Source of the DNA: Chloroflexi bacterium TSY
Lineage (GTDB): Bacteria > Chloroflexota > Anaerolineae > Caldilineales > Caldilineaceae
NCBI GenBank assembly: GCA_019217005.1
Contig: JAHBNG010000064.1
Location: 15,454-79,453 of the forward strand
Direction of reading: 5' to 3'
DNA length: 64,000 nucleotides
Positions 1-64,000 of the stretch are shown in pieces. How positions within the stretch are numbered: the first letter of the stretch is position 1; each line of letters opens with the position of its first letter. The position numbers and the translations under genes were made by a program. Under the pieces are notes generated by a model. The model ran no database searches. It was not told the origin of the DNA and saw only the letters and a program-made list of their open reading frames with translations.

Positions 1-1
1 T

Positions 2-574
2 GGATCGCTCGCAGCCTATGCTCTTGCCAAAAGCTATCTTTCCTTTGCCTTTCGCCAGACGGCCATGATCTGGATTCTCATTACCCGCATCTACCCGCCT
101 GTGACCACGGCCATTCCCTACTTTGTCATCATTCGTAGCCTGGGCATTTCGGACACCCACCTGGCCCTCATCATCACCCACGTCACCTATGCATTGCCGT
201 TTGTCATTTGGCTCATGCTCGGCTTCTTCCAGGATTTGCCTGCGGAGATCGAGAAAGCGGCTATTGTAGATGGCTGTTCGCTCTGGCAACGCTTTGGCCA
301 AGTCGTGCTCCCCTTGACCCTGCCTGGTATTGCCGTTACGGCCATCTTCACCTTTATCTACTCCTGGAACGAGTTTCTCTACGCCTCCATGCTCACTTCT
401 GTTAACGCCAAAACGCTACCCGTGGTCATTTCCGGCTACATGTCGGACAAGTTCCTGCGTTGGGGCGAAATGTCGGCCCTGGCATCCATGATGATACTGC
501 CTGTGATGATCTTTGCGGCCTTTACGCAACGATATTTGGTCCGTGGTTTGACCTTTGGTGCTGTAAAGGAATAG
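2..574 (+). CDS. Sugar ABC transporter permease, MalG type (5' end outside window)
   Basis: The frame is open from the window edge, so the N-terminal part is missing. The product is the inner-membrane permease of a carbohydrate importer. The EAA loop that docks on the ATPase is visible (VDGCSLWQRFGQVVLPLTLPG, broken here as VDGCSLWQRF and GQVVLPLTLPG), followed by hydrophobic segments and the usual MalG ending with RGLTFGAVK. A MalK-type ATPase lies 1 kb downstream on the same strand, so the two probably serve one transporter, with a two-gene toxin-antitoxin-like cassette between them. Substrate cannot be told from sequence. Confidence 0.9.
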   Translation, partial: GSLAAYALAKSYLSFAFRQTAMIWILITRIYPPVTTAIPYFVIIRSLGISDTHLALIITHVTYALPFVIWLMLGFFQDLPAEIEKAAIVDGCSLWQRFGQVVLPLTLPGIAVTAIFTFIYSWNEFLYASMLTSVNAKTLPVVISGYMSDKFLRWGEMSALASMMILPVMIFAAFTQRYLVRGLTFGAVKE

Positions 575-697
575 TTATTTTTGGGTAACTGTTAGCCGAA
601 GACTGATTGTACGACTGAGCTTAGTCCCCGTAACTCTACACAGTTACGTCTGTGGTATAATTGCCGTAATTCAAATGTGCATGTTAGGGAGGTTATG

Positions 698-1144
698 ATG
701 ACCACACAACCCCAAACCACTTTAGATTCTCCATCCAATGGCGTGGTAAAAGAGTGGCAGTTACCCGGAGACACATCCGTGGTCCGTATTTTGGAAACCG
801 AATTGGGCCCAATGATCAGCAACAGTCGAGTGTCTATCTATGATGTAATGGAAGCATACGATGAAGGTTTTCCAAGCTGGGAAATCAACAAAATCTACAA
901 TCTATCACCACATCAAGTCAAGGTGGCTCTCGCCTATATTGAAGAGCATCGGCCTCAGCTAGAATCGGAGTTAGAGGAAATCCTCATTCACAAAGCGGAA
1001 CGTGAGCGTTATTATCGGGAGTTGGAAGCCGAAATAAGAAAGAAACGCCCTGTAGAGATGACGCCACGACGTGCAGCGCTGCATAAACTGATTGAAGAGA
1101 GTCGGCAGCGGTGGGGCCTCGACGATGCAGATCATTCTCAGTGA
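698..1144 (+). CDS. DUF433-like protein, probable antitoxin of a two-gene module
   Basis: About 148 residues. The central part (VSIYDVMEAYDEG, then PSWEINKIYNLSPHQVKVAL) has the layout of DUF433/VapB45-type DNA-binding antitoxins: a short strand region followed by a helix-turn-helix that reads the region between genes. The C-terminal half is charged and helical. I prefer the ATG at 698 because AGGGAGG at 686-692 sits 5 bases upstream; a GTG at 677 and ATG at 695 are alternatives. A TATAAT box at 656-661 may be the promoter. The 3' end overlaps the next gene by 20 bases, typical of antitoxin-toxin pairs. Family call is from pattern, not from a search. Confidence 0.7.
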   Translation: MTTQPQTTLDSPSNGVVKEWQLPGDTSVVRILETELGPMISNSRVSIYDVMEAYDEGFPSWEINKIYNLSPHQVKVALAYIEEHRPQLESELEEILIHKAERERYYRELEAEIRKKRPVEMTPRRAALHKLIEESRQRWGLDDADHSQ

Positions 1145-1529
1145 TCATAATTGTGAAGGACAAGCCCAAGCGATATTTGACGATTTGCGTTATCAGGGGG
1201 AGTGGCTGGACTTGGTTCCCATGGAACTGAAATGGTTTGATGACGTAGGGTTGTTGTCTACAGCAGATGACAAGGTTGTTTGGGAATTTTGTCAAGAAAT
1301 GGGCTATCTTCTATTAACAGGCAATCGCAGCACAAAAGCCGATGCCAAATCGCTTGAATATCAGATCCGCGATCTTGCGACGCCAAACTGTCTATCCGTA
1401 TTGACAATTGGCAACTTGAAACGTGTCTTGCCTGATATCAATTATCGACGGCGTTGCGCCATCCGTTTGGCAACAATCGTTGATGAATTACACCTCTGCC
1501 GAGGCGTCATTCGTCTTTTTCTCCCCTAA
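1125..1529 (+). CDS. PIN-like (DUF5615-type) putative ribonuclease toxin
   Basis: 134 residues from the ATG at 1125, which lies inside the end of the preceding gene. Acidic residues are placed as in DUF5615/Mut7-C-like PIN domains: an early D in ILSDHN, LLSTADDKVVWEF, then GYLLLTGNRSTKA and a late VDELH. Proteins of this kind are Mg-dependent RNases held in check by the DUF433 partner. The pair sits inside a sugar-transporter gene cluster, between permease and ATPase genes, suggesting later insertion. No frameshift is seen, so it may be active. Function is inferred from fold and context. Confidence 0.65.
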   Translation: MQIILSDHNCEGQAQAIFDDLRYQGEWLDLVPMELKWFDDVGLLSTADDKVVWEFCQEMGYLLLTGNRSTKADAKSLEYQIRDLATPNCLSVLTIGNLKRVLPDINYRRRCAIRLATIVDELHLCRGVIRLFLP

Positions 1530-1547
1530 AAGCTTGGAACCCTACTT

Positions 1548-2684
1548 ATGGCCCAAATTCAATACAAACATATCAGCAAACGGTTCGGGTCCGTCACAGC
1601 AGTGCAGGGGTTCAACCTAACTGTAGAAGATCGGGAATTTGTGACTCTGGTCGGTCCCAGCGGCTGTGGCAAATCGACCACCCTGAACATTACGGCTGGG
1701 TTAGAAGACCCCAGTGGTGGTGAACTTTATATTGATGAGCGGTTGGTCAACGCAGTGCCACCGGGCGAGCGAGACATAGCCATGGTCTTCCAAAGCTATG
1801 CCCTCTATCCCCACAAGACGGTGCGTGAAAACATCGGCTTTGGTCTCAAGGTGCGCAAGATGGCCAAAACCGAGATCGAGCAACGCGTGCAAGAGGCATC
1901 AGAACTGCTGGGGATCGCAAACCTACTCGACCGCAAGCCACGCGAACTGAGCGGCGGCCAGCGTCAACGAGTTGCCCTGGGGCGCGCCATTACCCGCAAT
2001 CCCAAGGTCTTTCTATTGGACGAGCCGCTGAGCAATCTGGACGCCAAGCTGCGCATCCAGATGCGGGCAGAACTCAAGCTACTCTTCGACCGCATTCACG
2101 GGACCGTCATCTACGTCACCCATGACCAGGCTGAGGCTATGACGTTGAGCGATCGGGTCGTCGTGATGAATCATGGCGTCGTTCAACAAGTGGGATCACC
2201 GCTGGATGTGTATAACCTGCCCAACAACAAGTTTGTGGCCGGTTTTTTGGGGAGTCCAGCCATGAATTTCTTGACGTGTCATGTGCAACCGGATGACGCC
2301 CAATTAAAGATTATGCTGGATGGCCTCACTTGGTCCATATCGTTGGAGACGACGACAGAACAATCGACGCCATCGCGTCTCCTTGCGAATCGCAAACGGC
2401 TAAATGGTTCATTGACTTTGGGCATCCGCCCCGAAGATCTGACGCTAGCACCTGCCACTGGGGATCCTTCTGCTCATGTGCCTAATGGCGCTCGCTGCCG
2501 CATCATGCTCGTTGAACACATGGGCGCAAATAATCTTTTCTACGTGGATCTGCAAGATCAACGGCTCATCGTAACCACCGATGCCGATTTCTATTTGGCA
2601 CCAGGGACTCAGGCCATTGTCCGTCTGAATCCCGCCAAATTACACTTCTTTGATCCAGATAATGGGCACAACGTCGTACAATGA
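1548..2684 (+). CDS. ugpC: Sugar ABC transporter ATP-binding protein, MalK/UgpC type
   Basis: 378 residues, the usual family length. Walker A GPSGCGKST at residues 36-44, signature LSGGQ at 134-138, Walker B ending in D158-E159, and a switch histidine in VTHDQAEAM. The C-terminal third is the OB/TOBE regulatory domain (GIRPEDL). It powers uptake through MalF/G-type permeases. The start ATG at 1548 has a weak ribosome site but fits the family N-terminus (MAQIQYKHISKRFG). In many bacteria one MalK serves several sugar transporters, and no other MalK-type gene is visible here, so it may also serve the sugar loci at 38-42 kb and 57-60 kb (inference). Confidence 0.95.
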   Translation: MAQIQYKHISKRFGSVTAVQGFNLTVEDREFVTLVGPSGCGKSTTLNITAGLEDPSGGELYIDERLVNAVPPGERDIAMVFQSYALYPHKTVRENIGFGLKVRKMAKTEIEQRVQEASELLGIANLLDRKPRELSGGQRQRVALGRAITRNPKVFLLDEPLSNLDAKLRIQMRAELKLLFDRIHGTVIYVTHDQAEAMTLSDRVVVMNHGVVQQVGSPLDVYNLPNNKFVAGFLGSPAMNFLTCHVQPDDAQLKIMLDGLTWSISLETTTEQSTPSRLLANRKRLNGSLTLGIRPEDLTLAPATGDPSAHVPNGARCRIMLVEHMGANNLFYVDLQDQRLIVTTDADFYLAPGTQAIVRLNPAKLHFFDPDNGHNVVQ

Positions 2685-2753
2685 GCGCATAATCACAGAC
2701 CATTTACATACTTTGGGCCACAATCCCGGCATATTGGTACATTTTGATCTGAC

Positions 2754-2783
2754 TTGACATCTAGTATCTGCCTAAACTACAAT
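2754..2783 (+). promoter_or_regulatory. Sigma-70-like promoter of the binding-protein gene
   Basis: TTGACA at 2754-2759 and TACAAT at 2778-2783 with an 18-base spacer, 38 bases before the start codon of the lipoprotein gene at 2822. A strong ribosome site (AAAGGAGGATCT) precedes that ATG. Confidence 0.6.
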
Positions 2784-3099
2784 GAGTCCGAGCACACAAC
2801 CCACCCACCAAAGGAGGATCTATGTTTCGACAGAAGTATCCGTTCATTGCTCTGTGTTTGATTGTAGGATTGATTTTGGCCGCTTGTGCACCCCAGGCTT
2901 CTTCCCCAACTGCTGGCGATTCCGGCGGTGAGGCTGCGGTTGCCGAGGGTTCATCCAACGATGCAATCCTCAATTTTGCCTATTCCCAGAAGCCGCGCAA
3001 CCTCAATCCCCTGGATTCGGTGCAGGGCGTGCAGTCGCAGCTCTTTCGCATGATCTATAATCGGCTGCTTCAGTATGACATTGGCTTTTTTGGTAGTCC

Positions 3100-3314
3100 C
3101 AGTAGATCCAAATTTCAGGTTTTGAGAGAGAATTCTGGCTAAACAGTTGACATAAATACAAATTTGCCGGTCGATATCTAGTTTTTGCGTTAGATTTGGG
3201 CGATTTTCAGATATGAAATAGGTTGTTTTCTGTAACCGAAATCTGAATAAATGACTCCAAAATCCCTGCAATCTCGACTGAAAATCGCCAAAAACGCCAA
3301 ATTTGGATCTACTG
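3100..3314 (+). mobile_element. 215-bp non-autonomous element, copy 1
   Basis: Ends are inverted (CAGTAGATCCAAATTT at the left, its complement at the right) and flanked by AGTCC at 3095-3099 and 3315-3319. No coding capacity. Near-identical to the copies at 4086, 31776 and 34522, which are also 215 bp once a nested insertion is removed. It lies in the coding sequence of a family-5 binding-protein gene. Confidence 0.92.
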
Positions 3315-4085
3315 AGTCCACCACAACCATCCCTGGCCGAAAGCTTTGAGGTTTCAGAGGATGGTTTGACCTTTACCTTCAACCTGCGCAAGGATATAGT
3401 CTGGCACGATGGTGAACCGTTCACCGCCGATGATGTGGCATTTACCTTTACCGCTGCTGTCCACCCCGACAATCCCACCTTTTGGGGACCATCACTCAGC
3501 ACGCTCAAAGGGCTGGAAGCTTTTACCACAGGCGATGCTGACAGTATCGATGGGCTCAATGTCATCGACGATCACACCATTGAAATCACGTTGGAATCGC
3601 CCAGCATGTCTATTCTCGACACCTTATCCTTTGTGGGCATTCTACCCGAACACATATTGGGTGATGTTCCCATGACGGAATTTGCTGCCAACGAATTCTT
3701 TAGCAAGAGCCCCATTGGCACAGGTCCCTTTCAGGTGACGGAAGTGGCCGAAGATCAGTTCATCCGCCTGGCGCGTCACGATGATTACTTCCTGGGGACG
3801 CCCAAATTGGCTGGCATCAACTTCTTCTTCCCAGACCGAACCACGGTCGCTGCGGGCTTTGAATCAGGCGAGATTGATCTCTCAAGCAGCCTGCCCGCCG
3901 AAGATGTGGAGCGCTTCCTGGATAACCCCGACTACAAAGTGGTCTTCCAACCCAGTAGCGTTTTCTGCAACGTAACGGCTAATGTCGAGCGCGTTCCCAA
4001 GAAGGTGCGTCACGCCATTCAGTTTGCCATCGACCGCGAGACCATCACCAGTGAGCTGTTTCTAGACCAACAGCTCTCTAAGCCT

Positions 4086-4463
4086 CAGTAGATCCAAATT
4101 TGGCGTTTTTGGCTATTTTCAGTCGAGATTGCAGGGATTTTGGAGTCATTTATTCAGATTTCGGTTACAGAAAACAACCTATTTCATATCTGAAAATCGC
4201 CCAAATCTAGGGGTGGTTCAGAATTAGGTTTACACTTTTGATACATAGATAAAAATCTATATGAGGTCATTTTCTGCCTGAGCATGGCTCAAAGTAGAAA
4301 ATATAAACATCTTTTCTCTTTGCAAAAATGTAAACCTAATTGTCCGCCTAAAATGAACCACCCCCAAATCTAACGCAAAAACTAGATATCGACCGGCAAA
4401 TTTGTATTTATGTCAACTGTTTAGCCAGAATTCTCTCTCAAAACCTGAAATTTGGATCTACTG
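4086..4463 (-). mobile_element. 215-bp element, copy 2, with a 155-bp element nested inside
   Basis: Same ends as copy 1 but in the opposite orientation, with AGCCT duplicated at 4081-4085 and 4464-4468. Total 378 bp = 215 + 155 + an 8-bp duplication. It stops the host reading frame immediately (TAG at 4089). The nested element shows that the 155-bp family was mobile after the 215-bp family arrived. Confidence 0.92.
4210..4364 (+). mobile_element. 155-bp non-autonomous element, copy 1 (nested)
   Basis: Inverted ends GGGGTGGTTCA / TGAACCACCCC, flanked by the 8-bp duplication CAAATCTA (4202-4209 and 4365-4372). Just inside both ends is AGGTTTACA. Ends and duplication length match the IS at 14685-16317, its likely source of transposase. 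Confidence 0.88.
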
Positions 4464-5092
4464 AGCCTTTCTATCACCATCTGGGTCAGGAATTTTTGCA
4501 GCCCAACCCCCACGAGAAAGAGATCAACTTTGATCCAGACAAGTCACGAGCTTTGATTCAAGAAGCAGTCGATGCAGGCGAATGGAATCCCGACCATGTG
4601 TTGGACTACATCTTCAGCGGTGAAGAACCGTCGGAAGAGATTCTCTTTATTCAACAATACCTGAAGGATATTGGTCTAAACAGCGCACTGCGCGGCGTGG
4701 GAGACCGTGCGGCCTTCAATCAGACCTATCTACAAGAACATGATTTTGACATTGTCTCCGGCTGCAACGCCTATGGACCTGAGCCCGATTCGGTCAACAT
4801 CTACTACAAATGCGGCTATGGCGCACCAGAAGGTGGCTACAATGCGAGCCTATTCTGCAACGACCGTGCCGATGAACTGCTCGCTGCCGGGCGCGCCGAA
4901 ACCGACTTCGACAAGCGCATCGAGATCTACCAAGAACTGCAAGGCATTCTAGACGACGAGGCCGCCATCATCCCCTTACGCCTGGGAGTCACCAGTTGGG
5001 TGATGATAAACCGCTTGGATGCCACTCCCCAATACTATGGTCATCTGACCAACTACGATGCGATTGAGACATGGGTTTTGGAGACCGAGTAA

Positions 5093-5180
5093 GATGATAA
5101 GATGACTAGATGATTGAGATGAGCAGGTGGTAGAAGTCTCATCCTATCATCTTATTCATCCCATCATCTTATTCATCTTA
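5093..5180 (+). repeat. Intergenic hairpin built from short iterated units
   Basis: Between the binding-protein stop and the first permease gene. The left arm repeats GATGATAAGATGA-like units and the right arm repeats their complement (CATCATCTTATTCATC twice). The transcript can fold into a long imperfect stem; it could act as an attenuator or 3' stabiliser that keeps binding-protein mRNA in excess over permease mRNA (inference). Confidence 0.6.
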
Positions 5181-5210
5181 TCCCCTCAATCTTTGCTCGA
5201 TACGTGACGT

Positions 5211-6176
5211 ATGACCAAATATATCCTACGCCGCCTCATCATGGCGATTCCCATTCTCCTGGGCATCACCATTATCGACTTTGCCTTGATTAATCTTGCG
5301 CCAGGTGATCCAATCGATGCGATGATTGACCCAACTGCTGCAGTCAATGTGGCGGCGCAGGAAGCGCTGCGTGAAAAGATGGGTTTGAATCAACCGTTGC
5401 CTGTACGCTACGGTATTTGGCTGCGTGAGATGGCAACTGGGAATATGGGCTACTCTTATGTGAAGAATGTGCCGGTAGCCGAGCGAATACGCGATCGGCT
5501 CGGCGCAACGCTCCTCTTAACGTCAAGCGCACTGCTCATCTCGGTGCTCATTGGGATTCCACTGGGGATTCTGTCGGCCCTCAAGCAATATTCGTGGCTC
5601 GACTATCTTCTTACCTTCTTTGCCTTTGCCGGGATTTCGGTGCCGAATTTCTTTCTGGCATTGGGTGGTATCTATATTTTCTCACTCAAATTAGGCGTTC
5701 TGCCACCCTTTGGTATGGTCAGCCTCCGAACAGACTTGCCGCGGGTGATTGACATACTCTATCACTTGATTCTCCCCGCCACCGTCTTGGGGCTGGCCAG
5801 CGTCGGTTCGCTGATGCGCTTCGCCCGCACCAGTCTGCTGGAAGTGGTGGGGATGGATTACATTACCACGGCACGCGCCAAGGGTTTACGGGAAAAGGCC
5901 ATCGTATCGGGTCATGCTCTACGCAACGCACTGATTCCACTCATTACTATCCTGGGATTGCGCATTCCCGGACTCTTTGGCGGTTCTGTCATCATTGAAT
6001 CCGTCTTTAGCTGGCCGGGCATTGGTCAATTAGCCATCGAATCGATCACGGACCGTGACTATCCACAGATTATGGGGTTGCTGCTCATTTCAGCGGTCTT
6101 GATTCTGCTAGCAAACCTGTTCACCGACATCCTTTATGCCTATGCCGATCCACGCATCCGCTATGAAGAAAGCTAA
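5211..6176 (+). CDS. Oligopeptide-type ABC permease, DppB/OppB family
   Basis: 321 residues, full family length. Starts MTKYILRRLIMAIPILLGIT, the standard first membrane segment, followed by the APGDPIDAM motif and about five further membrane segments. The ATPase-docking EAA region is TTARAKGLREKAI...ALRNALIPLI. It forms a heterodimer with the next gene product, which it overlaps by 14 bases, so the two are translationally coupled. ATPase genes of the D/F type do not follow; the nearest are in the separate operon at 12-14 kb. Confidence 0.95.
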   Translation: MTKYILRRLIMAIPILLGITIIDFALINLAPGDPIDAMIDPTAAVNVAAQEALREKMGLNQPLPVRYGIWLREMATGNMGYSYVKNVPVAERIRDRLGATLLLTSSALLISVLIGIPLGILSALKQYSWLDYLLTFFAFAGISVPNFFLALGGIYIFSLKLGVLPPFGMVSLRTDLPRVIDILYHLILPATVLGLASVGSLMRFARTSLLEVVGMDYITTARAKGLREKAIVSGHALRNALIPLITILGLRIPGLFGGSVIIESVFSWPGIGQLAIESITDRDYPQIMGLLLISAVLILLANLFTDILYAYADPRIRYEES

Positions 6177-7056
6177 CCTGCTAGAAAACGAATCCGCCAA
6201 TGAGCGACCACACGGTATGAAATCTCGCTTTTGGTCGCGCTTTCGAAAACACAAACTAGCCGTCATCGGTGCCCTCTTTCTGTTGGTACTGGTTGTGATC
6301 GCCGTCTTTGCACCCATCCTGTCGGCTCATGACGCATATGAGTTAGACCCGCGCGCCACCAAGAATCCCCCAAGTGCCGAACATATTCTGGGCACCGACA
6401 CGGCTGGCCGCGACCTATGGACACGGCTCGCCTTTGCCGGGCGCGTCTCTCTATCGGTGGGGCTGGTATCGGTCTCTATCTATATTGTCATTGGTACGCT
6501 GCTGGGCGCAATGGCGGCCTACTATGGCGGTTGGGTTGATTCGATCATTATGCGCTTTACCGACACGGTAATGAGCTTCCCTGGTTTGATCATCATCATC
6601 ACGGTGGTCTCCTTTATTGGTCCCAGCATCTACAACGTGATGTTGGCAATTGGTCTGTTGGGCTGGCCAGGGACCTGCCGTTTGGTGCGTGGTCAAGTGC
6701 TGAGTCTGCGCGAGATCGAGTTTATCGAAGCCGCTCACAGCATCGGTCTGCCTGCACAGCGGGTGCTGTGGCGTCACATCCTGCCCAACGTCGTCCCTTA
6801 TCTGATCGTCGTAGCTACCCTGGGTATGGCGACCGCCATCCTGACCGAGGCTGGACTCAGCTTCCTCGGACTGGGTGTGCAGCCACCGACACCAAGCTGG
6901 GGCAACATGCTGCACAGTGCCCAAAAGCTCTCCTTGCTGGAAAAATATCCTCATCTCTGGTTGCCCCCCGGTCTGATGATTGCAGTGACTGTACTGAGCA
7001 TCAATTTTGTGGGTGACGCGTTGCGTGATGCATTGGATCCGCGGTTGACATTATAA
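6163..7056 (+). CDS. Oligopeptide-type ABC permease, DppC/OppC family
   Basis: 297 residues from the ATG at 6163, chosen because it overlaps the end of the dppB-like gene in the usual way; an upstream ATG at 6136 is in frame but lies deep in that gene. N-terminal membrane segment after FRKHKLAVIGALFL, then the family motif HILGTDTAGRDLWTRLAFAG, six membrane segments in all, and the EAA loop EAAHSIGLPAQRVLWRHILPN. Ends with GDALRDALDPRL, the normal family C-terminus. Intact, unlike the receptor gene of the same operon. Confidence 0.95.
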   Translation: MKKANLLENESANERPHGMKSRFWSRFRKHKLAVIGALFLLVLVVIAVFAPILSAHDAYELDPRATKNPPSAEHILGTDTAGRDLWTRLAFAGRVSLSVGLVSVSIYIVIGTLLGAMAAYYGGWVDSIIMRFTDTVMSFPGLIIIITVVSFIGPSIYNVMLAIGLLGWPGTCRLVRGQVLSLREIEFIEAAHSIGLPAQRVLWRHILPNVVPYLIVVATLGMATAILTEAGLSFLGLGVQPPTPSWGNMLHSAQKLSLLEKYPHLWLPPGLMIAVTVLSINFVGDALRDALDPRLTL

Positions 7057-7317
7057 GATTATCGTGAGCATTTTAGGCCAATCCAAAGCTTAAATGATCT
7101 ACAGATGGACGGGATTGATACGAAACCACTTCAAAGCACTGGCCAGCGCGTATCACGCTAAATGGATTGTAATCGAGTGTGTATGTTCAAAGGAAATAAA
7201 CAATATCAGGTTTTTAACCATCTGGTTGGATGGTTATTGCAAAGCCTATATTTGATGATGATAGCTAAATAGGTTTGCGGCTTGCTAGATTGGCGATTTC
7301 TATACTAGTACTCTACA
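7057..7317. other. Gene-free spacer with a degenerate repeat
   Basis: No supported gene. Bases 7077-7122 (GGCCAATCCAAAG...) resemble the left part of the palindromic repeat near 41841-41885, so this is probably a decayed copy of that repeat. Confidence 0.4.
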
Positions 7318-7630
7318 ATGCTTGCCATGGAGATTGTGTATTCCGTCAATGACGTTCCTATACGGCTGACTGACGAGCGATGGCTACATATTGTTAGCAA
7401 TAAGCCATATATGTATGCTTATGAAGAGACGATTCTAGCGACAATCGAGCAACCAATGGCCGTGATAAGAGGATATGCAGGAGCTTTGGTTTGCAATTCA
7501 AGCACTTGGTCGAAATCGTTATCTCCACGTGGTTTACAAAGAAGTGAATCATGATGACGGATTTGTTGTGACAGCGTATGTTTCCCCAAAGTACAACAGG
7601 AGTCAAGTGATATGGCCGCGCAGATCCTAG
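7318..7630 (+). pseudogene. PBECR-like putative nuclease/toxin gene with a frameshift
   Basis: The first frame gives IVYSVNDVPIRLTDERWLHI... up to VIRGYAGAL, then quality is lost; from about 7497 the next frame continues QALGRNRYLHVVYKEVNHDD and FVVTAYVSPKYNR to a TAG at 7628-7630. Joined, the pattern (RLTDERWxHI, xVIRG, YLxVVYKE, FVVTAY) is that of small barnase/EndoU/RelE-like nucleases seen in phages and toxin modules. One base change near 7490-7498 separates the frames. The DUF2283 gene follows at once, a common partner of such proteins. Sequencing error is possible. Confidence 0.55.
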
Positions 7631-7695
7631 AGCAACCGAGTTTCACGTATTTATTGCGAGCACTGGCGAACTTCATCAGACTGCCAGCAACGAAA

Positions 7696-7875
7696 ATGTG
7701 GTTGGATTATGATAACGACGCAGACGTATTGTATGTGCATTTTGAAGAGAAGCCCTCATCAACACACAGCGAGATGACGAACGAGGGCGTCATCCTGGAT
7801 TACCGAGATGACAAATTGGTTGGCCTGACGATTCTAGATGCCTCCCAACGAGAATCGTCAGAACCTGAAGCATAG
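7696..7875 (+). CDS. DUF2283 family protein, putative antitoxin
   Basis: 59 residues from ATG 7696 (MWLDYDNDADVLYVHF), the normal start of this family; a longer upstream extension in frame is not family-like. Ends with the conserved GVILDYRDDKLVGLTILDAS. DUF2283 proteins are small, often encoded next to toxin-like genes, as here with the broken gene at 7318-7630. The biochemical role is unknown. Confidence 0.75.
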   Translation: MWLDYDNDADVLYVHFEEKPSSTHSEMTNEGVILDYRDDKLVGLTILDASQRESSEPEA

Positions 7876-7958
7876 TATTGTAAACATCGTTGCATCTACG
7901 CGACGTATAAAGTGAGTCCAAAGATGACCTTCAACGGATTAGGCCGTAATCTCTTTAC

Positions 7959-8117
7959 TTCTGTCAAAGCATCAATGTCACCATCGAACATGGTCACAAC
8001 AACAACCGCGCCGACGACCTGTCCAGCACGGCATACTGGTATCAACTCGAACCCCACAAATCGTATCCGCCCGTGACCGAACGGTTGCCGCGCTCAGAAA
8101 GTACTCCTCAATCATGA
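7959..8117 (+). pseudogene. C-terminal fragment of a DUF2961 protein
   Basis: The frame running into TGA 8115-8117 reads SINVTIEHGHNNN, then ADDLSSTAYWYQLEPH and ERLP, the conserved C-terminal block of DUF2961 proteins, which are carbohydrate-linked beta-sandwich proteins of unknown activity. No start or upstream half is present, so this is the stump of a gene removed by deletion. Its stop overlaps the ATG of the sulfatase at 8114, suggesting that the two were once an operon. Confidence 0.7.
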
Positions 8118-9619
8118 ATCAACAACCCAATATTCTCTTCATTATCTCCGACCAGATGACCGCTGCGCTAACCGGTGTTTACGGCCATCCCGTTGTGCAG
8201 ACCCCCCACTTGAATCGACTGGCTGAAAAAGGCGTTCGTTTTGATGCCGCCTACACGCCCTTCCCGCTCTGTTCACCAGGGCGCGCCTGCCTGATGACGG
8301 GGCGCCATGCGTCAGCCATCGGTGCGTGGGACAATGGTGCGCTCCATCGTGCCGACCAGCCAACCTTTGCCCACTATCTGGCCAATGCTGGTTATGATAC
8401 GGTTCTTTCTGGCAAGATGCACTTTGTGGGGCCGGAACAGCTGCATGGCTTTCGCCATCGCCTGAATACGGACATCTACTCGTCAGACTTTGATTGGGTG
8501 CGCCCGGAGTGGATTCGCATCAAGGAGATGCAGGGTCGCGACTGCGAGGAGGTGATGAGCGAGCGCCCTCGCTACAACGCTGCGGGCTACACGGGCGATG
8601 GTGTACAGATCAACGTCTGGCACAACGCGCTGAGTTATGATGAGGAGACTCATTTTCGGGCATTGGAGTATCTGCGTACCCGCAGCAGATGGCCGGACGA
8701 TAGTCCGTTTCTGCTCTGTGCCTCCTACCATCATCCCCATGAACCGTTTTGGCCACCACAAGAGTATTGGGATTTATACGAAGATGCAGAGATCGATCTA
8801 CCCGACTTTCCCGATAACCTGAACGATACCTATTCCATGCTTGATCGCAATCTGAACGCTTATCACGGCACCCGGCGGCACAATCTGCGCGATCCAGATG
8901 GACTCTACCGGTTGCGGCGCGCCTACTATGGCTTGGTCACCTACATAGATCGCAAAGTGGGTGAACTGCTGGATGCGCTAGAAGCCAATGGGTTGGCCGA
9001 GAACACGGTCGTTGTCTTTACCAGCGATCATGGTGATATGCTCTGCGAAAAGGAGATGGTGCAGAAGCGCTGTTTTTACGAATGGTCGTGTCGCGTGCCG
9101 CTCATCGTGCGTTTTCCCGACGGGTGGCAGGCCGGGACAACTTACACTGCGCCTGTTTCTCTGCTAGATTTGCCGCCGACTTTTTGCGAATTGGCGGGTA
9201 CCAGCGACATGTTGCCTCACGACGGCACAAGTCTATTGCCTCAATTGAACCAACCAATCAGCGACCGCATCGTCTACGCTCAAGCCCACGAGGCCGTTGG
9301 GATGCCTTGCATCATGGCGCGTCAGGGGCAATACAAATACAACTACATTCACGGTTATGAACCCCAGCTTTTCGATTTGAGTGCCGATCCAGGGGAATGG
9401 TACAATCTGGCCAATGATCCAGCACACAAAGCTACGTCCGAAGCACTACGCAACCAAATCCTGACCGACTTCGATCCAGACACGATGGCGCAGGAGAATC
9501 TGGCCAGCCTCTATCGACGACGATTGATCCGAGATACGATGAAACAACAGAATCGAACGTGGGCACATTATCCAGAGTTTGATGCACGGCGTGGGGCGAT
9601 GGAGCAATATTTGCCGTGA
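8114..9619 (+). CDS. Arylsulfatase/choline-sulfatase-like enzyme
   Basis: 501 residues. Metal-binding D13 in NILFIISDQ, and the formylglycine motif CSPGR at residues 53-57 (C-x-P-x-R; Cys53 is converted to the catalytic aldehyde by a maturase). Later blocks YDTVLSGKMHF, CASYHHPHEP and VVFTSDHGDML carry the remaining metal and sulfate ligands. No signal peptide, so cytoplasmic as for choline sulfatases, whose overall order it resembles. It hydrolyses sulfate esters; substrate unknown. The overlapping DUF2961 stump suggests a role in sulfated glycan use. Confidence 0.9.
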   Translation: MNQQPNILFIISDQMTAALTGVYGHPVVQTPHLNRLAEKGVRFDAAYTPFPLCSPGRACLMTGRHASAIGAWDNGALHRADQPTFAHYLANAGYDTVLSGKMHFVGPEQLHGFRHRLNTDIYSSDFDWVRPEWIRIKEMQGRDCEEVMSERPRYNAAGYTGDGVQINVWHNALSYDEETHFRALEYLRTRSRWPDDSPFLLCASYHHPHEPFWPPQEYWDLYEDAEIDLPDFPDNLNDTYSMLDRNLNAYHGTRRHNLRDPDGLYRLRRAYYGLVTYIDRKVGELLDALEANGLAENTVVVFTSDHGDMLCEKEMVQKRCFYEWSCRVPLIVRFPDGWQAGTTYTAPVSLLDLPPTFCELAGTSDMLPHDGTSLLPQLNQPISDRIVYAQAHEAVGMPCIMARQGQYKYNYIHGYEPQLFDLSADPGEWYNLANDPAHKATSEALRNQILTDFDPDTMAQENLASLYRRRLIRDTMKQQNRTWAHYPEFDARRGAMEQYLP

Positions 9620-9667
9620 ACATTTGCTCAGATGCATTCGCCATCTGATTTTTCAGGGGTACGTTCT

Positions 9668-9722
9668 AAAGTGTGTAAATGCAGCCGATTCTCTGACTGA
9701 GCAGCGTTCATTTACACACTTT
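9668..9722 (+). terminator. Hairpin after the sulfatase gene
   Basis: A 14-bp perfect stem (AAAGTGTGTAAATG at 9668-9681 with its complement at 9709-9722) and a 27-base loop, 49 bases after the sulfatase stop. It lacks a strong T run directly after it, so it may be a transcript end or simply an inverted repeat. Confidence 0.4.
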
Positions 9723-9792
9723 GTGATATTTACTCCATTTTTTTTGCGGAGAATGGTGAGAAGTGCTGGTTGAGTGAAAGCCGAGAACCATC

Positions 9793-10347
9793 ATGACAAA
9801 CTCTAAATTAGACAGACTTTCAGATGCGATCGATCAATATTGGTCTAACCCGCTAAGCGAGAAAGCAGAGCCTTATGTTGGCAGGTTCTTCAGTTGCACA
9901 CGCGCTGGCAACAAGATCACGGGCAAGGTAAAAGGCAATCATGGAACCTATGTGGTGTCCATTCAATTGGAAGAGGGATGGATCGAATCTGTCTGTAGCT
10001 GCTACATTGGCAAACGGGGCAATTGTCATCACTCTGAGGCACTCGCTGTAACTTTCAAATGTGAGCCAGATCAGTTTACCCTTGTTGCGCCGCAAACGGT
10101 CGAGTCAGTCGGTCAAGTGAAGTCCTTAACCGATTTGAAGACGCACCTCGCCCAGATCACTCTTGATGACTTAACAAAGCAATTGCGAGCCAAAGGCATC
10201 ACCCAAAAAGCACTGGCGGACAGTATGGGGATGAATCCTCAGCATATCACGGCGGTGAAATCAAGCGAGCGGCGCAACCGCTACTTCACCGAGTTGGGTG
10301 CCATCAAATTGGCTTGCATGTGGGTGCTAGAACATATTGACGAGTAG
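9793..10347 (+). CDS. SWIM-type zinc finger protein with C-terminal helix-turn-helix
   Basis: 184 residues. A SWIM finger is seen in CSCYIGKRGNCHH (C-x-C-x6-C-x-H) at about residues 70-81, preceded by the typical strand region GKVKGNHGTYVVSIQLEEG. The C-terminal third has an HTH-like segment (GITQKALADSMGMNPQHITAVKSSERRNR) as in XRE-type regulators, written here as GITQKALADSMGMN then PQHITAVKSS. SWIM fingers bind DNA or protein; together they suggest a DNA-binding regulator. Stands alone. I know of no named family with exactly this order. Confidence 0.7.
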   Translation: MTNSKLDRLSDAIDQYWSNPLSEKAEPYVGRFFSCTRAGNKITGKVKGNHGTYVVSIQLEEGWIESVCSCYIGKRGNCHHSEALAVTFKCEPDQFTLVAPQTVESVGQVKSLTDLKTHLAQITLDDLTKQLRAKGITQKALADSMGMNPQHITAVKSSERRNRYFTELGAIKLACMWVLEHIDE

Positions 10348-10448
10348 GGTAGTTTATCCTGAGCAGGACCATAAATTTACAATAAATTTGCCGTCTGTGC
10401 CTGACCAAACCTTTTCGAATTCAGTAACTGTTCACGTTATCCCTGAAG

Positions 10449-10521
10449 ATGACAGTCACTTCGCACAAAGCGAGCCGAATTGTTACTTACCTGCCCATTT
10501 GAACGTGAAGTGACTGTCACC
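10449..10521. repeat. Palindromic repeat, family P1 copy 1
   Basis: Ends ATGACAGTCACTTC and GAAGTGACTGTCAC are inverted repeats around a shared core (CGAGCCGAATTG, CTGCCCATTTGAACG). The same element lies at 23935-24011. The side sequence GTTATCCCTGAAG next to this copy occurs inverted beside the other copy. Together with its flanks it fills the 250-base gap before the PLP-enzyme gene. Confidence 0.75.
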
Positions 10522-10602
10522 TCTTCGTTCGGTGCAGCAAGGTGAACTGTTATCGAATTTATTTTAAATGAATCAGCTTGTGCGGAATATAAGGAGCGAG
10601 CG

Positions 10603-11700
10603 ATGATCGACCATAGCCTCAAAACGCAACTACGCGTCCTGCTAGACAAACAACCCTGCTACCGAGTCAGCATTCTACCCACGCCCCTGGTCGAACTCCC
10701 CCGCTTCAGTGCCGAACTGGGTGGACCGCGCATTTTTATGAAGCGAGACGACATGACGGGACTCGCATACGGCGGCAACAAGGCGCGCAAGCTCGATTAT
10801 TTTGTGGGCGAAGCAGTGGCGCAGGGCTGCGATGTCTTTATCGGAGGAGGTGGTGCGGCACAGTCCAACCATGCGCTCATGTGTGCTGCCGCGGCGCGCA
10901 AAGCAGGCATGAAGCCGGTCATCTTTGCCCGTGCTGGCTCCCATCATTACGAGCTTCAGGGTGACTATCTTCTCACCAAGATGCTGGTCGATGGCGGCGT
11001 CTATCTCTACGGCTATCACAATCAAGATGGCAAGGAACGTCGCTACCGTCCCGAATTGGTCGATCTCATGAATCAGGTGGCTGATGAACTACGAGATAAG
11101 GGCTTCAACCCCTACGTACTGCCTGGATCCGGACAACCATCGGGCACGCTTGGCTATGTTGAGTGTGCGCTGGAACTGACCGACCAGTGCGAGGCAAGGG
11201 GCATCGAACCAAGCTGGATCTTTCTCACCTCTTCTGGCGGTGGACAGGCGGGGCTGCTGGTGGGTGCTAAGTTCTTGCAGCAGAACCACACGGTGGTTGG
11301 CTGTGCGCCTGCACCTTATGGAAGTGATGCCGAGCGCTCGACCACAGTGGCAGACCTGGCCAATCGTACCGCTCAATTATTGGGCGCTAATGTTGGGATC
11401 GACCCTAGCGAAGTCACGAACCTGAGCTATGGTGGCGAGGCATATGGCGTTCCCAGCCAGACTGGATTGGAGGCGCTTCATCTGTTGGCGCGCACCGAGG
11501 GCATCTTCTTGGACCCAGTTTACACATCCAAGGGTGTGTCGGGGTTGATCGATCAGATTCGGCAAGGCACGATTGGTCCCGACGATACTGTAATCTATAT
11601 TCACACAGGTGGGCTACCCATCAACTTTGCCTACAGCAAGGAATTGGCTGAAGCTTTTGATCTGAGTTTGTCCTCCGATCATCTCTTGACGTTGGGGTGA
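10603..11700 (+). CDS. PLP-dependent enzyme, D-cysteine desulfhydrase/ACC deaminase family
   Basis: 365 residues. Cofactor lysine K60 lies in YGGNKARKL, the family motif; GGGGAAQSNHAL follows with residues that hold substrate and PLP; TSSGGGQAG binds the phosphate; and HTGGLP near the end matches the family. Members cleave D-cysteine (to pyruvate, sulfide, ammonia) or ACC. The ATG at 10603 follows AAGGAGCGAGCG. Stands alone; the next gene is convergent. The exact substrate is not decided by sequence alone. Confidence 0.88.
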   Translation: MIDHSLKTQLRVLLDKQPCYRVSILPTPLVELPRFSAELGGPRIFMKRDDMTGLAYGGNKARKLDYFVGEAVAQGCDVFIGGGGAAQSNHALMCAAAARKAGMKPVIFARAGSHHYELQGDYLLTKMLVDGGVYLYGYHNQDGKERRYRPELVDLMNQVADELRDKGFNPYVLPGSGQPSGTLGYVECALELTDQCEARGIEPSWIFLTSSGGGQAGLLVGAKFLQQNHTVVGCAPAPYGSDAERSTTVADLANRTAQLLGANVGIDPSEVTNLSYGGEAYGVPSQTGLEALHLLARTEGIFLDPVYTSKGVSGLIDQIRQGTIGPDDTVIYIHTGGLPINFAYSKELAEAFDLSLSSDHLLTLG

Positions 11701-11734
11701 GGCCACCCCAAATGGAAAAGTACCGTAAGGGAAA

Positions 11735-11875
11735 CGTCATATCCTCTGAGATTTAACTCATCGGTAAAATGACAGGCACATATATGGCTGCCACCCTGAT
11801 CCTTAAAGACAGGAGACGGTGGAGAGACATACTTCGTTTTAAAGATGTCATTAGGCATATTCCATGACAGGCATG
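11735..11875 (-). pseudogene. Remnant of an oligopeptide ABC ATPase C-terminus
   Basis: A minus-strand reading contains VFKDQGGSHICACHFTDELN, parallel to LEDQGDGHMAACHFASEL at the end of the neighbouring oppF-like gene, with an upstream Cys matching the cluster-binding tail. It is a decayed, diverged tandem copy of that C-terminus. Confidence 0.6.
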
Positions 11876-11963
11876 GTTGTGTACCGATCAGGCTTGGCTT
11901 GCCTTTGGTGAATGGCTTTGAAACGTTCTTCAACTTTCAACAATGCGTCGCCGTGGTAATAGA

Positions 11964-12967
11964 CTATACCCCTCTTAGCGTTAACTCACTCGCAAAGTGA
12001 CAGGCAGCCATATGCCCGTCACCCTGATCCTCCAACAGAGGTGCCTCGCTTTGACAAATATCCTGGGCATAGACACATCTAGGATGGAAGTAGCACCCGG
12101 TGGGGGGATGTATCGGACTGGCTACCTCGCCTTTCAGGATGATCCGCTTCTTCTTCGCTTCGAGCTCGGCCTGGGGAGCCGCCGAAAGCAGCGCCTCCGT
12201 ATAGGGGTGCTTGGGCTGCGAGAAGAGTGCCTTCTTGTCGGCCAGCTCGATCAGTTTCCCAACGTACAGTACTGCCACCCGGTCCGAGATGTGTTCGATC
12301 ACGCTCAAGTCGTGCGAAATAAAGAGATAGGCGATCTGGAACTGCTCCTGGACGTCCATCAGCAGGTTGAGAATCTGGGCCTGGATCGATACGTCTAGCG
12401 CACTGACCGCTTCATCGCAGATAATAATTTCGGGCTGCACCAAGAGGGCTCGAGCAATGCCAACTCTCTGACGCTGCCCTCCCGAGAAAGCGTGGGGAAA
12501 ACGCAGCAAATGCTCGATCTTGAGCCCCACCAAAGGCATGAGCTCCTTGACCCGGTCGATACGTTCTTGCTTGGTTGCGCCTCGATAGACCATCGGTTCG
12601 CTGATGATATCCAGAATCGTAAAGCGGGGATTCAGCGAATTGTAGGGGTCCTGGATGATCATATTCATCATGTTCCGCAGCACCATCAGCTCTTTCAATT
12701 TGGTGATCGGGCCACATCGAGCGCTTCGCCCTTGACGTTGATCTGGATCTGGCCTTCCGTCGGCTCAATGGCCTTGATTAGGCAGCGATCCAAGGTCGTC
12801 TTTCCGCACCCGGATTCCCCAACAATGCCCAATGTCTCTCCTTTGTAGAGAGAGAAACTAATATCATCAACAGCCTTAACAACACCCTTCGCTGAAGAGA
12901 TTTCTCTCTTCTTAATGGGAAAGTATTTTTTCAGATTTGTGACCCGTAGCAGCTCATTTTTTTCCAT
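11964..12967 (-). pseudogene. Oligopeptide ABC ATPase, OppF/DppF type, frameshifted
   Basis: N-terminal frame from 12967 has Walker A GESGCGKT and runs to KGEALDVARSPN with a stop at about 12695. The second frame resumes as ITKLKELMVLRNM and carries QDPYNSLNPR, FSGGQRQRVGIARAL, IICDEAVSALD and the Cys-rich tail (CYFHPRCVYAQDIC). The total is one base short of an even frame, so a single deletion near 12698-12715 broke it. It starts 2 bases after the oppD-like stop. A sequencing error cannot be excluded, but two other genes of this operon are also broken. Confidence 0.85.
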
Positions 12968-12969
12968 CG

Positions 12970-14143
12970 CTACAACTCCCGATCAACACGACGACACTGA
13001 ACATAATGCTCGTTTCCAAACGACAACTCCACCGGGTAACCCTCGCCACAAACCTCGGCATCAGCCTCAGTGCAGCGGTCGTAGAATACACATCTCTCGG
13101 GCAGGTCGATGGGGATCGGCACGGTTCCCTGAATCGCCGAGAGCCGCTTGAGGGTGCTGTTGCCCATCTTCGGGATCGACCGGATCAGATCCCGCGTGTA
13201 GGGATGCAGCGGATCGCGGAAAATATCGGTCATCCGACCTTTCTCAATGGTCCGTCCAAGATACATCACCGACAGGAAGTCGGCCACCTCTGTCAGAACC
13301 CCCAGATCGTGAGTGACATAGAGAATCGACATATGGAACTCCTCTTGAAGACTCTGGAGCAGCTCAATGATCTGGGCCTGGATGGTCACGTCCAGGGCGG
13401 TGGTCGGCTCATCGGCGATCAGCAGCACCGGGTTACAGGCGATGGCCTGGGCGATCATGATGCGCTGACACATGCCGCCCGAAAGTTGATGGGGGTACTC
13501 TTTCACGCGTTGTGCTGGCTCGGAAATACCTACCTTGTGTAACAGCTCTACAGTGTACTCGATGGCCTCCTTTTTCTTCATCCCCAAGTGGAGAATCAGA
13601 TTTTCGCTGATCTGGTTCCCCACCGAGTGAACCGGAGAGAGGCTCGCCATCGGCTCCTGGAAGATCACCCCGATCTCGCCGCCTCTGATCTCTCGCATCT
13701 CCCTGGATCCAGGTTGAAGCTTGACGAGATCAACGACATCGCCGTTTTTGCGGCGAAAGAGGATCTCCCCAGCAACGATCCTGGCGTTTTTCGGGATTAG
13801 CTGAACGATGGAGAAAGAAGAGACCGATTTCCCGCAGCCGGACTCCCCGATCAGCCCCATAATCTGACCGCGATTGGGGGTGGTTCATTTTAGCTGGATA
13901 GATAGGTTTACACTTTTAGAAACAGAAAGAACGTTTATATTCTCTGATTTCGCCGGTTCTCAGAGAGAAAACGGTCTCATATAGATTTTTGTCTATATAT
14001 CAAAAGTGTAAACCTAATTTTGAACCACCCCCGCGATTGATGTTGTAACTGACGCCATCGACAGCCTTGAGTAGGCCCTCATCTGTTTCGAAATAGGTCT
14101 TGAGATTTCTCACCGATAATGTTGTATCTGTATCCATTTCCAT
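12970..14143 (-). pseudogene. Oligopeptide ABC ATPase, OppD/DppD type, split by a 155-bp element
   Basis: Start ATG at 14143 (MEMDTDTTLSVRNLKTYFET). The frame is interrupted just before Walker A by the element at 13877-14031. Removing 155 + 8 bp restores INRGQIMGLIGESGCGKS and 336 codons. Downstream motifs: [39 protein letters not shown], and a Cys tail. The first piece encodes only about 40 residues; reinitiation at the internal ATG 13860 would lack part of the fold before Walker A. Confidence 0.9.
13877..14031 (-). mobile_element. 155-bp non-autonomous element, copy 2
   Basis: Ends GGGGTGGTTCA and TGAACCACCCC; 8-bp duplication CGCGATTG at 13869-13876 and 14032-14039. Length equals that of the nested copy at 4210-4364. 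Its interior differs somewhat from the first copy, but AGGTTTACACTTTT and AAAGTGTAAACCTAA border both ends. Confidence 0.9.
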
Positions 14144-14684
14144 ACTGATTATTCATTTACGCTCCGGGTCGTGAATAAGGATCGGCGACGTCCCGCAGCC
14201 CATCGCCGACAAAATTGAAGGCCAGCACGCTGATGACAACAAAGAGCGCGGGAATCAGCAAATAGGGTGCCGAGACGACGGTACGAAAGTTCTGCGCATC
14301 AAAGAGCAGAACACCCAGGCTGATCACGGGAGCCTGCAACCCCAGCCCCAGGAAGCTTAAACTGGTCTCGCCAAGGATCATCCGGGGGACAGCCAGAGTG
14401 AGGTGAATAATTAGGTAGCTCATAAACGAGGGCACCATATGACGGAAGATCATCTGTCGCTCGTTGGCGCCCGCTATCTTGGCATACATCACGAAGTCGC
14501 TCTCCTTGACCTCCAGTAGCTTCCCCCGTACAACGCGAGCCAGTCCGGTCCACCCTAAAATCGACAGGATGATCGTAATTCCCAGATAGATCCTCAACGA
14601 CGACATTCCCCTGGGTAATGCCGCGGTCAGAGCCATCCAGAGCGGGATCGTCGGAATACTCATCAGGATTTCGATGATCCGTTG

Positions 14685-16317
14685 GGGCTGGTTCAGAAAT
14701 AGGTTGACAAAGAAGAGAGTACGTTAACAAGAGAATAGGTTAGAGAAAGAGGCTCCTGTTCAGGCAAAATAAGGGTGTTCAGACCAAAATAGCCAAAAAG
14801 GAGCCTCTAAATGTCAGAGTATCGAACAGACCCCCTATCATTGTCAACCCGAATCGATCTTGCGTTGGAAATGCTCAACCCGAATCGAGAGTGGGGGAGA
14901 GTGAGCGAACTGTCAACGGCGTACAATGTGTCTCGAACGTGGCTCTATAAGTTGAGAGAGAGCGGTGAAGCGGCGCTGAAAGCGATCTTGTCGCCAGTGA
15001 GTCCAGGACCGCAGCCGAAAAGCCATGTGATCGAAGTGGATGAGACGTTCATCCGACGAACCATAACGGTGTTGCCGATGCTGCGAGGAAGCGTACGAGA
15101 TATCCAAAGGGGGTTGGGGTTGCTGCTAGGTGTGGAGCGGTCGGTGGGATTCATCCAAGGGACGCTGGCGGAAGTTGGAGAACTGGCATCGGCGTACAAT
15201 GAGAGCATGGTGCCGACGCTGCCGGTGTTGGGGGAAGCGGATGAAATTTTCTGTGGCGACCAACCGTGCCTGACGGTGGTGGACGGAGCATCGTTTGCGC
15301 TGTTGAATATCTCAGCAGCCGATGCCCGAGATGAAACAACATGGGGGTTGAAGTTTCTCGAATTGCTCGAGCGAGGCATCACCTTTGATGACTTGGTGAC
15401 CGATGGGGCTTTGGGCATTCAGGCAGGAGCCAAGGCAGCGGGGATGAATGCGCCACACTCCTATGACCTCTTTCACCAAATGCAGAATGGCACCAAAATC
15501 ACCCAACGTCTGGAGAGAGAAATGGACCAGGCCATGACCGACCGTGACGTAGCTTGGCAAGTGTTGGACGAGCAGACTGCTCCTGCACGTCGCCCTGGGC
15601 GACCACGCAAATGCACAGTGACTCTCGAGGTTGCCGACCAAACGGTGCTGACAGCAGTTGACTTGCACGAGAACTGGACATGGCTTCTCCGAACGGTCCG
15701 TCAGGCACTGGAGCCGATTTCACCGACCGGGCAGCTTGTCAACACAGATGCCGCGCAACAAACCATTCTGGCTGCCACCCAACTTATGATGGAGATGAAC
15801 CGCGATGAAATTGCACACTTTGCCACCCAACTGCAGCAGAATCTACCTACATTGCTGGCTCCCCTCCGCCAGAACCTCTCACCTGAGTACGAAGCCTTCA
15901 TCACACACCTCTGGACTTATCGCCATGACCATCAACTTCCCATTGAACAGCTTTTCCTCCCTCATTGCAGCCTATGGCTTTGCCTTCTGGCATGCACTGG
16001 ATCGCTTCCATCGGGCTTCTTCTCTAGCTGAATCCTTTCATGCTTGGCTCAGGCCCTTTCTTGCAATCCATCGCTCTTTGCCCGATTGGTTGGCCGCTCT
16101 TTTACAGCTCTTTTGGAATCATCGCACCTTCTCACGTGGCAAACGCTCCGGTCACTCACCCTTAGAACTGGCTACCGATTCCTATGTCTCTTCTTTGGCT
16201 GACGCCCTTGATGCCATTCTTCAGCCTCAACAGCAACTGGCTCTTTAACCTATTCTCTTTTTAACGTGCCCATTTCAATTTTGTAAACCTAACTCATCCC
16301 TTGTTCTGAACCTGCCC
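14685..16317 (+). mobile_element. 1.6-kb insertion sequence with 8-bp target duplication
   Basis: Left end GGGCTGGTTCAGAA, right end TTCTGAACCTGCCC (inverted), duplication ATCCGTTG at 14677-14684 and 16318-16325. One transposase gene fills it. Both ends carry TAGGTTKACA-like bases inside the tip, as do the 155-bp elements, so those look like internally deleted relatives. I cannot place it in a named IS family with confidence. Confidence 0.9.
14811..16248 (+). CDS. DDE-type transposase read in two frames
   Basis: Frame one (14811-16031) begins after AAAAAGGAGCC with an HTH (ELSTAYNVSRTWLYKLRESG) and carries acidic residues in EADEIFCGD and LVTDGALGIQAG. Frame two, open to TAA 16246-16248, gives AAYGFAFWHALDRFHRASS, SLAESFHAWLRPFLAIHR and FWNHRTFSRGKRSGHSP, where the E of AESF is the likely third catalytic residue. 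The move is +1 (or -2) somewhere in 15945-15990, so a full enzyme needs either a programmed shift or repair of a one-base mutation. Comparison with other copies would decide which. Confidence 0.7.
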
Positions 16318-17065
16318 ATCCGTTGGATGATGTTATCCACTACGCCACCGTAGAAGGCAGAGACGGCCCCCAGCACCACGCCGATTACAAAGCTGAGCGC
16401 GACGCCGATCAGCCCGATGGTGAGGGAGATACGGAGCGCGTAGATGACGCGGGAAAGCATATCGCGACCCAAACTATCGGTTCCAAAGAGATAAAAGCGG
16501 ACGATTTCCCCCTCAGAGTTGTCTCCAGAGGCGTTTCTGACCCCGAAAAAATGGCGGTCTGCTGGAATGATTCCCCAGAGCCTGTATGAGTCACCTTTGA
16601 CAAAGAATCCAAGGTGGTGCTTTTGGTCTTCATCAATCTCATATGTTCTCGAGAGATTCTCCATATTAATCGTCGAAGTGGTGCCGTAGACAAAGGGCCA
16701 GGAGAGGTTTCCGTCCAGGTCCATGACCCGAACCAACTGAGTGGGATGGTAGAGTCTTTGGGTGTCTCGCTCGTAGGGGTCGAACAGTGCGAAGAACTCA
16801 CAGAAGATCACATTGAGGTAAAGAATGCTCAATACAATCAGACCAATCAGCGCCAGCTTGTTCTTAAAGAACTTCTTACGCATTAGTTGCCACTGACTGG
16901 CGAAATAATAGCTTTCGGATTTGGTTGCTTCTTTGTGTTTGAATCGATTCAGGAAAACCCTCATTTGAGTCCTATGTACTTGAAATCTGGTTTTTAGGGC
17001 AAAAAACTTTTAAATCCTCGGAGTAAAATCGCTCAATGAGCTCTTTTCGTTTTGGCTTCAACAGA

Positions 17066-18049
17066 TCAGGATATTCTGATCCTTGGATCGATGACGACAA
17101 GCAGTATATCCGATATGAAGGTTCCGACGACAACCAACAAACTCAGAATCATAACGATTCCGCCCGCCAGGTACATGTCTTCAGATTTCAGCGCCTCCAA
17201 GAGCATTGGGCCGGTGGTGGGGATATTCAACACGATTGACGTAAGAACCTCTCCGCCCACCACGACCGGCAGCATCCACCCGATGGTGCTGATAATCGGG
17301 TTCATGGCGATACGCAGGGGGTACTTTGTGATCGCTCTCACCTCAGAAAGCCCCTTGGAGCGCTCATTGACAACGTAGAGCTTTTCCAATTCATCCAGCA
17401 GAGATCCGCGCATCACGCGGATCAGCTCAGCCGCGCCGGCCAGCCCCACAATAATAATCGCGGGCGGCAAATGCTGCAGCATATTGAGTATCTTCTCCAT
17501 GTGCCAGGGCTGATCGAGATACTGGGGAGAAACCAGGCCGCCGATGCTGGCCCCCGTGAGCTTGAAAAAGAAAAACATAATAAACAAAGCCAGCACAAAA
17601 CTGGGAATCGCCAATCCAATGAATCCCAGTACGGTGAAGATGTAATCGCCAATGGAGTATTTTTTGATGGCTGAATAGATTCCGATCGGGACGCCGACAA
17701 GATAGGTGAAAAATAGCGCGGCAGTCGAGATCAATACCGTAAAGGGAACACGAGTCGCCAAGAGCTCAGTAACCGGTTTCTGGTAGGCGTAGGAGTTCCC
17801 TAGATCCCCGCGCAGCAGTCCAAAGAACCAATGAAAGAAGATTTCAACCTGCGACCCATCCATATTGTATTGAATCCGCAAACCTTGGATATCCTCAGGA
17901 CTCATGATACCGCCTTGGGCTTCCAATACAGCCACCAATCGCGTGACGTAATCCCCAGGAGGCAACTGGATCACAACAAACACGATAATCGTGATGGCGA
18001 ACAATGTCACACAGGCATAGAGAAAGCGACTGGCTAAAAACTTGAGCAC
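17066..18049 (-). CDS. Oligopeptide ABC permease, OppB type
   Basis: 327 residues, intact. First membrane segment after MLKFLASRFLYACVTLFAI, then VIQLPPGDYVTRL (the APGD position), membrane segments to the end, EAA-type loop VNERSKGLSEVRAI, and the C-terminus DILLVVIDPRIRIS. First gene of the minus-strand B-C-D-F operon; the 101 bases to the C gene show no other feature. With F, D and C all broken, B can form no working transporter from this locus. Confidence 0.92.
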   Translation of the reverse strand: MLKFLASRFLYACVTLFAITIIVFVVIQLPPGDYVTRLVAVLEAQGGIMSPEDIQGLRIQYNMDGSQVEIFFHWFFGLLRGDLGNSYAYQKPVTELLATRVPFTVLISTAALFFTYLVGVPIGIYSAIKKYSIGDYIFTVLGFIGLAIPSFVLALFIMFFFFKLTGASIGGLVSPQYLDQPWHMEKILNMLQHLPPAIIIVGLAGAAELIRVMRGSLLDELEKLYVVNERSKGLSEVRAITKYPLRIAMNPIISTIGWMLPVVVGGEVLTSIVLNIPTTGPMLLEALKSEDMYLAGGIVMILSLLVVVGTFISDILLVVIDPRIRIS

Positions 18050-18294
18050 AATTCCCTTCCTTCATCTTTCAAAAGAACGAGCAACAATTTTCCTCGTTGC
18101 ATGGCCGACTGATACGGTTTCTTTCACACCAACAAGATTCGCTACACCTTGCATTGTAGCTGAATTGTGTTTTAATATACCACTGTATGTGATCGGTCAG
18201 GTGATTGCTTGTATCGTAGTGTGGATATTGGTTGTTGTCAAATGGACCCAGCGCCTGCAATAGCCTATAGTCACATTATTTAAACTTCGTACAT
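18050..18294. other. Divergent spacer between oppB and the IS4-type element
   Basis: No gene seen. It must hold the oppB promoter (minus strand) and, before the IS arrived, the leader of the deacetylase gene at 19812. TTAAAACACAATTCAGCTACAATG-like A+T-rich sequence read on the minus strand (18160-18185) is a possible promoter region, not a firm one. Confidence 0.3.
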
Positions 18295-19792
18295 CTTTAC
18301 TTTCTGGTAAAAGAAAAGAGATGAGAAATGTGACAAAAAGCGGTTAGCAGTTCATCCTAAAGGTAGAGAACCCAAAAAGGAGGAAGGAATGCTAACCGCG
18401 CCAGAAATAACTATAGCAGTACTGATGAATGTATTGCAAGTAACGCCGATGGGAACAAACGTAAATGTAATGCGTCTGATGTGGGCAATGCTGAATGGGT
18501 CGTTTCTGAAAAGTCGAGGAGCAATCCATAGCGCATTGAAAGAAAGCGGGTTTGAAGATGAGGAGCTCCGGCGAAGCTGGTGGAGCTTTCGATATGGATC
18601 ATGGGATATCACAAGTCTGCTGGGGTCGTGGCAAGAAGAAGTGGAGTGGAAAGGGAATGGGAGGCAAAAAAGTTAGAAGGGTACCGAGTGAAAAGCATAG
18701 ATATCACAGGGTTCTGGCGACCGAAGCTGCAAGGGAAAGTGAACCGACTCTATAACTCAACGGCTCGTCGGGCATTGCCCGCTCATCTTTGGAGTGATGA
18801 TAAGCTCGGGGGAGATAGGCGGGAAGCGAGTGCCACTGCTCAAGGCAATCATGAGATGCACGGTTGGAACAAAGGAAAGTGAGTTTCGGAAAAAGCTGCT
18901 GACAGAGACGAAGAAATCACTGGAGTCAGACGAAGTGGCGGTGGTCGATGCCGGGTTTACAATCAGAGAAATGCTAGAAAGCGGCATCGACCGATTTGTC
19001 CTGCGGGAAGCCATTAACTGCACAGTGCGCCGCAATGAGTTCCCCAAACGCAAAGAAAAAAGGCAGACCACCTGAATATGGTGATATTGTGCGTCCGCTC
19101 TCTCGCAGCTATAAGGGAAAGCGACTCGAGGCTACAACTCCGGACTCGTCTGGTCGCTTTCTCTATAGTGGTCGCCTGATTTGCTATCAAGCATGGCACA
19201 ATCTCGTCCCCAGAACAACCAAGGTGGATACAGCCAACCGTACCTACTCGATTTACGTCATTCAGGATCCGGCCTACAACACACCTTTGGTTTTGGCGAC
19301 CGTTATGACTTTGCAGCCTGAAACCATTTATCTTGTCTACCTGGAACGCTGGCCTGTTGAACCTCCCCCCCTTGGCTTCCAAGCAGATGATTGGCTTACA
19401 TCGTCAATTTGTTCATGCCGATGAGGCTTGTTTCCGCTTACCTGAACTGGGGCTGCTTGCTGGCAATCTTCTTTCCCATTTAGCCGCTTCTCTTCCTCCC
19501 ATACCGACTGGCTACTGGGATCGAGAGCCTCAATCCACTCCCGGCAGGCTGCGCCGTGTTCTCTCGAGTGCTCTTTTTCCAACTCCTGACCAACTCGACC
19601 CTGACTTTCGGAAAAAGGCCTCGGTTTCACACCATTTCCCTAAAGGCGTTCTCGCTCATCGCCGCCTCAATGCCGCTGCTTAAACTAGCCGAGCACTATT
19701 TTTACATTTTATCCCGTTTTTTCAGGGTGGATTCTTTTTTCCGCCCCTTTCGGTTTGCCCTTTGTCACTCAAGCCTTTACCAGAAAGTAAAG
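18295..19792 (+). mobile_element. IS4-superfamily insertion sequence, copy 1
   Basis: Ends CTTTACTTTCTGGTAAA and TTTACCAGAAAGTAAAG are inverted; TACAT is duplicated at 18290-18294 and 19793-19797. About 1.5 kb, near-identical to the copy at 46411-47911. It separates the deacetylase gene from its upstream region. Its transposase gene has more indels than the other copy. Confidence 0.93.
18389..19683 (+). pseudogene. IS4-type transposase, multiply frameshifted (copy 1)
   Basis: Pieces in several frames rebuild one DDE protein: KSIDITGFWRPKLQG (first D), EVAVVDAGFTIREM (second D) and the YREK signature YLERWPVE. Compared with copy 2 it lacks one G at about 18655 (GAAAGGGAA), lacks a GC at about 18780 and has an extra C in the run at about 19365. 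A further +1 shift at a run of six A (19055-19060) is shared by both copies. Not functional as it stands. Confidence 0.88.
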
Positions 19793-19811
19793 TACATCAG
19801 GGGAGATGAGA

Positions 19812-20723
19812 ATGCCTTTTTATATCGCTGCATATGATACCGAAGCCATCTATCCTTGGTGGGAATTGGGCGAGCAACCTTACTCGGCCCAACTATACAA
19901 AGAAGCTGTTCGCTACGAGGGGCAACGCCTGCACGAATGCCTGGACGGCGTTCGTGCGGTGGCCAATGTGCATTTAGAGCACAAAGCTCCCGCGACCTTC
20001 TTTATTGTGGCCAAGCTGGTAGAAGCAGCGGGCGCTGAACTGCGGGCGATACTCGATCATTCGCTTTTTGATTTGCAATGCCATACGTTTACTCACGAGA
20101 ATCTGCTTGAAATTGCTGGCGATGAAGCGGCTTTGCGGTATGAGTTAGTCGATGCCAAGCACCGAATCGAAGATGCTTTTGGTCGAGCGGTGATTGGCTT
20201 GACGACACCCGGTGCGTTTCCAAACGGCTTGGTCGGGCAGACGCGGTTGCTAGAAATTATGTGGGACGCCGGATACCGCTATGTTCGCAGCGTGGGCAAG
20301 GGACCCTTTGACACTCTTCCCGCCCCGTTAACCGAGCCATTTTGGTATAGTCAGGCGGGCTATCCAGATTTACTTGAACTTCCTCTCCATGCATGGCACG
20401 ACAATGTTCTGACAGGGCAACCCTTTCCTGTTTACTGGCCACCGATCTTGCCTTGGGGATATCCAGCCAGACAGCCTCAGAACGCCCAAGAGATCTATGA
20501 AGCCTATGCGCCCGGGATCGACTACATTGCCGAACACAACCTGCTGACTTATACACCCTGTTTTCATCCCTGGTCGATCTACCGTGCCGATCAGCAAGCG
20601 AAACAGATCGATCTACTACTCACTCATGCCGAGACATCCGTTACCGTTGCCTCATGCATCCAGGTATATGAACAAGCCTTGAAAGAGCGATCGCTCGTCA
20701 GTGAGCAGGTAACCATCGCTTAA
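19812..20723 (+). CDS. Polysaccharide deacetylase (NodB-like) family protein
   Basis: About 303 residues; I prefer ATG 19812 after CAGGGGAGATGAGA, though ATG 19806 is in frame. The fold pattern is NodB-like: YDTEA at the start (catalytic Asp), KAPATFFIVAKL, then LQCHTFTHENL (metal His pair), and ELPLHAWHD near the end. Such enzymes remove N- or O-acetyl groups from glycans. No signal peptide. The IS ends only 13-19 bases before the start, so expression now depends on the IS or the distant promoter. Confidence 0.82.
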   Translation: MPFYIAAYDTEAIYPWWELGEQPYSAQLYKEAVRYEGQRLHECLDGVRAVANVHLEHKAPATFFIVAKLVEAAGAELRAILDHSLFDLQCHTFTHENLLEIAGDEAALRYELVDAKHRIEDAFGRAVIGLTTPGAFPNGLVGQTRLLEIMWDAGYRYVRSVGKGPFDTLPAPLTEPFWYSQAGYPDLLELPLHAWHDNVLTGQPFPVYWPPILPWGYPARQPQNAQEIYEAYAPGIDYIAEHNLLTYTPCFHPWSIYRADQQAKQIDLLLTHAETSVTVASCIQVYEQALKERSLVSEQVTIA

Positions 20724-20732
20724 GCGTATCAC

Positions 20733-20828
20733 ATGCTAAACCTGTTGCTAACCCGACTCGCACAATCGATCCAGGTCTTATTTTTGTCCTCGATTATGGT
20801 GTTTGTCGTTATCCGCCTCACGCCGACC
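20733..20828 (+). pseudogene. N-terminal stump of a DppB-type ABC permease
   Basis: Right after the deacetylase, ATG 20733 opens LLLTRLAQSIQVLFLSSIMV and FVVIRLTP, the first membrane segment of an oligopeptide-type permease, then homology stops at a run of C (20829-20836). From there to 21097 I see no gene; a short frame ending in SDYHYHSAWVEQ (to 20950) may be the tail of another lost gene. This looks like a deletion scar. Confidence 0.65.
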
Positions 20829-21097
20829 CCCCCCCACTATTCCAGTCTTCTACTGGCCTATTTTCCTTGCCATCAGCGACAGTGCCCACGACATCGTGAT
20901 TAGCCCGACAAGTGACTATCATTATCATAGCGCTTGGGTTGAACAGTAAGACCCGCTAATTATCAGTAAATCACAACCGCTCAGGGGGTACACCCCATAC
21001 GGCACAGGGCGTGCCTTCTCCACTCCGGTCTACTGATTATACTGAGCAATGCCATAGATGAGAATGCGTACCAGAGAGAATATAGGCAAAATCTTTC

Positions 21098-21877
21098 TCA
21101 TCTATGAGCTATTGCGGTATATATTTTATAGTGCTCATAAAACACGTCAATCGGACAATGTAAACGAAGCGTCTTGAAAGGGAAACAGGACAAACAAACC
21201 TCTAAAGTCGTCTGTTGTTTCAGGCAATTCTGGAACGCTTCTGCCTTTGCTTCATCCAGCCGACCATTCCGTCTGAGAAATTGCCCCCACGTTGACCAGA
21301 AGCCCGGTTCAGCTTGTCCTGGTTGTGCAGTGACAAGAAAGCGAGTCGGGAATAGACGGCGGTAGGCTTCAATGTTGTAGAGCCATGAACCACCTATGAC
21401 AGTTTCAGCTTCCGGATGAGTGGCTTTGATATGCTGGAACATGTCGGTCAGTTCTGCGATCCGAACACCCATCCGCTCTTTGCTGAATACTCCTTTGCCA
21501 GCTGTATCTCTGTGGATAAAATGAAGGCGGACTGCCGGGCGATCGTGATATGGGTAAGCATAGTAAAAACATCCCCAATAAACTCCGTTATTTTCTATAT
21601 ATCTGCCTGGGTCATAGTGTGTATGGTAGAAGTCATACGCCCAGCCCGTTTCCTCTTCCAGATCGTTACAGGAGACAAGGCCGTGCATAAACGCCTGCCA
21701 GAGTGGGTCCGAGGGGTTCGTACGAGGTACATATAACCCATAGATATTCCGAAGCTGGGTATGGTCGATGATGATTTCGTTGAACGGCTCTCCCGTGATC
21801 TCAGCAACTTTATACGCAAAGATCAACTGGATACGGAAAAAGGCTTTGTCGTAATCAAGCCGGGTCATGTGTATCAT
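21098..21877 (-). CDS. Conserved-looking hypothetical protein
   Basis: 259 residues, not recognised. It is soluble, rich in Trp, Tyr and His (YDFYHTHYDPGRY, WGCFYYAYPYHDRP, HFIHRDTAG), with a VIGGSWLYNIEAYRRLFP segment and a Trp-rich end (FWSTWGQFLRRNG). No signal peptide or membrane segment. The start could be ATG 21877 or ATG 21868. Codon quality is even along its length, which supports a real gene. Convergent to the deacetylase side and codirectional with the LacI-type regulator upstream. Confidence 0.6.
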   Translation of the reverse strand: MIHMTRLDYDKAFFRIQLIFAYKVAEITGEPFNEIIIDHTQLRNIYGLYVPRTNPSDPLWQAFMHGLVSCNDLEEETGWAYDFYHTHYDPGRYIENNGVYWGCFYYAYPYHDRPAVRLHFIHRDTAGKGVFSKERMGVRIAELTDMFQHIKATHPEAETVIGGSWLYNIEAYRRLFPTRFLVTAQPGQAEPGFWSTWGQFLRRNGRLDEAKAEAFQNCLKQQTTLEVCLSCFPFKTLRLHCPIDVFYEHYKIYTAIAHR

Positions 21878-22096
21878 GTTTTATTCCCAACGCAATTGTC
21901 AAGCGATCAGCATGTCAAGTATTTCCTCCGACGTCGAGCCACCACCCGCCGCTTCTATGATAATATACTATATATAATTTTGGTAGTTCGCAGCTCTATC
22001 CAACAGGAAAAGTCGAAATTTCAATCCGCTCACGATCCCCTGGAGAAAATAGCGCCACCCGAAGAGAGATGTGAAGCAATTATGCAACAAGTGGCC

Positions 22097-23104
22097 TCAC
22101 CCACATCTAGCGACCGATTCGCGCAATACCAATTCAAGTGGAAACGTCGGGACGGCGTGGGGTTGACCAGCCAGACGTTGCAAGATCGCCTTGGCCGCGG
22201 CTTCGCCCAGCTCGCTGGCAGGAAATCTCACGGTGGTTAAGGGCGGAATCATATATGCCGCACTATGTTGATCATCAAAGCCAATGAGCGAGACATCGTC
22301 GGGTACACGTAGCCCACGTCGAAATAGCGCCAGGCGTGCACCATGGGCCATCTGGTCATTGGCGGCGAAGATAGCACTAAAGGTGCGGCTTCGGCTGAGC
22401 AGCATCTCGACGGCCATGACGCCAGATTGCTCCAAAAAATTTCCCTCAATTACCAAGTCAGTGTGTGGCTCAAGCCCTGCGTCAACAAGCGCCTGTTGGT
22501 GGCCCTGCCGGCGCGCCTCAGCATCCTGATGGGCTTGAATACCTGTAATATGTGCGATATCTCGGTGGCCCATCTCAATCAAATATTGGGTCGCGCGATA
22601 CGCACCCTGGAAGTCGTCAACAGCAAGGCACTGATCAGGCAATGACGACAATCTACGAGCAACCACAACTAACGGCATTTCTTGTGCAATTTGCTGCAAG
22701 CGCAATTCGGGCGTGCTACCGCCTAGCACAATCAGACCATCTATACGTCGACTCATCAGCAATTGTATGGCCTTCTCCTCCTGCGTTTCCTGCCAGCGTC
22801 CATCGGCAAAGAGCGGTGAGTAATTGCTCCCCTCCAACCCTTGCAAGACACCTCTGAGTATCGCATCATAGATTGGGCCACTCACATTTTGAGTGAGTAC
22901 ACCGACGGTCATGGATTGCCCGCGTGCCAAACCTTGGGCAAAGATATTGGGCTGATAATTCAATTCTGCAACGGCTGCTAAGACGGCATCTTTCTTAGAC
23001 GTTGCCACCGGTGTATTGCCATTCAAGACGCGCGAGACAGTACTAATCGACACATTGGCCTTGTCGGCAATATCCTGAATGGTAGTCTTCTGGGTCTGTG
23101 ACAT
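22097..23104 (-). CDS. LacI-family transcriptional regulator
   Basis: 335 residues from ATG 23104, preceded by CGAGGATGCACG; an upstream in-frame start at 23134 is less likely. The N-terminal HTH is canonical (TTIQDIADKANVSISTVSRV, hinge LNYQPNIFAQGLA), followed by a periplasmic-binding-protein-like sugar domain (GVLTQNVSG, FAANDQMAHGA, SLIGFDD). It likely represses sugar genes until its ligand binds. A LacI-type operator lies 40 bases upstream of its start and a second identical core overlaps the promoter at 23508, so it probably controls itself and a transcript running towards the glycoside hydrolase. Confidence 0.92.
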   Translation of the reverse strand: MSQTQKTTIQDIADKANVSISTVSRVLNGNTPVATSKKDAVLAAVAELNYQPNIFAQGLARGQSMTVGVLTQNVSGPIYDAILRGVLQGLEGSNYSPLFADGRWQETQEEKAIQLLMSRRIDGLIVLGGSTPELRLQQIAQEMPLVVVARRLSSLPDQCLAVDDFQGAYRATQYLIEMGHRDIAHITGIQAHQDAEARRQGHQQALVDAGLEPHTDLVIEGNFLEQSGVMAVEMLLSRSRTFSAIFAANDQMAHGARLALFRRGLRVPDDVSLIGFDDQHSAAYMIPPLTTVRFPASELGEAAAKAILQRLAGQPHAVPTFPLELVLRESVARCG

Positions 23105-23142
23105 CGTGCATCCTCGTTGTTTGATTTTTAACATGCATTATA

Positions 23143-23160
23143 CCGCGAAAACGCTTTCAA
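23143..23160 (-). promoter_or_regulatory. LacI-type operator upstream of the regulator gene
   Basis: Core GCGAAAACGCTTTCA, a CG-centred near-palindrome of the LacI/CcpA operator type. The same 15 bases recur at 23537-23551. Position fits autoregulation. Confidence 0.65.
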
Positions 23161-23313
23161 AACAAGCATCAAATACCACCACCACAACTTGATACTCATT
23201 GTCATGCATCCAGCGTTGCCAATAACAAGGACTCTCACAAGGAAACTACAGAGTAGCGCTACTTTTCTCATAAGCTTTTTTTATCGTTCTAACGGATTCT
23301 GTGGTGACGGAAA

Positions 23314-23436
23314 AACTACAGCTGATTCGGGGAATGAATGGATTTTTCTGCTTCGCTGACCAGCAGGTTGCGCTGAATCGAGGTGAATTTGTTGATGAAA
23401 TGATCAATCTGTTGCTTCCTAGAATCCGCTGTAGTT
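23314..23436. repeat. 123-bp element with inverted ends
   Basis: Ends AACTACAGC and GCTGTAGTT, with GATTC/GAATC just inside. The interior (GGATTTTTCTGCTTCG) resembles the AGCGGATT repeat family at 51781 and 56862, of which this may be a distant member. Confidence 0.5.
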
Positions 23437-23507
23437 CTTGTGTATAGACAAATCACTGAATCCTGTAAACCGCTTTTTTATCAGTTCTCAACTAATAGAT
23501 AGGGGTA

Positions 23508-23553
23508 TTGACAACGCAATGTTGTTATGCTACAATGCGAAAACGCTTTCACA
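23508..23553 (+). promoter_or_regulatory. Strong promoter with overlapping LacI-type operator
   Basis: TTGACA at 23508-23513, 17-base spacer, TACAAT at 23531-23536, then operator core GCGAAAACGCTTTCA at 23537-23551 covering the transcription start. Close to the ideal for a repressed promoter. The next gene on this strand is the glycoside hydrolase about 600 bases on. Confidence 0.75.
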
Positions 23554-23813
23554 AAAATTCGGCCATCCTCCTAGTGAAGTCGAAAACCTTTTCATTCTCT
23601 ACGAACTATTTACCTGTTTTCGTCCTAATTTGGATCGTAGACTGTTGTGCGCCTAACTGGGTAGACGCTGCAAGCAACTGTTGGCACCCCAAAGCCTTCC
23701 GTTTTGTGTACACCCCACCGTTTTTAGAGAGCGATTGAAAAGGTTCGATCAGTGCCGGTTGAGTAGCCAAAAACGCATCGCTTGTGCTGAGGTAACAGCT
23801 GAGCTTGCTGCAC

Positions 23814-23929
23814 CGTACGGCGGTGGTCATCGTTCCGTCCAATCGTAGAACAAACTGCCAGTTTGTTCAGCATTACAGACGAGAAGACAGTGCCATTTGG
23901 ACGAAACAATGACTAAGGCCCACCGTACG
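23814..23929. repeat. Imperfect inverted repeat with an inner palindrome
   Basis: Arms CCGTACGGCGGTGG...GTTCCGTCC (23814-23840) and GGACGAAAC...CCACCGTACG (23900-23929) can pair; the loop contains AACAAACTGCCAGTTTGTT (23849-23867), itself a hairpin. Could be a mobile repeat or an RNA structure in the leader. Confidence 0.5.
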
Positions 23930-23934
23930 AGGTA

Positions 23935-24011
23935 GGTGACAGTTACTTTTCGCACACAGCGAGCCGGAATTGTTCTTGACCTGCCCATTTGAACGTGAAG
24001 TGACTGTCACC
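23935..24011. repeat. Palindromic repeat, family P1 copy 2
   Basis: GGTGACAGTTACTTTTCGC ... GAAGTGACTGTCACC; shares its core with the copy at 10449-10521. The flank GGGGATAACCTGAACAGTTAC on the right is the inverse of the left flank of the other copy, so the full repeat may be longer and asymmetric. Confidence 0.72.
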
Positions 24012-24148
24012 TTCGGGGATAACCTGAACAGTTACGTACTGAGTTTGTATCGAATGACATTTGCTGCAATAATTCATAACCTCTCAATGCAGGATGGTAG
24101 CATCGCGGTCAGGCAATGAGATTATCCTCTACGAGAATGGAGCTTCCG

Positions 24149-27100
24149 ATGAATAGCAACAGCCGTGTATTTCTGTTTTTTGCCTTGATTGGCATGTTTT
24201 GGATCCTTTGGCTCACTCCATTGACGGGTCAGCAGGTGCGTGCATTATCGGTTTTACCGGCGGTCATCATCGACGATTTTGAAGACGGTGACGTATCCGA
24301 TTGGGGATTTTTCGGCGGTAATGCGGCCGGCGGCGGAGGAGGTGTACTCGACGATCGACCGCTGGAAGGCGCCTATTACCTCAGCACCGGCTGGGGTGGT
24401 GAAGGCTCAAACAGTGTCTTCTATGGCGGCTTTTTCAAGAATTTTGTGGATACATTACAGATCGCCCCTCCAACCGATCCCTGGTTTAATGTATGGGTCC
24501 TCAATCAAAGTGATGCCACTGTTGACCAGTACACGCTTGAAATCACCATCCGCGAGGATCTGGATGGCAACGGGTGGACCGATGGTGCAGAAGACTCTTT
24601 CCGGCTAGACACGTCCTTCATCAACACATCCTTCGACGACCAATGGACATTGATTAGTGCACCGGTCAGCAGTTTCACCAATCTGTCGACTGGTGGTAAC
24701 GGCACATTTGATGGCAATCTTGACGAGGTTGTGATTGTCGTTGCGGGCGTGCAAGGCGGTTCTGGCTCGACAGTTGAGATAGATTTTGACCAGCTTTCGT
24801 TCACGTCGGGCGGCCCACTGGTTCGCTCTGTAACGGTCTTTGACGATATGGAGCACGGTGACCCCTCCGGCAACGGCTGGTTCACCTTTGGTGGCGCTGT
24901 CGGTGGTGGTGGCATCAACGCCAATAATGTAGATTTGCCCCCCAGCGACGGGGGAGCATATTCATTGGAAACAGGTTGGGGTTCTGGTGGAACGCCTGGT
25001 TTTTACGGCGGATTTGGTCGCACCAATCTCACAGACTTGGCCGGTATCGCCTACTTCAACTTCTGGATCAATCCCGATGCAGGTCAGGATTACACACTGG
25101 AAATCAACCTCCAGGAAGACGACAATGGAGATGACGCCGCCGCGGGCAACGATGATGATGAATTCCAGTACAACTGCGTTGTCTCCCCCACAGGGCCTTG
25201 CGCCACCAGCGGCGGTGGTTGGCAGCAAATCTCCATTCCGCTGGCCGATTTCTTTGACGATAACTCCTTCTTGACTGGCGGCAACGGCGTGCTTGATGCC
25301 GTGCCTACTTCAGGGGGCGGCAACGGTCAGCTCATCAACGTTGTCATTGCCGTCATCGGCAACACCGGTTCCGATGTCAACTTTCGCACCGATTACTGGG
25401 CCTTTTCAACCGACTCGTTGGCAACGCCAATGCAGATTGTAGATGACTTCGAGAATGGTCTGCCCAGTGGCACGGATGGCGATGGCGTACCCATTGGCTT
25501 CTTTACTTTCAGCGACGGCAGCCCGGTTTCTATCGCCACGACCGACACACCACCAGACCCCGTCCCCGGCTCGACTGCTGGCAACAATGTCATGGCGCTT
25601 ACCGGGAATGTTACCGCATTTGCAGGCTTCATCCACAACTTTGAAAACGCAGCCGTTGATACATGGATTACCCAAGACTGGAGTCGCTTCGAGGGCTTGA
25701 GCTTCTGGCTTTATGGTTACAATACGGGGACAACCCTCTTTGTTGACATCATCGACAATCGAAACCCTGGCTCGACAAGCGATGATGCGGAGCGCTTCAG
25801 CGTCACCTTGATCGATGACTTCTCTGGCTGGCAGTTCTTTGAGTTGCCATTCTCTCGCTTTTCCCGCAAGGAGATCGGGAATGGGGCACCCAACGATGGT
25901 TTCACGCTGACTCAGGTACATGGCTGGGCATTGGGTACCCTCGATACGCCTGGCACTGTTACTTATTACATCGACGATGCTTCTCTCTACGGCACAGCAG
26001 AAATTCCTGAGCTGGCGGTCACGTTCTCGGCTGGACGGTACGATATCGAAGAAGGCGCCACAGGCAACATAACCGTGAAGCTCAACCGATCCATGAATAG
26101 CGACGATCCAGCCCAGGTCTCCGTTGATTACTTTACCGAGCCAGGTGTCGCTACCCCCGACCGCGAGTATACGCCTACCTCCGGCACACTCATCTTCGTC
26201 AACGGCGGTCCATCCGAACTGAGTTTCGCGCTGGAGACATTCGATGATACCAAGTGGGAAGGGGACGAGCGCATCGTCTTGCGTCTCGCCAATCCTGTTG
26301 ATGTTGCGACCGGTTTTGCCACGCAGTCCTCCGCGTTCATTGTCGAAAATGACCCCTACGACCCAGATTTGCTCGACGACTTCACACACGGTGCGTACTT
26401 GTGGGAGACCAGCGACGACCTGACATTGGAGACTGTCGAACTCGTGGCGGGTGACGAGGCCGCGATCCCAGGTCAGGATCCTTTCGAAACAGTGTTGCAG
26501 GCGACTTCTATTGGCGTCGCACCGAGGGTTGTCATTGAGCAAGCGCGCGCCGATGTGGCCGCGTTAATACCAACTGGAAACAAGGCTGCCGATAAGATGC
26601 TGCGCGATGCGCTTAAATTCCTTGATAAGGTTCTCGATTCCCACAACTGGCTGAACGGCTATTATTTGGATGCCAAAAAGGGTAAAAAGGTATTTGGTGA
26701 TCTGCAGAAAGCGGTAGAAAAGCTGACAAAAGCCGCCAAGAAATCTCCCGCATCGGCACCGGCGATTGCGGCCATCATCAAAGATCTGGTCGACGCAAGC
26801 CGTGAACTGGTACGGAATGCAATAAAGAAGAGCGTCCCAACAGCCCCTACCTTTGGTCGTGACTTCGCCATCCAGGATGACTGGAGCCACGGTGAGGCAC
26901 TCACATTCTGGTATTTCGGCAACAACAGTGGCCACGATATCACGGTGAATCTCAAAGACAATCGTGCCCCAGACCCAGGTCCCTCTGGCTGGAGCATGGT
27001 CTGGAGCGAAGAGTTCAATGAACCCGCTGGCACGCCCCCGAATCCCGAGTTCTGGACTTATGAGATCGGCGACGTAACGCCAGATGGCAAGAACGGTTGG

Positions 27101-29161
27101 GGAAACGATGAACTTCAGTACTACACCGATGATCTAGCCAACGCCGCCACAGACGGATTGGGCAATATGGTTCTGACCGTGCGCCAAGATGACGGCTCAC
27201 GCAGCTGCTACTACGGTCCCTGTGAATATACCTCGGCGCGGCTCATTTCATGGCGCAAGGCAGAGTTTGCCTATGGCCGTATCGAGTCCCGCATCCTTGT
27301 GCCCCAGGGCGGTGGCATTTGGCCGGCTTTCTGGAGCCTGGGGACGGATATCGATTTAGTTAGCTGGCCACAGACGGGTGAAATCGACTTCATGGAGTTC
27401 GTTGGACGGTTGCCCAATGAAATCTTTGGCACCATCCATGGCCCAGGCTACTCTGGTGGCGCCAGCTTTGGCAACGTCTATGACTTTGGTGAGCCCGTAT
27501 TCAACGACTACCACACCTTTGCAATCGAGTGGGAACCCGATCTGATCCGGTGGTATGTGGACGACATCCTCTATCATACTGCAACGCCAACCGATGTAGC
27601 CCCCAACGAGTGGGTTTTCAACGATCCTGTCTTCCTGCTGTTGAATGTAGCCATCGGTGGTAACTTTGGTGGTGCGGTCGATCCTAACATTTCGCTGCCC
27701 CAGTCGATGGCGGTTGACTACATCCGCGTCTATCAAGGTCCGGATACGGCCGAACGCTTCGAAGCCAACTTCACCGACAACTTCAGTGGTTGGCAAGAGG
27801 TCGTCCTGCCCTTCTTTGCATTCATGCGCAGTGATGAACAGCCAGAGGGTGCACCTAATGATGGCCTTGGCTTGAGCGAAGTGTGGGGGTATGGTTTTAC
27901 GCTGCCCAACGGTGGTACGATACGTTTGGATCAGGTACGTGTTCAGCCAGTACCACCGCCCATGGCAGTGACAGTTACAACGCTGGCCGACAGCGGTGCG
28001 GGTTCGTTGCGAGAAGCGCTGGACATCATCGCCGTTGACGGTGTAATCACCTTTGCTCCAAGCTTGGCGGGTGGTACGATCTCCCTGACCTCGGGGCAGT
28101 TGTCAGTTGACAAGAGCCTTTCCGTCGACGGCAGCGGAGCACCTGGGTTGACCATAAGCGGCAACAACGTTTCGCGCGTCTTCCAGATCGCCGCCGGAAT
28201 GACGGTGGACATGAGTGACCTTACGATTTCCGATGGTGTCGGCGCACCACAAGGCGGTGGCATCCTCAACTACGGCGTGCTGAACCTGGATACTGTAACC
28301 GTTACCAACAACACCGAATCGAGCGCTGGACCTGCCAATTTCGAGTTCGGCGGTGGTGGCATCTACAACGGAGATGGTGCAACGCTCAACCTGACCAATA
28401 GCACTGTGAGTCATAACGCCACGCTGAATCAGCCGGGCGGTGGCATCTATGGCTTCTTCAACAGCACCATCAATGTCACCAATAGCACGGTGAGCAACAA
28501 TTTGTCTGCAGACGTGGCCGGTGGACTGCGGACGTTAGGCAATGCCAGCATCGTCAACAGCACTATCAGTGGCAATACTTCGACCACGTGGCACGGCGGC
28601 GCAATGTTTATGACGGATGGCACTGTTACCATCCTGAACAGCACCATTGTGGGCAACAATGCCCCTCCCGGTACGGCGGGAGGTCTGATGGTAGCCACTT
28701 TTGGTGCTCCTGTCGCTGTCACGGTGCAGAATACCATCGTGGCTAGCAACACCAACCTAAACTGCCAAATAGAAGGCGCTCCAAACGTGGCCATACTCGA
28801 ATCGCTAGGCAACAATGTCTTCACCGACGGGTCATGCCCGTCGATTGGGGGTGACCAGAATGTAGTCGATGCGGGCGTTGATGTTTTAGCCCCCAATGGT
28901 GGCCCAACTTGGACGCACGCCTTGCTACCTGGCAGCCCAGCAATCGACGCTGGCGAAAACGCGGTTTGTCCTGCGACCGACCAACGAGGAGTTGCGCGGG
29001 ACACAGCCTGTGATGTCGGTGCATTTGAAGCGACGTCTGCCACAACCGCCGCGGCAAGTACCACTATCGAGGAAAGCAATCTCGGCAACAACGTGGGCTC
29101 AACAGAAAAGGAATTGCGGATAGATTCAACGGCTATATTCTTGCCGATTATCCAACAGTAA
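24149..29161 (+). CDS. Giant secreted multidomain glycoside hydrolase family 16 protein
   Basis: 1670 residues from ATG 24149 (GGAG 7 bases upstream; ATG 24116 also in frame), with a signal peptide (about residues 1-30). Order: two related beta-sandwich carbohydrate-binding-like modules (to about 425), a CBM11-like module (about 428-620), a Calx-beta domain (about 621-738), a second CBM11-like module from about 740 that is interrupted twice, and a C-terminal parallel beta-helix (about 1272-1630; SGAGSLREAL, repeated NSTVSNN/GGGI units) ending with an anchor-type PAIDAG region. The first interruption (about 790-900) is Lys/Ala-rich and helical. The second (about 944-1199) is the GH16 catalytic domain with GEIDFME (nucleophile E1078, acid/base E1083), so it acts on beta-1,3-type glucans or galactans outside the cell. 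Substrate is not resolved. Confidence 0.9.
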   Translation: MNSNSRVFLFFALIGMFWILWLTPLTGQQVRALSVLPAVIIDDFEDGDVSDWGFFGGNAAGGGGGVLDDRPLEGAYYLSTGWGGEGSNSVFYGGFFKNFVDTLQIAPPTDPWFNVWVLNQSDATVDQYTLEITIREDLDGNGWTDGAEDSFRLDTSFINTSFDDQWTLISAPVSSFTNLSTGGNGTFDGNLDEVVIVVAGVQGGSGSTVEIDFDQLSFTSGGPLVRSVTVFDDMEHGDPSGNGWFTFGGAVGGGGINANNVDLPPSDGGAYSLETGWGSGGTPGFYGGFGRTNLTDLAGIAYFNFWINPDAGQDYTLEINLQEDDNGDDAAAGNDDDEFQYNCVVSPTGPCATSGGGWQQISIPLADFFDDNSFLTGGNGVLDAVPTSGGGNGQLINVVIAVIGNTGSDVNFRTDYWAFSTDSLATPMQIVDDFENGLPSGTDGDGVPIGFFTFSDGSPVSIATTDTPPDPVPGSTAGNNVMALTGNVTAFAGFIHNFENAAVDTWITQDWSRFEGLSFWLYGYNTGTTLFVDIIDNRNPGSTSDDAERFSVTLIDDFSGWQFFELPFSRFSRKEIGNGAPNDGFTLTQVHGWALGTLDTPGTVTYYIDDASLYGTAEIPELAVTFSAGRYDIEEGATGNITVKLNRSMNSDDPAQVSVDYFTEPGVATPDREYTPTSGTLIFVNGGPSELSFALETFDDTKWEGDERIVLRLANPVDVATGFATQSSAFIVENDPYDPDLLDDFTHGAYLWETSDDLTLETVELVAGDEAAIPGQDPFETVLQATSIGVAPRVVIEQARADVAALIPTGNKAADKMLRDALKFLDKVLDSHNWLNGYYLDAKKGKKVFGDLQKAVEKLTKAAKKSPASAPAIAAIIKDLVDASRELVRNAIKKSVPTAPTFGRDFAIQDDWSHGEALTFWYFGNNSGHDITVNLKDNRAPDPGPSGWSMVWSEEFNEPAGTPPNPEFWTYEIGDVTPDGKNGWGNDELQYYTDDLANAATDGLGNMVLTVRQDDGSRSCYYGPCEYTSARLISWRKAEFAYGRIESRILVPQGGGIWPAFWSLGTDIDLVSWPQTGEIDFMEFVGRLPNEIFGTIHGPGYSGGASFGNVYDFGEPVFNDYHTFAIEWEPDLIRWYVDDILYHTATPTDVAPNEWVFNDPVFLLLNVAIGGNFGGAVDPNISLPQSMAVDYIRVYQGPDTAERFEANFTDNFSGWQEVVLPFFAFMRSDEQPEGAPNDGLGLSEVWGYGFTLPNGGTIRLDQVRVQPVPPPMAVTVTTLADSGAGSLREALDIIAVDGVITFAPSLAGGTISLTSGQLSVDKSLSVDGSGAPGLTISGNNVSRVFQIAAGMTVDMSDLTISDGVGAPQGGGILNYGVLNLDTVTVTNNTESSAGPANFEFGGGGIYNGDGATLNLTNSTVSHNATLNQPGGGIYGFFNSTINVTNSTVSNNLSADVAGGLRTLGNASIVNSTISGNTSTTWHGGAMFMTDGTVTILNSTIVGNNAPPGTAGGLMVATFGAPVAVTVQNTIVASNTNLNCQIEGAPNVAILESLGNNVFTDGSCPSIGGDQNVVDAGVDVLAPNGGPTWTHALLPGSPAIDAGENAVCPATDQRGVARDTACDVGAFEATSATTAAASTTIEESNLGNNVGSTEKELRIDSTAIFLPIIQQ

Positions 29162-29202
29162 CAGATCAGATCACTGGCGTCGCGTTCTCTATCTGTTATT
29201 CA

Positions 29203-29323
29203 AGAGATATTATAGGGATTGAAATTAGGACACGGATGAACACAGATTTCACGGATTGATTCTGAGATGATCCGTGTTCATCCTAAAAATCCGTGTCCCA
29301 TATTCTTAATCCTTATAATCTCT
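29203..29323. repeat. Palindromic repeat of the GGACACGGAT type
   Basis: Outer arms AGAGATATTATAGGGATT and AATCCTTATAATCTCT, inner arms GGACACGGAT..GAACAC and GTGTTCATCC..ATCCGTGTCC. Repeats built on this ACACGGAT unit are widespread in environmental bacteria. It lies between convergent genes and could also serve as a bidirectional transcript end. Confidence 0.65.
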
Positions 29324-29387
29324 AATGCTGCTCGTGCCGGCGAACATCGAAGGGCTTACTTCATCCGCGGGGCGTATAAAGCGTTTT

Positions 29388-30584
29388 TCACCCTGAACCA
29401 TGCGGCAGAAATGGGACAACATGCAACAACGTTCGGGCTTCATCTGCCAATTCAAGAAAGAAGCGGTTCAGTTCAGCACCGAGATCCATGAACTGATCAA
29501 TTGGCAATCCAAATGCCTGTTCCAGCCAAGGGTATACATCTTGATTGAGTTTGAACGCGCTATAACCCAGCCCAAAAATCATGGCTGAGCTTGCCGTATA
29601 CCCCAGGCGTACTTGGCGTGGGTCACCGTGCCAACCCGCCTCGCTTAGCCCTGTTAAATACCCCTCAAAGACAATCCGATCTAGGGTTCGAGCTTGGGCG
29701 ACATCCACTTCCGAGAAGAATAAGGTTCCTTGAACCAAAGAGGCTAACTCTAGGCCGATGGCTCCCATTCCGACAAATGTCCAGTCAACGGCCACGGTTT
29801 CGTCATGTCCATCTTGCGTACGTCTCGCAAATAAATTTCGGCGAAAGGCGTCGCCATGAACAACGGTTTGGGGCAGGCGATAAAGGGCATCCAGGAGAGG
29901 ACCACGTTCTTCCCAAAGCTGTAACATGCTATTTGCATCGTCCTTGTTGATAAACCACCGATGTGTTTGCGGTTCGCCTAGTGAAGCGCGAAGCTGATCG
30001 AATTTTCGCCCTGCTTGCTTGCCATGTACGAGATGCTGTAACCTGTCTCGGAGTAGCCATGGCCAACAGGGCAATTCCTGATTAGCCAAAAATGTACCGT
30101 TGAATTGTCCCAGGTGACGCGCAACCAACCCATAGTGTTCGAGAGGCCAATTGAGGCCGACGTCATCGACTAATTCCTCCAGCCATAGACCAACCACCTT
30201 CTCGAAAAATTCAGTTATGCCCAAAAAACGGGGTGCAGCCAGACTGCCCGGTAAATCAGCCAATTGTCCTGATTGATAGGCCAACACCTCACGTTTCCAA
30301 TATCTAGGGTCAGCAGGATCATCGTCAGCAGTCGTTCCAACAACTTTTAGAATCAGTGACCATTCTATCGATTTGTCTTGATCACGCCCCTTACCGGCAA
30401 AGCGATAGACTCCAGACAAAACTTCGCCCACATCACCAGCACCACCATAGACACGGCGATACGTCCAATCCGCGATTTCAGTCGTCTCACGGTTGAGTGC
30501 GCGCCGTACAATGGGGGTCAATGTCGCTTTGTCGATTGCAGATAAATAGACATTGTCTGCTGGTGTTTCGCTTTGTTCTGCCAT
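29388..30584 (-). CDS. Aminoglycoside phosphotransferase-family (kinase-like) protein
   Basis: 398 residues. The catalytic loop VVHGDAFRRNLF (H-G-D-x4-N) and the metal-binding AVDWTFVGMG are typical of the APH/choline-kinase fold; the invariant lysine of the N-lobe is in LILKVVG. Substrate could be a small alcohol, sugar or antibiotic; family alone does not decide. Stands alone, convergent with the hydrolase gene. Start ATG 30584 lies in a region without a strong ribosome site. Confidence 0.85.
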   Translation of the reverse strand: MAEQSETPADNVYLSAIDKATLTPIVRRALNRETTEIADWTYRRVYGGAGDVGEVLSGVYRFAGKGRDQDKSIEWSLILKVVGTTADDDPADPRYWKREVLAYQSGQLADLPGSLAAPRFLGITEFFEKVVGLWLEELVDDVGLNWPLEHYGLVARHLGQFNGTFLANQELPCWPWLLRDRLQHLVHGKQAGRKFDQLRASLGEPQTHRWFINKDDANSMLQLWEERGPLLDALYRLPQTVVHGDAFRRNLFARRTQDGHDETVAVDWTFVGMGAIGLELASLVQGTLFFSEVDVAQARTLDRIVFEGYLTGLSEAGWHGDPRQVRLGYTASSAMIFGLGYSAFKLNQDVYPWLEQAFGLPIDQFMDLGAELNRFFLELADEARTLLHVVPFLPHGSG

Positions 30585-30613
30585 CTACCGCCTCCCGCTT
30601 TTTATTTATCGTA

Positions 30614-30768
30614 CTCACTACCCGACATTTTCAGTGCTCGTGGGATTCTTCGCTAATCTGATCGGGTCAAGCGGATCGGCTCGGTCAGAGAATCGAGCTC
30701 AAACGAAGTCAATTGGCTCGAATACCCGCTCAAGAATGACATGGACGAACGTTTTGTCGGGTAATGAG
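30614..30768. repeat. 155-bp sequence with inverted ends CTCACTACCCGACA
   Basis: CTCACTACCCGACA at 30614-30627 pairs with TGTCGGGTAATGAG at 30755-30768 (one mismatch). No coding content. Single copy here; probably a further miniature element. It is unrelated by its ends to the 155-bp elements at 4210 and 13877. Confidence 0.45.
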
Positions 30769-30787
30769 ACTTTCCTATACTAAAATA

Positions 30788-30819
30788 AATGAACTTCCCG
30801 CAATTGCGGGAAGTTCATT
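30788..30819 (-). terminator. Rho-independent-type terminator of the binding-protein gene
   Basis: A perfect 16-bp inverted repeat AATGAACTTCCCGCAA / TTGCGGGAAGTTCATT starting 9 bases after the minus-strand stop codon, followed on that strand by TTATTTTA. Confidence 0.8.
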
Positions 30820-30828
30820 TTGTTTCAA

Positions 30829-33154
30829 TTATTCATCAACATAGTAGGTCTCGGGATGCGCAGGCCAACTCCAGATATTCGAGTAGCCCCACATCCCTTG
30901 CTCCGGCACATTCTTGATCCGGTTGGAGACGATCACAGGGTGGGGCAGCATGGCAATCGTGCCGATGGTCCAGAGGTTCTCCGCTTGGAGCCTGAGGATT
31001 TCTTTGCCAATTCGGATGACCTCCTCCTCACTCGTTGCTGTCCTGAACTCTTCACTTAAGGCAATCAGGTCTTTGATCTCTTGCGGGGGTTCTTCCGCAA
31101 AACGGTTCTCGGGGTTGGCATACCAGAGGTTCCAGCCTGCGCTCCAAGTCGTGGGCCAACCGGCGCCGGCTTTCACCATGAACTGTTGCGCGATGGGACC
31201 ATCCGAGAAGTCAGCCACGCTAAAGCCATGATTCAAGCCAAACTGAAGCTCGTTGTTCTTGTTGACGTTGCCCAAAAAGGCCCAGTCGCCAGTCTTCAAC
31301 GTCATATCGAAGCCCAATTCCAACCAGTAGTCTCTCACGAGCTCAGCGATAGCCATCTTGGGCTGCTCGGCGTCTACAAACAACGTCTCCCAGGTAATCT
31401 TTTCCCCATTATCACCCCGAACCCGAAATTCACGATTTTCGTCCCACTCCAGACCGATCTCATCGAGCAGCGCATTGGCGGCATCCAGATCAAATTGAGC
31501 GTAGGAATCCGCAAACTCCTGTTCATAGAACTTGGAGTTGGGCAGCACCGTGTTCTGGCTGGGGACAGCCAGCCCAAAGGCGATCACTTCGTTGATCTCA
31601 TCCCGGTTGATCGCTAAAGAGAGTGCTCGGCGGAAGCGGACATCTCGGAAGAGATCGCGTAGCCAATCATCGCCCACCATCGTTTGGTTCGGAGCCAGAT
31701 AGGCCGCGGCAGAGAAAGGCGTTGGCCAGAGCATCACACTATAATCGCCCGCCTCTTCACCATCTTTCAGAGTCTCAGTAGATCCAAATTTGGCGTTTTT
31801 GGCTATTTTCAGTCGAGATTGCAGGGATTTTGGAGTCATTTATTCAGATTTCGGTTACAGAAAACAACCTATTTCATATCTGAAAATCGCCCAAATCTAA
31901 CGCAAAAACTAGATATCGACCGGCAAATTTGTATTTATGTCAACTGTTTAGCCAGAATTCTCTCTCAAAACCTGAAATTTGGATCTACTGAGTCTGAAAG
32001 TCACGGATGTCGGTATAGAAGCCGGCCGAATCTAGATCACCTGAAAGCACCTGACCATTGATCATCTCGTAGGAGTTGAAGAACGAAACAACTACTTTGT
32101 CGATGTAGGGCAGTTGGTTTCCGGCCACATCGACCTTCCAATAGTAGGGGTTCTTCTCAAAGATGACAGTTGTATCGGTGAAGTCAGTCATCATAAAGGG
32201 CATCAATGTCGGCAACGTCTCGCCATTCCAGTTTCTCTGTAGCTGACTGGCCCAACCAAAATTTCCGCCAATATTGCCTTTGAAGAGGGCGACCCAATCC
32301 TCAACCTCTTGTTCGTCGATCAAAGCCTGCAACGCATCCGGGTCGGCATAATCCTTGTGGAATTTCTTCCCGTAGTGCTCAGGATAGGATGTAAAAGCAG
32401 AAGAGAAGTTGATCTCATAAAAAGCGGTCAGAAAATAGGGGTAAGAGGATCCAAAGTCAACCTCATACGTATACGCATCAATCGCAGTAAAGTTTGGTGC
32501 ATCCCCACCCCGGGTCCATCTCCTATCGAGGGCGACAGTTAACTCTTCGTTCATAAAGACATCTTTGATCGCAAAATCGATGTCTTCGGTATTGAATTCT
32601 TCCCCATCGGACCATTTCATCCCTTGGCGAAGATGAAAGGTATAGACCGAAAAATCATCGTTGGCGGTAATATCCTTAAAGACATTGGGAATCACGGTTA
32701 CGAAGTCTGAGTCGATACGCTGGGGAGCCTCATATCCTAAGAAAAACTGGGCATCGGCCATGTGGCTACGGCTATCACGACCTGCAATGACCGTTCCGCC
32801 ATATTTGCCGATGTCTCGGTAAGGAGCCACTACTTGGGGGTTCTCAGGCAGTCTCTCTTGCACAGGAGGAAGCTCTCCCGCCTCCACCATTGCGGCGAAT
32901 TTAGGATCCTCACTGAATTCAGTGATGGTGTAGCCAGCATCGGCTGCCGCCTGGAGCGTGTTGAATGTACGAATATCGTTCCACGCAAAGTTGAATTCAC
33001 CAGAACTTTCGGCTTGCTGAACATCAGCTTCTGCTGCACCACTCGATTCAGCTTCAACCGGTGCCGGTGCCTCTGCCGGTGCTGATGTCCCACATGCACT
33101 CAGAATTAATCCAAGCAGCAACAGAAGAGATAGATATTTCGACAGCTTCATCAT
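30829..33154 (-). pseudogene. Large peptide-type solute-binding lipoprotein (family 5), split by a 215-bp element
   Basis: Parts 31996-33154 and 30829-31775 rejoin as IRDFQTLKDGEEAGDY after removing 215 + 5 bp, giving 701 codons. Lipobox LSAC near residue 20, then the HLRQGMKWSDGEEFNTEDI block and FRRALSLAINRDEIN, both family-5 hallmarks. The large size and the start after a Glu/Ala-rich linker match receptors of the OppB/C branch at 14-18 kb, suggesting it is the displaced oppA of that operon. Translation now ends at a TAG at the element edge after 389 residues. Confidence 0.9.
31776..31990 (-). mobile_element. 215-bp non-autonomous element, copy 3
   Basis: Identical end structure; AGTCT duplicated at 31771-31775 and 31991-31995. 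Relative to the interrupted gene it has the same orientation as copies 1 and 4. Confidence 0.92.
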
Positions 33155-33439
33155 CAGGTTCTCCTTTCATTGAGAGGAATTTATAGGGAGGAAATGGATC
33201 AAACAAGATAATAAGCCAAAGAGAGAAAATGAGCTGTTGGCAGCGCAACACAGGTACAATTCCCCAAGTATTTCCGAGCTGAAAAGTATCGCAGCAATCT
33301 TCGGACGCAGGCGACGTTAGGGGAGATTCGCAACTTATAGACATCCAAACTGGGGTAATTGCTTACGTATTATATGGTAAGAATTACTCTACAGCAAAAG
33401 GGGTGCTTTTGCGACAGAAACTTGCTTTGAGTGCACGAC
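33155..33439. other. Spacer upstream of the large binding-protein gene
   Basis: AAAGGAGAACC precedes the gene start on the minus strand. No gene or repeat recognised in the rest; it should contain the promoter. Confidence 0.35.
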
Positions 33440-33860
33440 AAGAACCGATTCGAAAAGTGGTTGTGTGAAATACCAGCGTGTCAATTCACCATAGCCTTTT
33501 TCGGCTTGCACAGCAGCCGTCTGTTGGATGAAAGCGTCCACCTCCTTCTCGCCCATCCGCTGTTGTCGATAGCGAACTGAAACGAGCTAGGCGTCCAAAG
33601 CGGCGTTGCCCTCTTGTTTGTTATAGAGCTTGTATTTCCCGATTACGTCGATTTCATGCGGGAAGCCTTCTTTGATCACGCCTTCCCGTCGTTCGATGGT
33701 TTCCATGCGTGGCAGCGTTGCTGGTTGTGCATGTCCAAAATAGGCAGCACCATCGACCGTACGGTTGTCGAAGTTGTTCAGAACGCCTGTCACAATGATT
33801 TCCGTGAAGTGACCCGTCTGGCGGTTGATTTGGCCCTGTTTGCAGGGTGTATTTCACGTT
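33440..33860 (-). pseudogene. C-terminal remnant of an AAA ATPase (relative of 52314-54113)
   Basis: Minus-strand reading matches the last 140 or so residues of the AAA proteins in this window: INRQTGHFTEIIV, NRTVDGAAYFGHAQP, RREGVIKEGFPHEIDVIGK. A W codon of the intact gene (GAWLVSVR) is a TAG here (at 33587-33589), and the last 35 residues and the whole ATPase domain are missing. It starts beside GAAAAGTGGTTGTG, the end motif of the 71-bp repeat, which may mark the recombination point. Confidence 0.85.
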
Positions 33861-34112
33861 CGATGCTTTTCCGTTGCAACCAACCAATCTTGCCGCATGG
33901 ATCGAATCTCTCCCCCAAAGTAAAATGCACGCTGAATCTATAGCGACTGCAAGGCGATTCTATCCAAATTCAACCGCACAGATCCGTGCCTGCTTTCTTT
34001 TCTGCATCCTGACTATAGGGTATAATGGGTTTGTTTCAGATACTGAGCGACTCCTCATCATTCTGTGATTCCGCTCAATTTACACCCATTAGAACCAAAA
34101 GGAAAAATTACT

Positions 34113-36003
34113 ATGCAGCAACGGACGATTTTTGCACTTCTGTTGATCTTGTGCCTGGGCGTTTCCGCCTGTGCTGCACCCACGGCTGTACCTCAAGAAG
34201 CGGCTGGCCCCAAAGTGCTGGTCGTGGCCTCATCTCAAGAGCCGGAGAATCTCTTCATCATGTGGGGGTCCACCAGAACTGGCTCTGACGCCATGTCCTT
34301 TATGTGGCGCAGACCCATTGCCTTTAATGGGGACAACGAACCCTATGCGGCCCTGCTCGAATCACTGCCTAGCCAAGCTGACGGCACCTGGGTTGTTGAT
34401 GAAGAGGCGGCGACGATGGAGGTGACCTATAAGTTCAAAGAGGGCCTGAAGTGGTCCGATGGCGAAGAGATCACGGCGGACGATCTGGCCTTTGCCTTTG
34501 AGATTCTTTCGGACCCAGACTCAGTAGATCCAAATTTCAGGTTTTGAGAGAGAATTCTGGCTAAACAGTTGACATAAATACAAATTTGCCGGTCGATATC
34601 TAGTTTTTGCGTTAGATTTGGGCGATTTTCAGATATGAAATAGGTTGTTTTCTGTAACCGAAATCTGAATAAATGACTCCAAAATCCCTGCAATCTCGAC
34701 TGAAAATCGCCAAAAACGCCAAATTTGGATCTACTGAGACTATATCTACCACTCCGAGAGCTTCCCGGTGGAGAGCGTTGAGGTGGTCGATGACTACACG
34801 GCCATTCTCCACTACAACCAGATCAACCTCTTCCCCGACCAAGAGGTGCGCACCCACGTCATTCCCGAACACGTCTATCGTCCCCTCTGGGAAGAAGCCA
34901 AAGCCGCGGGCGGCAACGTCTGGGAGACCTTTGGCAACATGGAAGAAGTTTCCATTAATCCCGTGGTCAACGGCCCCTTCATGGTCAAGGAATGGGTGCC
35001 TGGCAGCCATATCCACATGGTGCGCAACGATAATTTCAATGTTGGACCGCAGCCTACCATTGAAGAGGTGATGTATCGCATCATCCCCGACCTAAACAGC
35101 CTGGCCGTCAACGTCGCCAGCGGACAGGTCCACCTGACCGACGGTTGGCTCTCGCTGGAGCAGGCCGCGGCCATGAATGATGCTCCCGATGTGGACCCGG
35201 TCTTTGTCCCTGCCCTCTGGCTGGAACACGCAACCATTCAAGTCAATCGCCCGCCGCTGGACGACAAGCGCGTGCGCCAGGCCATTCTGACCGCGATCGA
35301 CCGCGAGGCAATCAACGATGCCCTCTTTAAGGGATAGCAGCCACCCGCCCACTCGTGGATCAATTCTGCGCATCCCGCGTATAATCCCGATGTGGCCCAG
35401 TATAACTATGATCCCGATCAGGCACTTGCCCTGTTGGCAGACGCAGGATACACGCCCAGTGGCGACGGTCCATTGGCGGACGCCGACGGGAACCTGCTGG
35501 AGATTCCCATCACGACCATCGCTGGCGACCGCACCCGTGAACAGGTTGCGGCATTGGTGCAGGCCCAATGGCAGGAGATCGGCATCACCACCGAAGTCAA
35601 TCCGGTGTCGGCTCGCCTGCTCTTCTCGGAGGTTCTATACGGTCACGATACCTTTGAGGGCATTGCCATCTGGCGGTGGGTCTTCAATGCCAAGGTGGAA
35701 CCGCGGGGCTTCTGGTATCCGGGCGAAGGGGCAGCCACGCTGGATCAACTCCATGCCGAGGGCAACTCGTGGGCCGAGAATGAACGCAACAAAGAGCTAA
35801 TCGACCTGATCGACGCCGAACTGGATCAGGAGAGACGGTACGAACTCCTGCGCGAACAGCAGGCCATCTGGGCCGAGGAACTGCCCGTCCTACCCATCTA
35901 CTGGCACGTGCGCGTGGCAACGGTCAACACGGCCCTGCAAGGCTATCAGCCCGCGGACCAAGCCATGGTTGGCTGGAACGTGGAGGAGTGGGACTTGCAA
36001 TAG
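34113..36003 (+). pseudogene. Peptide-type solute-binding lipoprotein (family 5), with a 215-bp element and an internal stop
   Basis: ATG 34113 after AAAAGGAAAAATTACT; lipobox VSAC near residue 20. Removing 34522-34736 plus one AGACT rejoins LSDPDYIYHSESFPVESV and leaves 557 codons. A second lesion is an in-frame TAG at 35335-35337 (LFKG-stop-QPPAHSW), most simply a CAG to TAG change. Hallmarks: EGLKWSDGEEITADDLAFAF, GPFMVKEWVPG, VRQAILTAIDRE. It is the receptor gene of the permeases at 36091 and 37044. Confidence 0.9.
34522..34736 (+). mobile_element. 215-bp non-autonomous element, copy 4
   Basis: AGACT duplicated at 34517-34521 and 34737-34741; same ends and length as the other copies. Confidence 0.92.
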
Positions 36004-36004
36004 T

Positions 36005-36076
36005 GAACGTAGAGCGCAGAACGTGGAACGTAGGGTGGAAGAAAACTGTTCTACGTTCCACGTTCTGCGCTCTACG
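36005..36076 (+). repeat. Long perfect hairpin made of iterated units
   Basis: A 26-bp perfect stem (36008-36033 with 36051-36076) and a 17-base loop; the arms repeat ACGTAGAGCG / AACGTGGAACG units. It lies exactly between the receptor stop and the permease start, the same position as the hairpin at 5093-5180, though the sequence differs. Confidence 0.8.
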
Positions 36077-36090
36077 CTCTACGTTCTACT

Positions 36091-37047
36091 ATGAATCGCT
36101 ACATCCTGCGCCGCCTCCTCCAACTGATCCCAACGGTGCTGATCATCACTATAGCAGTCTTTTGGATGCTCAAGCTGGCACCAGGTGACCCACTGGATCT
36201 GCTCTTGGCGGGCAATCCAGATATGTCGCCGGAGCAGGTCGCGCATATGAAAAAGCTCTATGGCTTTGACCGACCCATCTATGAACAGTATGGGCGTTGG
36301 CTGCTGCAGATCGCACAGGGCAACCTGGGATTTTCGCGCATCTACCATCGACCCATTACGTCCATTCTGCCGGACCGACTTTGGAACACGCTCCTGCTGA
36401 CTGGCTCCAGCCTGATCCTCAGTCTGCTGGTGGCGATTCCCGTGGGCATCTATACGGCACTCAGGCAATACTCTATTCTAGATTACCTTTTCTCTTTTCT
36501 GGCTTTTTTTGGGATTGCCATGCCCATCTTCTGGTTTGCCCTGATTCTGATTCTGATCTTTTCGCTGCGATTGGGGTGGCTGCCGCCGGGCGGTCATTAT
36601 TCGCTGGAACATGAGGTGGGCTTCCTGACCGTCATCCGCTATATGATCATGCCGGTGATCGTACTCAGCCTTTTCAGCATGGCAAGCTGGATGCGCTACA
36701 TGCGCTCGGGCATGTTGGAGGTGATCAATGAGGACTATGTGCGTACGGCGCGGGCCAAAGGGCTGGCCGAAAAGTGGGTAGCCGCGCGCCACGCGCTTAA
36801 AAATGCACTGATCCCGATGGTGACGCTGATTGCTCTGAGCATCCCCGGTCTAATCAGCGGTGCAGTGCTGACCGAGACCATCTTCTCGTGGCCCGGTATG
36901 GGGCGGCTGATCTACGACTCGCTCATCAACAATGACTTCAACATGGCCATGGCCGTCTTTCTGATCTTTGCACTGCTGGTGGCGCTCTTTAATTTAATCG
37001 CCGACCTGCTCTACGCGGTCATCGATCCCAGGGTGGTCTACGAGTGA
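36091..37047 (+). CDS. Oligopeptide-type ABC permease, DppB family
   Basis: 318 residues, intact. Starts MNRYILRRLLQLIPTVLIIT with LAPGDPLDLL after the first membrane segment; EAA loop VRTARAKGLAEKWVAARHAL; C-terminus AVIDPRVVYE. About 45% alike by eye to the gene at 5211. Overlaps the next gene by 4 bases, so both are translated together. Confidence 0.95.
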   Translation: MNRYILRRLLQLIPTVLIITIAVFWMLKLAPGDPLDLLLAGNPDMSPEQVAHMKKLYGFDRPIYEQYGRWLLQIAQGNLGFSRIYHRPITSILPDRLWNTLLLTGSSLILSLLVAIPVGIYTALRQYSILDYLFSFLAFFGIAMPIFWFALILILIFSLRLGWLPPGGHYSLEHEVGFLTVIRYMIMPVIVLSLFSMASWMRYMRSGMLEVINEDYVRTARAKGLAEKWVAARHALKNALIPMVTLIALSIPGLISGAVLTETIFSWPGMGRLIYDSLINNDFNMAMAVFLIFALLVALFNLIADLLYAVIDPRVVYE

Positions 37048-37952
37048 GCGTGCAGACAATCCCGCCGTCGCCTGTCTCATTGGACGTTGCGGATCAGCGC
37101 ACCCATCGCACTTATTGGCAGGATGTCTGGCTGCGGCTGCGACGTCACCGCATTGCGCTGGTTGCCCTCGCTGTCTTTGGGCTGATTATCCTATTCTCGT
37201 TGGTCGGTCCTCTTACTTCATCCGAATCCTTCTCCAAGACCAACCTACGCGACCGCTTGCTCGCCCCCTCCGCCGAGCACATCTTTGGCACAGACGAATT
37301 GGGGCGCGATATTGCGCTGCGCGTGATGATTGGTGGACAGGTCTCGCTGCTCGTCGGCTTTGCCGTTGCATTGATCAGTGTGCTCATCGGTGTTACAGCG
37401 GGGGCCATCTCGGGCTACTCTGGCGGCTTCATCGACAGCCTGCTCATGCGTTTTGCCGATATTATGCTGTCCATCCCCAGCTTGCCGTTGTTGCTGATCC
37501 TGTCCCGCTATGGCGGCGGCTCCGTGTTGAGCATCGTTCTCATCCTATCCGCCTTTAACTGGATGGGGCTGGCGCGCCTGGTCCGCGGCACCATCCTCTC
37601 GATTAAGCAGCGCGAATATGTGGAAGCCGCCCGCATGACTGGCGCACGCACTGGTCGCATTGTTCTACGTCATGTGCTGCCCGGTACGCTGGCTCCCGTC
37701 ATCGTCAATGCCACGTTGACCCTCGGTTTCGCCATTATCGCCGAGTCAAGTTTGAGCTATTTGGGATTGGGTGTACAGCCACCGACGCCGACGTGGGGGC
37801 AGATGCTGATTGGCGCGCAACAGTATATGGAGTCGGCACCCTGGCTGGCGTTGATCCCGGGGCTGTTTCTGTTTGTGACGCTGTTATGTATTAACTTTTT
37901 GGGGGATGGGCTGCGTGATGCGTTGGATCCGAGGATGACGATACAGCAGTAA
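37044..37952 (+). CDS. Oligopeptide-type ABC permease, DppC family
   Basis: 302 residues beginning GTG in a GTGAG overlap with the dppB-like stop. Membrane segment after LRRHRIALVALAVFGL, then HIFGTDELGRDIALRVMIGG, EAA loop EAARMTGARTGRIVLRHVLPG, ending DGLRDALDPRMT. Ends 23 bases before the convergent sugar-permease gene. No ATPase gene is attached. Confidence 0.95.
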   Translation: MSVQTIPPSPVSLDVADQRTHRTYWQDVWLRLRRHRIALVALAVFGLIILFSLVGPLTSSESFSKTNLRDRLLAPSAEHIFGTDELGRDIALRVMIGGQVSLLVGFAVALISVLIGVTAGAISGYSGGFIDSLLMRFADIMLSIPSLPLLLILSRYGGGSVLSIVLILSAFNWMGLARLVRGTILSIKQREYVEAARMTGARTGRIVLRHVLPGTLAPVIVNATLTLGFAIIAESSLSYLGLGVQPPTPTWGQMLIGAQQYMESAPWLALIPGLFLFVTLLCINFLGDGLRDALDPRMTIQQ

Positions 37953-37975
37953 GCAGCGGTCACTCGCTACATACT

Positions 37976-38932
37976 TTACCCCTTTACCGCCCCCAGCGTT
38001 AGCCCGCGAATAAAATAACGTTGGAAGAAAATGAAAATCAACAGGGTGGGCAATGAGCCAATGAGAGAAGCAGCAGCCTGTCCACCCCAGTCAACGCTAT
38101 ATTGACCAGTCAAATTGACAATACCAACCATGATCGTGCGACTGCTCGCCTGCTGTGTCAGGATAAACGGCCACAAAAAATCATTCCAAATCCACGTAAA
38201 CTGAAGGGTCGCCAAGACGGCAAGCGCGGGCAGAGTGAGTGGCAGCATAATGCGCCAGAAAATATGATATTCGTTGGCACCATCGAGCAAGGCTGCTTCA
38301 CGCAGTGCATTGGGCACGGTCTGGAAGAAATTACGCATGACGAGCGTACAGATGGGAATCCCGAAAGCGCTGTGAACAATGATGACTGACCAGAGCGTAT
38401 CGTACAGATGAATATCATTCATTAAGCGGAAGATCGGAATGAGCGCAATTTGAGGTGGCAGAAACATGCCCGCTACGATGAAGATAAAGAGCGCCATGTC
38501 CCCACGAAACGAATACTTGCCCAATGCATAACCCGCCAGTGTACCCAATGCAATCGAAAACGCAGATGCGGGAATGGTCAGCAGGACTGAGTTGCGTAGA
38601 TAGAGACCCAGATTGCCGATTTCGGGATTCATGACCGACAGGAAGTTCTCTAGACTTGGTTGTGGGGGCAGAGTCCAGTAGCCACCCTGAGCCACATCAG
38701 ATATCGACTTAAAGGATGTTACAACAACACCATAGATGGGCACCATAAAGAGAATGGCCAGGATTGTGAGAATCAGATAGAGCAGGCTACGCTTTATCAC
38801 TTGCGTCCACTTAGTTGGTTTGGCTGCTGGGTTTGGTTGCGTCTTTGGGGTCACGGCACTAAGATCTTCATATAGCGAAATCTGTTCAAATGAGTCAAGT
38901 TTTGTTGATAGTGGATAGTCACGCACCATCAA
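37976..38932 (-). CDS. Sugar ABC transporter permease, MalG type
   Basis: About 318 residues. Six membrane segments, EAA loop EAALLDGANEYHIFWRIMLPL and the ending RGLTLGAVKG. The N-terminal 50 residues are unusually long and hydrophilic, and the start region (TTG 38932, ATG 38929) sits inside a hairpin (38904-38947), so the true start may lie further in. Last gene of a minus-strand receptor-MalF-MalG operon with no ATPase; the MalK-type gene at 1548 could serve it. Confidence 0.9.
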   Translation of the reverse strand: MMVRDYPLSTKLDSFEQISLYEDLSAVTPKTQPNPAAKPTKWTQVIKRSLLYLILTILAILFMVPIYGVVVTSFKSISDVAQGGYWTLPPQPSLENFLSVMNPEIGNLGLYLRNSVLLTIPASAFSIALGTLAGYALGKYSFRGDMALFIFIVAGMFLPPQIALIPIFRLMNDIHLYDTLWSVIIVHSAFGIPICTLVMRNFFQTVPNALREAALLDGANEYHIFWRIMLPLTLPALAVLATLQFTWIWNDFLWPFILTQQASSRTIMVGIVNLTGQYSVDWGGQAAASLIGSLPTLLIFIFFQRYFIRGLTLGAVKG

Positions 38933-38947
38933 CTATCCACCGTCAAC
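38904..38947. repeat. Hairpin at the MalG-type gene start
   Basis: GTTGATAGTGGATAGT pairs with ACTATCCACCGTCAAC (two mismatches). Shares the TAGTGGATAG unit with the hairpin at 39947-39983, on the other side of the MalF-type gene. Confidence 0.6.
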
Positions 38948-38985
38948 CAACCGTCTACAACTTGTCGGTTAGAGGCATAGCTTCG

Positions 38986-39870
38986 TTAGTCATAAATCTC
39001 ATCCGCAGCAGCCGTCTGCCGAAAATAGAGGACAATCACAACCAGGGTCATGGTAAATAGAATCACCGCGATCGCGCTGCCGTACCCCATTTTGTACTTG
39101 CGGAATGATTCGCTGTACATAAAGACGGCCAGCGTGTCGGACTGGTTGAAGGGGCCGCCTTTGGTCGTGACCCAGATGATATCAAAGCTCTTGAGCGCGT
39201 TGATGGCCGTCAATGCCAGGACAACCACCGTGGCTGGGCGCAGCATGGGGATAATGACCTTGCGCAGCATTTGCCAGTAATTGGTCCCGTCTACCTGTGC
39301 TGCTTCAACCAACACAGTCGGCACCGAGGCCAACCCAGCCAGAAAGATGACCATGTTCAACCCGGTCTGTTGCCACGCCCAAGCAACAAAGATCGCCAAG
39401 AGTGCACTCTCTGGTTTTGCGAGCCACGCCATCGACCACGCCTCTAAGCCAATCCTGTTTAACACAATATTGACAATGCCCTGCTGCGGTTCATAAATCC
39501 AGGTCCAGATGATGCCAACAATGACGGGTGAAAGACAAATGGGGAGATAGAAGAAGGATTTATAGAGCGTGTTAACGCGGTAGGCTCCCTGCAAGGCCAG
39601 GGCGAAACTCAAGCCAGCGCAGGTGGGCACGATCATGGCCAGCGCTAGCCAAATTGCTGTGTTTCCAATCGCGTTTCGGAAGAGACGATCGCTCAACACC
39701 TTCTCAAAGTTCGCCAAACCGATGAAGTCATAATCCGCGCCAAAGCCAGACCAATCTGTAAAGGAATAGTAGAGCGAAGAGACGGTTGGTACGACCACAA
39801 AGGTCAGATAGACGGAAACTGGCAAAACGAGGAAGGTAGCTGGTACGATCCAAGAATGACGTCTGAGCAT
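38986..39870 (-). CDS. Sugar ABC transporter permease, MalF type
   Basis: 294 residues. First membrane segment after RHSWIVPATFLVLP, then YYSFTDWSGFG, the usual MalF/UgpA N-terminal block; EAA loop EAAQVDGTNYWQMLRKVIIPM. Pairs with the MalG-type protein encoded downstream. Confidence 0.93.
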   Translation of the reverse strand: MLRRHSWIVPATFLVLPVSVYLTFVVVPTVSSLYYSFTDWSGFGADYDFIGLANFEKVLSDRLFRNAIGNTAIWLALAMIVPTCAGLSFALALQGAYRVNTLYKSFFYLPICLSPVIVGIIWTWIYEPQQGIVNIVLNRIGLEAWSMAWLAKPESALLAIFVAWAWQQTGLNMVIFLAGLASVPTVLVEAAQVDGTNYWQMLRKVIIPMLRPATVVVLALTAINALKSFDIIWVTTKGGPFNQSDTLAVFMYSESFRKYKMGYGSAIAVILFTMTLVVIVLYFRQTAAADEIYD

Positions 39871-39946
39871 AAGGGTGGTTGAAAACTCTGATAAAGGACA
39901 GATGGCGGCAACTGGCTAACGAAGCATTGCCTTAAACTGGCGCGTC

Positions 39947-39983
39947 GTGGATAGTGGATAGTTTTGTACCATCCACTATCCAC
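39947..39983. repeat. Short perfect hairpin between receptor and permease genes
   Basis: GTGGATAGTGGAT (39947-39959) and ATCCACTATCCAC (39971-39983), an 11-base loop. Lies in the leader of the MalF-type gene, downstream of the receptor gene on the minus strand. Confidence 0.65.
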
Positions 39984-40073
39984 AAAACTTGCTCGGTTTG
40001 TCAGGAAGTTCGGTCACCAAATAATCACTGCCAACTACTGGACTGTCATGGAAATTATGAGAGATTAGAATTG

Positions 40074-40320
40074 AGCATTTGTCCCGTAGGGACGCCTGAG
40101 TTTAGAACCTATCCGAAAAGTGGTTGTGAGTCCAGCTAGCTTCTCGAGTAAGAATGCACCGTCACAGAACTTTTCGGATAAGCACTTAGACTCAAAAATG
40201 ATAATTTCTTCTAAATCAATTGTCCCTACGGGACACAATGACCTAGGCATGAAGCTCACATACTCTCTCACATCTTGGATGACAGTGCTTCACTGTACCC
40301 CATGTTGTGAGAGAGTAGAG
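40074..40320. repeat. Cluster of nested palindromes, including 71-bp repeat copy 1 (40110-40180)
   Basis: The 71-bp repeat starts TATCCGAAAAGT and ends ACTTTTCGGATA with an inner GCTTCTCGAG palindrome; the second copy is at 54162-54232. It is enclosed by a TTTGTCCCGTAGGGAC / GTCCCTACGGGACACAA pair (about 40079-40096 and 40222-40238). A third hairpin, ACTCTCTCACA / TGTGAGAGAGT, follows at 40262-40315. All this fills the gap between the receptor and MalF-type genes. Confidence 0.65.
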
Positions 40321-40467
40321 ACGGCCAAATTGTAGGTCACATTTGCAATGTGACAAGTATCGTAAACCAGTCGGATCCAAGCATCTTGACTGGCAACTTG
40401 GACAATTGTCCGATTTGAAATCGGAACTACAGCTAAATTCTCAGAACACTACGCACAGTTTGCAATC

Positions 40468-41796
40468 TTACTCGAGTTCGGCAAAGGCAGCGGAGGCGTC
40501 TTCCTGAACTCGTTCCAGCATTGCCATGAAGTCATCTGGATCGTTCATGAACTCAGAAAATGCGTTTAACCCGACTTCGGCCACTGGCGGAGGGGTTGCC
40601 AGATCATAGTTGAAGGCAAAGACGGCGTCATTGGCAATTTCGCCAGCAATGGCCGCCGTGACCACATCATATTGACTCGTGTCAGCCTGCAAGCTGGGAG
40701 CCAGATTTCCTGCACCCAAGGCAAAACTGAGCTGAACGTCTGGATCCGTTAGATAGGTCACAAACGCTTTGGCCGCCTCTGGATTTGCCGCGTCGCGCGG
40801 AACCACAAAACCGTCAATGGGGCCAAGGGAGGCGTGTGGCACATCCTCGTCAATAATGGGAAAGGCGAAATAATCATAATCTTCCCCGGGAACTTTTTCC
40901 AGTCCATCTTTCAGGTGGCCGCTGATCCAAGTACCCATCAGGGTCATCCCCGCTTCACCATTGCCGACAAAGTTGGCGGCATCGTCCCAATTGTAGGCAT
41001 TTGCGTCGGGATAGAAATATCCTGCATCGACCAGTTCCTTCCAGAGACCAAACGCACGCACAACCTCGTCATCGGTATAGGATGCTTCGCCATTCATCAA
41101 CTTTGTGCGGTATTCATTGCCCGCTGTGCGCAACAGGATCATGTCAAACCAGAATTGTCCCGGCCAGCGGTCAATTGAGCCGAGAGCAAAAGCGGGAATG
41201 TCTGTGGCCTTAAAGGCTTCGGCAACCGCAACCAATTCATCCCATGTTTGGGGGACTTCCGCCCCAACCTGCTCAAAGAGCGCCTTATTGTAGAAGAAAC
41301 CTACCCAGTGGAGCGTTAGGGGAACAAGATATTTTTCGCCATCATAGGTGGCTGCATTCTCAACCACCGCGGGCGGGAACATCTCATCCATGTTGTTGGC
41401 TTCCCAGATATCATCAATCGGTTGGAGCCGGTCCCCATCCACGACGAACTGTACACGCGCGCCAGCCCAATATGAGAAGACATCGGGTGGGTTGCCGCCA
41501 GCTAACTGTGCCAGAATCTGGGTCTTCATCTCTTCGTGATCGACCGGGCTTTCCACGCGGTTGACGTTGGGATACATTGCAATGAAGTCGTCAACAATTT
41601 GCTCGATGTATTCGCCGCCAAATCCACCAAAGTAATGTTCAACAACAAAATCGCCCGCGGGACCATCTGATTCTTGGGCAGCAGCCGGGACATCGTCACC
41701 ACTTGTGGCAGCTTGTTGAGCAGGGACGCAGGCATTCGCAAGCGCCAGAATTAGCACAAGCACCAGACCAATCGCCAAACGTTTCGTATACGACAT
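40468..41796 (-). CDS. Sugar ABC transporter solute-binding lipoprotein (family 1)
   Basis: 442 residues from ATG 41796 after AAGGAGGAGAT; the longer frame to 41829 lacks a ribosome site. Lipobox LANAC, an Ala/Gln-rich linker, then the family-1 fold: FIAMYPNVNRVES, GNPPDVFSYW, VPLTLHWVGFFYNKALFEQVG, GEAGMTLMGTW. First gene of the operon and expected to be the most expressed; the palindrome cluster after it could lower downstream expression. Confidence 0.93.
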   Translation of the reverse strand: MSYTKRLAIGLVLVLILALANACVPAQQAATSGDDVPAAAQESDGPAGDFVVEHYFGGFGGEYIEQIVDDFIAMYPNVNRVESPVDHEEMKTQILAQLAGGNPPDVFSYWAGARVQFVVDGDRLQPIDDIWEANNMDEMFPPAVVENAATYDGEKYLVPLTLHWVGFFYNKALFEQVGAEVPQTWDELVAVAEAFKATDIPAFALGSIDRWPGQFWFDMILLRTAGNEYRTKLMNGEASYTDDEVVRAFGLWKELVDAGYFYPDANAYNWDDAANFVGNGEAGMTLMGTWISGHLKDGLEKVPGEDYDYFAFPIIDEDVPHASLGPIDGFVVPRDAANPEAAKAFVTYLTDPDVQLSFALGAGNLAPSLQADTSQYDVVTAAIAGEIANDAVFAFNYDLATPPPVAEVGLNAFSEFMNDPDDFMAMLERVQEDASAAFAELE

Positions 41797-41861
41797 TTTA
41801 TCTCCTCCTTGTGTTCTATGGTATACCACAAATCGCGTAAGGCCAATCCAAATTTTAAACG

Positions 41862-41930
41862 ATCCACAGATTGACAGGATTGACTAGATTTTCCCTCTAC
41901 TAATCCTGTTCATCCTGTCAATCTGTGGAT
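41862..41930. repeat. 19-bp perfect inverted repeat between divergent genes
   Basis: ATCCACAGATTGACAGGAT (41862-41880) and its exact complement (41912-41930). The GGCCAATCCAAA flank also occurs at 7077, where the repeat has decayed. Confidence 0.7.
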
Positions 41931-42142
41931 TATTCTTTTTTTGGAACAGCCTAACAGTCACTTGACCCCGCAGACAAAAAGCGAATGGACAAGCAATTTG
42001 GGATACCGACTCTCGTTGTTTGGGGTGAAATGGATGAAATTGAGCGTATGTCATATTATCAAGCTCTCTCATTGTTGCGTATAATACCTTACAATTGCGT
42101 ATTTCCCCGAATCCCAAACTACGGCACGTCGACAAAACAATC

Positions 42143-43207
42143 ATGGATAAACTCAATGTTGGCATCATCGGTACCGGACGTATTTCGGATCTGCACGTGT
42201 TGGAATATCTGGGCAATGAGCGCTCAGAAATCGTCGCTGTCTGCGACAACAATCCGGAACTGGCCAAAGAACGTGGGCAGAAATGGGGCGTCTCGCAAGA
42301 GCGCATCTTCTCCAATTATCACGATCTGTTGGCCTTGCCAGACGTCAACCTCGTCGAGATTCTGCTCCCCCATCACCTGCATTATCAAGCCACCCTTGAC
42401 GCTGTAGCGGCTGGCAAACATGCCTCTGTCCAGAAACCGATGGCATTCACAGTAGCAGAAACTGATGCCATGGTCGCCGCGGCACATGAAGCCCGCGTCA
42501 CCCTGAAAGTCTTTGAAAACTTCATCTTCTATCCACCCGTGCAGCGCGCCAAGGCCCTGATCGAGCAGGGCGAAATTGGCGACCCGCTCTCCATACGCAT
42601 CAAGAGCAATTCAGGCATCAGCCCAACCATGTGGGAGATACCAGCATCAGCTCAAGCCTGGCGCTTCAATCCAGCAGAGTGTGGTGGCGGCCCGCTGGTC
42701 TTTGATGATGGACATCATAAGTTTGCATTGGCCTGGCATTTCATGGGCATGGCCGAAGAAGTTCATGCCTGGATTGGTGAAACCGAGATTGCACCCAGCG
42801 AAGTACTCGACGCGCCAGCGATTGTGTCCTGGAGATTCCCCAACCATCGCGTTGGTTCATTGGAAGTCGTCCATTCACCCGAACTGCTGCTAGAGACCCA
42901 ACACTACGCGCAGGATGATCGCGTTGAGATCACGGGCACCAAAGGCGTCATCTGGGTCACGCGTGGACATGGCAAAATGATGGATGTCCCGCCCGTGGTT
43001 TTGTACCGAGATGGAGAGACGCAAACCTTCGCCGATATGCCGGTGGGGTGGGAGTATAGCTTTATCAACTCAACTCGTCACGGGATTGATGCTTTCCTGA
43101 ATGGCACGTCACCGATCCTTACGGGCGAGGAAGGGCGCGACGTCTTGCGCTTTACGCTGGCCGCGCAAGAATCGGCGCGTATTGGTGAGCCTGTCAGGTT
43201 GAGTTGA
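42143..43207 (+). CDS. Gfo/Idh/MocA-family NAD(P)-dependent oxidoreductase
   Basis: 354 residues from ATG 42143. Rossmann motif VGIIGTGRIS at the start and the family lysine in HASVQKPMAFT (EKP in most members, here QKP). The C-terminal substrate domain has HHKFALAWHFMG with conserved histidine. Members oxidise or reduce sugars and inositols. Divergent from the sugar ABC operon at 38-41.8 kb, which suggests it acts on the imported sugar. A TATAAT at about 42079-42084 could be its promoter. Confidence 0.9.
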   Translation: MDKLNVGIIGTGRISDLHVLEYLGNERSEIVAVCDNNPELAKERGQKWGVSQERIFSNYHDLLALPDVNLVEILLPHHLHYQATLDAVAAGKHASVQKPMAFTVAETDAMVAAAHEARVTLKVFENFIFYPPVQRAKALIEQGEIGDPLSIRIKSNSGISPTMWEIPASAQAWRFNPAECGGGPLVFDDGHHKFALAWHFMGMAEEVHAWIGETEIAPSEVLDAPAIVSWRFPNHRVGSLEVVHSPELLLETQHYAQDDRVEITGTKGVIWVTRGHGKMMDVPPVVLYRDGETQTFADMPVGWEYSFINSTRHGIDAFLNGTSPILTGEEGRDVLRFTLAAQESARIGEPVRLS

Positions 43208-43326
43208 AGGGTTTACCTGCTTTCCATTTGCGAACAAGCTGGACTGGTTTCAACTGATATGGGAGTTCGGTCTGCTTCTATCGCCGTTTTCTGCTCATGT
43301 AGCCGTTATTCCAACCCAAACCCATC

Positions 43327-46050
43327 ATGAAACAAAACATCATCACCACCAACATCGCCGTTTCATATACCCAATGTCCGCGCAAAGCTTTTCTCCTTCT
43401 TTCCGGCGTCAAAAGCGGACCACCCCACGAATATGTTCAGATTCTCGAGTCGAAAAAGCACGCAAGCCAGACGCAATATCTGGAAAAGCTGGCCCAGGAG
43501 AAACCCGACGTAGTCGCCTACCAGACCAACGACTTGAAGAGCAAACATCGGTTTCTCACCAATGCCTCGCTCATGACCGGCATGTTCAAGGCCGAGTGCG
43601 GTCTATTAACTAGGGTGGCGAGCCATTCAGCATTGGGCCATTACAGCTATGAACCAACCATCTTTATTGGTACCCACAAAGTCAGCAAAGAACAGAAGCT
43701 GACCCTCTTCTTCACAGCGCGCGTATTAGAAGAGCTTCAAACGAAACCACCCGCTACTGGATATATCATCGACGTGAGTGGCAAGTCTCACAAAGTAAAG
43801 TTGGAAGAGAGTGCTCAGAGTTTGCTCCATGTTTTGGATCCTCTGCAGGAGTGGCTGGCGGAGGATGCGCCAGAAGAACCACCCGTAATTCTGAACAAGC
43901 ACTGCCCAATCTGCCAGTTTCGCGCGGCATGTCGAGCCAAAGCCGAGCAGGAGAACAATCTCAGTCTACTGGACAGGGTGACGCGCAAAATCATCCGCAA
44001 GTATGAGCGGAAGGGAATTTTTACTGTTACCCAGTTGTCCTACACATTCAAGCCGCGCAAGCGCAAGAAGCATGCCAAGAATCCACCACCCGTTACCCAT
44101 AAGTTAGAGTTGCAGGCGCTGGCTATTCGCGAAAAGAAGATCTATTTACAGGAATTGCCCGAAATTACCCAACACCCGACGAAACTTTTCCTGGATATCG
44201 AAGGCATCCCTGACCAGAATGCTTACTATCTAATTGGCCTGCTGGTCTGCGAGGATGAGTCAAGCACACATCACTCGTTTTGGGCCGATACGCTGGCGGA
44301 TGAGGCACGGATCTGGCAGCAGTTTGTGGATAAAGCTAACGAGTATTCAGACGCTCCGCTCTATCACTATGGCAACTATGAGGCCAAGGCAATTAAGAAG
44401 CTGGCGAAGCGTTACGAGACGGATGAAGAACAGTTACTCAAGAGGCTGGTCAACGTCAATGGCTATATTTATGGCAAGGTCTACTTTCCCGTCTACTCGA
44501 ATCGGTTGAAGGAGATTGGGGAGTTTATTGGAGCGGCGTGGTCGGCACTTGATGCCTCTGGTCTACAATCGTTAGTCTGGTGGCATCAGTGGGAGAGAAT
44601 CCGTAATATTGAATCCAAGGACTTACTTCTAACCTACAATCACGAGGATTGCTTGGCACTGAAGTTGTTGGTCGATGAGTTATCGAAGATGACATTCTCC
44701 GCAGAAATACTGTCTGAGGTCGACCTTTCCATTCAGCCCAATTGGCGTGCTACGGAAGTTGGTGAGGTTGTTCATAGCCAATTTGACGAAATACTCAAAT
44801 TTGCTCATTCCAATTACGATAAAAAGAAAATCCGCTTTAGACAGAACCAGGAACATAAGGTCCAACAGAAAGTTCGCCAAAGACATAAACAAAGGCCACG
44901 CCCTACAAAAGTAATCCAAGTGCCGCAAAGTGAATTTTGCCCTAGATGTAAAACTGCACCACTCCTACCGGAAAAAAGGATATGTAAGAGGTTAATTGTT
45001 GACCTCATTTTGACAAAAAACGGAATCAGAAAGACTGTTACTGAGTATGTGGGAATCAAAACACGTTGCTCTAGATGTGAGAGTTGGCATATTCCGCTAG
45101 GCATCAGTAAATATAAACCTGCGCAATTGTATGGACATGGGGTCAAAGCTTGGATTGTCTACCATCGAATAGCTTTGTGTATTCCATATGAGCGGATTTC
45201 TGAAGCGATAGAGGAACAGTTTAATGAGGAAGTAGGTGCGACCGCTATTCGAGTCCTCACAAGGAGCTTGCGTCACTATTATGCAGAGACTGAGGAAATC
45301 ATAACTCGGCAATTGTTGAAAAGTCCCTTTATTCATGTTGATGAGACACCAATCAGTATTCGGGGTGTTAATCAGTATGTGTGGGTATTCACAGATGGAA
45401 AATATGTGGTATTTAAATTGACAGCAACCAGAGAGCCGACGATTGTGTATGATCTTTTGGGTGAATATAATGGCATTCTGATTTCAGATTTTTATCCTGG
45501 TTATGATTCCGTACAGTACCGGCAGCAAAAATGTTGGGTTCATCTAATCCGAGAAATTAATGATGATCTTTGGTCGGCTCCCTTTGACGCTGAATTCGAA
45601 AAATTCGTTATAGAAGTAAGAAATCTAATCATCCCGATAATGGAAGCTGTGCAAAAGCATGGCCTAAAACGTCGAAACCTAAATAAATTCCAAAAGCCAG
45701 TTGATGAGTTTTATAAAAGGACGATTACTGATAGAAGTTATAGATCCGAATTACCCGTTAAATATCAAAATCGCTTTCTACGGCATCGTGATAGTTTATT
45801 CACTTTTCTTAAATGCGATGGGATACCTTGGCACAATAATACAGCCGAAACAGGTATTAGACATTTTGTTATCCAACAAAAAATATCAGGCACTTTTTTT
45901 GAGTTAGGTGCTCGTGATTATTTATTGCTACTCGGTATCCGTCAAACCTGCCGCTTCCAAAACAAATCTTTCTTCAAGTTCCTCTTCTCTGGCGAAACAG
46001 ACCTCGACGAGTTCCAAAAGTCGAAGCGCTCTCGTAAATCGATTTCATGA
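43327..46050 (+). CDS. Fusion protein A: RecB/Cas4-like nuclease + RNase H-fold exonuclease + IS66-type transposase
   Basis: 907 residues in one uninterrupted frame. Residues 1 to about 260 resemble the TM0106-type RecB-like nucleases, with four cysteines placed as for a Cas4/AddB-type iron-sulfur cluster (C17 in YTQCPRK; C193, C196, C202 in CPICQFRAAC). Residues about 283-455 are a YprB/DnaQ-like RNase H fold (FLDIEG with D290/E292, YGNYEAKAI, YNHEDC with D441). After a basic linker comes a zinc ribbon (C538, C541, C581, C584) and an IS66-type DDE domain (HVDET D672, ISDFY D721, NNTAE E841), ending QTCRFQ.KSFFKFL. All key residues are present. Base composition becomes more A+T-rich from about 44.6 kb. 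No terminal repeats found. Confidence 0.85.
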   Translation: MKQNIITTNIAVSYTQCPRKAFLLLSGVKSGPPHEYVQILESKKHASQTQYLEKLAQEKPDVVAYQTNDLKSKHRFLTNASLMTGMFKAECGLLTRVASHSALGHYSYEPTIFIGTHKVSKEQKLTLFFTARVLEELQTKPPATGYIIDVSGKSHKVKLEESAQSLLHVLDPLQEWLAEDAPEEPPVILNKHCPICQFRAACRAKAEQENNLSLLDRVTRKIIRKYERKGIFTVTQLSYTFKPRKRKKHAKNPPPVTHKLELQALAIREKKIYLQELPEITQHPTKLFLDIEGIPDQNAYYLIGLLVCEDESSTHHSFWADTLADEARIWQQFVDKANEYSDAPLYHYGNYEAKAIKKLAKRYETDEEQLLKRLVNVNGYIYGKVYFPVYSNRLKEIGEFIGAAWSALDASGLQSLVWWHQWERIRNIESKDLLLTYNHEDCLALKLLVDELSKMTFSAEILSEVDLSIQPNWRATEVGEVVHSQFDEILKFAHSNYDKKKIRFRQNQEHKVQQKVRQRHKQRPRPTKVIQVPQSEFCPRCKTAPLLPEKRICKRLIVDLILTKNGIRKTVTEYVGIKTRCSRCESWHIPLGISKYKPAQLYGHGVKAWIVYHRIALCIPYERISEAIEEQFNEEVGATAIRVLTRSLRHYYAETEEIITRQLLKSPFIHVDETPISIRGVNQYVWVFTDGKYVVFKLTATREPTIVYDLLGEYNGILISDFYPGYDSVQYRQQKCWVHLIREINDDLWSAPFDAEFEKFVIEVRNLIIPIMEAVQKHGLKRRNLNKFQKPVDEFYKRTITDRSYRSELPVKYQNRFLRHRDSLFTFLKCDGIPWHNNTAETGIRHFVIQQKISGTFFELGARDYLLLLGIRQTCRFQNKSFFKFLFSGETDLDEFQKSKRSRKSIS

Positions 46051-46364
46051 ACCACAGTTACCCGCCCAAATGGATCGTGAAGCATTTTTCAGAAAGCGGT
46101 GCTACGAGGATAGTTTGATATAATAGATTGCAGCCAAATGTCTTGGCAAAATAATATTGTAAAATTGTTTTTTATGCGTAAGAAATAGCCGCTTGTTTCT
46201 GCGTATTTTATCGAATACAATGTGTTTACGTGACCATGTTTATCGACATCCAAGATAGGCCCAAAGAGAATCAGTAGGCCGCAACGAAGCTGGAATTAAG
46301 AGAATTGACTCCAGACTACATGACTGTGGACTTCTGAGAATAGCTTCAGTAGGGAGAAAATGAT
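46051..46364. other. Spacer downstream of fusion A
   Basis: No gene recognised. CACAGTTACCCGCCC and TTTTTCAGAAAGCGGTGCT (46057-46107) recur in altered form at about 51955-52010 downstream of the transposase remnant, so the fusion-gene repeat unit extends about 60 bases past its stop codon. The rest should hold the promoter of the AhpD-like operon. Confidence 0.4.
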
Positions 46365-46410
46365 ATGGGAGAAAACGATATGGAAGAGAATTATAGAGAC
46401 GATGTAAAAT

Positions 46411-47911
46411 CTTTACTTTCTGGTAAAAGAAAAGAGATGAGAAATGTGACAAAAAGCGGTTAGCAGTTCATCCTAAAGGTAGAGAACCCAAAAAGGAGGA
46501 AGGAATGCTAACCGCGCCAGAAATAACTATAGCAGTACTGATGAATGTATTGCAAGTAACGCCGATGGGAACAAACGTAAATGTAATGCGTCTGATGTGG
46601 GCAATGCTGAATGGGTCGTTTCTGAAAAGTCGAGGAGCAATCCATAGCGCATTGAAAGAAAGCGGGTTTGAAGATGAGGAGCTCCGGCGAAGCTGGTGGA
46701 GCTTTCGATATGGATCATGGGATATCACAAGTCTGCTGGGGTCGTGGCAAGAAGAAGTGGAGTGGAAAGGGGAATGGGAGGCAAAAAAGTTAGAAGGGTA
46801 CCGAGTGAAAAGCATAGATATCACAGGGTTCTGGCGACCGAAGCTGCAAGGGAAAGTGAACCGACTCTATAACTCAACGGCTCGTCGGGGCATTGCCCGC
46901 GCTCATCTTTGGAGTGATGATAAGCTCGGGGGAGATAGGCGGGAAGCGAGTGCCACTGCTCAAGGCAATCATGAGATGCACGGTTGGAACAAAGGAAAGT
47001 GAGTTTCGGAAAAAGCTGCTGAAAGAGACGAAGAAATCACTGGAGTCAGACGAAGTGGCGGTGGTCGATGCCGGGTTTACAATCAGAGAAATGCTAGAAA
47101 GCGGCATAGACCGATTTGTCCTGCGGGAAGCCATTAACTGCACAGTGCGCCGCAATGAGTTCCCCAAACGCAAAGAAAAAAGGCAGACCACCTGAATATG
47201 GTGATATTGTGCGTCCGCTCTCTCGCAGCTATAAGGGAAAGCGACTCGAGGCTACAACTCCGGACTCGTCTGGTCGCTTTCTCTATAGTGGTCGCCTGAT
47301 TTGCTATCAAGCATGGCACAATCTCGTCCCCAGAACAACCAAGGTGGATACAGCCAACCGTACCTACTCGATTTACGTCATTCAGGATCCGGCCTACAAC
47401 ACACCTTTGGTTTTGGCGACCGTTATGACTTTGCAGCCTGAAACCATTTATCTTGTCTACCTGGAACGCTGGCCTGTTGAACATCCCCCCTTGGCTTCCA
47501 AGCAGATGATTGGCTTACATCGTCAATTTGTTCATGCCGATGAGGCTTGTTTCCGCTTACCTGAACTGGGGCTGCTGGCTGGCAATCTTCTTTCCCATTT
47601 AGCCGCTTCTCTTCCTCCCATACCGACTGGCTACTGGGATCGAGAGCCTCAATCCACTCCCGGCAGGCTGCGCCGTGTTCTCTCGAGTGCTCTTTTTCCA
47701 ACTCCTGACCAACTCGACCCTGACTTTCGGAAAAAGGCCTCGGTTTCACACCATTTCCCTAAAGGCGTTCTCGCTCATCGCCGCCTCAATGCCGCTGCTT
47801 AAACTAGCCGAGCACTATTTTTACATTTTATCCCGTTTTTTCAGGGTGGATTCTTTTTTCCGCCCCTTTCGGTTTGCCCTTTGTCACTCAAGCCTTTACC
47901 AGAAAGTAAAG
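46411..47911 (+). mobile_element. IS4-superfamily insertion sequence, copy 2
   Basis: Ends CTTTACTTTCTGGTAAA and TTTACCAGAAAGTAAAG; TAAAAT duplicated at 46405-46410 and 47912-47917. Duplication length is 5-6 bp as in IS1634-like members. Less damaged than copy 1. Confidence 0.93.
46505..47802 (+). pseudogene. IS4-type transposase, frameshifted (copy 2)
   Basis: Frame one covers residues up to STARRGIARAH, with D in SIDITGF. An extra G at about 46890 (CGGGGCA; copy 1 has CGGGCA) shifts it. Frame two holds VVDAGF and ends at the six-A run (47179-47184). Frame three, to 47802, carries the YREK motif Y-x2-R-x3-E-x6-K in YLERWPVEHPPLASK. The first shift is a private mutation; the A-run shift is shared with copy 1. 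Confidence 0.88.
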
Positions 47912-48224
47912 TAAAATTGATGATTCAGAAATTTTTAACAACATCAGGCGCGACGACACCAGCTTTACGTCAAGCGGTAATGGCACGAGCTGCTGCTCTC
48001 GTTGATGACGGACAAGAAAATGCAGAACCGGTACCCAAACATTGGCAAACTTATGTGAACAAAGTCGCCCTATATGCATATAGGGTAACCAATGAAGATG
48101 TGACACACCTAAAAGAAAATGGGTATTCAGAAGATGAGATATTCGAGGTAACAATCGCTGCTGCCATGGGGGCAGCTCGTTCGCGATTAGAGCGTGGATT
48201 GGCATTGTTGTATGGAGGTGAGTG

Positions 48225-48830
48225 ATGCGTCTACAGATTACTACGGACAAAGGTAACAAGCTACGGCCGTTACAAAAGTTACAAGGGTCATTATTAAGGT
48301 TACTGAATGAACGCATTCCAGAGCCTTACATTGTCTGTTCGTACCGTCGTAAGCTATTTGGCAAACAATTTGCCGCCTGTTTTCAAGGCATTATGCGCCA
48401 TCAGACTAGCTGGGAGGTTGGTGAAGTAGAGTTGATGGGAGCTTTTGTATCTAAGCAAAATGAATGTAATTACTGAACAATCGGTCACGCTGCGGTCGCA
48501 GCAAAAGCACTTGAGGAGCCCACAGTTCAAGCTGTGTTGGAGGATTGGCGTACTGCGCCTATTGATGAGAAACTTCGAACGACTCTGGCTTTTTTGGAGA
48601 AATTAGCGGTACCAAATGGCCAGGTTGACTTCACTGACATCGAAAAAATGCGTAATGCTGGTGTAACCGATCAAGCCATTGAGGAAGCCATTTACGTTTG
48701 TTTCCTGTTCAACATATGGGATCGCTTGGCTGATGCCTTCGATTTTGATCCGGGAACACCTGAATATATTGATAAAGCGACACACTATATGCTCAAATTC
48801 GGTTATGGTTGGGTTAGTTTACCTGGTTGA
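48225..48830 (+). CDS. AhpD-like peroxidase-type protein, candidate selenoprotein (in-frame TGA at 48474)
   Basis: One frame of 201 codons with a single internal TGA at 48474-48476. The TGA replaces the second residue of the redox pair in the AhpD core motif: QNECNY-U-TIGHAAV, that is C-x-x-U-x3-H. Coding similarity continues unbroken after it (AAKALEEPTVQAVLEDWRTA... to FGYGWVSLPG). A hairpin follows at the right spacing for a bacterial SECIS. Members with CxxC act as thiol peroxidases or disulfide reductases; a selenocysteine there is known for AhpD-like selenoproteins. If read as stop, the first 83 residues lack the active site. Simple TGC/TGT to TGA mutation is the alternative. ATG overlaps the upstream stop. 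Confidence 0.75.
48477..48502 (+). promoter_or_regulatory. Candidate bacterial SECIS hairpin
   Basis: Twelve bases after the TGA, GCTGC-GGTC-GCAGC forms a 5-bp stem with a 4-base loop beginning GG. The loop starts 17 bases after the TGA. Published bacterial SECIS rules ask for a small apical loop about 16-37 bases downstream with a G in its first two positions; both are met. A stem this short could also arise by chance. Confidence 0.5.
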
Positions 48831-48875
48831 GAACTGTCAGTAGAAAATGATCGTGAATTTTAACCCAAACCCATC

Positions 48876-51626
48876 ATGAAACAAACCATCACCACCAACA
48901 TCGCAGTTTCATACACCCAATGTCCACGCAAAGCTTTTCTCCTCCTATCCAGTGCCGAATCGGGGCCACCCCATGAATATGTCCAGATTCTCGACGCCAA
49001 AAAAAGTGCGAATCAGACGCACTATCTGGATAAGCTGGCGCAAGAAAAGCCCGACGTAATCGCCTACGAGATGCATGGGTTGGAGAGTAAACATCGGTTT
49101 CTCACCAATGCCACGCTCAAGACCGACCTGTTCGAGGCCGAGTGTGGTCTGCTAACAAAGGTGGGGAGCCACTCCGCGTTGGGCCACTACAGCTATGAAC
49201 CGACCGTCTTTGTGGGCACGCATAAAGTGAGCAAAGAGCAGAAGTTGGCCCTCTTCTTCACGGCCCACGTATTGGATCAGCTTCAGGACAAATCTCCCGT
49301 TACAGGCTATATCGTTGACGGCGCGAGAAAATCACACAAAGTCAAACTGGAAGAGAGGGCCCAAACGCTGCTCCATGTATTGGAACCCCTACAAGAATGG
49401 CTGGCTGAAGATGCACCGGAAGAACCCCCCGTAATTCTGAACAAACATTGTCCACTCTGCCCGTTTCGCGACGCCTGCCGAGCCAAAGCCGAGCAGGAGA
49501 ACAACCTCAGTCTGCTGGACAAGGTGACGCCCAAGATCGTGCGCAAATTTGAGCGCAAGGGCATCTTTACCGTTACGCAGCTCTCTTATACTTTTAAGCC
49601 TCGCAAGCGCAAGAAGCGTGCCAAAAACCCACCGCCCGTGACCCACAAGCTGGAACTGCAGGCGCTGGCCATTCGCGAAGGCAAGATCTACATACAAGAG
49701 TTGCCCGAACTCACCAGGCAGCCTGTTGAACTCTTCCTCGATATCGAAGGCATCCCCGACCAGAATGTCTACTACTTGATTGGCCTGCTGGTCTGTGAGG
49801 GTGAGTCAAGCACGCACCACTCGTTTTGGGCCGACATGCTGGCAGATGAGGCACGGATCTGGCAGCAGTTTGTGGATAAAGCCAACGAGTATCCAGACGC
49901 CCCGATCTATCATTATGGCAACTATGAGGCCAAGGCAATCAAGAAGCTGGCGAAGCGCTACGATACGGATGAAGAACAGTTGCTCAAGCGGCTGGTCAAC
50001 GTCAATGGCCTTATTTATGGCAAAGTCTATTTTCCTGTCTACTCGAATCGGTTGAAAGAGATTGGGGGGTTTATTGGGGCGAAGTGGTCGGAGCCGGATG
50101 CGTCGGGGTTGCAGAGTTTGATATGGCGATATTATTGGGAGGAGAATCGGGAGCCTCGGTACCGGAATATATTGGTGAAATATAATCAAGAAGATTGCCA
50201 AGTTCTAAAGCTGTTGATTGAAGAATTGACCAAAATAGAGATCGCAACAGATATACTCTCTGAGGCTGATTTTTCAAAACGGCAGAAGGAGCCCTCTAGT
50301 GAAACTAATGCCCAACTGCACAACCAATTGGAATCTATTCTAAAATTTGCGAACTTTAACTATGATGAACGAAAGATTAGCTTTGAAGAAACGACTAAAG
50401 GAGAAAATGTTGCGGAAACGAAAGTGGAAAACCGAATGGCAAATCAGAGATATGTTCGGATAGTACCAAAACCAAACAGAATAGTAGAGGTACGACAGCG
50501 TGGAAAATGCCCAAAGCATAATATCGCCCTGCAACCATCTGAACAATTGGCAGAGCATACCATTATCGACCTTGTATTTATGAAGAATGGGGTCCGAAGA
50601 ACGGTTATCAGATATGTAGGTCCGAAGGGGTACTGTTCCAAATGTAGCAGACTTTACCGTCCACCAAGCATCGAGGACCTAGCCCAGCAAGTATTTGGAC
50701 ATAGTTTTCAATGTTGGCTTGTATATCAGAGATTGTATTTACGTTTGCCATACAGAATTATCACACAAATGGTAGAAGATCAATTTGGAGAGCGGCTTAG
50801 ACAAGGTACGATTGTAAAAACTATTCGACGCATCGCTCAATATTACTCTATTACAAATCAAACTCTGTTAGAACTGATTCTGACAAGCCCTTTTGTCCAT
50901 GTTGATGAAACAAAAATTAGCATTCAAGGTAGTGAGCAGTGGGTATGGGTGTTTACAGATGGTCGGCGTGTCCACTTTAGATTGACAGAAACGAGAGAAG
51001 CTGACATTGTACATGACGTTTTATCTGACTATAAAGGAATTCTTATTTCAGATTTCTATACGGGCTACGATAGTGTAAAGTGCGAACAACAGAAATGTTG
51101 GGTCCATCTTATCCGAGATCTCAATGATGATCTTTGGGATACGCCGTTTGACGCTGAATTTGAGCTATTTGTTCTACAGGTCAAAGGTTTGATCATACCC
51201 ATCATGCAGGCCGTGCAGAAGTACGGTCTCAAAAAGCGTAATCTGAACAAATTCAACAAGCAGGTTAGACAGTTTTATAAAACAGCGGTTATTCATAGAC
51301 ACTATAGATCTGAATTGACTCAAAAATACCAGAACCGCTTTATCAAGTATCAGGAAAGTCTGTTCACATTTCTTGAGCATGATGGTGTTTCCTGGCACAA
51401 TAATGCTGCGGAAAGAGCCTTACGGCATTTGGCCGTACAAAGAAAGATATCTGGCTCATTTGGCGAGGGCCTTATTCATGAGTATCTTCTTCTATTAGGT
51501 CTTATGCAGACATGTCGATTCCAAAATAAATCGTTTTTGAAATTTCTCTTGTCCCAACAGAAGGATATTGATAAATTTCGTGGGCCAAAGCCCATCAAGA
51601 ACACGCGCCTTGTTGGAGATACATGA
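48876..51626 (+). CDS. Fusion protein B: RecB/Cas4-like nuclease + RNase H-fold exonuclease + IS66-type transposase
   Basis: 916 residues, same domain order as fusion A. The shared leader AACCCAAACCCATC precedes both ATGs. N-terminal cluster cysteines C16, C192 and partners (CPLCPFRDAC) and the LFLDIEG, YGNYEAKAI and YNQEDC motifs are kept. The transposase part has HVDETKISI, ISDFYTGYDS and NNAAERALRH, thus a full DDE set, and a degenerate zinc ribbon (CPKH, then YCSKC). By eye the nuclease halves of A and B are about 75-80% alike but the transposase halves only about 40-45%. Ends KSFLKFLLSQQKD, then a C-terminal tail unlike A. A fragment resembling A's own C-terminus follows directly. Confidence 0.85.
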   Translation: MKQTITTNIAVSYTQCPRKAFLLLSSAESGPPHEYVQILDAKKSANQTHYLDKLAQEKPDVIAYEMHGLESKHRFLTNATLKTDLFEAECGLLTKVGSHSALGHYSYEPTVFVGTHKVSKEQKLALFFTAHVLDQLQDKSPVTGYIVDGARKSHKVKLEERAQTLLHVLEPLQEWLAEDAPEEPPVILNKHCPLCPFRDACRAKAEQENNLSLLDKVTPKIVRKFERKGIFTVTQLSYTFKPRKRKKRAKNPPPVTHKLELQALAIREGKIYIQELPELTRQPVELFLDIEGIPDQNVYYLIGLLVCEGESSTHHSFWADMLADEARIWQQFVDKANEYPDAPIYHYGNYEAKAIKKLAKRYDTDEEQLLKRLVNVNGLIYGKVYFPVYSNRLKEIGGFIGAKWSEPDASGLQSLIWRYYWEENREPRYRNILVKYNQEDCQVLKLLIEELTKIEIATDILSEADFSKRQKEPSSETNAQLHNQLESILKFANFNYDERKISFEETTKGENVAETKVENRMANQRYVRIVPKPNRIVEVRQRGKCPKHNIALQPSEQLAEHTIIDLVFMKNGVRRTVIRYVGPKGYCSKCSRLYRPPSIEDLAQQVFGHSFQCWLVYQRLYLRLPYRIITQMVEDQFGERLRQGTIVKTIRRIAQYYSITNQTLLELILTSPFVHVDETKISIQGSEQWVWVFTDGRRVHFRLTETREADIVHDVLSDYKGILISDFYTGYDSVKCEQQKCWVHLIRDLNDDLWDTPFDAEFELFVLQVKGLIIPIMQAVQKYGLKKRNLNKFNKQVRQFYKTAVIHRHYRSELTQKYQNRFIKYQESLFTFLEHDGVSWHNNAAERALRHLAVQRKISGSFGEGLIHEYLLLLGLMQTCRFQNKSFLKFLLSQQKDIDKFRGPKPIKNTRLVGDT

Positions 51627-51631
51627 TATCA

Positions 51632-51745
51632 TTGGGCGTTTATCAAACCTGCCGCTTCCAAGGCAAATCATTCTTCAAGTTCCTCTTCTCAGGCGAAACA
51701 GACCTCGACGAGTTCCAAAAGTCGAAGCGCTCTCGTAAAGCTTAA
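51632..51745 (+). pseudogene. C-terminal remnant of a fusion-A-like IS66 transposase
   Basis: The frame LGVYQTCRFQGKSFFKFLFS, GETDLDEFQKSKRSRKA, stop is nearly the end of fusion protein A, yet it lies 6 bases after fusion gene B, whose own end is different. So this locus once carried an A-type C-terminus. Confidence 0.9.
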
Positions 51746-51780
51746 TTTTGATGTTTTTTGTAGTTGTTGCCAAATATTAC

Positions 51781-51887
51781 AGCGGATTTGGATAGGAACG
51801 GATTTTTTTGCTGCATGCACGAAATTTTGCCTAATTAGCATCCGCTTTTGTCAACGAAAATACAATCAGATCCTATCTTAATCCGCT
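51781..51887. repeat. AGCGGATT-type miniature element, copy 1
   Basis: Starts AGCGGATTTGGATAGGAACG and ends in the inverted form TCCTATCTTAATCCGCT. Its relative at 56862-56966 shares both ends; the interior differs. It and its flanks separate the transposase remnant from GTCGATTTCGTG...CACAGTTAACC, which is joined directly in locus A, so it was inserted later. Confidence 0.7.
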
Positions 51888-52140
51888 GAAGTAAGTCCAG
51901 CAATCCCTAATTACAGAATCCGTTAGAAGCAGCGAAAGTCGATTTCGTGTGGTCACAGTTAACCGACCTAGATGGGCTTAACGGCACTTTTCAGAAAGCA
52001 ATGCTCAGAGAATGCTTTGACGAAATCGATTGCCACCAACCATCTTGGAAAAACGAGTCTCGGTCGATCCAAACTGTACCTTATGCCCGCGGAGAGAGCA
52101 TTCTCTCATGCGGCTATACTCGAAAAACCGGCGTTAGAGA

Positions 52141-52273
52141 TTACACGCAGTAGGATTTCTCAGAGGTAGAGCGTTCAAATGGCGAAAAAAGACGCAGTAG
52201 AGAATCTCGGACCATTTGGCACGCTCGAGTCTGTTTTGACTGAGAAGTGCAGGATTATGTCTACTGCGTGTAA
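52141..52273. repeat. 133-bp sequence with 13-bp perfect inverted ends
   Basis: TTACACGCAGTAG at 52141-52153 and CTACTGCGTGTAA at 52261-52273. A short frame inside (ATGGCGAAAAAAGACG...) is not convincing as a gene. It lies just beyond the 3' end of the AAA gene and may be a miniature element. Confidence 0.55.
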
Positions 52274-52313
52274 TAGAGAGCGCCTCCTCCGCGAGTATTT
52301 GAATCAACTGAGT

Positions 52314-54113
52314 CTACATCGACAAGGGCAAAAAACCAAAGAGCCTGGCCAACGCATTGTATCGTTCCAGATCACTAAAATAGATGCCCTCATCCTGCAG
52401 CCGCGTCGTAGCTGATTGGGTGAACCCTGACTTGCTGAAATACCAGCGGGTGATCTCATCATAGCCCTTCTCGGCTTGCACGGCAGCCGTCTGTTGGATG
52501 AAAGCATCAATCTCTTTTTCACCCATCCGCTCTTGTCGATAGCGAACGGAAACGAGCCAGGCGCCCAAAGCGGCGTTGCCCTCTTGTTTGTTGTAGAGCC
52601 TGTATTCCCCAATCACGTCGATTTCATGCGGGACGCCTTCTTTGATCACACCTTCCCGTCGTTCGATGGTTTCCATGCGTGGCAGCGTGACTGGTTGTGC
52701 ATGGCCAAAATAGAGAACGCCATCGACCGTGCGGTTGTCGTAGTTATTCATAACGCCTGCCACAATGATTTCCGTGAAGTGACCCGTCTGGCGGTTAATT
52801 TGGCCCTGTTTGCGATTCAATTCGCGGCTCAGCACCGCAGCCGCGTCCGCACGAGGCAGATCATCCACATCTACGTAGTGGGCATATTTGAGATATTCTC
52901 GCAGCAGCGGATCCGACGGCCCAAAAAATGTAGAAATCGTGGCCTTGTCCAGGATATCGATTTGATAGAGCTTATCCAGCGATTCGCGCACTTGAAGCAT
53001 ATCCAAGTCAAATGCCTCGATGATGCGCTTGGGGTGGATATGATCATCGGGATAGTTGACAATCCAGAGCAAGATCTTGCGCGTCACATCGTCGCCATTC
53101 AGTTCGTGTACATACTTGCCATATTCACTTTCATAGTGGATCCATAACGCCCCTTCGCTCTCGGTCAGCTCAAACAAGACGATCTCGTCTAATCTGTCAA
53201 CATCTGGGAGAGACTCAATTGCCGGGCAGTCACTATTCAAAATTGCTTCGATAGAATAAGGGTAGCCTTGCGTCCATTCCCAGATAGCCAGCGCCAATTC
53301 GCCCGTGATCTCAATCCCATTCACTTGACCGACGCGAAAGACCATATCAATGGCATGTTCTTTTGCGAGCGGACGCAAGCGTCGCAACTTAAAGCGCCCA
53401 GAAAGCATACCCCCCAAGGCGTCGCCTACCAGCATCGAGACGGATGAACCAGAAACAAGCATGGGCGCGTGGCGCGTCTCGGATGCGTGTTGGAAAGAGT
53501 CGGTTAGATTGCGCATCATTCCATTGTCAGGATTATAAACCCGCGTTAATACCTGGAATTCATCTACAATCATAGCTGTCGGCATGTCATGAGTCCATGC
53601 AATGCCCTTCGGAAAGTTGATGACCCACTGCATTTGACTATGGGCGGCAGTCCGTTGGTTCACTGGTTCTAAATCGTAACTTTTAAATAACTCTAACGCC
53701 AATTGATCTGCAACCTCGTTGGCAAACTCTCTTAATAGATCAAGCTTGGCTTTATTATGATGAAAATCTGGTCGCCGATAGCGAAAGGCCAGATAGCTAC
53801 GCATATACCCAGCAAAGTATTCTTGGGCAAATTCGTAGGCTTCAATGGGCTCAGGACGATTCAAATACTGCACAAACGAAATATATACAGGCAGTATCCG
53901 ATCCTGTTCATTGTAGAGCCGATTGAAGATCTTATGTAAAATCGCTGTCTTGCCCGTGCGACGTAGCCCAACCAATGCATAGCTATTGCGTCCCGGATGG
54001 GGAATACCGCTCGCCCATTTCCACAATAGATCCAAATCTCGTTTGCGGTTAACAAACCATTCCCCAGCCGGTTCTTCCAACGGACCGTCATAAGACCATC
54101 CCTGGTCGCCCAT
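52314..54113 (-). CDS. AAA ATPase (archaeal-type ATPase family) with C-terminal nuclease-like domain
   Basis: 599 residues. N-terminal FVNRKRDLDLLWKWA and Walker A VGLRRTGKTAIL (about residues 48-57), Walker B AMIVDEFQVL, sensor APMLVSGSSVSMLVG, then a winged-helix region. The last 150 residues hold HEIDVIGEYRL, then GAWLVSVRYRQ, spaced like the core of PD-(D/E)XK folds although the usual lysine is replaced, so nuclease activity is doubtful. Proteins with this order (ATPase_2 type) are scattered in mobile regions and poorly understood. A paralog is at 60621-62429 and a remnant at 33440-33860. The 71-bp palindrome lies directly upstream. Confidence 0.85.
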   Translation of the reverse strand: MGDQGWSYDGPLEEPAGEWFVNRKRDLDLLWKWASGIPHPGRNSYALVGLRRTGKTAILHKIFNRLYNEQDRILPVYISFVQYLNRPEPIEAYEFAQEYFAGYMRSYLAFRYRRPDFHHNKAKLDLLREFANEVADQLALELFKSYDLEPVNQRTAAHSQMQWVINFPKGIAWTHDMPTAMIVDEFQVLTRVYNPDNGMMRNLTDSFQHASETRHAPMLVSGSSVSMLVGDALGGMLSGRFKLRRLRPLAKEHAIDMVFRVGQVNGIEITGELALAIWEWTQGYPYSIEAILNSDCPAIESLPDVDRLDEIVLFELTESEGALWIHYESEYGKYVHELNGDDVTRKILLWIVNYPDDHIHPKRIIEAFDLDMLQVRESLDKLYQIDILDKATISTFFGPSDPLLREYLKYAHYVDVDDLPRADAAAVLSRELNRKQGQINRQTGHFTEIIVAGVMNNYDNRTVDGVLYFGHAQPVTLPRMETIERREGVIKEGVPHEIDVIGEYRLYNKQEGNAALGAWLVSVRYRQERMGEKEIDAFIQQTAAVQAEKGYDEITRWYFSKSGFTQSATTRLQDEGIYFSDLERYNALARLFGFLPLSM

Positions 54114-54161
54114 ATCCTTGTCTCCTTACCATACAGACCAACTTCGAATCGTCTTAAAACC

Positions 54162-54232
54162 TATCCGAAAAGTGGTTGTGAGTCCGACCAGCTTCTCGAG
54201 CGAGAACGCATCGTCACAGAACTTTTCGGATA
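54162..54232. repeat. 71-bp TATCCGAAAAGT repeat, copy 2
   Basis: Same length and ends as 40110-40180, differing at about 6 positions, several of them paired changes that keep the inner GCTTCTCGAG stem. Both copies are flanked by AACC on the left and AGCACTTA on the right, so the repeat may extend into them. Confidence 0.75.
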
Positions 54233-54372
54233 AGCACTTATTGTACACAAATTTGATGAATCTGACTATCACTGGTCAGATTCAATACTCAATGGTATAG
54301 TGTCAGTAGTCGACCATGAAATCACGATTTACGCTGGTTTTCATATAGCGCAAGACATAAAAGGAACAAAAT

Positions 54373-56562
54373 GTGATCAACCAAAGTCCAACCCTACCCA
54401 CTGTTCCCGCCAACATCGCCATCCTTTGGAGCGAACAGACGCGTCAGAAAAACGCAACCGAAGCCGTCCGTATGGGCGCAACCTATACCTTCACCGACGC
54501 CTGGGGCAATGCCAAGACGTGGCTCAAGGGTCAACATGCTTATCTGGCACCCAGCACTGTCTCGGCTGCACTCAATCGTTTCAATCTCAAGTATGATTTT
54601 GCCGGTGATGGCGAGTTGGCAGAGCGCCTCCAGCACGTGGATCTTCTCTTTCTACCCAGCGCCAGTCAAGTGACCGATGCAGATATCGCTGCCATTGAAT
54701 CCTGGCTAAGCCAAGACGGCAAGTTCCTCTGCGTGACTGGTCCCACGAATCTGTCGGTTCAACTCCTGGGGTTGGAGAGCCTGGAACTCGTACAGCCCGA
54801 CGGCTACACGGCCTGGCAATGGCGTGAAGAGAGTCCATTTGGCGACCGCAACAAATGGGAAGATTGGTACATCTCTAGCTTCAAAGGCTTCACGACCTGC
54901 CGCGTGACACCCACCGAGAACAGCACAGTTTTGGCTGAACAATTGGAGATCACTGGCGACCTGACTGCACCCGATACGACCACAGTCAATTCGCTTGGCG
55001 CAGGTATCGTCAAGACCGAGAAGACGCTCTTCATTGTCAACGCTCTCTTCGAATATTTGGGCGGTGTCTGGCAGGCTCACCTCAATAGCGAAGATGTGCG
55101 TCGCTGGTTCAATCCAGTCTGCTGGGCCGAGACGCTGCTCTATCAGCTACGCGGCGTGCTCTGGGATTGTGCCCAGGATCGTTTTTGGCAGACTCGCCTG
55201 CGTACCTTTGGCTCCTACGACGGTGCCATGAACATCCGCCACGACCCCGATGCCTCCTCCGACTATACCATGCTTAACTATCAGGGCAAGCATTTGATTC
55301 CGGCCACCTGGACGCTGCTGGACGAACATTTCTCGCCTGAAGCCACTACTGTCGAGCGAGATCAGGGTTGGGTGCAGGAGATCGCCAAATACGAATTTAT
55401 CGAAGCGGGGCTGCACAATGATGCGATCCAAGAGTCGCCACCCAAATGGATGATGGGGTCGAATCTGGCTCATCACGTCATTGAGTCCGAGAAGAATCTG
55501 GGCATCCATCTCTATACGGGCGGCCGGCATGGTGGCTATAGCGTCTACCCAGAGATGATCGACGCCATGGATTATCTCTACCAGACGGTACCCCATTTCC
55601 TGGGATTGGGCACCTTCCATTTCCATCTGATGATCGAATATGGGGCGCGCACCCCCGGCCTGATCGCGGGCGGAAATAACGTCACTTGGGTGACCAAGAC
55701 CTCTCCAACCATTGCGGGTCCAGGCTTCTGGTTTCCCTTCCGCGGGGTGGTTGCCACGACGGAGGAGTGCCGCCAACTGCGGGGTTGGGATATGACGCAC
55801 GAGTATGACACTGGACCAGAATTGGTCGATGAGATCTACGAACGCTACAACAGCAAAGACAACGACCCGTCAACGGCCTTGCCCGACGGTGTCTATCAGT
55901 TTCAGTATCATCCCCTTTTTACGGTTGACCCTGACTACAACAATGGCCGCGGTACGTTTGACTGGATGTGTTACGCCATCCGCCGCGCCGAGCGACTGAA
56001 TCTGTGGCAGGCCACGCAGAAGTCGATCTACGAACGGATGCAGGATGTGGAGGATATCCAATTTATGGTGGAAACCTCGGCCAAGATCGGCGCACCGGAA
56101 ACATCCGGCCCCGATGCCCTGGGCGCTGGTGCGATGTCCGAAGAGAGTATGGTCGATACTGCTGGTTATACATCCGTACGCTGCGGTGAAAACTATCTCG
56201 CTCATATTGTACAGAATCGCTACTTCACATTACCGCCTATTGAACCAGAGCAGTCTCAGACCGTTCAGTTTGAACTTGGCGCAGCGTTGCATCCTTTTGT
56301 AGCTCAAGCCAATAGCAAGAGTCTACGCTTGATTGACGTTCAATTTTCACCTGAGGCTAACGAGTTGATCATTCATGTCAAAGTGATTCGTTATCAAGGG
56401 CTGGTGGTGCAGGGGTATGCGCCAGAGAGTACAGTTCAAGTCGAAATCGACGGCATCAAACGGCAAGATATTGAGACAAAAGATGGTCGGGTGGTTTTTT
56501 ATCTGCTGGGACCAGAGAACCGCTTTGGAGATCAAGTCATTCGATTATCGTCCGGTTCATAA
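54373..56562 (+). CDS. Large hypothetical protein of a sugar-uptake locus
   Basis: 729 residues from GTG 54373 after AAAAGGAACAAAAT. Not recognised. The N-terminal third looks like an amidotransferase-like alpha/beta fold (NIAILWSEQTRQ, VDLLFLPSASQVTDADI, then a SQDGKFLCVTGP strand) as in trimerisation domains of some glycoside hydrolases. The middle is rich in aromatic and acidic residues (GGRHGGYSVYPEMIDAMDYL, FHFHLMIEYG, DGVYQFQYHPLFTVD) and reads like an enzyme core. The C-terminus is a beta-sandwich. No signal peptide. It precedes a binding protein and two sugar permeases on the same strand, so a role in glycan breakdown is plausible but unproven. Confidence 0.7.
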   Translation: MINQSPTLPTVPANIAILWSEQTRQKNATEAVRMGATYTFTDAWGNAKTWLKGQHAYLAPSTVSAALNRFNLKYDFAGDGELAERLQHVDLLFLPSASQVTDADIAAIESWLSQDGKFLCVTGPTNLSVQLLGLESLELVQPDGYTAWQWREESPFGDRNKWEDWYISSFKGFTTCRVTPTENSTVLAEQLEITGDLTAPDTTTVNSLGAGIVKTEKTLFIVNALFEYLGGVWQAHLNSEDVRRWFNPVCWAETLLYQLRGVLWDCAQDRFWQTRLRTFGSYDGAMNIRHDPDASSDYTMLNYQGKHLIPATWTLLDEHFSPEATTVERDQGWVQEIAKYEFIEAGLHNDAIQESPPKWMMGSNLAHHVIESEKNLGIHLYTGGRHGGYSVYPEMIDAMDYLYQTVPHFLGLGTFHFHLMIEYGARTPGLIAGGNNVTWVTKTSPTIAGPGFWFPFRGVVATTEECRQLRGWDMTHEYDTGPELVDEIYERYNSKDNDPSTALPDGVYQFQYHPLFTVDPDYNNGRGTFDWMCYAIRRAERLNLWQATQKSIYERMQDVEDIQFMVETSAKIGAPETSGPDALGAGAMSEESMVDTAGYTSVRCGENYLAHIVQNRYFTLPPIEPEQSQTVQFELGAALHPFVAQANSKSLRLIDVQFSPEANELIIHVKVIRYQGLVVQGYAPESTVQVEIDGIKRQDIETKDGRVVFYLLGPENRFGDQVIRLSSGS

Positions 56563-56599
56563 ATGTTCAAAATTGAGCCCACTACAAAGAGGGTAAAAC

Positions 56600-56670
56600 C
56601 ACCATGAAGATACTGAAGGCATTGACGGTTTGATCAGAGAATCTTCAATCCCTTCAATGCCTTCATGGTG
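56600..56670 (+). terminator. Bulged hairpin after the hypothetical gene
   Basis: CACCATGAAG pairs with CTTCATGGTG and, inside a bulge, GGCATTGA with TCAATGCC. The unit GAAGG(C/G)ATTGA is iterated in the right arm. Possible transcript end or regulatory stem. Confidence 0.5.
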
Positions 56671-57069
56671 AAAATGGACTTTTTGCAGGAGAGTCATTTT
56701 AACCATCCGTCACCGCACAGAGTCGTGGTTTGTTGATGCGTTGACATGATTTTGCAGTGAGTGCTATACTTCTCACATATCGTTTTTCTCCCAGTCTAAT
56801 TCTCTCATTCCTTGGAAATTCTGCAAGTTCTGACCTTTCTTTGGTTCTTGCTAAATAGGACAGCGGATTTGGATAGGAACAGATTTTTTGCTTCGTTAAT
56901 GAGAATTCTTGCTCATGAGCGTCCATTTTACTGACAAGACAGAATCCGTTTCTATCTCCATCCGCTATAGTAAGCGCGGAGATGCTCAACCACAGAATCT
57001 GGCAGAACCACAAAATCTCGAAACAATCTATCTGTACATTGTTGTTATATCCATCCAAAGGAGAATGTC
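56671..57069. other. Spacer with a miniature element before the binding-protein gene
   Basis: No gene recognised. It contains the AGCGGATT-type element (56862-56966) and, at 57053-57064, the ribosome site CATCCAAAGGAG of the next gene. The element now separates the hypothetical gene from the transporter genes. Confidence 0.5.
56862..56966. repeat. AGCGGATT-type miniature element, copy 2
   Basis: AGCGGATTTGGATAGGAACA at the left, TTTCTATCTCCATCCGCT at the right; related to 51781-51887. Confidence 0.7.
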
Positions 57070-58428
57070 ATGAGCGAGCAACGAACGGATCTATTGCAGA
57101 GTCGTAAAGTCAGTCGACGAAGTTTCTTACATCTTTCAGGAGTGACGCTCGGTGGGGCGCTTCTGGCTGCCTGTACGCCGGTGGCTGCACCAGCCACGTC
57201 GGGCGGCGGTGAGACAGCCGAGCAGATTACGCTACGCTTCCAGAATTGGTTCAATGAAAGCGATATGCACACCTGGCAGATCGGGCTGGATCGGTTTGCC
57301 GAGGAGCATCCCGAAGTCGAGATGAAGTTGGAGTTCGCCAGTTGGGGCGATACTGTCAGCACCATTATGGCTGGTGCAGCAGCGGGCAACCTGCCCGATA
57401 TCTTCATGGCGAGCGATGAACACGTCCCGCCACCCGCATCGGTGGAGCTGGTTCTGGATTTGAACCCGTTTATCGAGCGCGAACCAGACGTCAATGTAGA
57501 TGACTTTGCCGAAGGCGTTTCACGGGGATTCAACATCTGGGGTCATTGGTGGGGATTTGCCTATGATCAATCCACCTGGGGCATCTACTACAATAAGGGG
57601 TTGTTCGATGAGGCTGGGCTCGACTATCCACCCGGCGAGGGTGGCGACCAGTGGACGCTGGACGAGTTTGTTGAGGTGGCGAAGGCCTTGACCAAACCGG
57701 ATGGTGAGCAGTGGGGTGTTTTGACCAATGGCAGCCAGTATCTCAACTCCGCTTTCATTTACAGCGCGGGTGGTCGTAATTTCGACGACGATGGCCGTGA
57801 ATGCTTGATCAATTCACCCGAAGCGGCCGAAGGCTTGCAGTTCCTGGTCGATCTGGTCCACGTCCACAAAGTCGCACCAACTGCGGCCGAACTGGCTGGT
57901 GGCGGCATTGACTATTTTGCGTCCGGTCTGGCCGCGATGGAGTTTCAAGGGCAATGGTCGCTCCAGTCCAAAAACGCGGAGGTTGAGTTCGACTTCGACA
58001 TTGGCTATCTACCCATCGGCAAAAATAAGGTCACTGTGACGGGTGGATCAGGGTTCTGCGCAGCGGCAAGCACAGCCAATCCAGATATCGCCTGGGCCTT
58101 CCTAAAAAGCTACACCAGTTCGGAAACCCTGGCCGATATGGTGGGTCGTCCGGGTCGCGGCATTCCCGCTCGCTGGAGTGCAACTCCTGCCTATCTGGAA
58201 GCAGGTGGGAAAGCCGAACATCCCAGCGCCTTCATCGAGCAGCTTGGGTGGGCCTTTAACGATCGCGCCACTCTGGCCAGTCCGGAATATGGTGATTCTT
58301 TCAGCCGCCATTATGGTGCCATCTATGAGACGGGGGAAGGTGACATTGCCGAGGCCATTGCCACCATTGCCGAAGAGACCAACGCTGCGCTGGAAGAAAA
58401 GTGGAAGACGGTAACGTTGGATATTTAA
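57070..58428 (+). CDS. Sugar ABC transporter solute-binding protein (family 1), Tat-exported lipoprotein
   Basis: 452 residues. Twin-arginine signal SRRSFLHLSGVTLGGALLAAC with a lipobox LAAC, so it is exported folded and lipid-anchored (motif given as SRRSFLHLSG + LLAAC). The fold matches family 1: FAEEHPEVEMKLEF, GNLPDIFMASDE, SGLAAMEFQGQWSL, IAWAFLKSYTS. Start ATG 57070 after AAAGGAGAATGTC. Receptor for the two permeases that follow. Confidence 0.93.
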   Translation: MSEQRTDLLQSRKVSRRSFLHLSGVTLGGALLAACTPVAAPATSGGGETAEQITLRFQNWFNESDMHTWQIGLDRFAEEHPEVEMKLEFASWGDTVSTIMAGAAAGNLPDIFMASDEHVPPPASVELVLDLNPFIEREPDVNVDDFAEGVSRGFNIWGHWWGFAYDQSTWGIYYNKGLFDEAGLDYPPGEGGDQWTLDEFVEVAKALTKPDGEQWGVLTNGSQYLNSAFIYSAGGRNFDDDGRECLINSPEAAEGLQFLVDLVHVHKVAPTAAELAGGGIDYFASGLAAMEFQGQWSLQSKNAEVEFDFDIGYLPIGKNKVTVTGGSGFCAAASTANPDIAWAFLKSYTSSETLADMVGRPGRGIPARWSATPAYLEAGGKAEHPSAFIEQLGWAFNDRATLASPEYGDSFSRHYGAIYETGEGDIAEAIATIAEETNAALEEKWKTVTLDI

Positions 58429-58465
58429 GTGCGGGGAACAGATCGAGTTGTTCCCAGAAACAGAT

Positions 58466-58572
58466 TATGCGTGTATCATACGTATTGCGTGTTGCGTATT
58501 GCGTGAACCGGTCGAGTCCCTGGTTGTGCTGCGACTGACTTCTGGATTCATGATTACGCAATATCGAGTGCT
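58466..58572 (+). repeat. Iterated GCGTATT units between receptor and permease genes
   Basis: CGTATTGCGTGTTGCGTATT (58479-58498) repeats a 6-9 base unit; ATTACGCAATATCG (58553-58566) can pair with it. Same position and style as the hairpins at 5093 and 36005, with yet another unit sequence. Confidence 0.55.
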
Positions 58573-59454
58573 ATGGCAACCACAGCATCTACTACAGACT
58601 CCAGTTCAGCTGTCACAACAATATTAACGGAAAGGTCGCGCGTCTCTGGCCGCGTGACCTCTCTTTTGCTTCTTCTTCTGGCTATGCTGGTCAGTTTTCC
58701 CTTTTTTTGGATGATTCGCACCTCGTTTTTGCTGGAGACCGATGCGCCCAAGTTCCCGCCAATCTGGATTCCCAATTACTTTATTCTGGATAACTATGTT
58801 GGCGTGCTGACGGTGCAGCCGTTTGCGCGCTACATCTTCAATAGCCTGTTCATTGCCATTGTCGCCATCTTGGGCCAGTTGTTAACCGCATCTATGGGCG
58901 CTTATGCCTTTGCCCGTCTACGCTTTCCGGGACGGGACAAGCTCTTCCTACTCTATTTGGCCACGATGATGATCCCCAGTCAGGTAACGATTGTGCCGAT
59001 GTATGTGCTGATCAGCGCTTTTGGGTGGGTGGATAACTATATGGGATTGATCGTGCCTGGTCTCTTCAGTGTTTTCATCACTTTTCTGCTGCGCCAGTTT
59101 TTTCTTTCCATCCCCATGGAACTGGAGGATGCGGCGTGCATGGATGGGGCAGGATATTTTCGCTCCTACGCAACTATCATCTTACCGCTCTCCAAGCCGG
59201 CCTTGGCGACTGCGGCGATCTTTGTCTTCATCGGCAGTTGGGGAAATTTTCTGTGGCCGCTCATAGTCATTCGCACTCGCGAACTGCGCACCGTGCCCAT
59301 TGGATTGGCTGCTATCCAGCTTGAACAAGGACATACCAATATTCCCCAATTGATGGCGGGTTCGGTGTTGGCGATTGTGCCCATTATTGTGGTTTTCTTA
59401 ATGTTGCAGCGCTACTACATCGAAGGGATTGCGCTGACAGGGCTAAAAGGGTGA
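58573..59454 (+). CDS. Sugar ABC transporter permease, MalG type
   Basis: 293 residues. Membrane segments begin after SLLLLLLAMLVSFPF; MIRTSFL marks the first loop; EAA loop EDAACMDGAGYFRSYATIIL; ends EGIALTGLKG. Placed before the MalF-type gene, the reverse of the more common order. Ribosome site is weak; the upstream repeat region could affect translation. Confidence 0.93.
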   Translation: MATTASTTDSSSAVTTILTERSRVSGRVTSLLLLLLAMLVSFPFFWMIRTSFLLETDAPKFPPIWIPNYFILDNYVGVLTVQPFARYIFNSLFIAIVAILGQLLTASMGAYAFARLRFPGRDKLFLLYLATMMIPSQVTIVPMYVLISAFGWVDNYMGLIVPGLFSVFITFLLRQFFLSIPMELEDAACMDGAGYFRSYATIILPLSKPALATAAIFVFIGSWGNFLWPLIVIRTRELRTVPIGLAAIQLEQGHTNIPQLMAGSVLAIVPIIVVFLMLQRYYIEGIALTGLKG

Positions 59455-59467
59455 AATTGAGAAATTT

Positions 59468-60385
59468 ATGGCACAAGTACTAGCTTCTTCTCCCAAGCCA
59501 CGTTCCAAGATGACCAACAGCCGACGTGAGGCCCTGGCCGCGCTCGCCTTCCTGACTCCCAATGTGCTGGCATTTCTGTTGCTCACTCTGGGACCAGCCA
59601 TCTTCTCCATCGTCATGGGGTTCACCAACTGGACCGGCATCAGCCGCCCACGCTGGATCGGGTTGGACAACTATATCAAGTTGGTGCAGGACGACATCTT
59701 CCTGATCTCCTTACGGAACACTCTCGTCTATACGCTAGAGTTCACCCCCATTGTGATGGCCATCGCGCTGGGCATGGCGCTGCTCTTCAACCGCAAAGCC
59801 GCTGGGACATCGCTGGTGCGCCTGCTCTGCTTTTTGCCCATTGTGACCGACTTTGTCTCGGTTGCCTTTGTCTGGTCCTGGATCTATCACTTTCGCTTTG
59901 GGATTCTGAACTACTTTCTAGGGCTGATTGGCATTCCGGCGCAGGCCTGGCTGGGAGACGCCAAATGGGCTATGCTTGCCATTGTCATGCTCTCTATCTG
60001 GCGTTGGATGGGCTACTACGCCGTGATCATCCTGGCAGGGCTACAAGGCGTCCCGCGCGAGCTCTTCGAAGCAGCCACCATCGATGGTGCCAACCGCTGG
60101 CAGTTGTTCATTCGCATCACCGTGCCGCTCATCTCGGCCACGCTCTTCTTTGTTCTCGTCACGGCGATCATGTCAAGCCTAGCTGTCTTCGAGCAGATGT
60201 ATATCCTGACCGAAGGTGGTCCTCAAGATTCGACCATCAGCATCGCCATGTTCCTCTACCAGCAGGGATTCCAGTTTTTTAAGATGGGCTATGCATCTGC
60301 CGTGGCTTGGATACTCTTTTTCCTCACCTTTGTTGTCACGGCGATTAACTGGGTTTTTCGCAAACGTTGGGTGTATGAGGGATAG
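59468..60385 (+). CDS. Sugar ABC transporter permease, MalF type
   Basis: 305 residues. LAFLTPNVLAFLLLTLGP is the first membrane segment, GFTNWTGISRPRWIGLDNY the standard block after it, and FEAATIDGANRWQLFIRITV the EAA loop. Begins 13 bases after the MalG-type stop. No ATPase gene in this operon. Confidence 0.94.
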   Translation: MAQVLASSPKPRSKMTNSRREALAALAFLTPNVLAFLLLTLGPAIFSIVMGFTNWTGISRPRWIGLDNYIKLVQDDIFLISLRNTLVYTLEFTPIVMAIALGMALLFNRKAAGTSLVRLLCFLPIVTDFVSVAFVWSWIYHFRFGILNYFLGLIGIPAQAWLGDAKWAMLAIVMLSIWRWMGYYAVIILAGLQGVPRELFEAATIDGANRWQLFIRITVPLISATLFFVLVTAIMSSLAVFEQMYILTEGGPQDSTISIAMFLYQQGFQFFKMGYASAVAWILFFLTFVVTAINWVFRKRWVYEG

Positions 60386-60389
60386 CGAG

Positions 60390-60469
60390 GTTTCCAAAGG
60401 AGCAGAAGCTGACCCTCTTCTTTGCTGCGCACTAATTGGAGTAGCTTCAGAGCAAGCCGCTTACCACGA
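60390..60469 (+). pseudogene. Small remnant of a fusion-gene nuclease domain
   Basis: Reads VSK, a one-base shift, then EQKLTLFFAAH-stop-LE-stop-LQSKP, matching VSKEQKLTLFFTARVLEELQ of fusion protein A. Begins 5 bases after the MalF-type gene stop. About 80 bases remain of a third copy of that gene. Confidence 0.85.
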
Positions 60470-60620
60470 GTGATATCGCTGATAGAGCGGGAAATCACAT
60501 TTGAGAAGTATGGTATAATAAAGGCAAAGAGGCGCAACGGAAACTTAACAAATCATCGGATGAATTAATGATAGAGATGCGGACAGATCGACCACTTGCA
60601 GACATGAAAGAGTGATATAG

Positions 60621-62429
60621 ATGAATGAGCAACAAGGCCCCCTAGAAGAGTCCGCAAGTGAGTGGTTTGTCAACCGCAAAGAGGAGCTGGATCGCTACTG
60701 GAAGTGGGCAACCAGATTTCCCAATCGTATAAAAGGGAGCGAAGCACTGATCGGGTTGCGGCGCACAGGGAAGACGGCCATATTACACAAACTCTTTAAT
60801 CGGCTTTTTTATGAGCAAAATCGCATGATGCCGATCTATATTTCATTTGCCCGCTATGTGAATCGCCCCGAGCCGATTGGTGCCTATGAATTTGCCAAAG
60901 AGTATTTTACTGGGTTTATTCGCAGCTACTTGGCGTTCCGTTATCGTCAACCAGATTTACTAAACAACAATATTCAGTATGAACAACTACGCGACTTCTC
61001 AGAAAAGATAAAGGATGAACTTGCATTAGAATGGTTTCGCGTCTACGAACTCGAGCTGTCTAGCACACAAAATACCCGTGCCCACAGTATAATGCAGTGG
61101 GTAATTAATTTCCCCAAAGGGTATGCCTGGAACCATGACATACCGATGGTCATCATCATAGATGAGTTTCAGGTGCTAACGAGCGTGTATAACCCTGATA
61201 GCAAGCGAATGCGCAACCTGACCGATTCATTTCAAGAAGCATCGGAAACAAAATGGGCCCCATTACTGGTCTCTGGCTCTTCAGTCTCAATGATGGTGGA
61301 CGATGCATTAGGGGGAATGCTCTCTGGCCGATTTCACCCGCTCCATCTTGAGCCACTGAGCCAAGAACATGCGCTGGATATGATCGTCCGACTGGGGGGG
61401 TACAATGGCGTTGAAATGACTGAAGAATTCGCCTTAGAAATCTGGGAACTGACTGAGGGCTATCCCTATCCCATTGAGTGTATCATGAATAGTCGATCCG
61501 CTGCTGCTACGGCATTCCCGGATGGAGATGCATTAGAAGAAGTGTTGCTCTATGAACTGACCCAAACAAGGGGCGCATTGTGGTCTCACTATCACAAAGA
61601 ATATGGCAAATACATCAGCCAAATTAACGGCGATCAGATTGCGCGCAAGGTGTTGCTCTGGATCATCAAGCACCCCAAACGGCGTATCTTTGCGGATGCA
61701 ATTGCGGCTGACTTGAATCTGCAGGAACAGAAGGTGCGAGAATCTCTGGAACAGCTACAGGCGGCGGACATTATCCACTCAACCGGCTGGTATAGTTACG
61801 AAGAACCTGCCGACCCCATGCTACGACGCTACATTGAATACCAACACAAACGCGAAGTTGAACAGTTAGCCCCAGAGTTGGCGATAGAAGATCTGGTTGG
61901 CGAAGTACGCAGAATCCGTGGTGAAACGAGCCACAAAATAGGACAGATGGCCGAGAGCATTCTGGCCGGAGTCATGCGTAGTTTCGATGATCGTGATGTG
62001 GATGGGGAGACCTATTTTGGTCAACCAGGCACCATACGTCTCCCCAAAATGGCGACGATTGAACAGCGCACAGGCGTCATCAAGCAAGGCGAGATTAGCG
62101 AAATTGATGTGATCGGTGAACCCAAGCTTGTAAGGCTAAAAGGAACCGTTGCTGACGAGCCGATAGACCCAGATAGCGATAGTGTCTGGCTGGTTTCGGT
62201 GCGCTATCGACAGCAGAAGATGGGGGAACAAGCAGTAACACAATTTCTCAAGCACGCTGAGACCGTTCAAGCCGAGAAAGGATACACGACCGTCACGCGC
62301 TGGTACTTCAGCAAATCAGGCTTCACCGAAGAAGCGACTGCTTTGCTGCAAGCAGAGGGGGTTTACTTTAGCAATCTGGAACAGTTTAACACCCTGGCCA
62401 ATCAATTTGACTTCTTGGGGCTGCCTTAA
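60621..62429 (+). CDS. AAA ATPase (archaeal-type ATPase family), paralog of 52314-54113
   Basis: 602 residues, same order as its paralog, about 60% alike by eye: FVNRKEELDRYWKWA, Walker A IGLRRTGKTAIL, Walker B VIIIDEFQVL, sensor LLVSGSSVSMMVDD, C-terminal SEIDVIGEPKL and DSVWLVSVRYRQQKMGEQ. It has a 10-residue insertion between these last two blocks. TATAAT at about 60515-60520 lies 100 bases upstream. A remnant of the fusion nuclease gene lies directly before it, so both gene families meet here. Confidence 0.85.
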   Translation: MNEQQGPLEESASEWFVNRKEELDRYWKWATRFPNRIKGSEALIGLRRTGKTAILHKLFNRLFYEQNRMMPIYISFARYVNRPEPIGAYEFAKEYFTGFIRSYLAFRYRQPDLLNNNIQYEQLRDFSEKIKDELALEWFRVYELELSSTQNTRAHSIMQWVINFPKGYAWNHDIPMVIIIDEFQVLTSVYNPDSKRMRNLTDSFQEASETKWAPLLVSGSSVSMMVDDALGGMLSGRFHPLHLEPLSQEHALDMIVRLGGYNGVEMTEEFALEIWELTEGYPYPIECIMNSRSAAATAFPDGDALEEVLLYELTQTRGALWSHYHKEYGKYISQINGDQIARKVLLWIIKHPKRRIFADAIAADLNLQEQKVRESLEQLQAADIIHSTGWYSYEEPADPMLRRYIEYQHKREVEQLAPELAIEDLVGEVRRIRGETSHKIGQMAESILAGVMRSFDDRDVDGETYFGQPGTIRLPKMATIEQRTGVIKQGEISEIDVIGEPKLVRLKGTVADEPIDPDSDSVWLVSVRYRQQKMGEQAVTQFLKHAETVQAEKGYTTVTRWYFSKSGFTEEATALLQAEGVYFSNLEQFNTLANQFDFLGLP

Positions 62430-62474
62430 TATTGGAGCATTCCAGGTTGGTAGTCAAGTTAAGGGCTTGGCAGC

Positions 62475-63992
62475 ATGATCATGTTTTGTGCGCGGAATAG
62501 AATATGGTTCCTGCTGGTTGTTACGATCATTGGTACAGGATGCACACCCATCCAGCTAGCTGTGACAACCCAGGCAGTTCCACAACAAGTAAAAACAGTT
62601 CCACTGACTGCGTTATCCCCCTGCACTGGTACGTTTATCGCCCATAATCTGGACCATGTCACGACCATTGAAGGTGAGGTGGTGCGACTGTTCGAGAGCA
62701 ACGGTGCCGGATTGGCCATCAACGATCTCGATCTTGATGGCGATCTGGATATCGTATTCGCAAACTTAGCCGGTCCGAACGCAATTTTTTGGAATCAAGT
62801 CGATCTGCGCTTCCGCAAAGAGGCATTCCCGCATGGCGATTCTCGTGGCGTTGCCATCATTGATGTGGATGGCGATGGCTGGCAGGATATTGTCTTCACG
62901 CGGCGGCTCACTGTGCCGACCTATTGGCGCAATATACTCGCTGACCAAAATAGCGCAGATGAATTTGGATTTGTAGAGCAACACTTGGCGGGTTTTGCCA
63001 AACCTGCATATACAATGGCCTGGGGGGATTTGGATCACGATGGGGATTTGGATGCGGTGACAGCCTCCTATGATTTGGCACTGAAGATGGTGCTGGGTGA
63101 TAGTTTTCGTTTTGGCGAGGGAGCGGGCATCCGCTATTACGAGCAAGTGAATCGTGAATCCGACTCGGTTGCCTTTGCATCTCATTTCTTGGCTCGGCGT
63201 GCTGAATCACTGGCCCTGCTGTTGGCTGATCTAAACGACGACGGTTGGCAGGATATCTTGGTTGGCAACGATTTTATCCATCCCGATCAAATTTGGCTTT
63301 TCTCTCCGACCGGTTGGCAGGAGACCCAACTCTTTGCTGCCACGACACAAAACACCATGAGTTTTGCTCTCGGTGACATCGACAATAACGGCCTACTCGA
63401 ACTTTTTGCCGCCGACATGAAGCCTTATCGCAATGACGACGCAACCTTGGCTGCTTGGCAACCTGTCATGGACAAAGTAGAGAGGTTGCCCAACGACCCC
63501 CAGACTGTTGCAAACATGTTACAGATGCGCAATGCCAGCGGGCACTTTATCAATCGGGCAGTGGAGATGGAACTATCGGCCACTGGCTGGAGTTGGTCGG
63601 CCAAGTTTGGTGACCTGGATAACGACGGTTTTTTGGATCTATATGTCGTCAACGGCATGGTGGCGTTGGATCTCTTCGATCATTTACCTGGCAATGAGTT
63701 AGTTGAAGAGAACCAAGCGTTGCGTAATCTTGGCGCCTCTCGGTTTACGCCAGCTCCTGCCTGGGGCCTCAACAGCACATTGAGTGGGCGCGGCATGAGT
63801 ATGGCCGATCTCGATGCTGACGGCGATCTCGACATCGTCGTCAACAATTTGTTGAGGCCAGCACAGATCTTTGAAAACCAGGTCTGTGGCGGATCTGCAT
63901 TGCTCGTCGACCTCTTTTGGCCCGATAGCAAAAACACCCGTGCTTTGGGGGCCAAGGTTGTGCTACAGACTAGTACAGAAAGGCATAAATGA
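62475..63992 (+). CDS. FG-GAP/VCBS-repeat lipoprotein, C-terminus probably truncated
   Basis: 505 residues. N-terminal lipoprotein signal with lipobox GTGC, then repeated Asp-rich calcium loops: DLDLDGDLDIVF, DVDGDGWQDIVF, DLDHDGDLDAVT, DLNDDGWQDILV, DIDNNGLLELF, DLDNDGFLDLYV, DLDADGDLDIVV. This is a seven-bladed propeller. The end (TRALGAKVVLQTS) is the start of an ASPIC/UnbV domain, which normally runs on another 60 or so residues; a stop at 63990 cuts it off, by mutation or rearrangement just past the window. Likely a surface protein that binds glycans or proteins. Confidence 0.82.
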   Translation: MIMFCARNRIWFLLVVTIIGTGCTPIQLAVTTQAVPQQVKTVPLTALSPCTGTFIAHNLDHVTTIEGEVVRLFESNGAGLAINDLDLDGDLDIVFANLAGPNAIFWNQVDLRFRKEAFPHGDSRGVAIIDVDGDGWQDIVFTRRLTVPTYWRNILADQNSADEFGFVEQHLAGFAKPAYTMAWGDLDHDGDLDAVTASYDLALKMVLGDSFRFGEGAGIRYYEQVNRESDSVAFASHFLARRAESLALLLADLNDDGWQDILVGNDFIHPDQIWLFSPTGWQETQLFAATTQNTMSFALGDIDNNGLLELFAADMKPYRNDDATLAAWQPVMDKVERLPNDPQTVANMLQMRNASGHFINRAVEMELSATGWSWSAKFGDLDNDGFLDLYVVNGMVALDLFDHLPGNELVEENQALRNLGASRFTPAPAWGLNSTLSGRGMSMADLDADGDLDIVVNNLLRPAQIFENQVCGGSALLVDLFWPDSKNTRALGAKVVLQTSTERHK

Positions 63993-64000
63993 TTACATAG

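Follow-up and report, generated by a model that had tools for sequence, protein, structure and literature searches.

We describe a protein that joins, in a single chain, a Cas4-like domain, a DEDDy exonuclease and an IS66-type DDE transposase, and which looks like an undescribed DNA-processing enzyme. Two copies of its gene lie in the stretch of 64,000 nucleotides from Chloroflexi bacterium TSY analysed here (contig JAHBNG010000064.1; hereafter the window), and relatives elsewhere form a large natural family of low-copy accessory genes, carried by plasmids and chromosomes with a patchy distribution. The three-part architecture alone is near certain. As to function, the reading we favour, to which as a whole statement we would give an even chance, is that the fusion is an element-free, trans-acting enzyme that would trim and join DNA ends.

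A first-pass annotation of this DNA had proposed two long uninterrupted frames, each joining a RecB/Cas4-like, an RNase H-fold and an IS66 transposase part, and both frames were found with this composition (Table 1). The TM0106 profile TIGR03491 (which we take to be equivalent to COG2251) scored 264.9 bits for gene 1 and 273.3 bits for gene 2 (curated cut-off 97.45), its match on gene 1 covering residues 7–448, i.e. the entire N-terminal half, and the IS66 profile NF033517 scored 183.3 and 200.3 bits, respectively (curated cut-off 180). In the predicted structure (pLDDT 86.5) each of the three parts matched a known fold of its own, and we read the four-cysteine stretch in the transposase half of gene 1 as a putative zinc ribbon. 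As had also been proposed, the two copies are diverged: the proteins are 65% identical over 908 columns, unevenly along the chain, with identities in 30-residue blocks of 63–93% over residues 1–420, 20–43% over residues 421–660 and 53–77% beyond, and the first 1.25 kb of the genes share 83% of their DNA sequence. An Rfam search of the window returned no match.

Table 1 Fusion genes, their predicted domains and adjoining repeated stretches in the window (positions counted from its first nucleotide).
Feature	Position	Strand	Length	Remarks
Fusion gene 1	43327..46050	+	907 aa	Uninterrupted; PF13482 and PF03050 matched; TIGR03491 and NF033517 above cut-off
Gene 1 Cas4/TM0106-like domain	43327..43956	+		Residues 1–210; Fe-S cysteines retained, (D/E)xK missing
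Gene 1 DEDDy exonuclease domain	44173..44730	+		Residues 283–468; PF13482; predicted fold similar to B-family polymerase exonucleases
Gene 1 zinc-ribbon-like four-cysteine stretch, transposase half	44938..45078	+		C538, C541, C581, C584
Gene 1 IS66-type DDE domain	45127..45897	+		Residues 601–857; D672, D721, E841; PF03050; ISCth4 fold match
Fusion gene 2	48876..51626	+	916 aa	Uninterrupted; PF13482 and PF03050 matched; TIGR03491 and NF033517 above cut-off
Gene 2 Cas4/TM0106-like domain	48876..49502	+		Profile score and alignment with gene 1
Gene 2 RNase_H_2 / DEDDy exonuclease domain	49731..50228	+		Residues 286–451; Pfam match
Gene 2 IS66-type DDE domain	50691..51464	+		Residues 606–863; Pfam match
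Remnant 3' of gene 2 stop	51643..51739	+	97 bp	96% identity to 45942–46038 (gene 1 3' end)
Short stretch 5' of gene 1	43308..43326	+		Common to gene 2 (48857–48875); upstream likeness stops there
Stretch 3' of gene 1	46033..46151	+		About 71% identity to 51932–52053 behind gene 2

Active-site residues were followed in an alignment of 174 fusions (120 of a first set and 54 of a second set) with five stand-alone TM0106 proteins, all plasmid-borne, four of them proteobacterial and one from Picosynechococcus. In the exonuclease part, D290, E292, Y437 and D441 (gene 1 numbering) are found in all 174 fusions, and position 352, a glutamate in gene 1, is Glu in 164 and Asp in 10; the D-x-E motif, the second acidic residue, the Y-x3-D motif and the match to polymerase exonuclease folds point to a DEDDy 3'-5' exonuclease. 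The transposase residues D672 and D721 are likewise present in all 174 and E841 in 173, and this near-invariant triad, itself intact in gene 1, argues that strand transfer still matters. The four cluster cysteines proposed earlier are present in gene 1, and across the fusions C193, C196 and C202 are found without exception and C17 in 166, the other eight being gapped at this position.

The nuclease site of the Cas4-like part is lost. Gene 1 carries G92, I112/I114 and T126 at the PD-(D/E)XK positions, the site is lost in gene 2 too, and none of the 174 aligned fusions has Asp or Glu at position 112 or Lys at 114, so that cutting by the usual PD-(D/E)XK route seems unlikely. In contrast, all five stand-alone references, two of which lack the cysteines, retain the GxxD aspartate, the DTK motif and the QxxxY Gln and Tyr. 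The first-pass claim that both copies keep all recognisable catalytic motifs thus stood for the exonuclease and DDE residues and fell for the RecB-like nuclease. A shifted or repaired site is possible in a minority of fusions, because five of the 174, all from the second set, have a [D/E]xK string in columns 108–120 that does not line up with the active site, and the GxxD aspartate (position 92) is retained in 75 (28/120 in the first set, 47/54 in the second). As five of 33 stand-alone cyanobacterial TM0106 proteins gathered are also without an intact D-x-K, the fusion may have arisen from a nuclease-dead branch of that family.

A search of 5.8 billion proteins with gene 1 gave 3199 matches among 7996 scored candidates, and the best 120 of these all carry both Pfam domains and span 92–100% of gene 1. 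Sources named among the matches listed are Chloroflexota (Anaerolineae), Poribacteria and Cyanobacteria. A second search started from a divergent alignment, gene 1 and an Acaryochloris plasmid protein being only about 33% identical; it gave 2048 matches, again with both domains in each of the best 120, and contained a second clade whose N-terminal part is often called Cas4 by Pfam. Further families may lie beyond the VIA-align matches listed, and one analysis of the 120 proteins (A2) was based on 114 of them, P0036, P0058, P0069, P0075, P0096 and P0101 being left out. The alternative that the fusion is a chance or annotation artefact, produced by a local fusion of frames in a single genome, is refuted by the two window copies and by full-length relatives across several phyla, and keeps practically no probability, in line with the earlier view that an assembly accident is unlikely.

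Within this breadth the gene is sparse. Full-length fusions were found in two of 292 sampled cyanobacterial genomes (G001 and G135), with up to three candidates scored in each genome. Within the family to which Nostoc flagelliforme (G001) belongs, 13 of 217 genomes had a match at an E value of 1e-100 or better, two of them holding only partial or more distant copies, and in its order 10 of 388 genomes, a sample overlapping the former, had one at 1e-90. Only two of 72,556 plasmid records matched over at least 80% of the query. A search with the C-terminal half returned 580 matches, the best 120 of which are all at least 48% identical to that half of gene 1, many with RNase_H_2 and the remainder shorter; three short cases in genomes (G387, G002 and G343) look like deleted, truncated or interrupted fusions, and no convincing unfused close relative was found among the cases examined. 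A viral origin was considered and dropped, as 32 pattern matches in viral contigs included no relative; phage records gave one weak match, and the family's sequence profile, run against solved structures, gave nothing meaningful.

Databases name these proteins by one half, either 'IS66 family transposase' or 'TM0106 family RecB-like putative nuclease', a piecemeal naming which perhaps explains why the family was overlooked. The first-pass annotation knew of no described system with both halves in one chain, in agreement with our search of titles and abstract starts of the open-access literature (subscription journals and preprints lying outside it), which yielded, among the papers listed, no description of a Cas4-like/exonuclease/IS66 fusion, no match for TM0106 together with IS66, and unrelated work only for TM0106 alone. 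Passages of one study (PMC3985635) describe COG2251 RecB-family proteins with PF13482 as adjoining polymerase-type exonucleases and place IS66 in a different clade of the RNase H-like superfamily; a COG2251/IS66 fusion is absent from those passages.

Purifying selection acts on the fusion gene. Across nine pairs of loci from cyanobacteria, dN/dS ratios calculated by the Nei-Gojobori method were 0.22–0.44 for the Cas4-like part, 0.12–0.32 for the exonuclease part and 0.10–0.28 for the transposase part, and therefore all three parts are maintained, including the Cas4-like part with its dead site.

Comparison of the halves indicates that the family exchanges its N-terminal half (Cas4-like and exonuclease parts) and its C-terminal half (transposase) as modules. 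Among 120 proteins, pairwise identities correlated at 0.45–0.65 within residues 1–400 and at 0.26–0.57 within residues 530–890, and at 0.03–0.22 between these two ranges, a decoupling whose size may be overstated, since the set was chosen by overall score against gene 1, and such a choice can lower the correlation between halves. Single swap cases are independent of this selection. In one genome, two fusions (L117 and L118) differ by a dS of 0.21 in residues 1–200 and above 2 in residues 200–410, and the C-terminal half of L118 resembles that of the other clade; L094 and L098 form a further case (dS 0.21 versus 0.57). The window pair itself may be read in the same way: because block identity is so uneven and the scrap behind gene 2 is so close to the end of gene 1, we interpret the C-terminal half of one copy as replaced and the scrap as its old end.

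An IS66 element would be expected to reveal itself by its ends. Outside the window, the loci with readable DNA come from cyanobacteria and plasmids only, with no Chloroflexota among them, and counts over 30 loci omit L002 and L006, which repeat L123 and L122. Initial scans for inverted repeats had used unequal thresholds for fusions and controls and were repeated under a single rule, by which an inverted pair had to score at least 10 within 500 bp and to have GTA within the first five bases of both arms. Such a pair was found at one of the 30 distinct fusion loci versus 13 of 17 stand-alone IS66 control loci in cyanobacterial genomes. At four of the fusion loci (L001, L096, L097 and L124) one flank is shorter than 500 bp, and the L114 fusion has an early stop; the controls are not independent, as a single G004 element contributes four of them and a single G272 element five. 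The sole positive fusion locus, L122, has a weak and misplaced pair (score 10), with its arms 156 bp before and 373 bp behind the gene, while among the controls L016 was positive but weak and L012, L013, L017 and L133 were missed. Inverted repeats within 400–500 bp of the fusions showed nothing consistent. Direct repeats of 9 bp within 120 bp occurred at four of the 30 fusion loci, no excess over the 2.7 expected by shuffling, whereas six control loci (L014, L126, L128, L130, L132 and L134) have direct repeats of 8–9 bp exactly at their ends. TnpB belongs to the three-gene members of IS66, and one-gene members exist; TnpB (PF05717) was found in none of seven fusion-bearing genomes or records and in three of 14 control genomes. 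Canonical IS66 ends are thus absent at the loci readable here, and no IS66 element was found around the fusion, contrary to the first reading.

Two candidates arose in this search. A left end 'GTAAGAAACGC' at L084/L085 is IS66-like but has no partner on the right side and was dropped, and L002, considered as the empty site opposite L084, was dropped as proof of insertion because both sites turned out to carry a palindromic repeat.

Nevertheless, several observations would suit a real mobile element, derived from IS66, which acquired the nuclease/exonuclease half and moves by short non-canonical ends near the frame, the mobile unit being almost exactly the gene. Near relatives of the gene are found in differing surroundings, and several pairs at 79–91% DNA identity have little in common beyond the reading frame: the region shared by L091 and L092, which are distinct loci, runs from the ATG to one base past the stop codon (88.8% identity), that shared by L094 and L098 from -12 to the stop codon (87.7%), and in L092/L112 and L092/L115 the limits fall within a dozen bases of the frame. 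On a plasmid from Aulosira, a match of 236 bp stops no more than 2 bases from the stop codon, and L002 and L089 have flanks 96–99% identical with different fusion genes between them. The patchy occurrence in the Nostoc flagelliforme family would fit as well, as would the existence of decayed copies. The G343 fusion is cut at about residue 467 into halves overlapping by 6 bases, apparently by another insertion sequence. The sharing of little more than the frame stands against the reading we favour, as the shared unit is then roughly as long as a stand-alone IS66 unit and a transposon with unrecognised ends is possible; the near-invariant DDE triad counts against that reading too.

Against mobility, the boundaries vary from pair to pair, being -215/+36 for L084/L085, -42/+128 for L117/L124 (extending into neighbouring sequence common to L118) and -597/-9 for L047/L094, and because they differ in this way they suit recombination better than fixed ends; mapping of ends by aligning loci, which the first-pass annotation had suggested, showed none that are fixed among the pairs compared. 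Local alignment of upstream and downstream flanks revealed likeness only among near relatives. A 4.2-kb unit with sharp ends is common to a Calothrix plasmid (L047) and G342/G343, and no inverted repeats were seen by eye at its ends. In addition to the lack of consistent inverted repeats and of any excess of direct repeats, fusion copies within one genome are only 33–66% identical, none of the eight pairs compared being near-identical (G672, G387, G002 and G343, where one copy is broken or partial, were left out), and a joined-flank search for an empty site of one locus found no contiguous one in 217 genomes, with two candidates scored in each. We therefore regard a mobile element of this kind as possible but rather unlikely.

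The surroundings of the fusions are plasmid-like and gene-exchanging. We scanned neighbours at 28 of 32 locus entries (L001, L002, L006 and W2 were left out), up to 8 kb where the contig allowed, and found tyrosine recombinases at 13 of the 28 (cluster members confirmed by Pfam) and ParA-like proteins at 12, in clusters of eight, with Pfam-confirmed members, and four, assigned by sequence look; these counts have no matched control and carry no further conclusion. At 16 of 30 loci, a same-strand open frame of at least 70 residues ends within 200 bp upstream. Some neighbours are reminiscent of anti-phage or anti-plasmid defence: HEC-01A/B beside the scanned L002, in a block common to L089, a type II restriction enzyme and methyltransferase at L095, an SNF2-type helicase beside the scanned L092, with relatives in L093, L097 and L099, VapC beside L048 and a Phd/YefM-like antitoxin beside L117 and L118 (by sequence look only). 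The fusion could accordingly serve in defence, its Cas4-like and exonuclease parts recognising and degrading foreign DNA and its transposase fold acting as a sequence- or structure-specific nuclease, in which case the module swaps observed would alter specificity. However, these neighbours too come without a matched control, tyrosine recombinases and ParA-like proteins are commoner, and PADLOC reported only weak Cas4 similarity in two fusion proteins scanned. In the window, the nearest genes identifiable by Pfam encode an oxidoreductase, upstream of the pair, and an ATPase_2 protein, downstream of it, and PADLOC found nothing for the latter. A defence role is in our judgement unlikely.

Returning to the trimming and joining enzyme that we favour, we infer each of its catalytic steps and its role in trans as follows. 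The Cas4-like Fe-S domain, having lost its cutting site, probably just holds DNA ends or single strands; the DEDDy 3'-5' exonuclease would trim the end so bound; and the IS66-type DDE domain would nick the trimmed end or join it to a target. The protein would act in trans, as a domesticated trim-and-join (or trim-and-destroy) enzyme and not as a self-moving insertion sequence, and the family would spread by ordinary recombination and transfer. With a transposase that keeps its catalytic residues, shows no element around it and is fused in several phyla to an exonuclease and to a Cas4-like domain with a dead site, the family lends itself directly to testing how transposases turn into cellular DNA-processing tools.

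Among known systems, stand-alone TM0106 proteins share with the fusions the Fe-S cysteines and the DEDD exonuclease domain, and differ in having no transposase half and, in all five plasmid-borne references, in keeping the (D/E)xK site, which the fusions lack. The C-terminal half of the fusions resembles IS66 TnpC (NF033517, PF03050) in scoring above the cut-off, in the DDE triad and in the conserved cysteines preceding it; unlike IS66 elements, the fusions show no consistent GTA-type inverted repeats, 8-bp duplications or TnpB and are of low copy number, and the stand-alone IS66 proteins of two carrier genomes share only about 27–31% identity with them. The predicted fold of the DDE part matches the ISCth4 transposase (6xgx, 6xg8; IS256 family) at 14% identity in that alignment; ISCth4 differs in being without an N-terminal nuclease/exonuclease half.

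The closest parallel in kinds of parts is the Cas4-Cas1-Cas2 adaptation machinery of CRISPR systems, which likewise brings together a Cas4-like end binder, a DEDD exonuclease and a DNA-joining enzyme, a DnaQ-type exonuclease taking part in some CRISPR adaptation systems. The best match for the predicted fold of the N-terminal part is Cas4 in Cas4/Cas1/Cas2 complexes, which points to a Cas4 fold, although the cas4 family cut-off was not reached (14.8 bits for gene 2 versus 65; gene 1 not listed). The differences are that the joining enzyme is Cas1 there and a DDE transposase in the fusion, that the fusion is one chain with a dead Cas4 site, and that a scan of 32 locus entries found no CRISPR-like array within 6 kb or up to the contig end, five of these entries having short tandem repeats with a period of 14–30. 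Quite improbably, the fusion might be a one-chain DNA capture machine, in which the dead Cas4-like part selects ends, the DEDDy part trims them to length and the DDE part inserts the piece into a host or plasmid site, the exchangeable C-terminal half setting the target. If true, the fusion would parallel CRISPR adaptation (Cas4, DnaQ, Cas1) on the basis of an integrase derived from a transposase independently of Cas1, and with the same kinds of parts the family may reveal a second route to DNA capture.

A 'hypothetical protein' encoded on a plasmid of Bradyrhizobium sp. CB82 lacks the transposase half and shares approximately 33% identity with residues 6–304 of fusion gene 1. Judging from sequence, loss of the nuclease may be older than the fusion event, because the cyanobacterial stand-alone TM0106 proteins of loci L009, L020, L024, L039 and L045 are also missing an intact (D/E)xK site. 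Among the fusions of the second set, five (P0263, P0268, P0273, P0276 and P0281) have a [D/E]xK string close to the lost active site, in the wrong register.

The two fusion genes of the window are separated by one copy of a 1.5-kb insertion sequence, which is 99.4% identical to a second copy in the window, has a broken frame similar to IS701-type transposases and ends in 17-bp inverted repeats. The copy between the fusion genes is flanked on each side by TAAAAT. Another apparent repeat-ended insertion splits a fusion gene at approximately residue 467 in genome G343 (contig 1, 102,424 bp), where the two gene halves (L086 and L087) overlap by 6 bases of gene sequence. Two ATPase_2 genes, whose products look like paralogues, are situated after the fusion pair of the window.

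Coordinates of features near the fusion genes and of a stand-alone relative
Feature	Position	Remarks
Insertion sequence, copy a	window 46411-47911	1.5 kb; between fusion genes 1 and 2
Insertion sequence, copy b	window 18295-19792	1.5 kb
ATPase_2 (AAA) proteins	window 52314-54113 and 60621-62429	~600 aa each; opposite strands
Bradyrhizobium plasmid protein	L049 4983-5933	
HEC-01A/B candidate defence pair	L002 7999-9737; L089 8341-10079	scan done in L002

With regard to other genomes, a conserved block of approximately 2.8 kb, encoding an SNF2-type helicase and an unknown 346-aa protein, lies at most a few kb from fusion genes in four of them (L092, L093, L097 and L099), with 88–93% identity in aligned pairs. 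Loci L002 and L089, from two genomes, have common flanks enclosing different fusion genes, and in both the HEC-01A/B candidate pair is found immediately behind the fusion.
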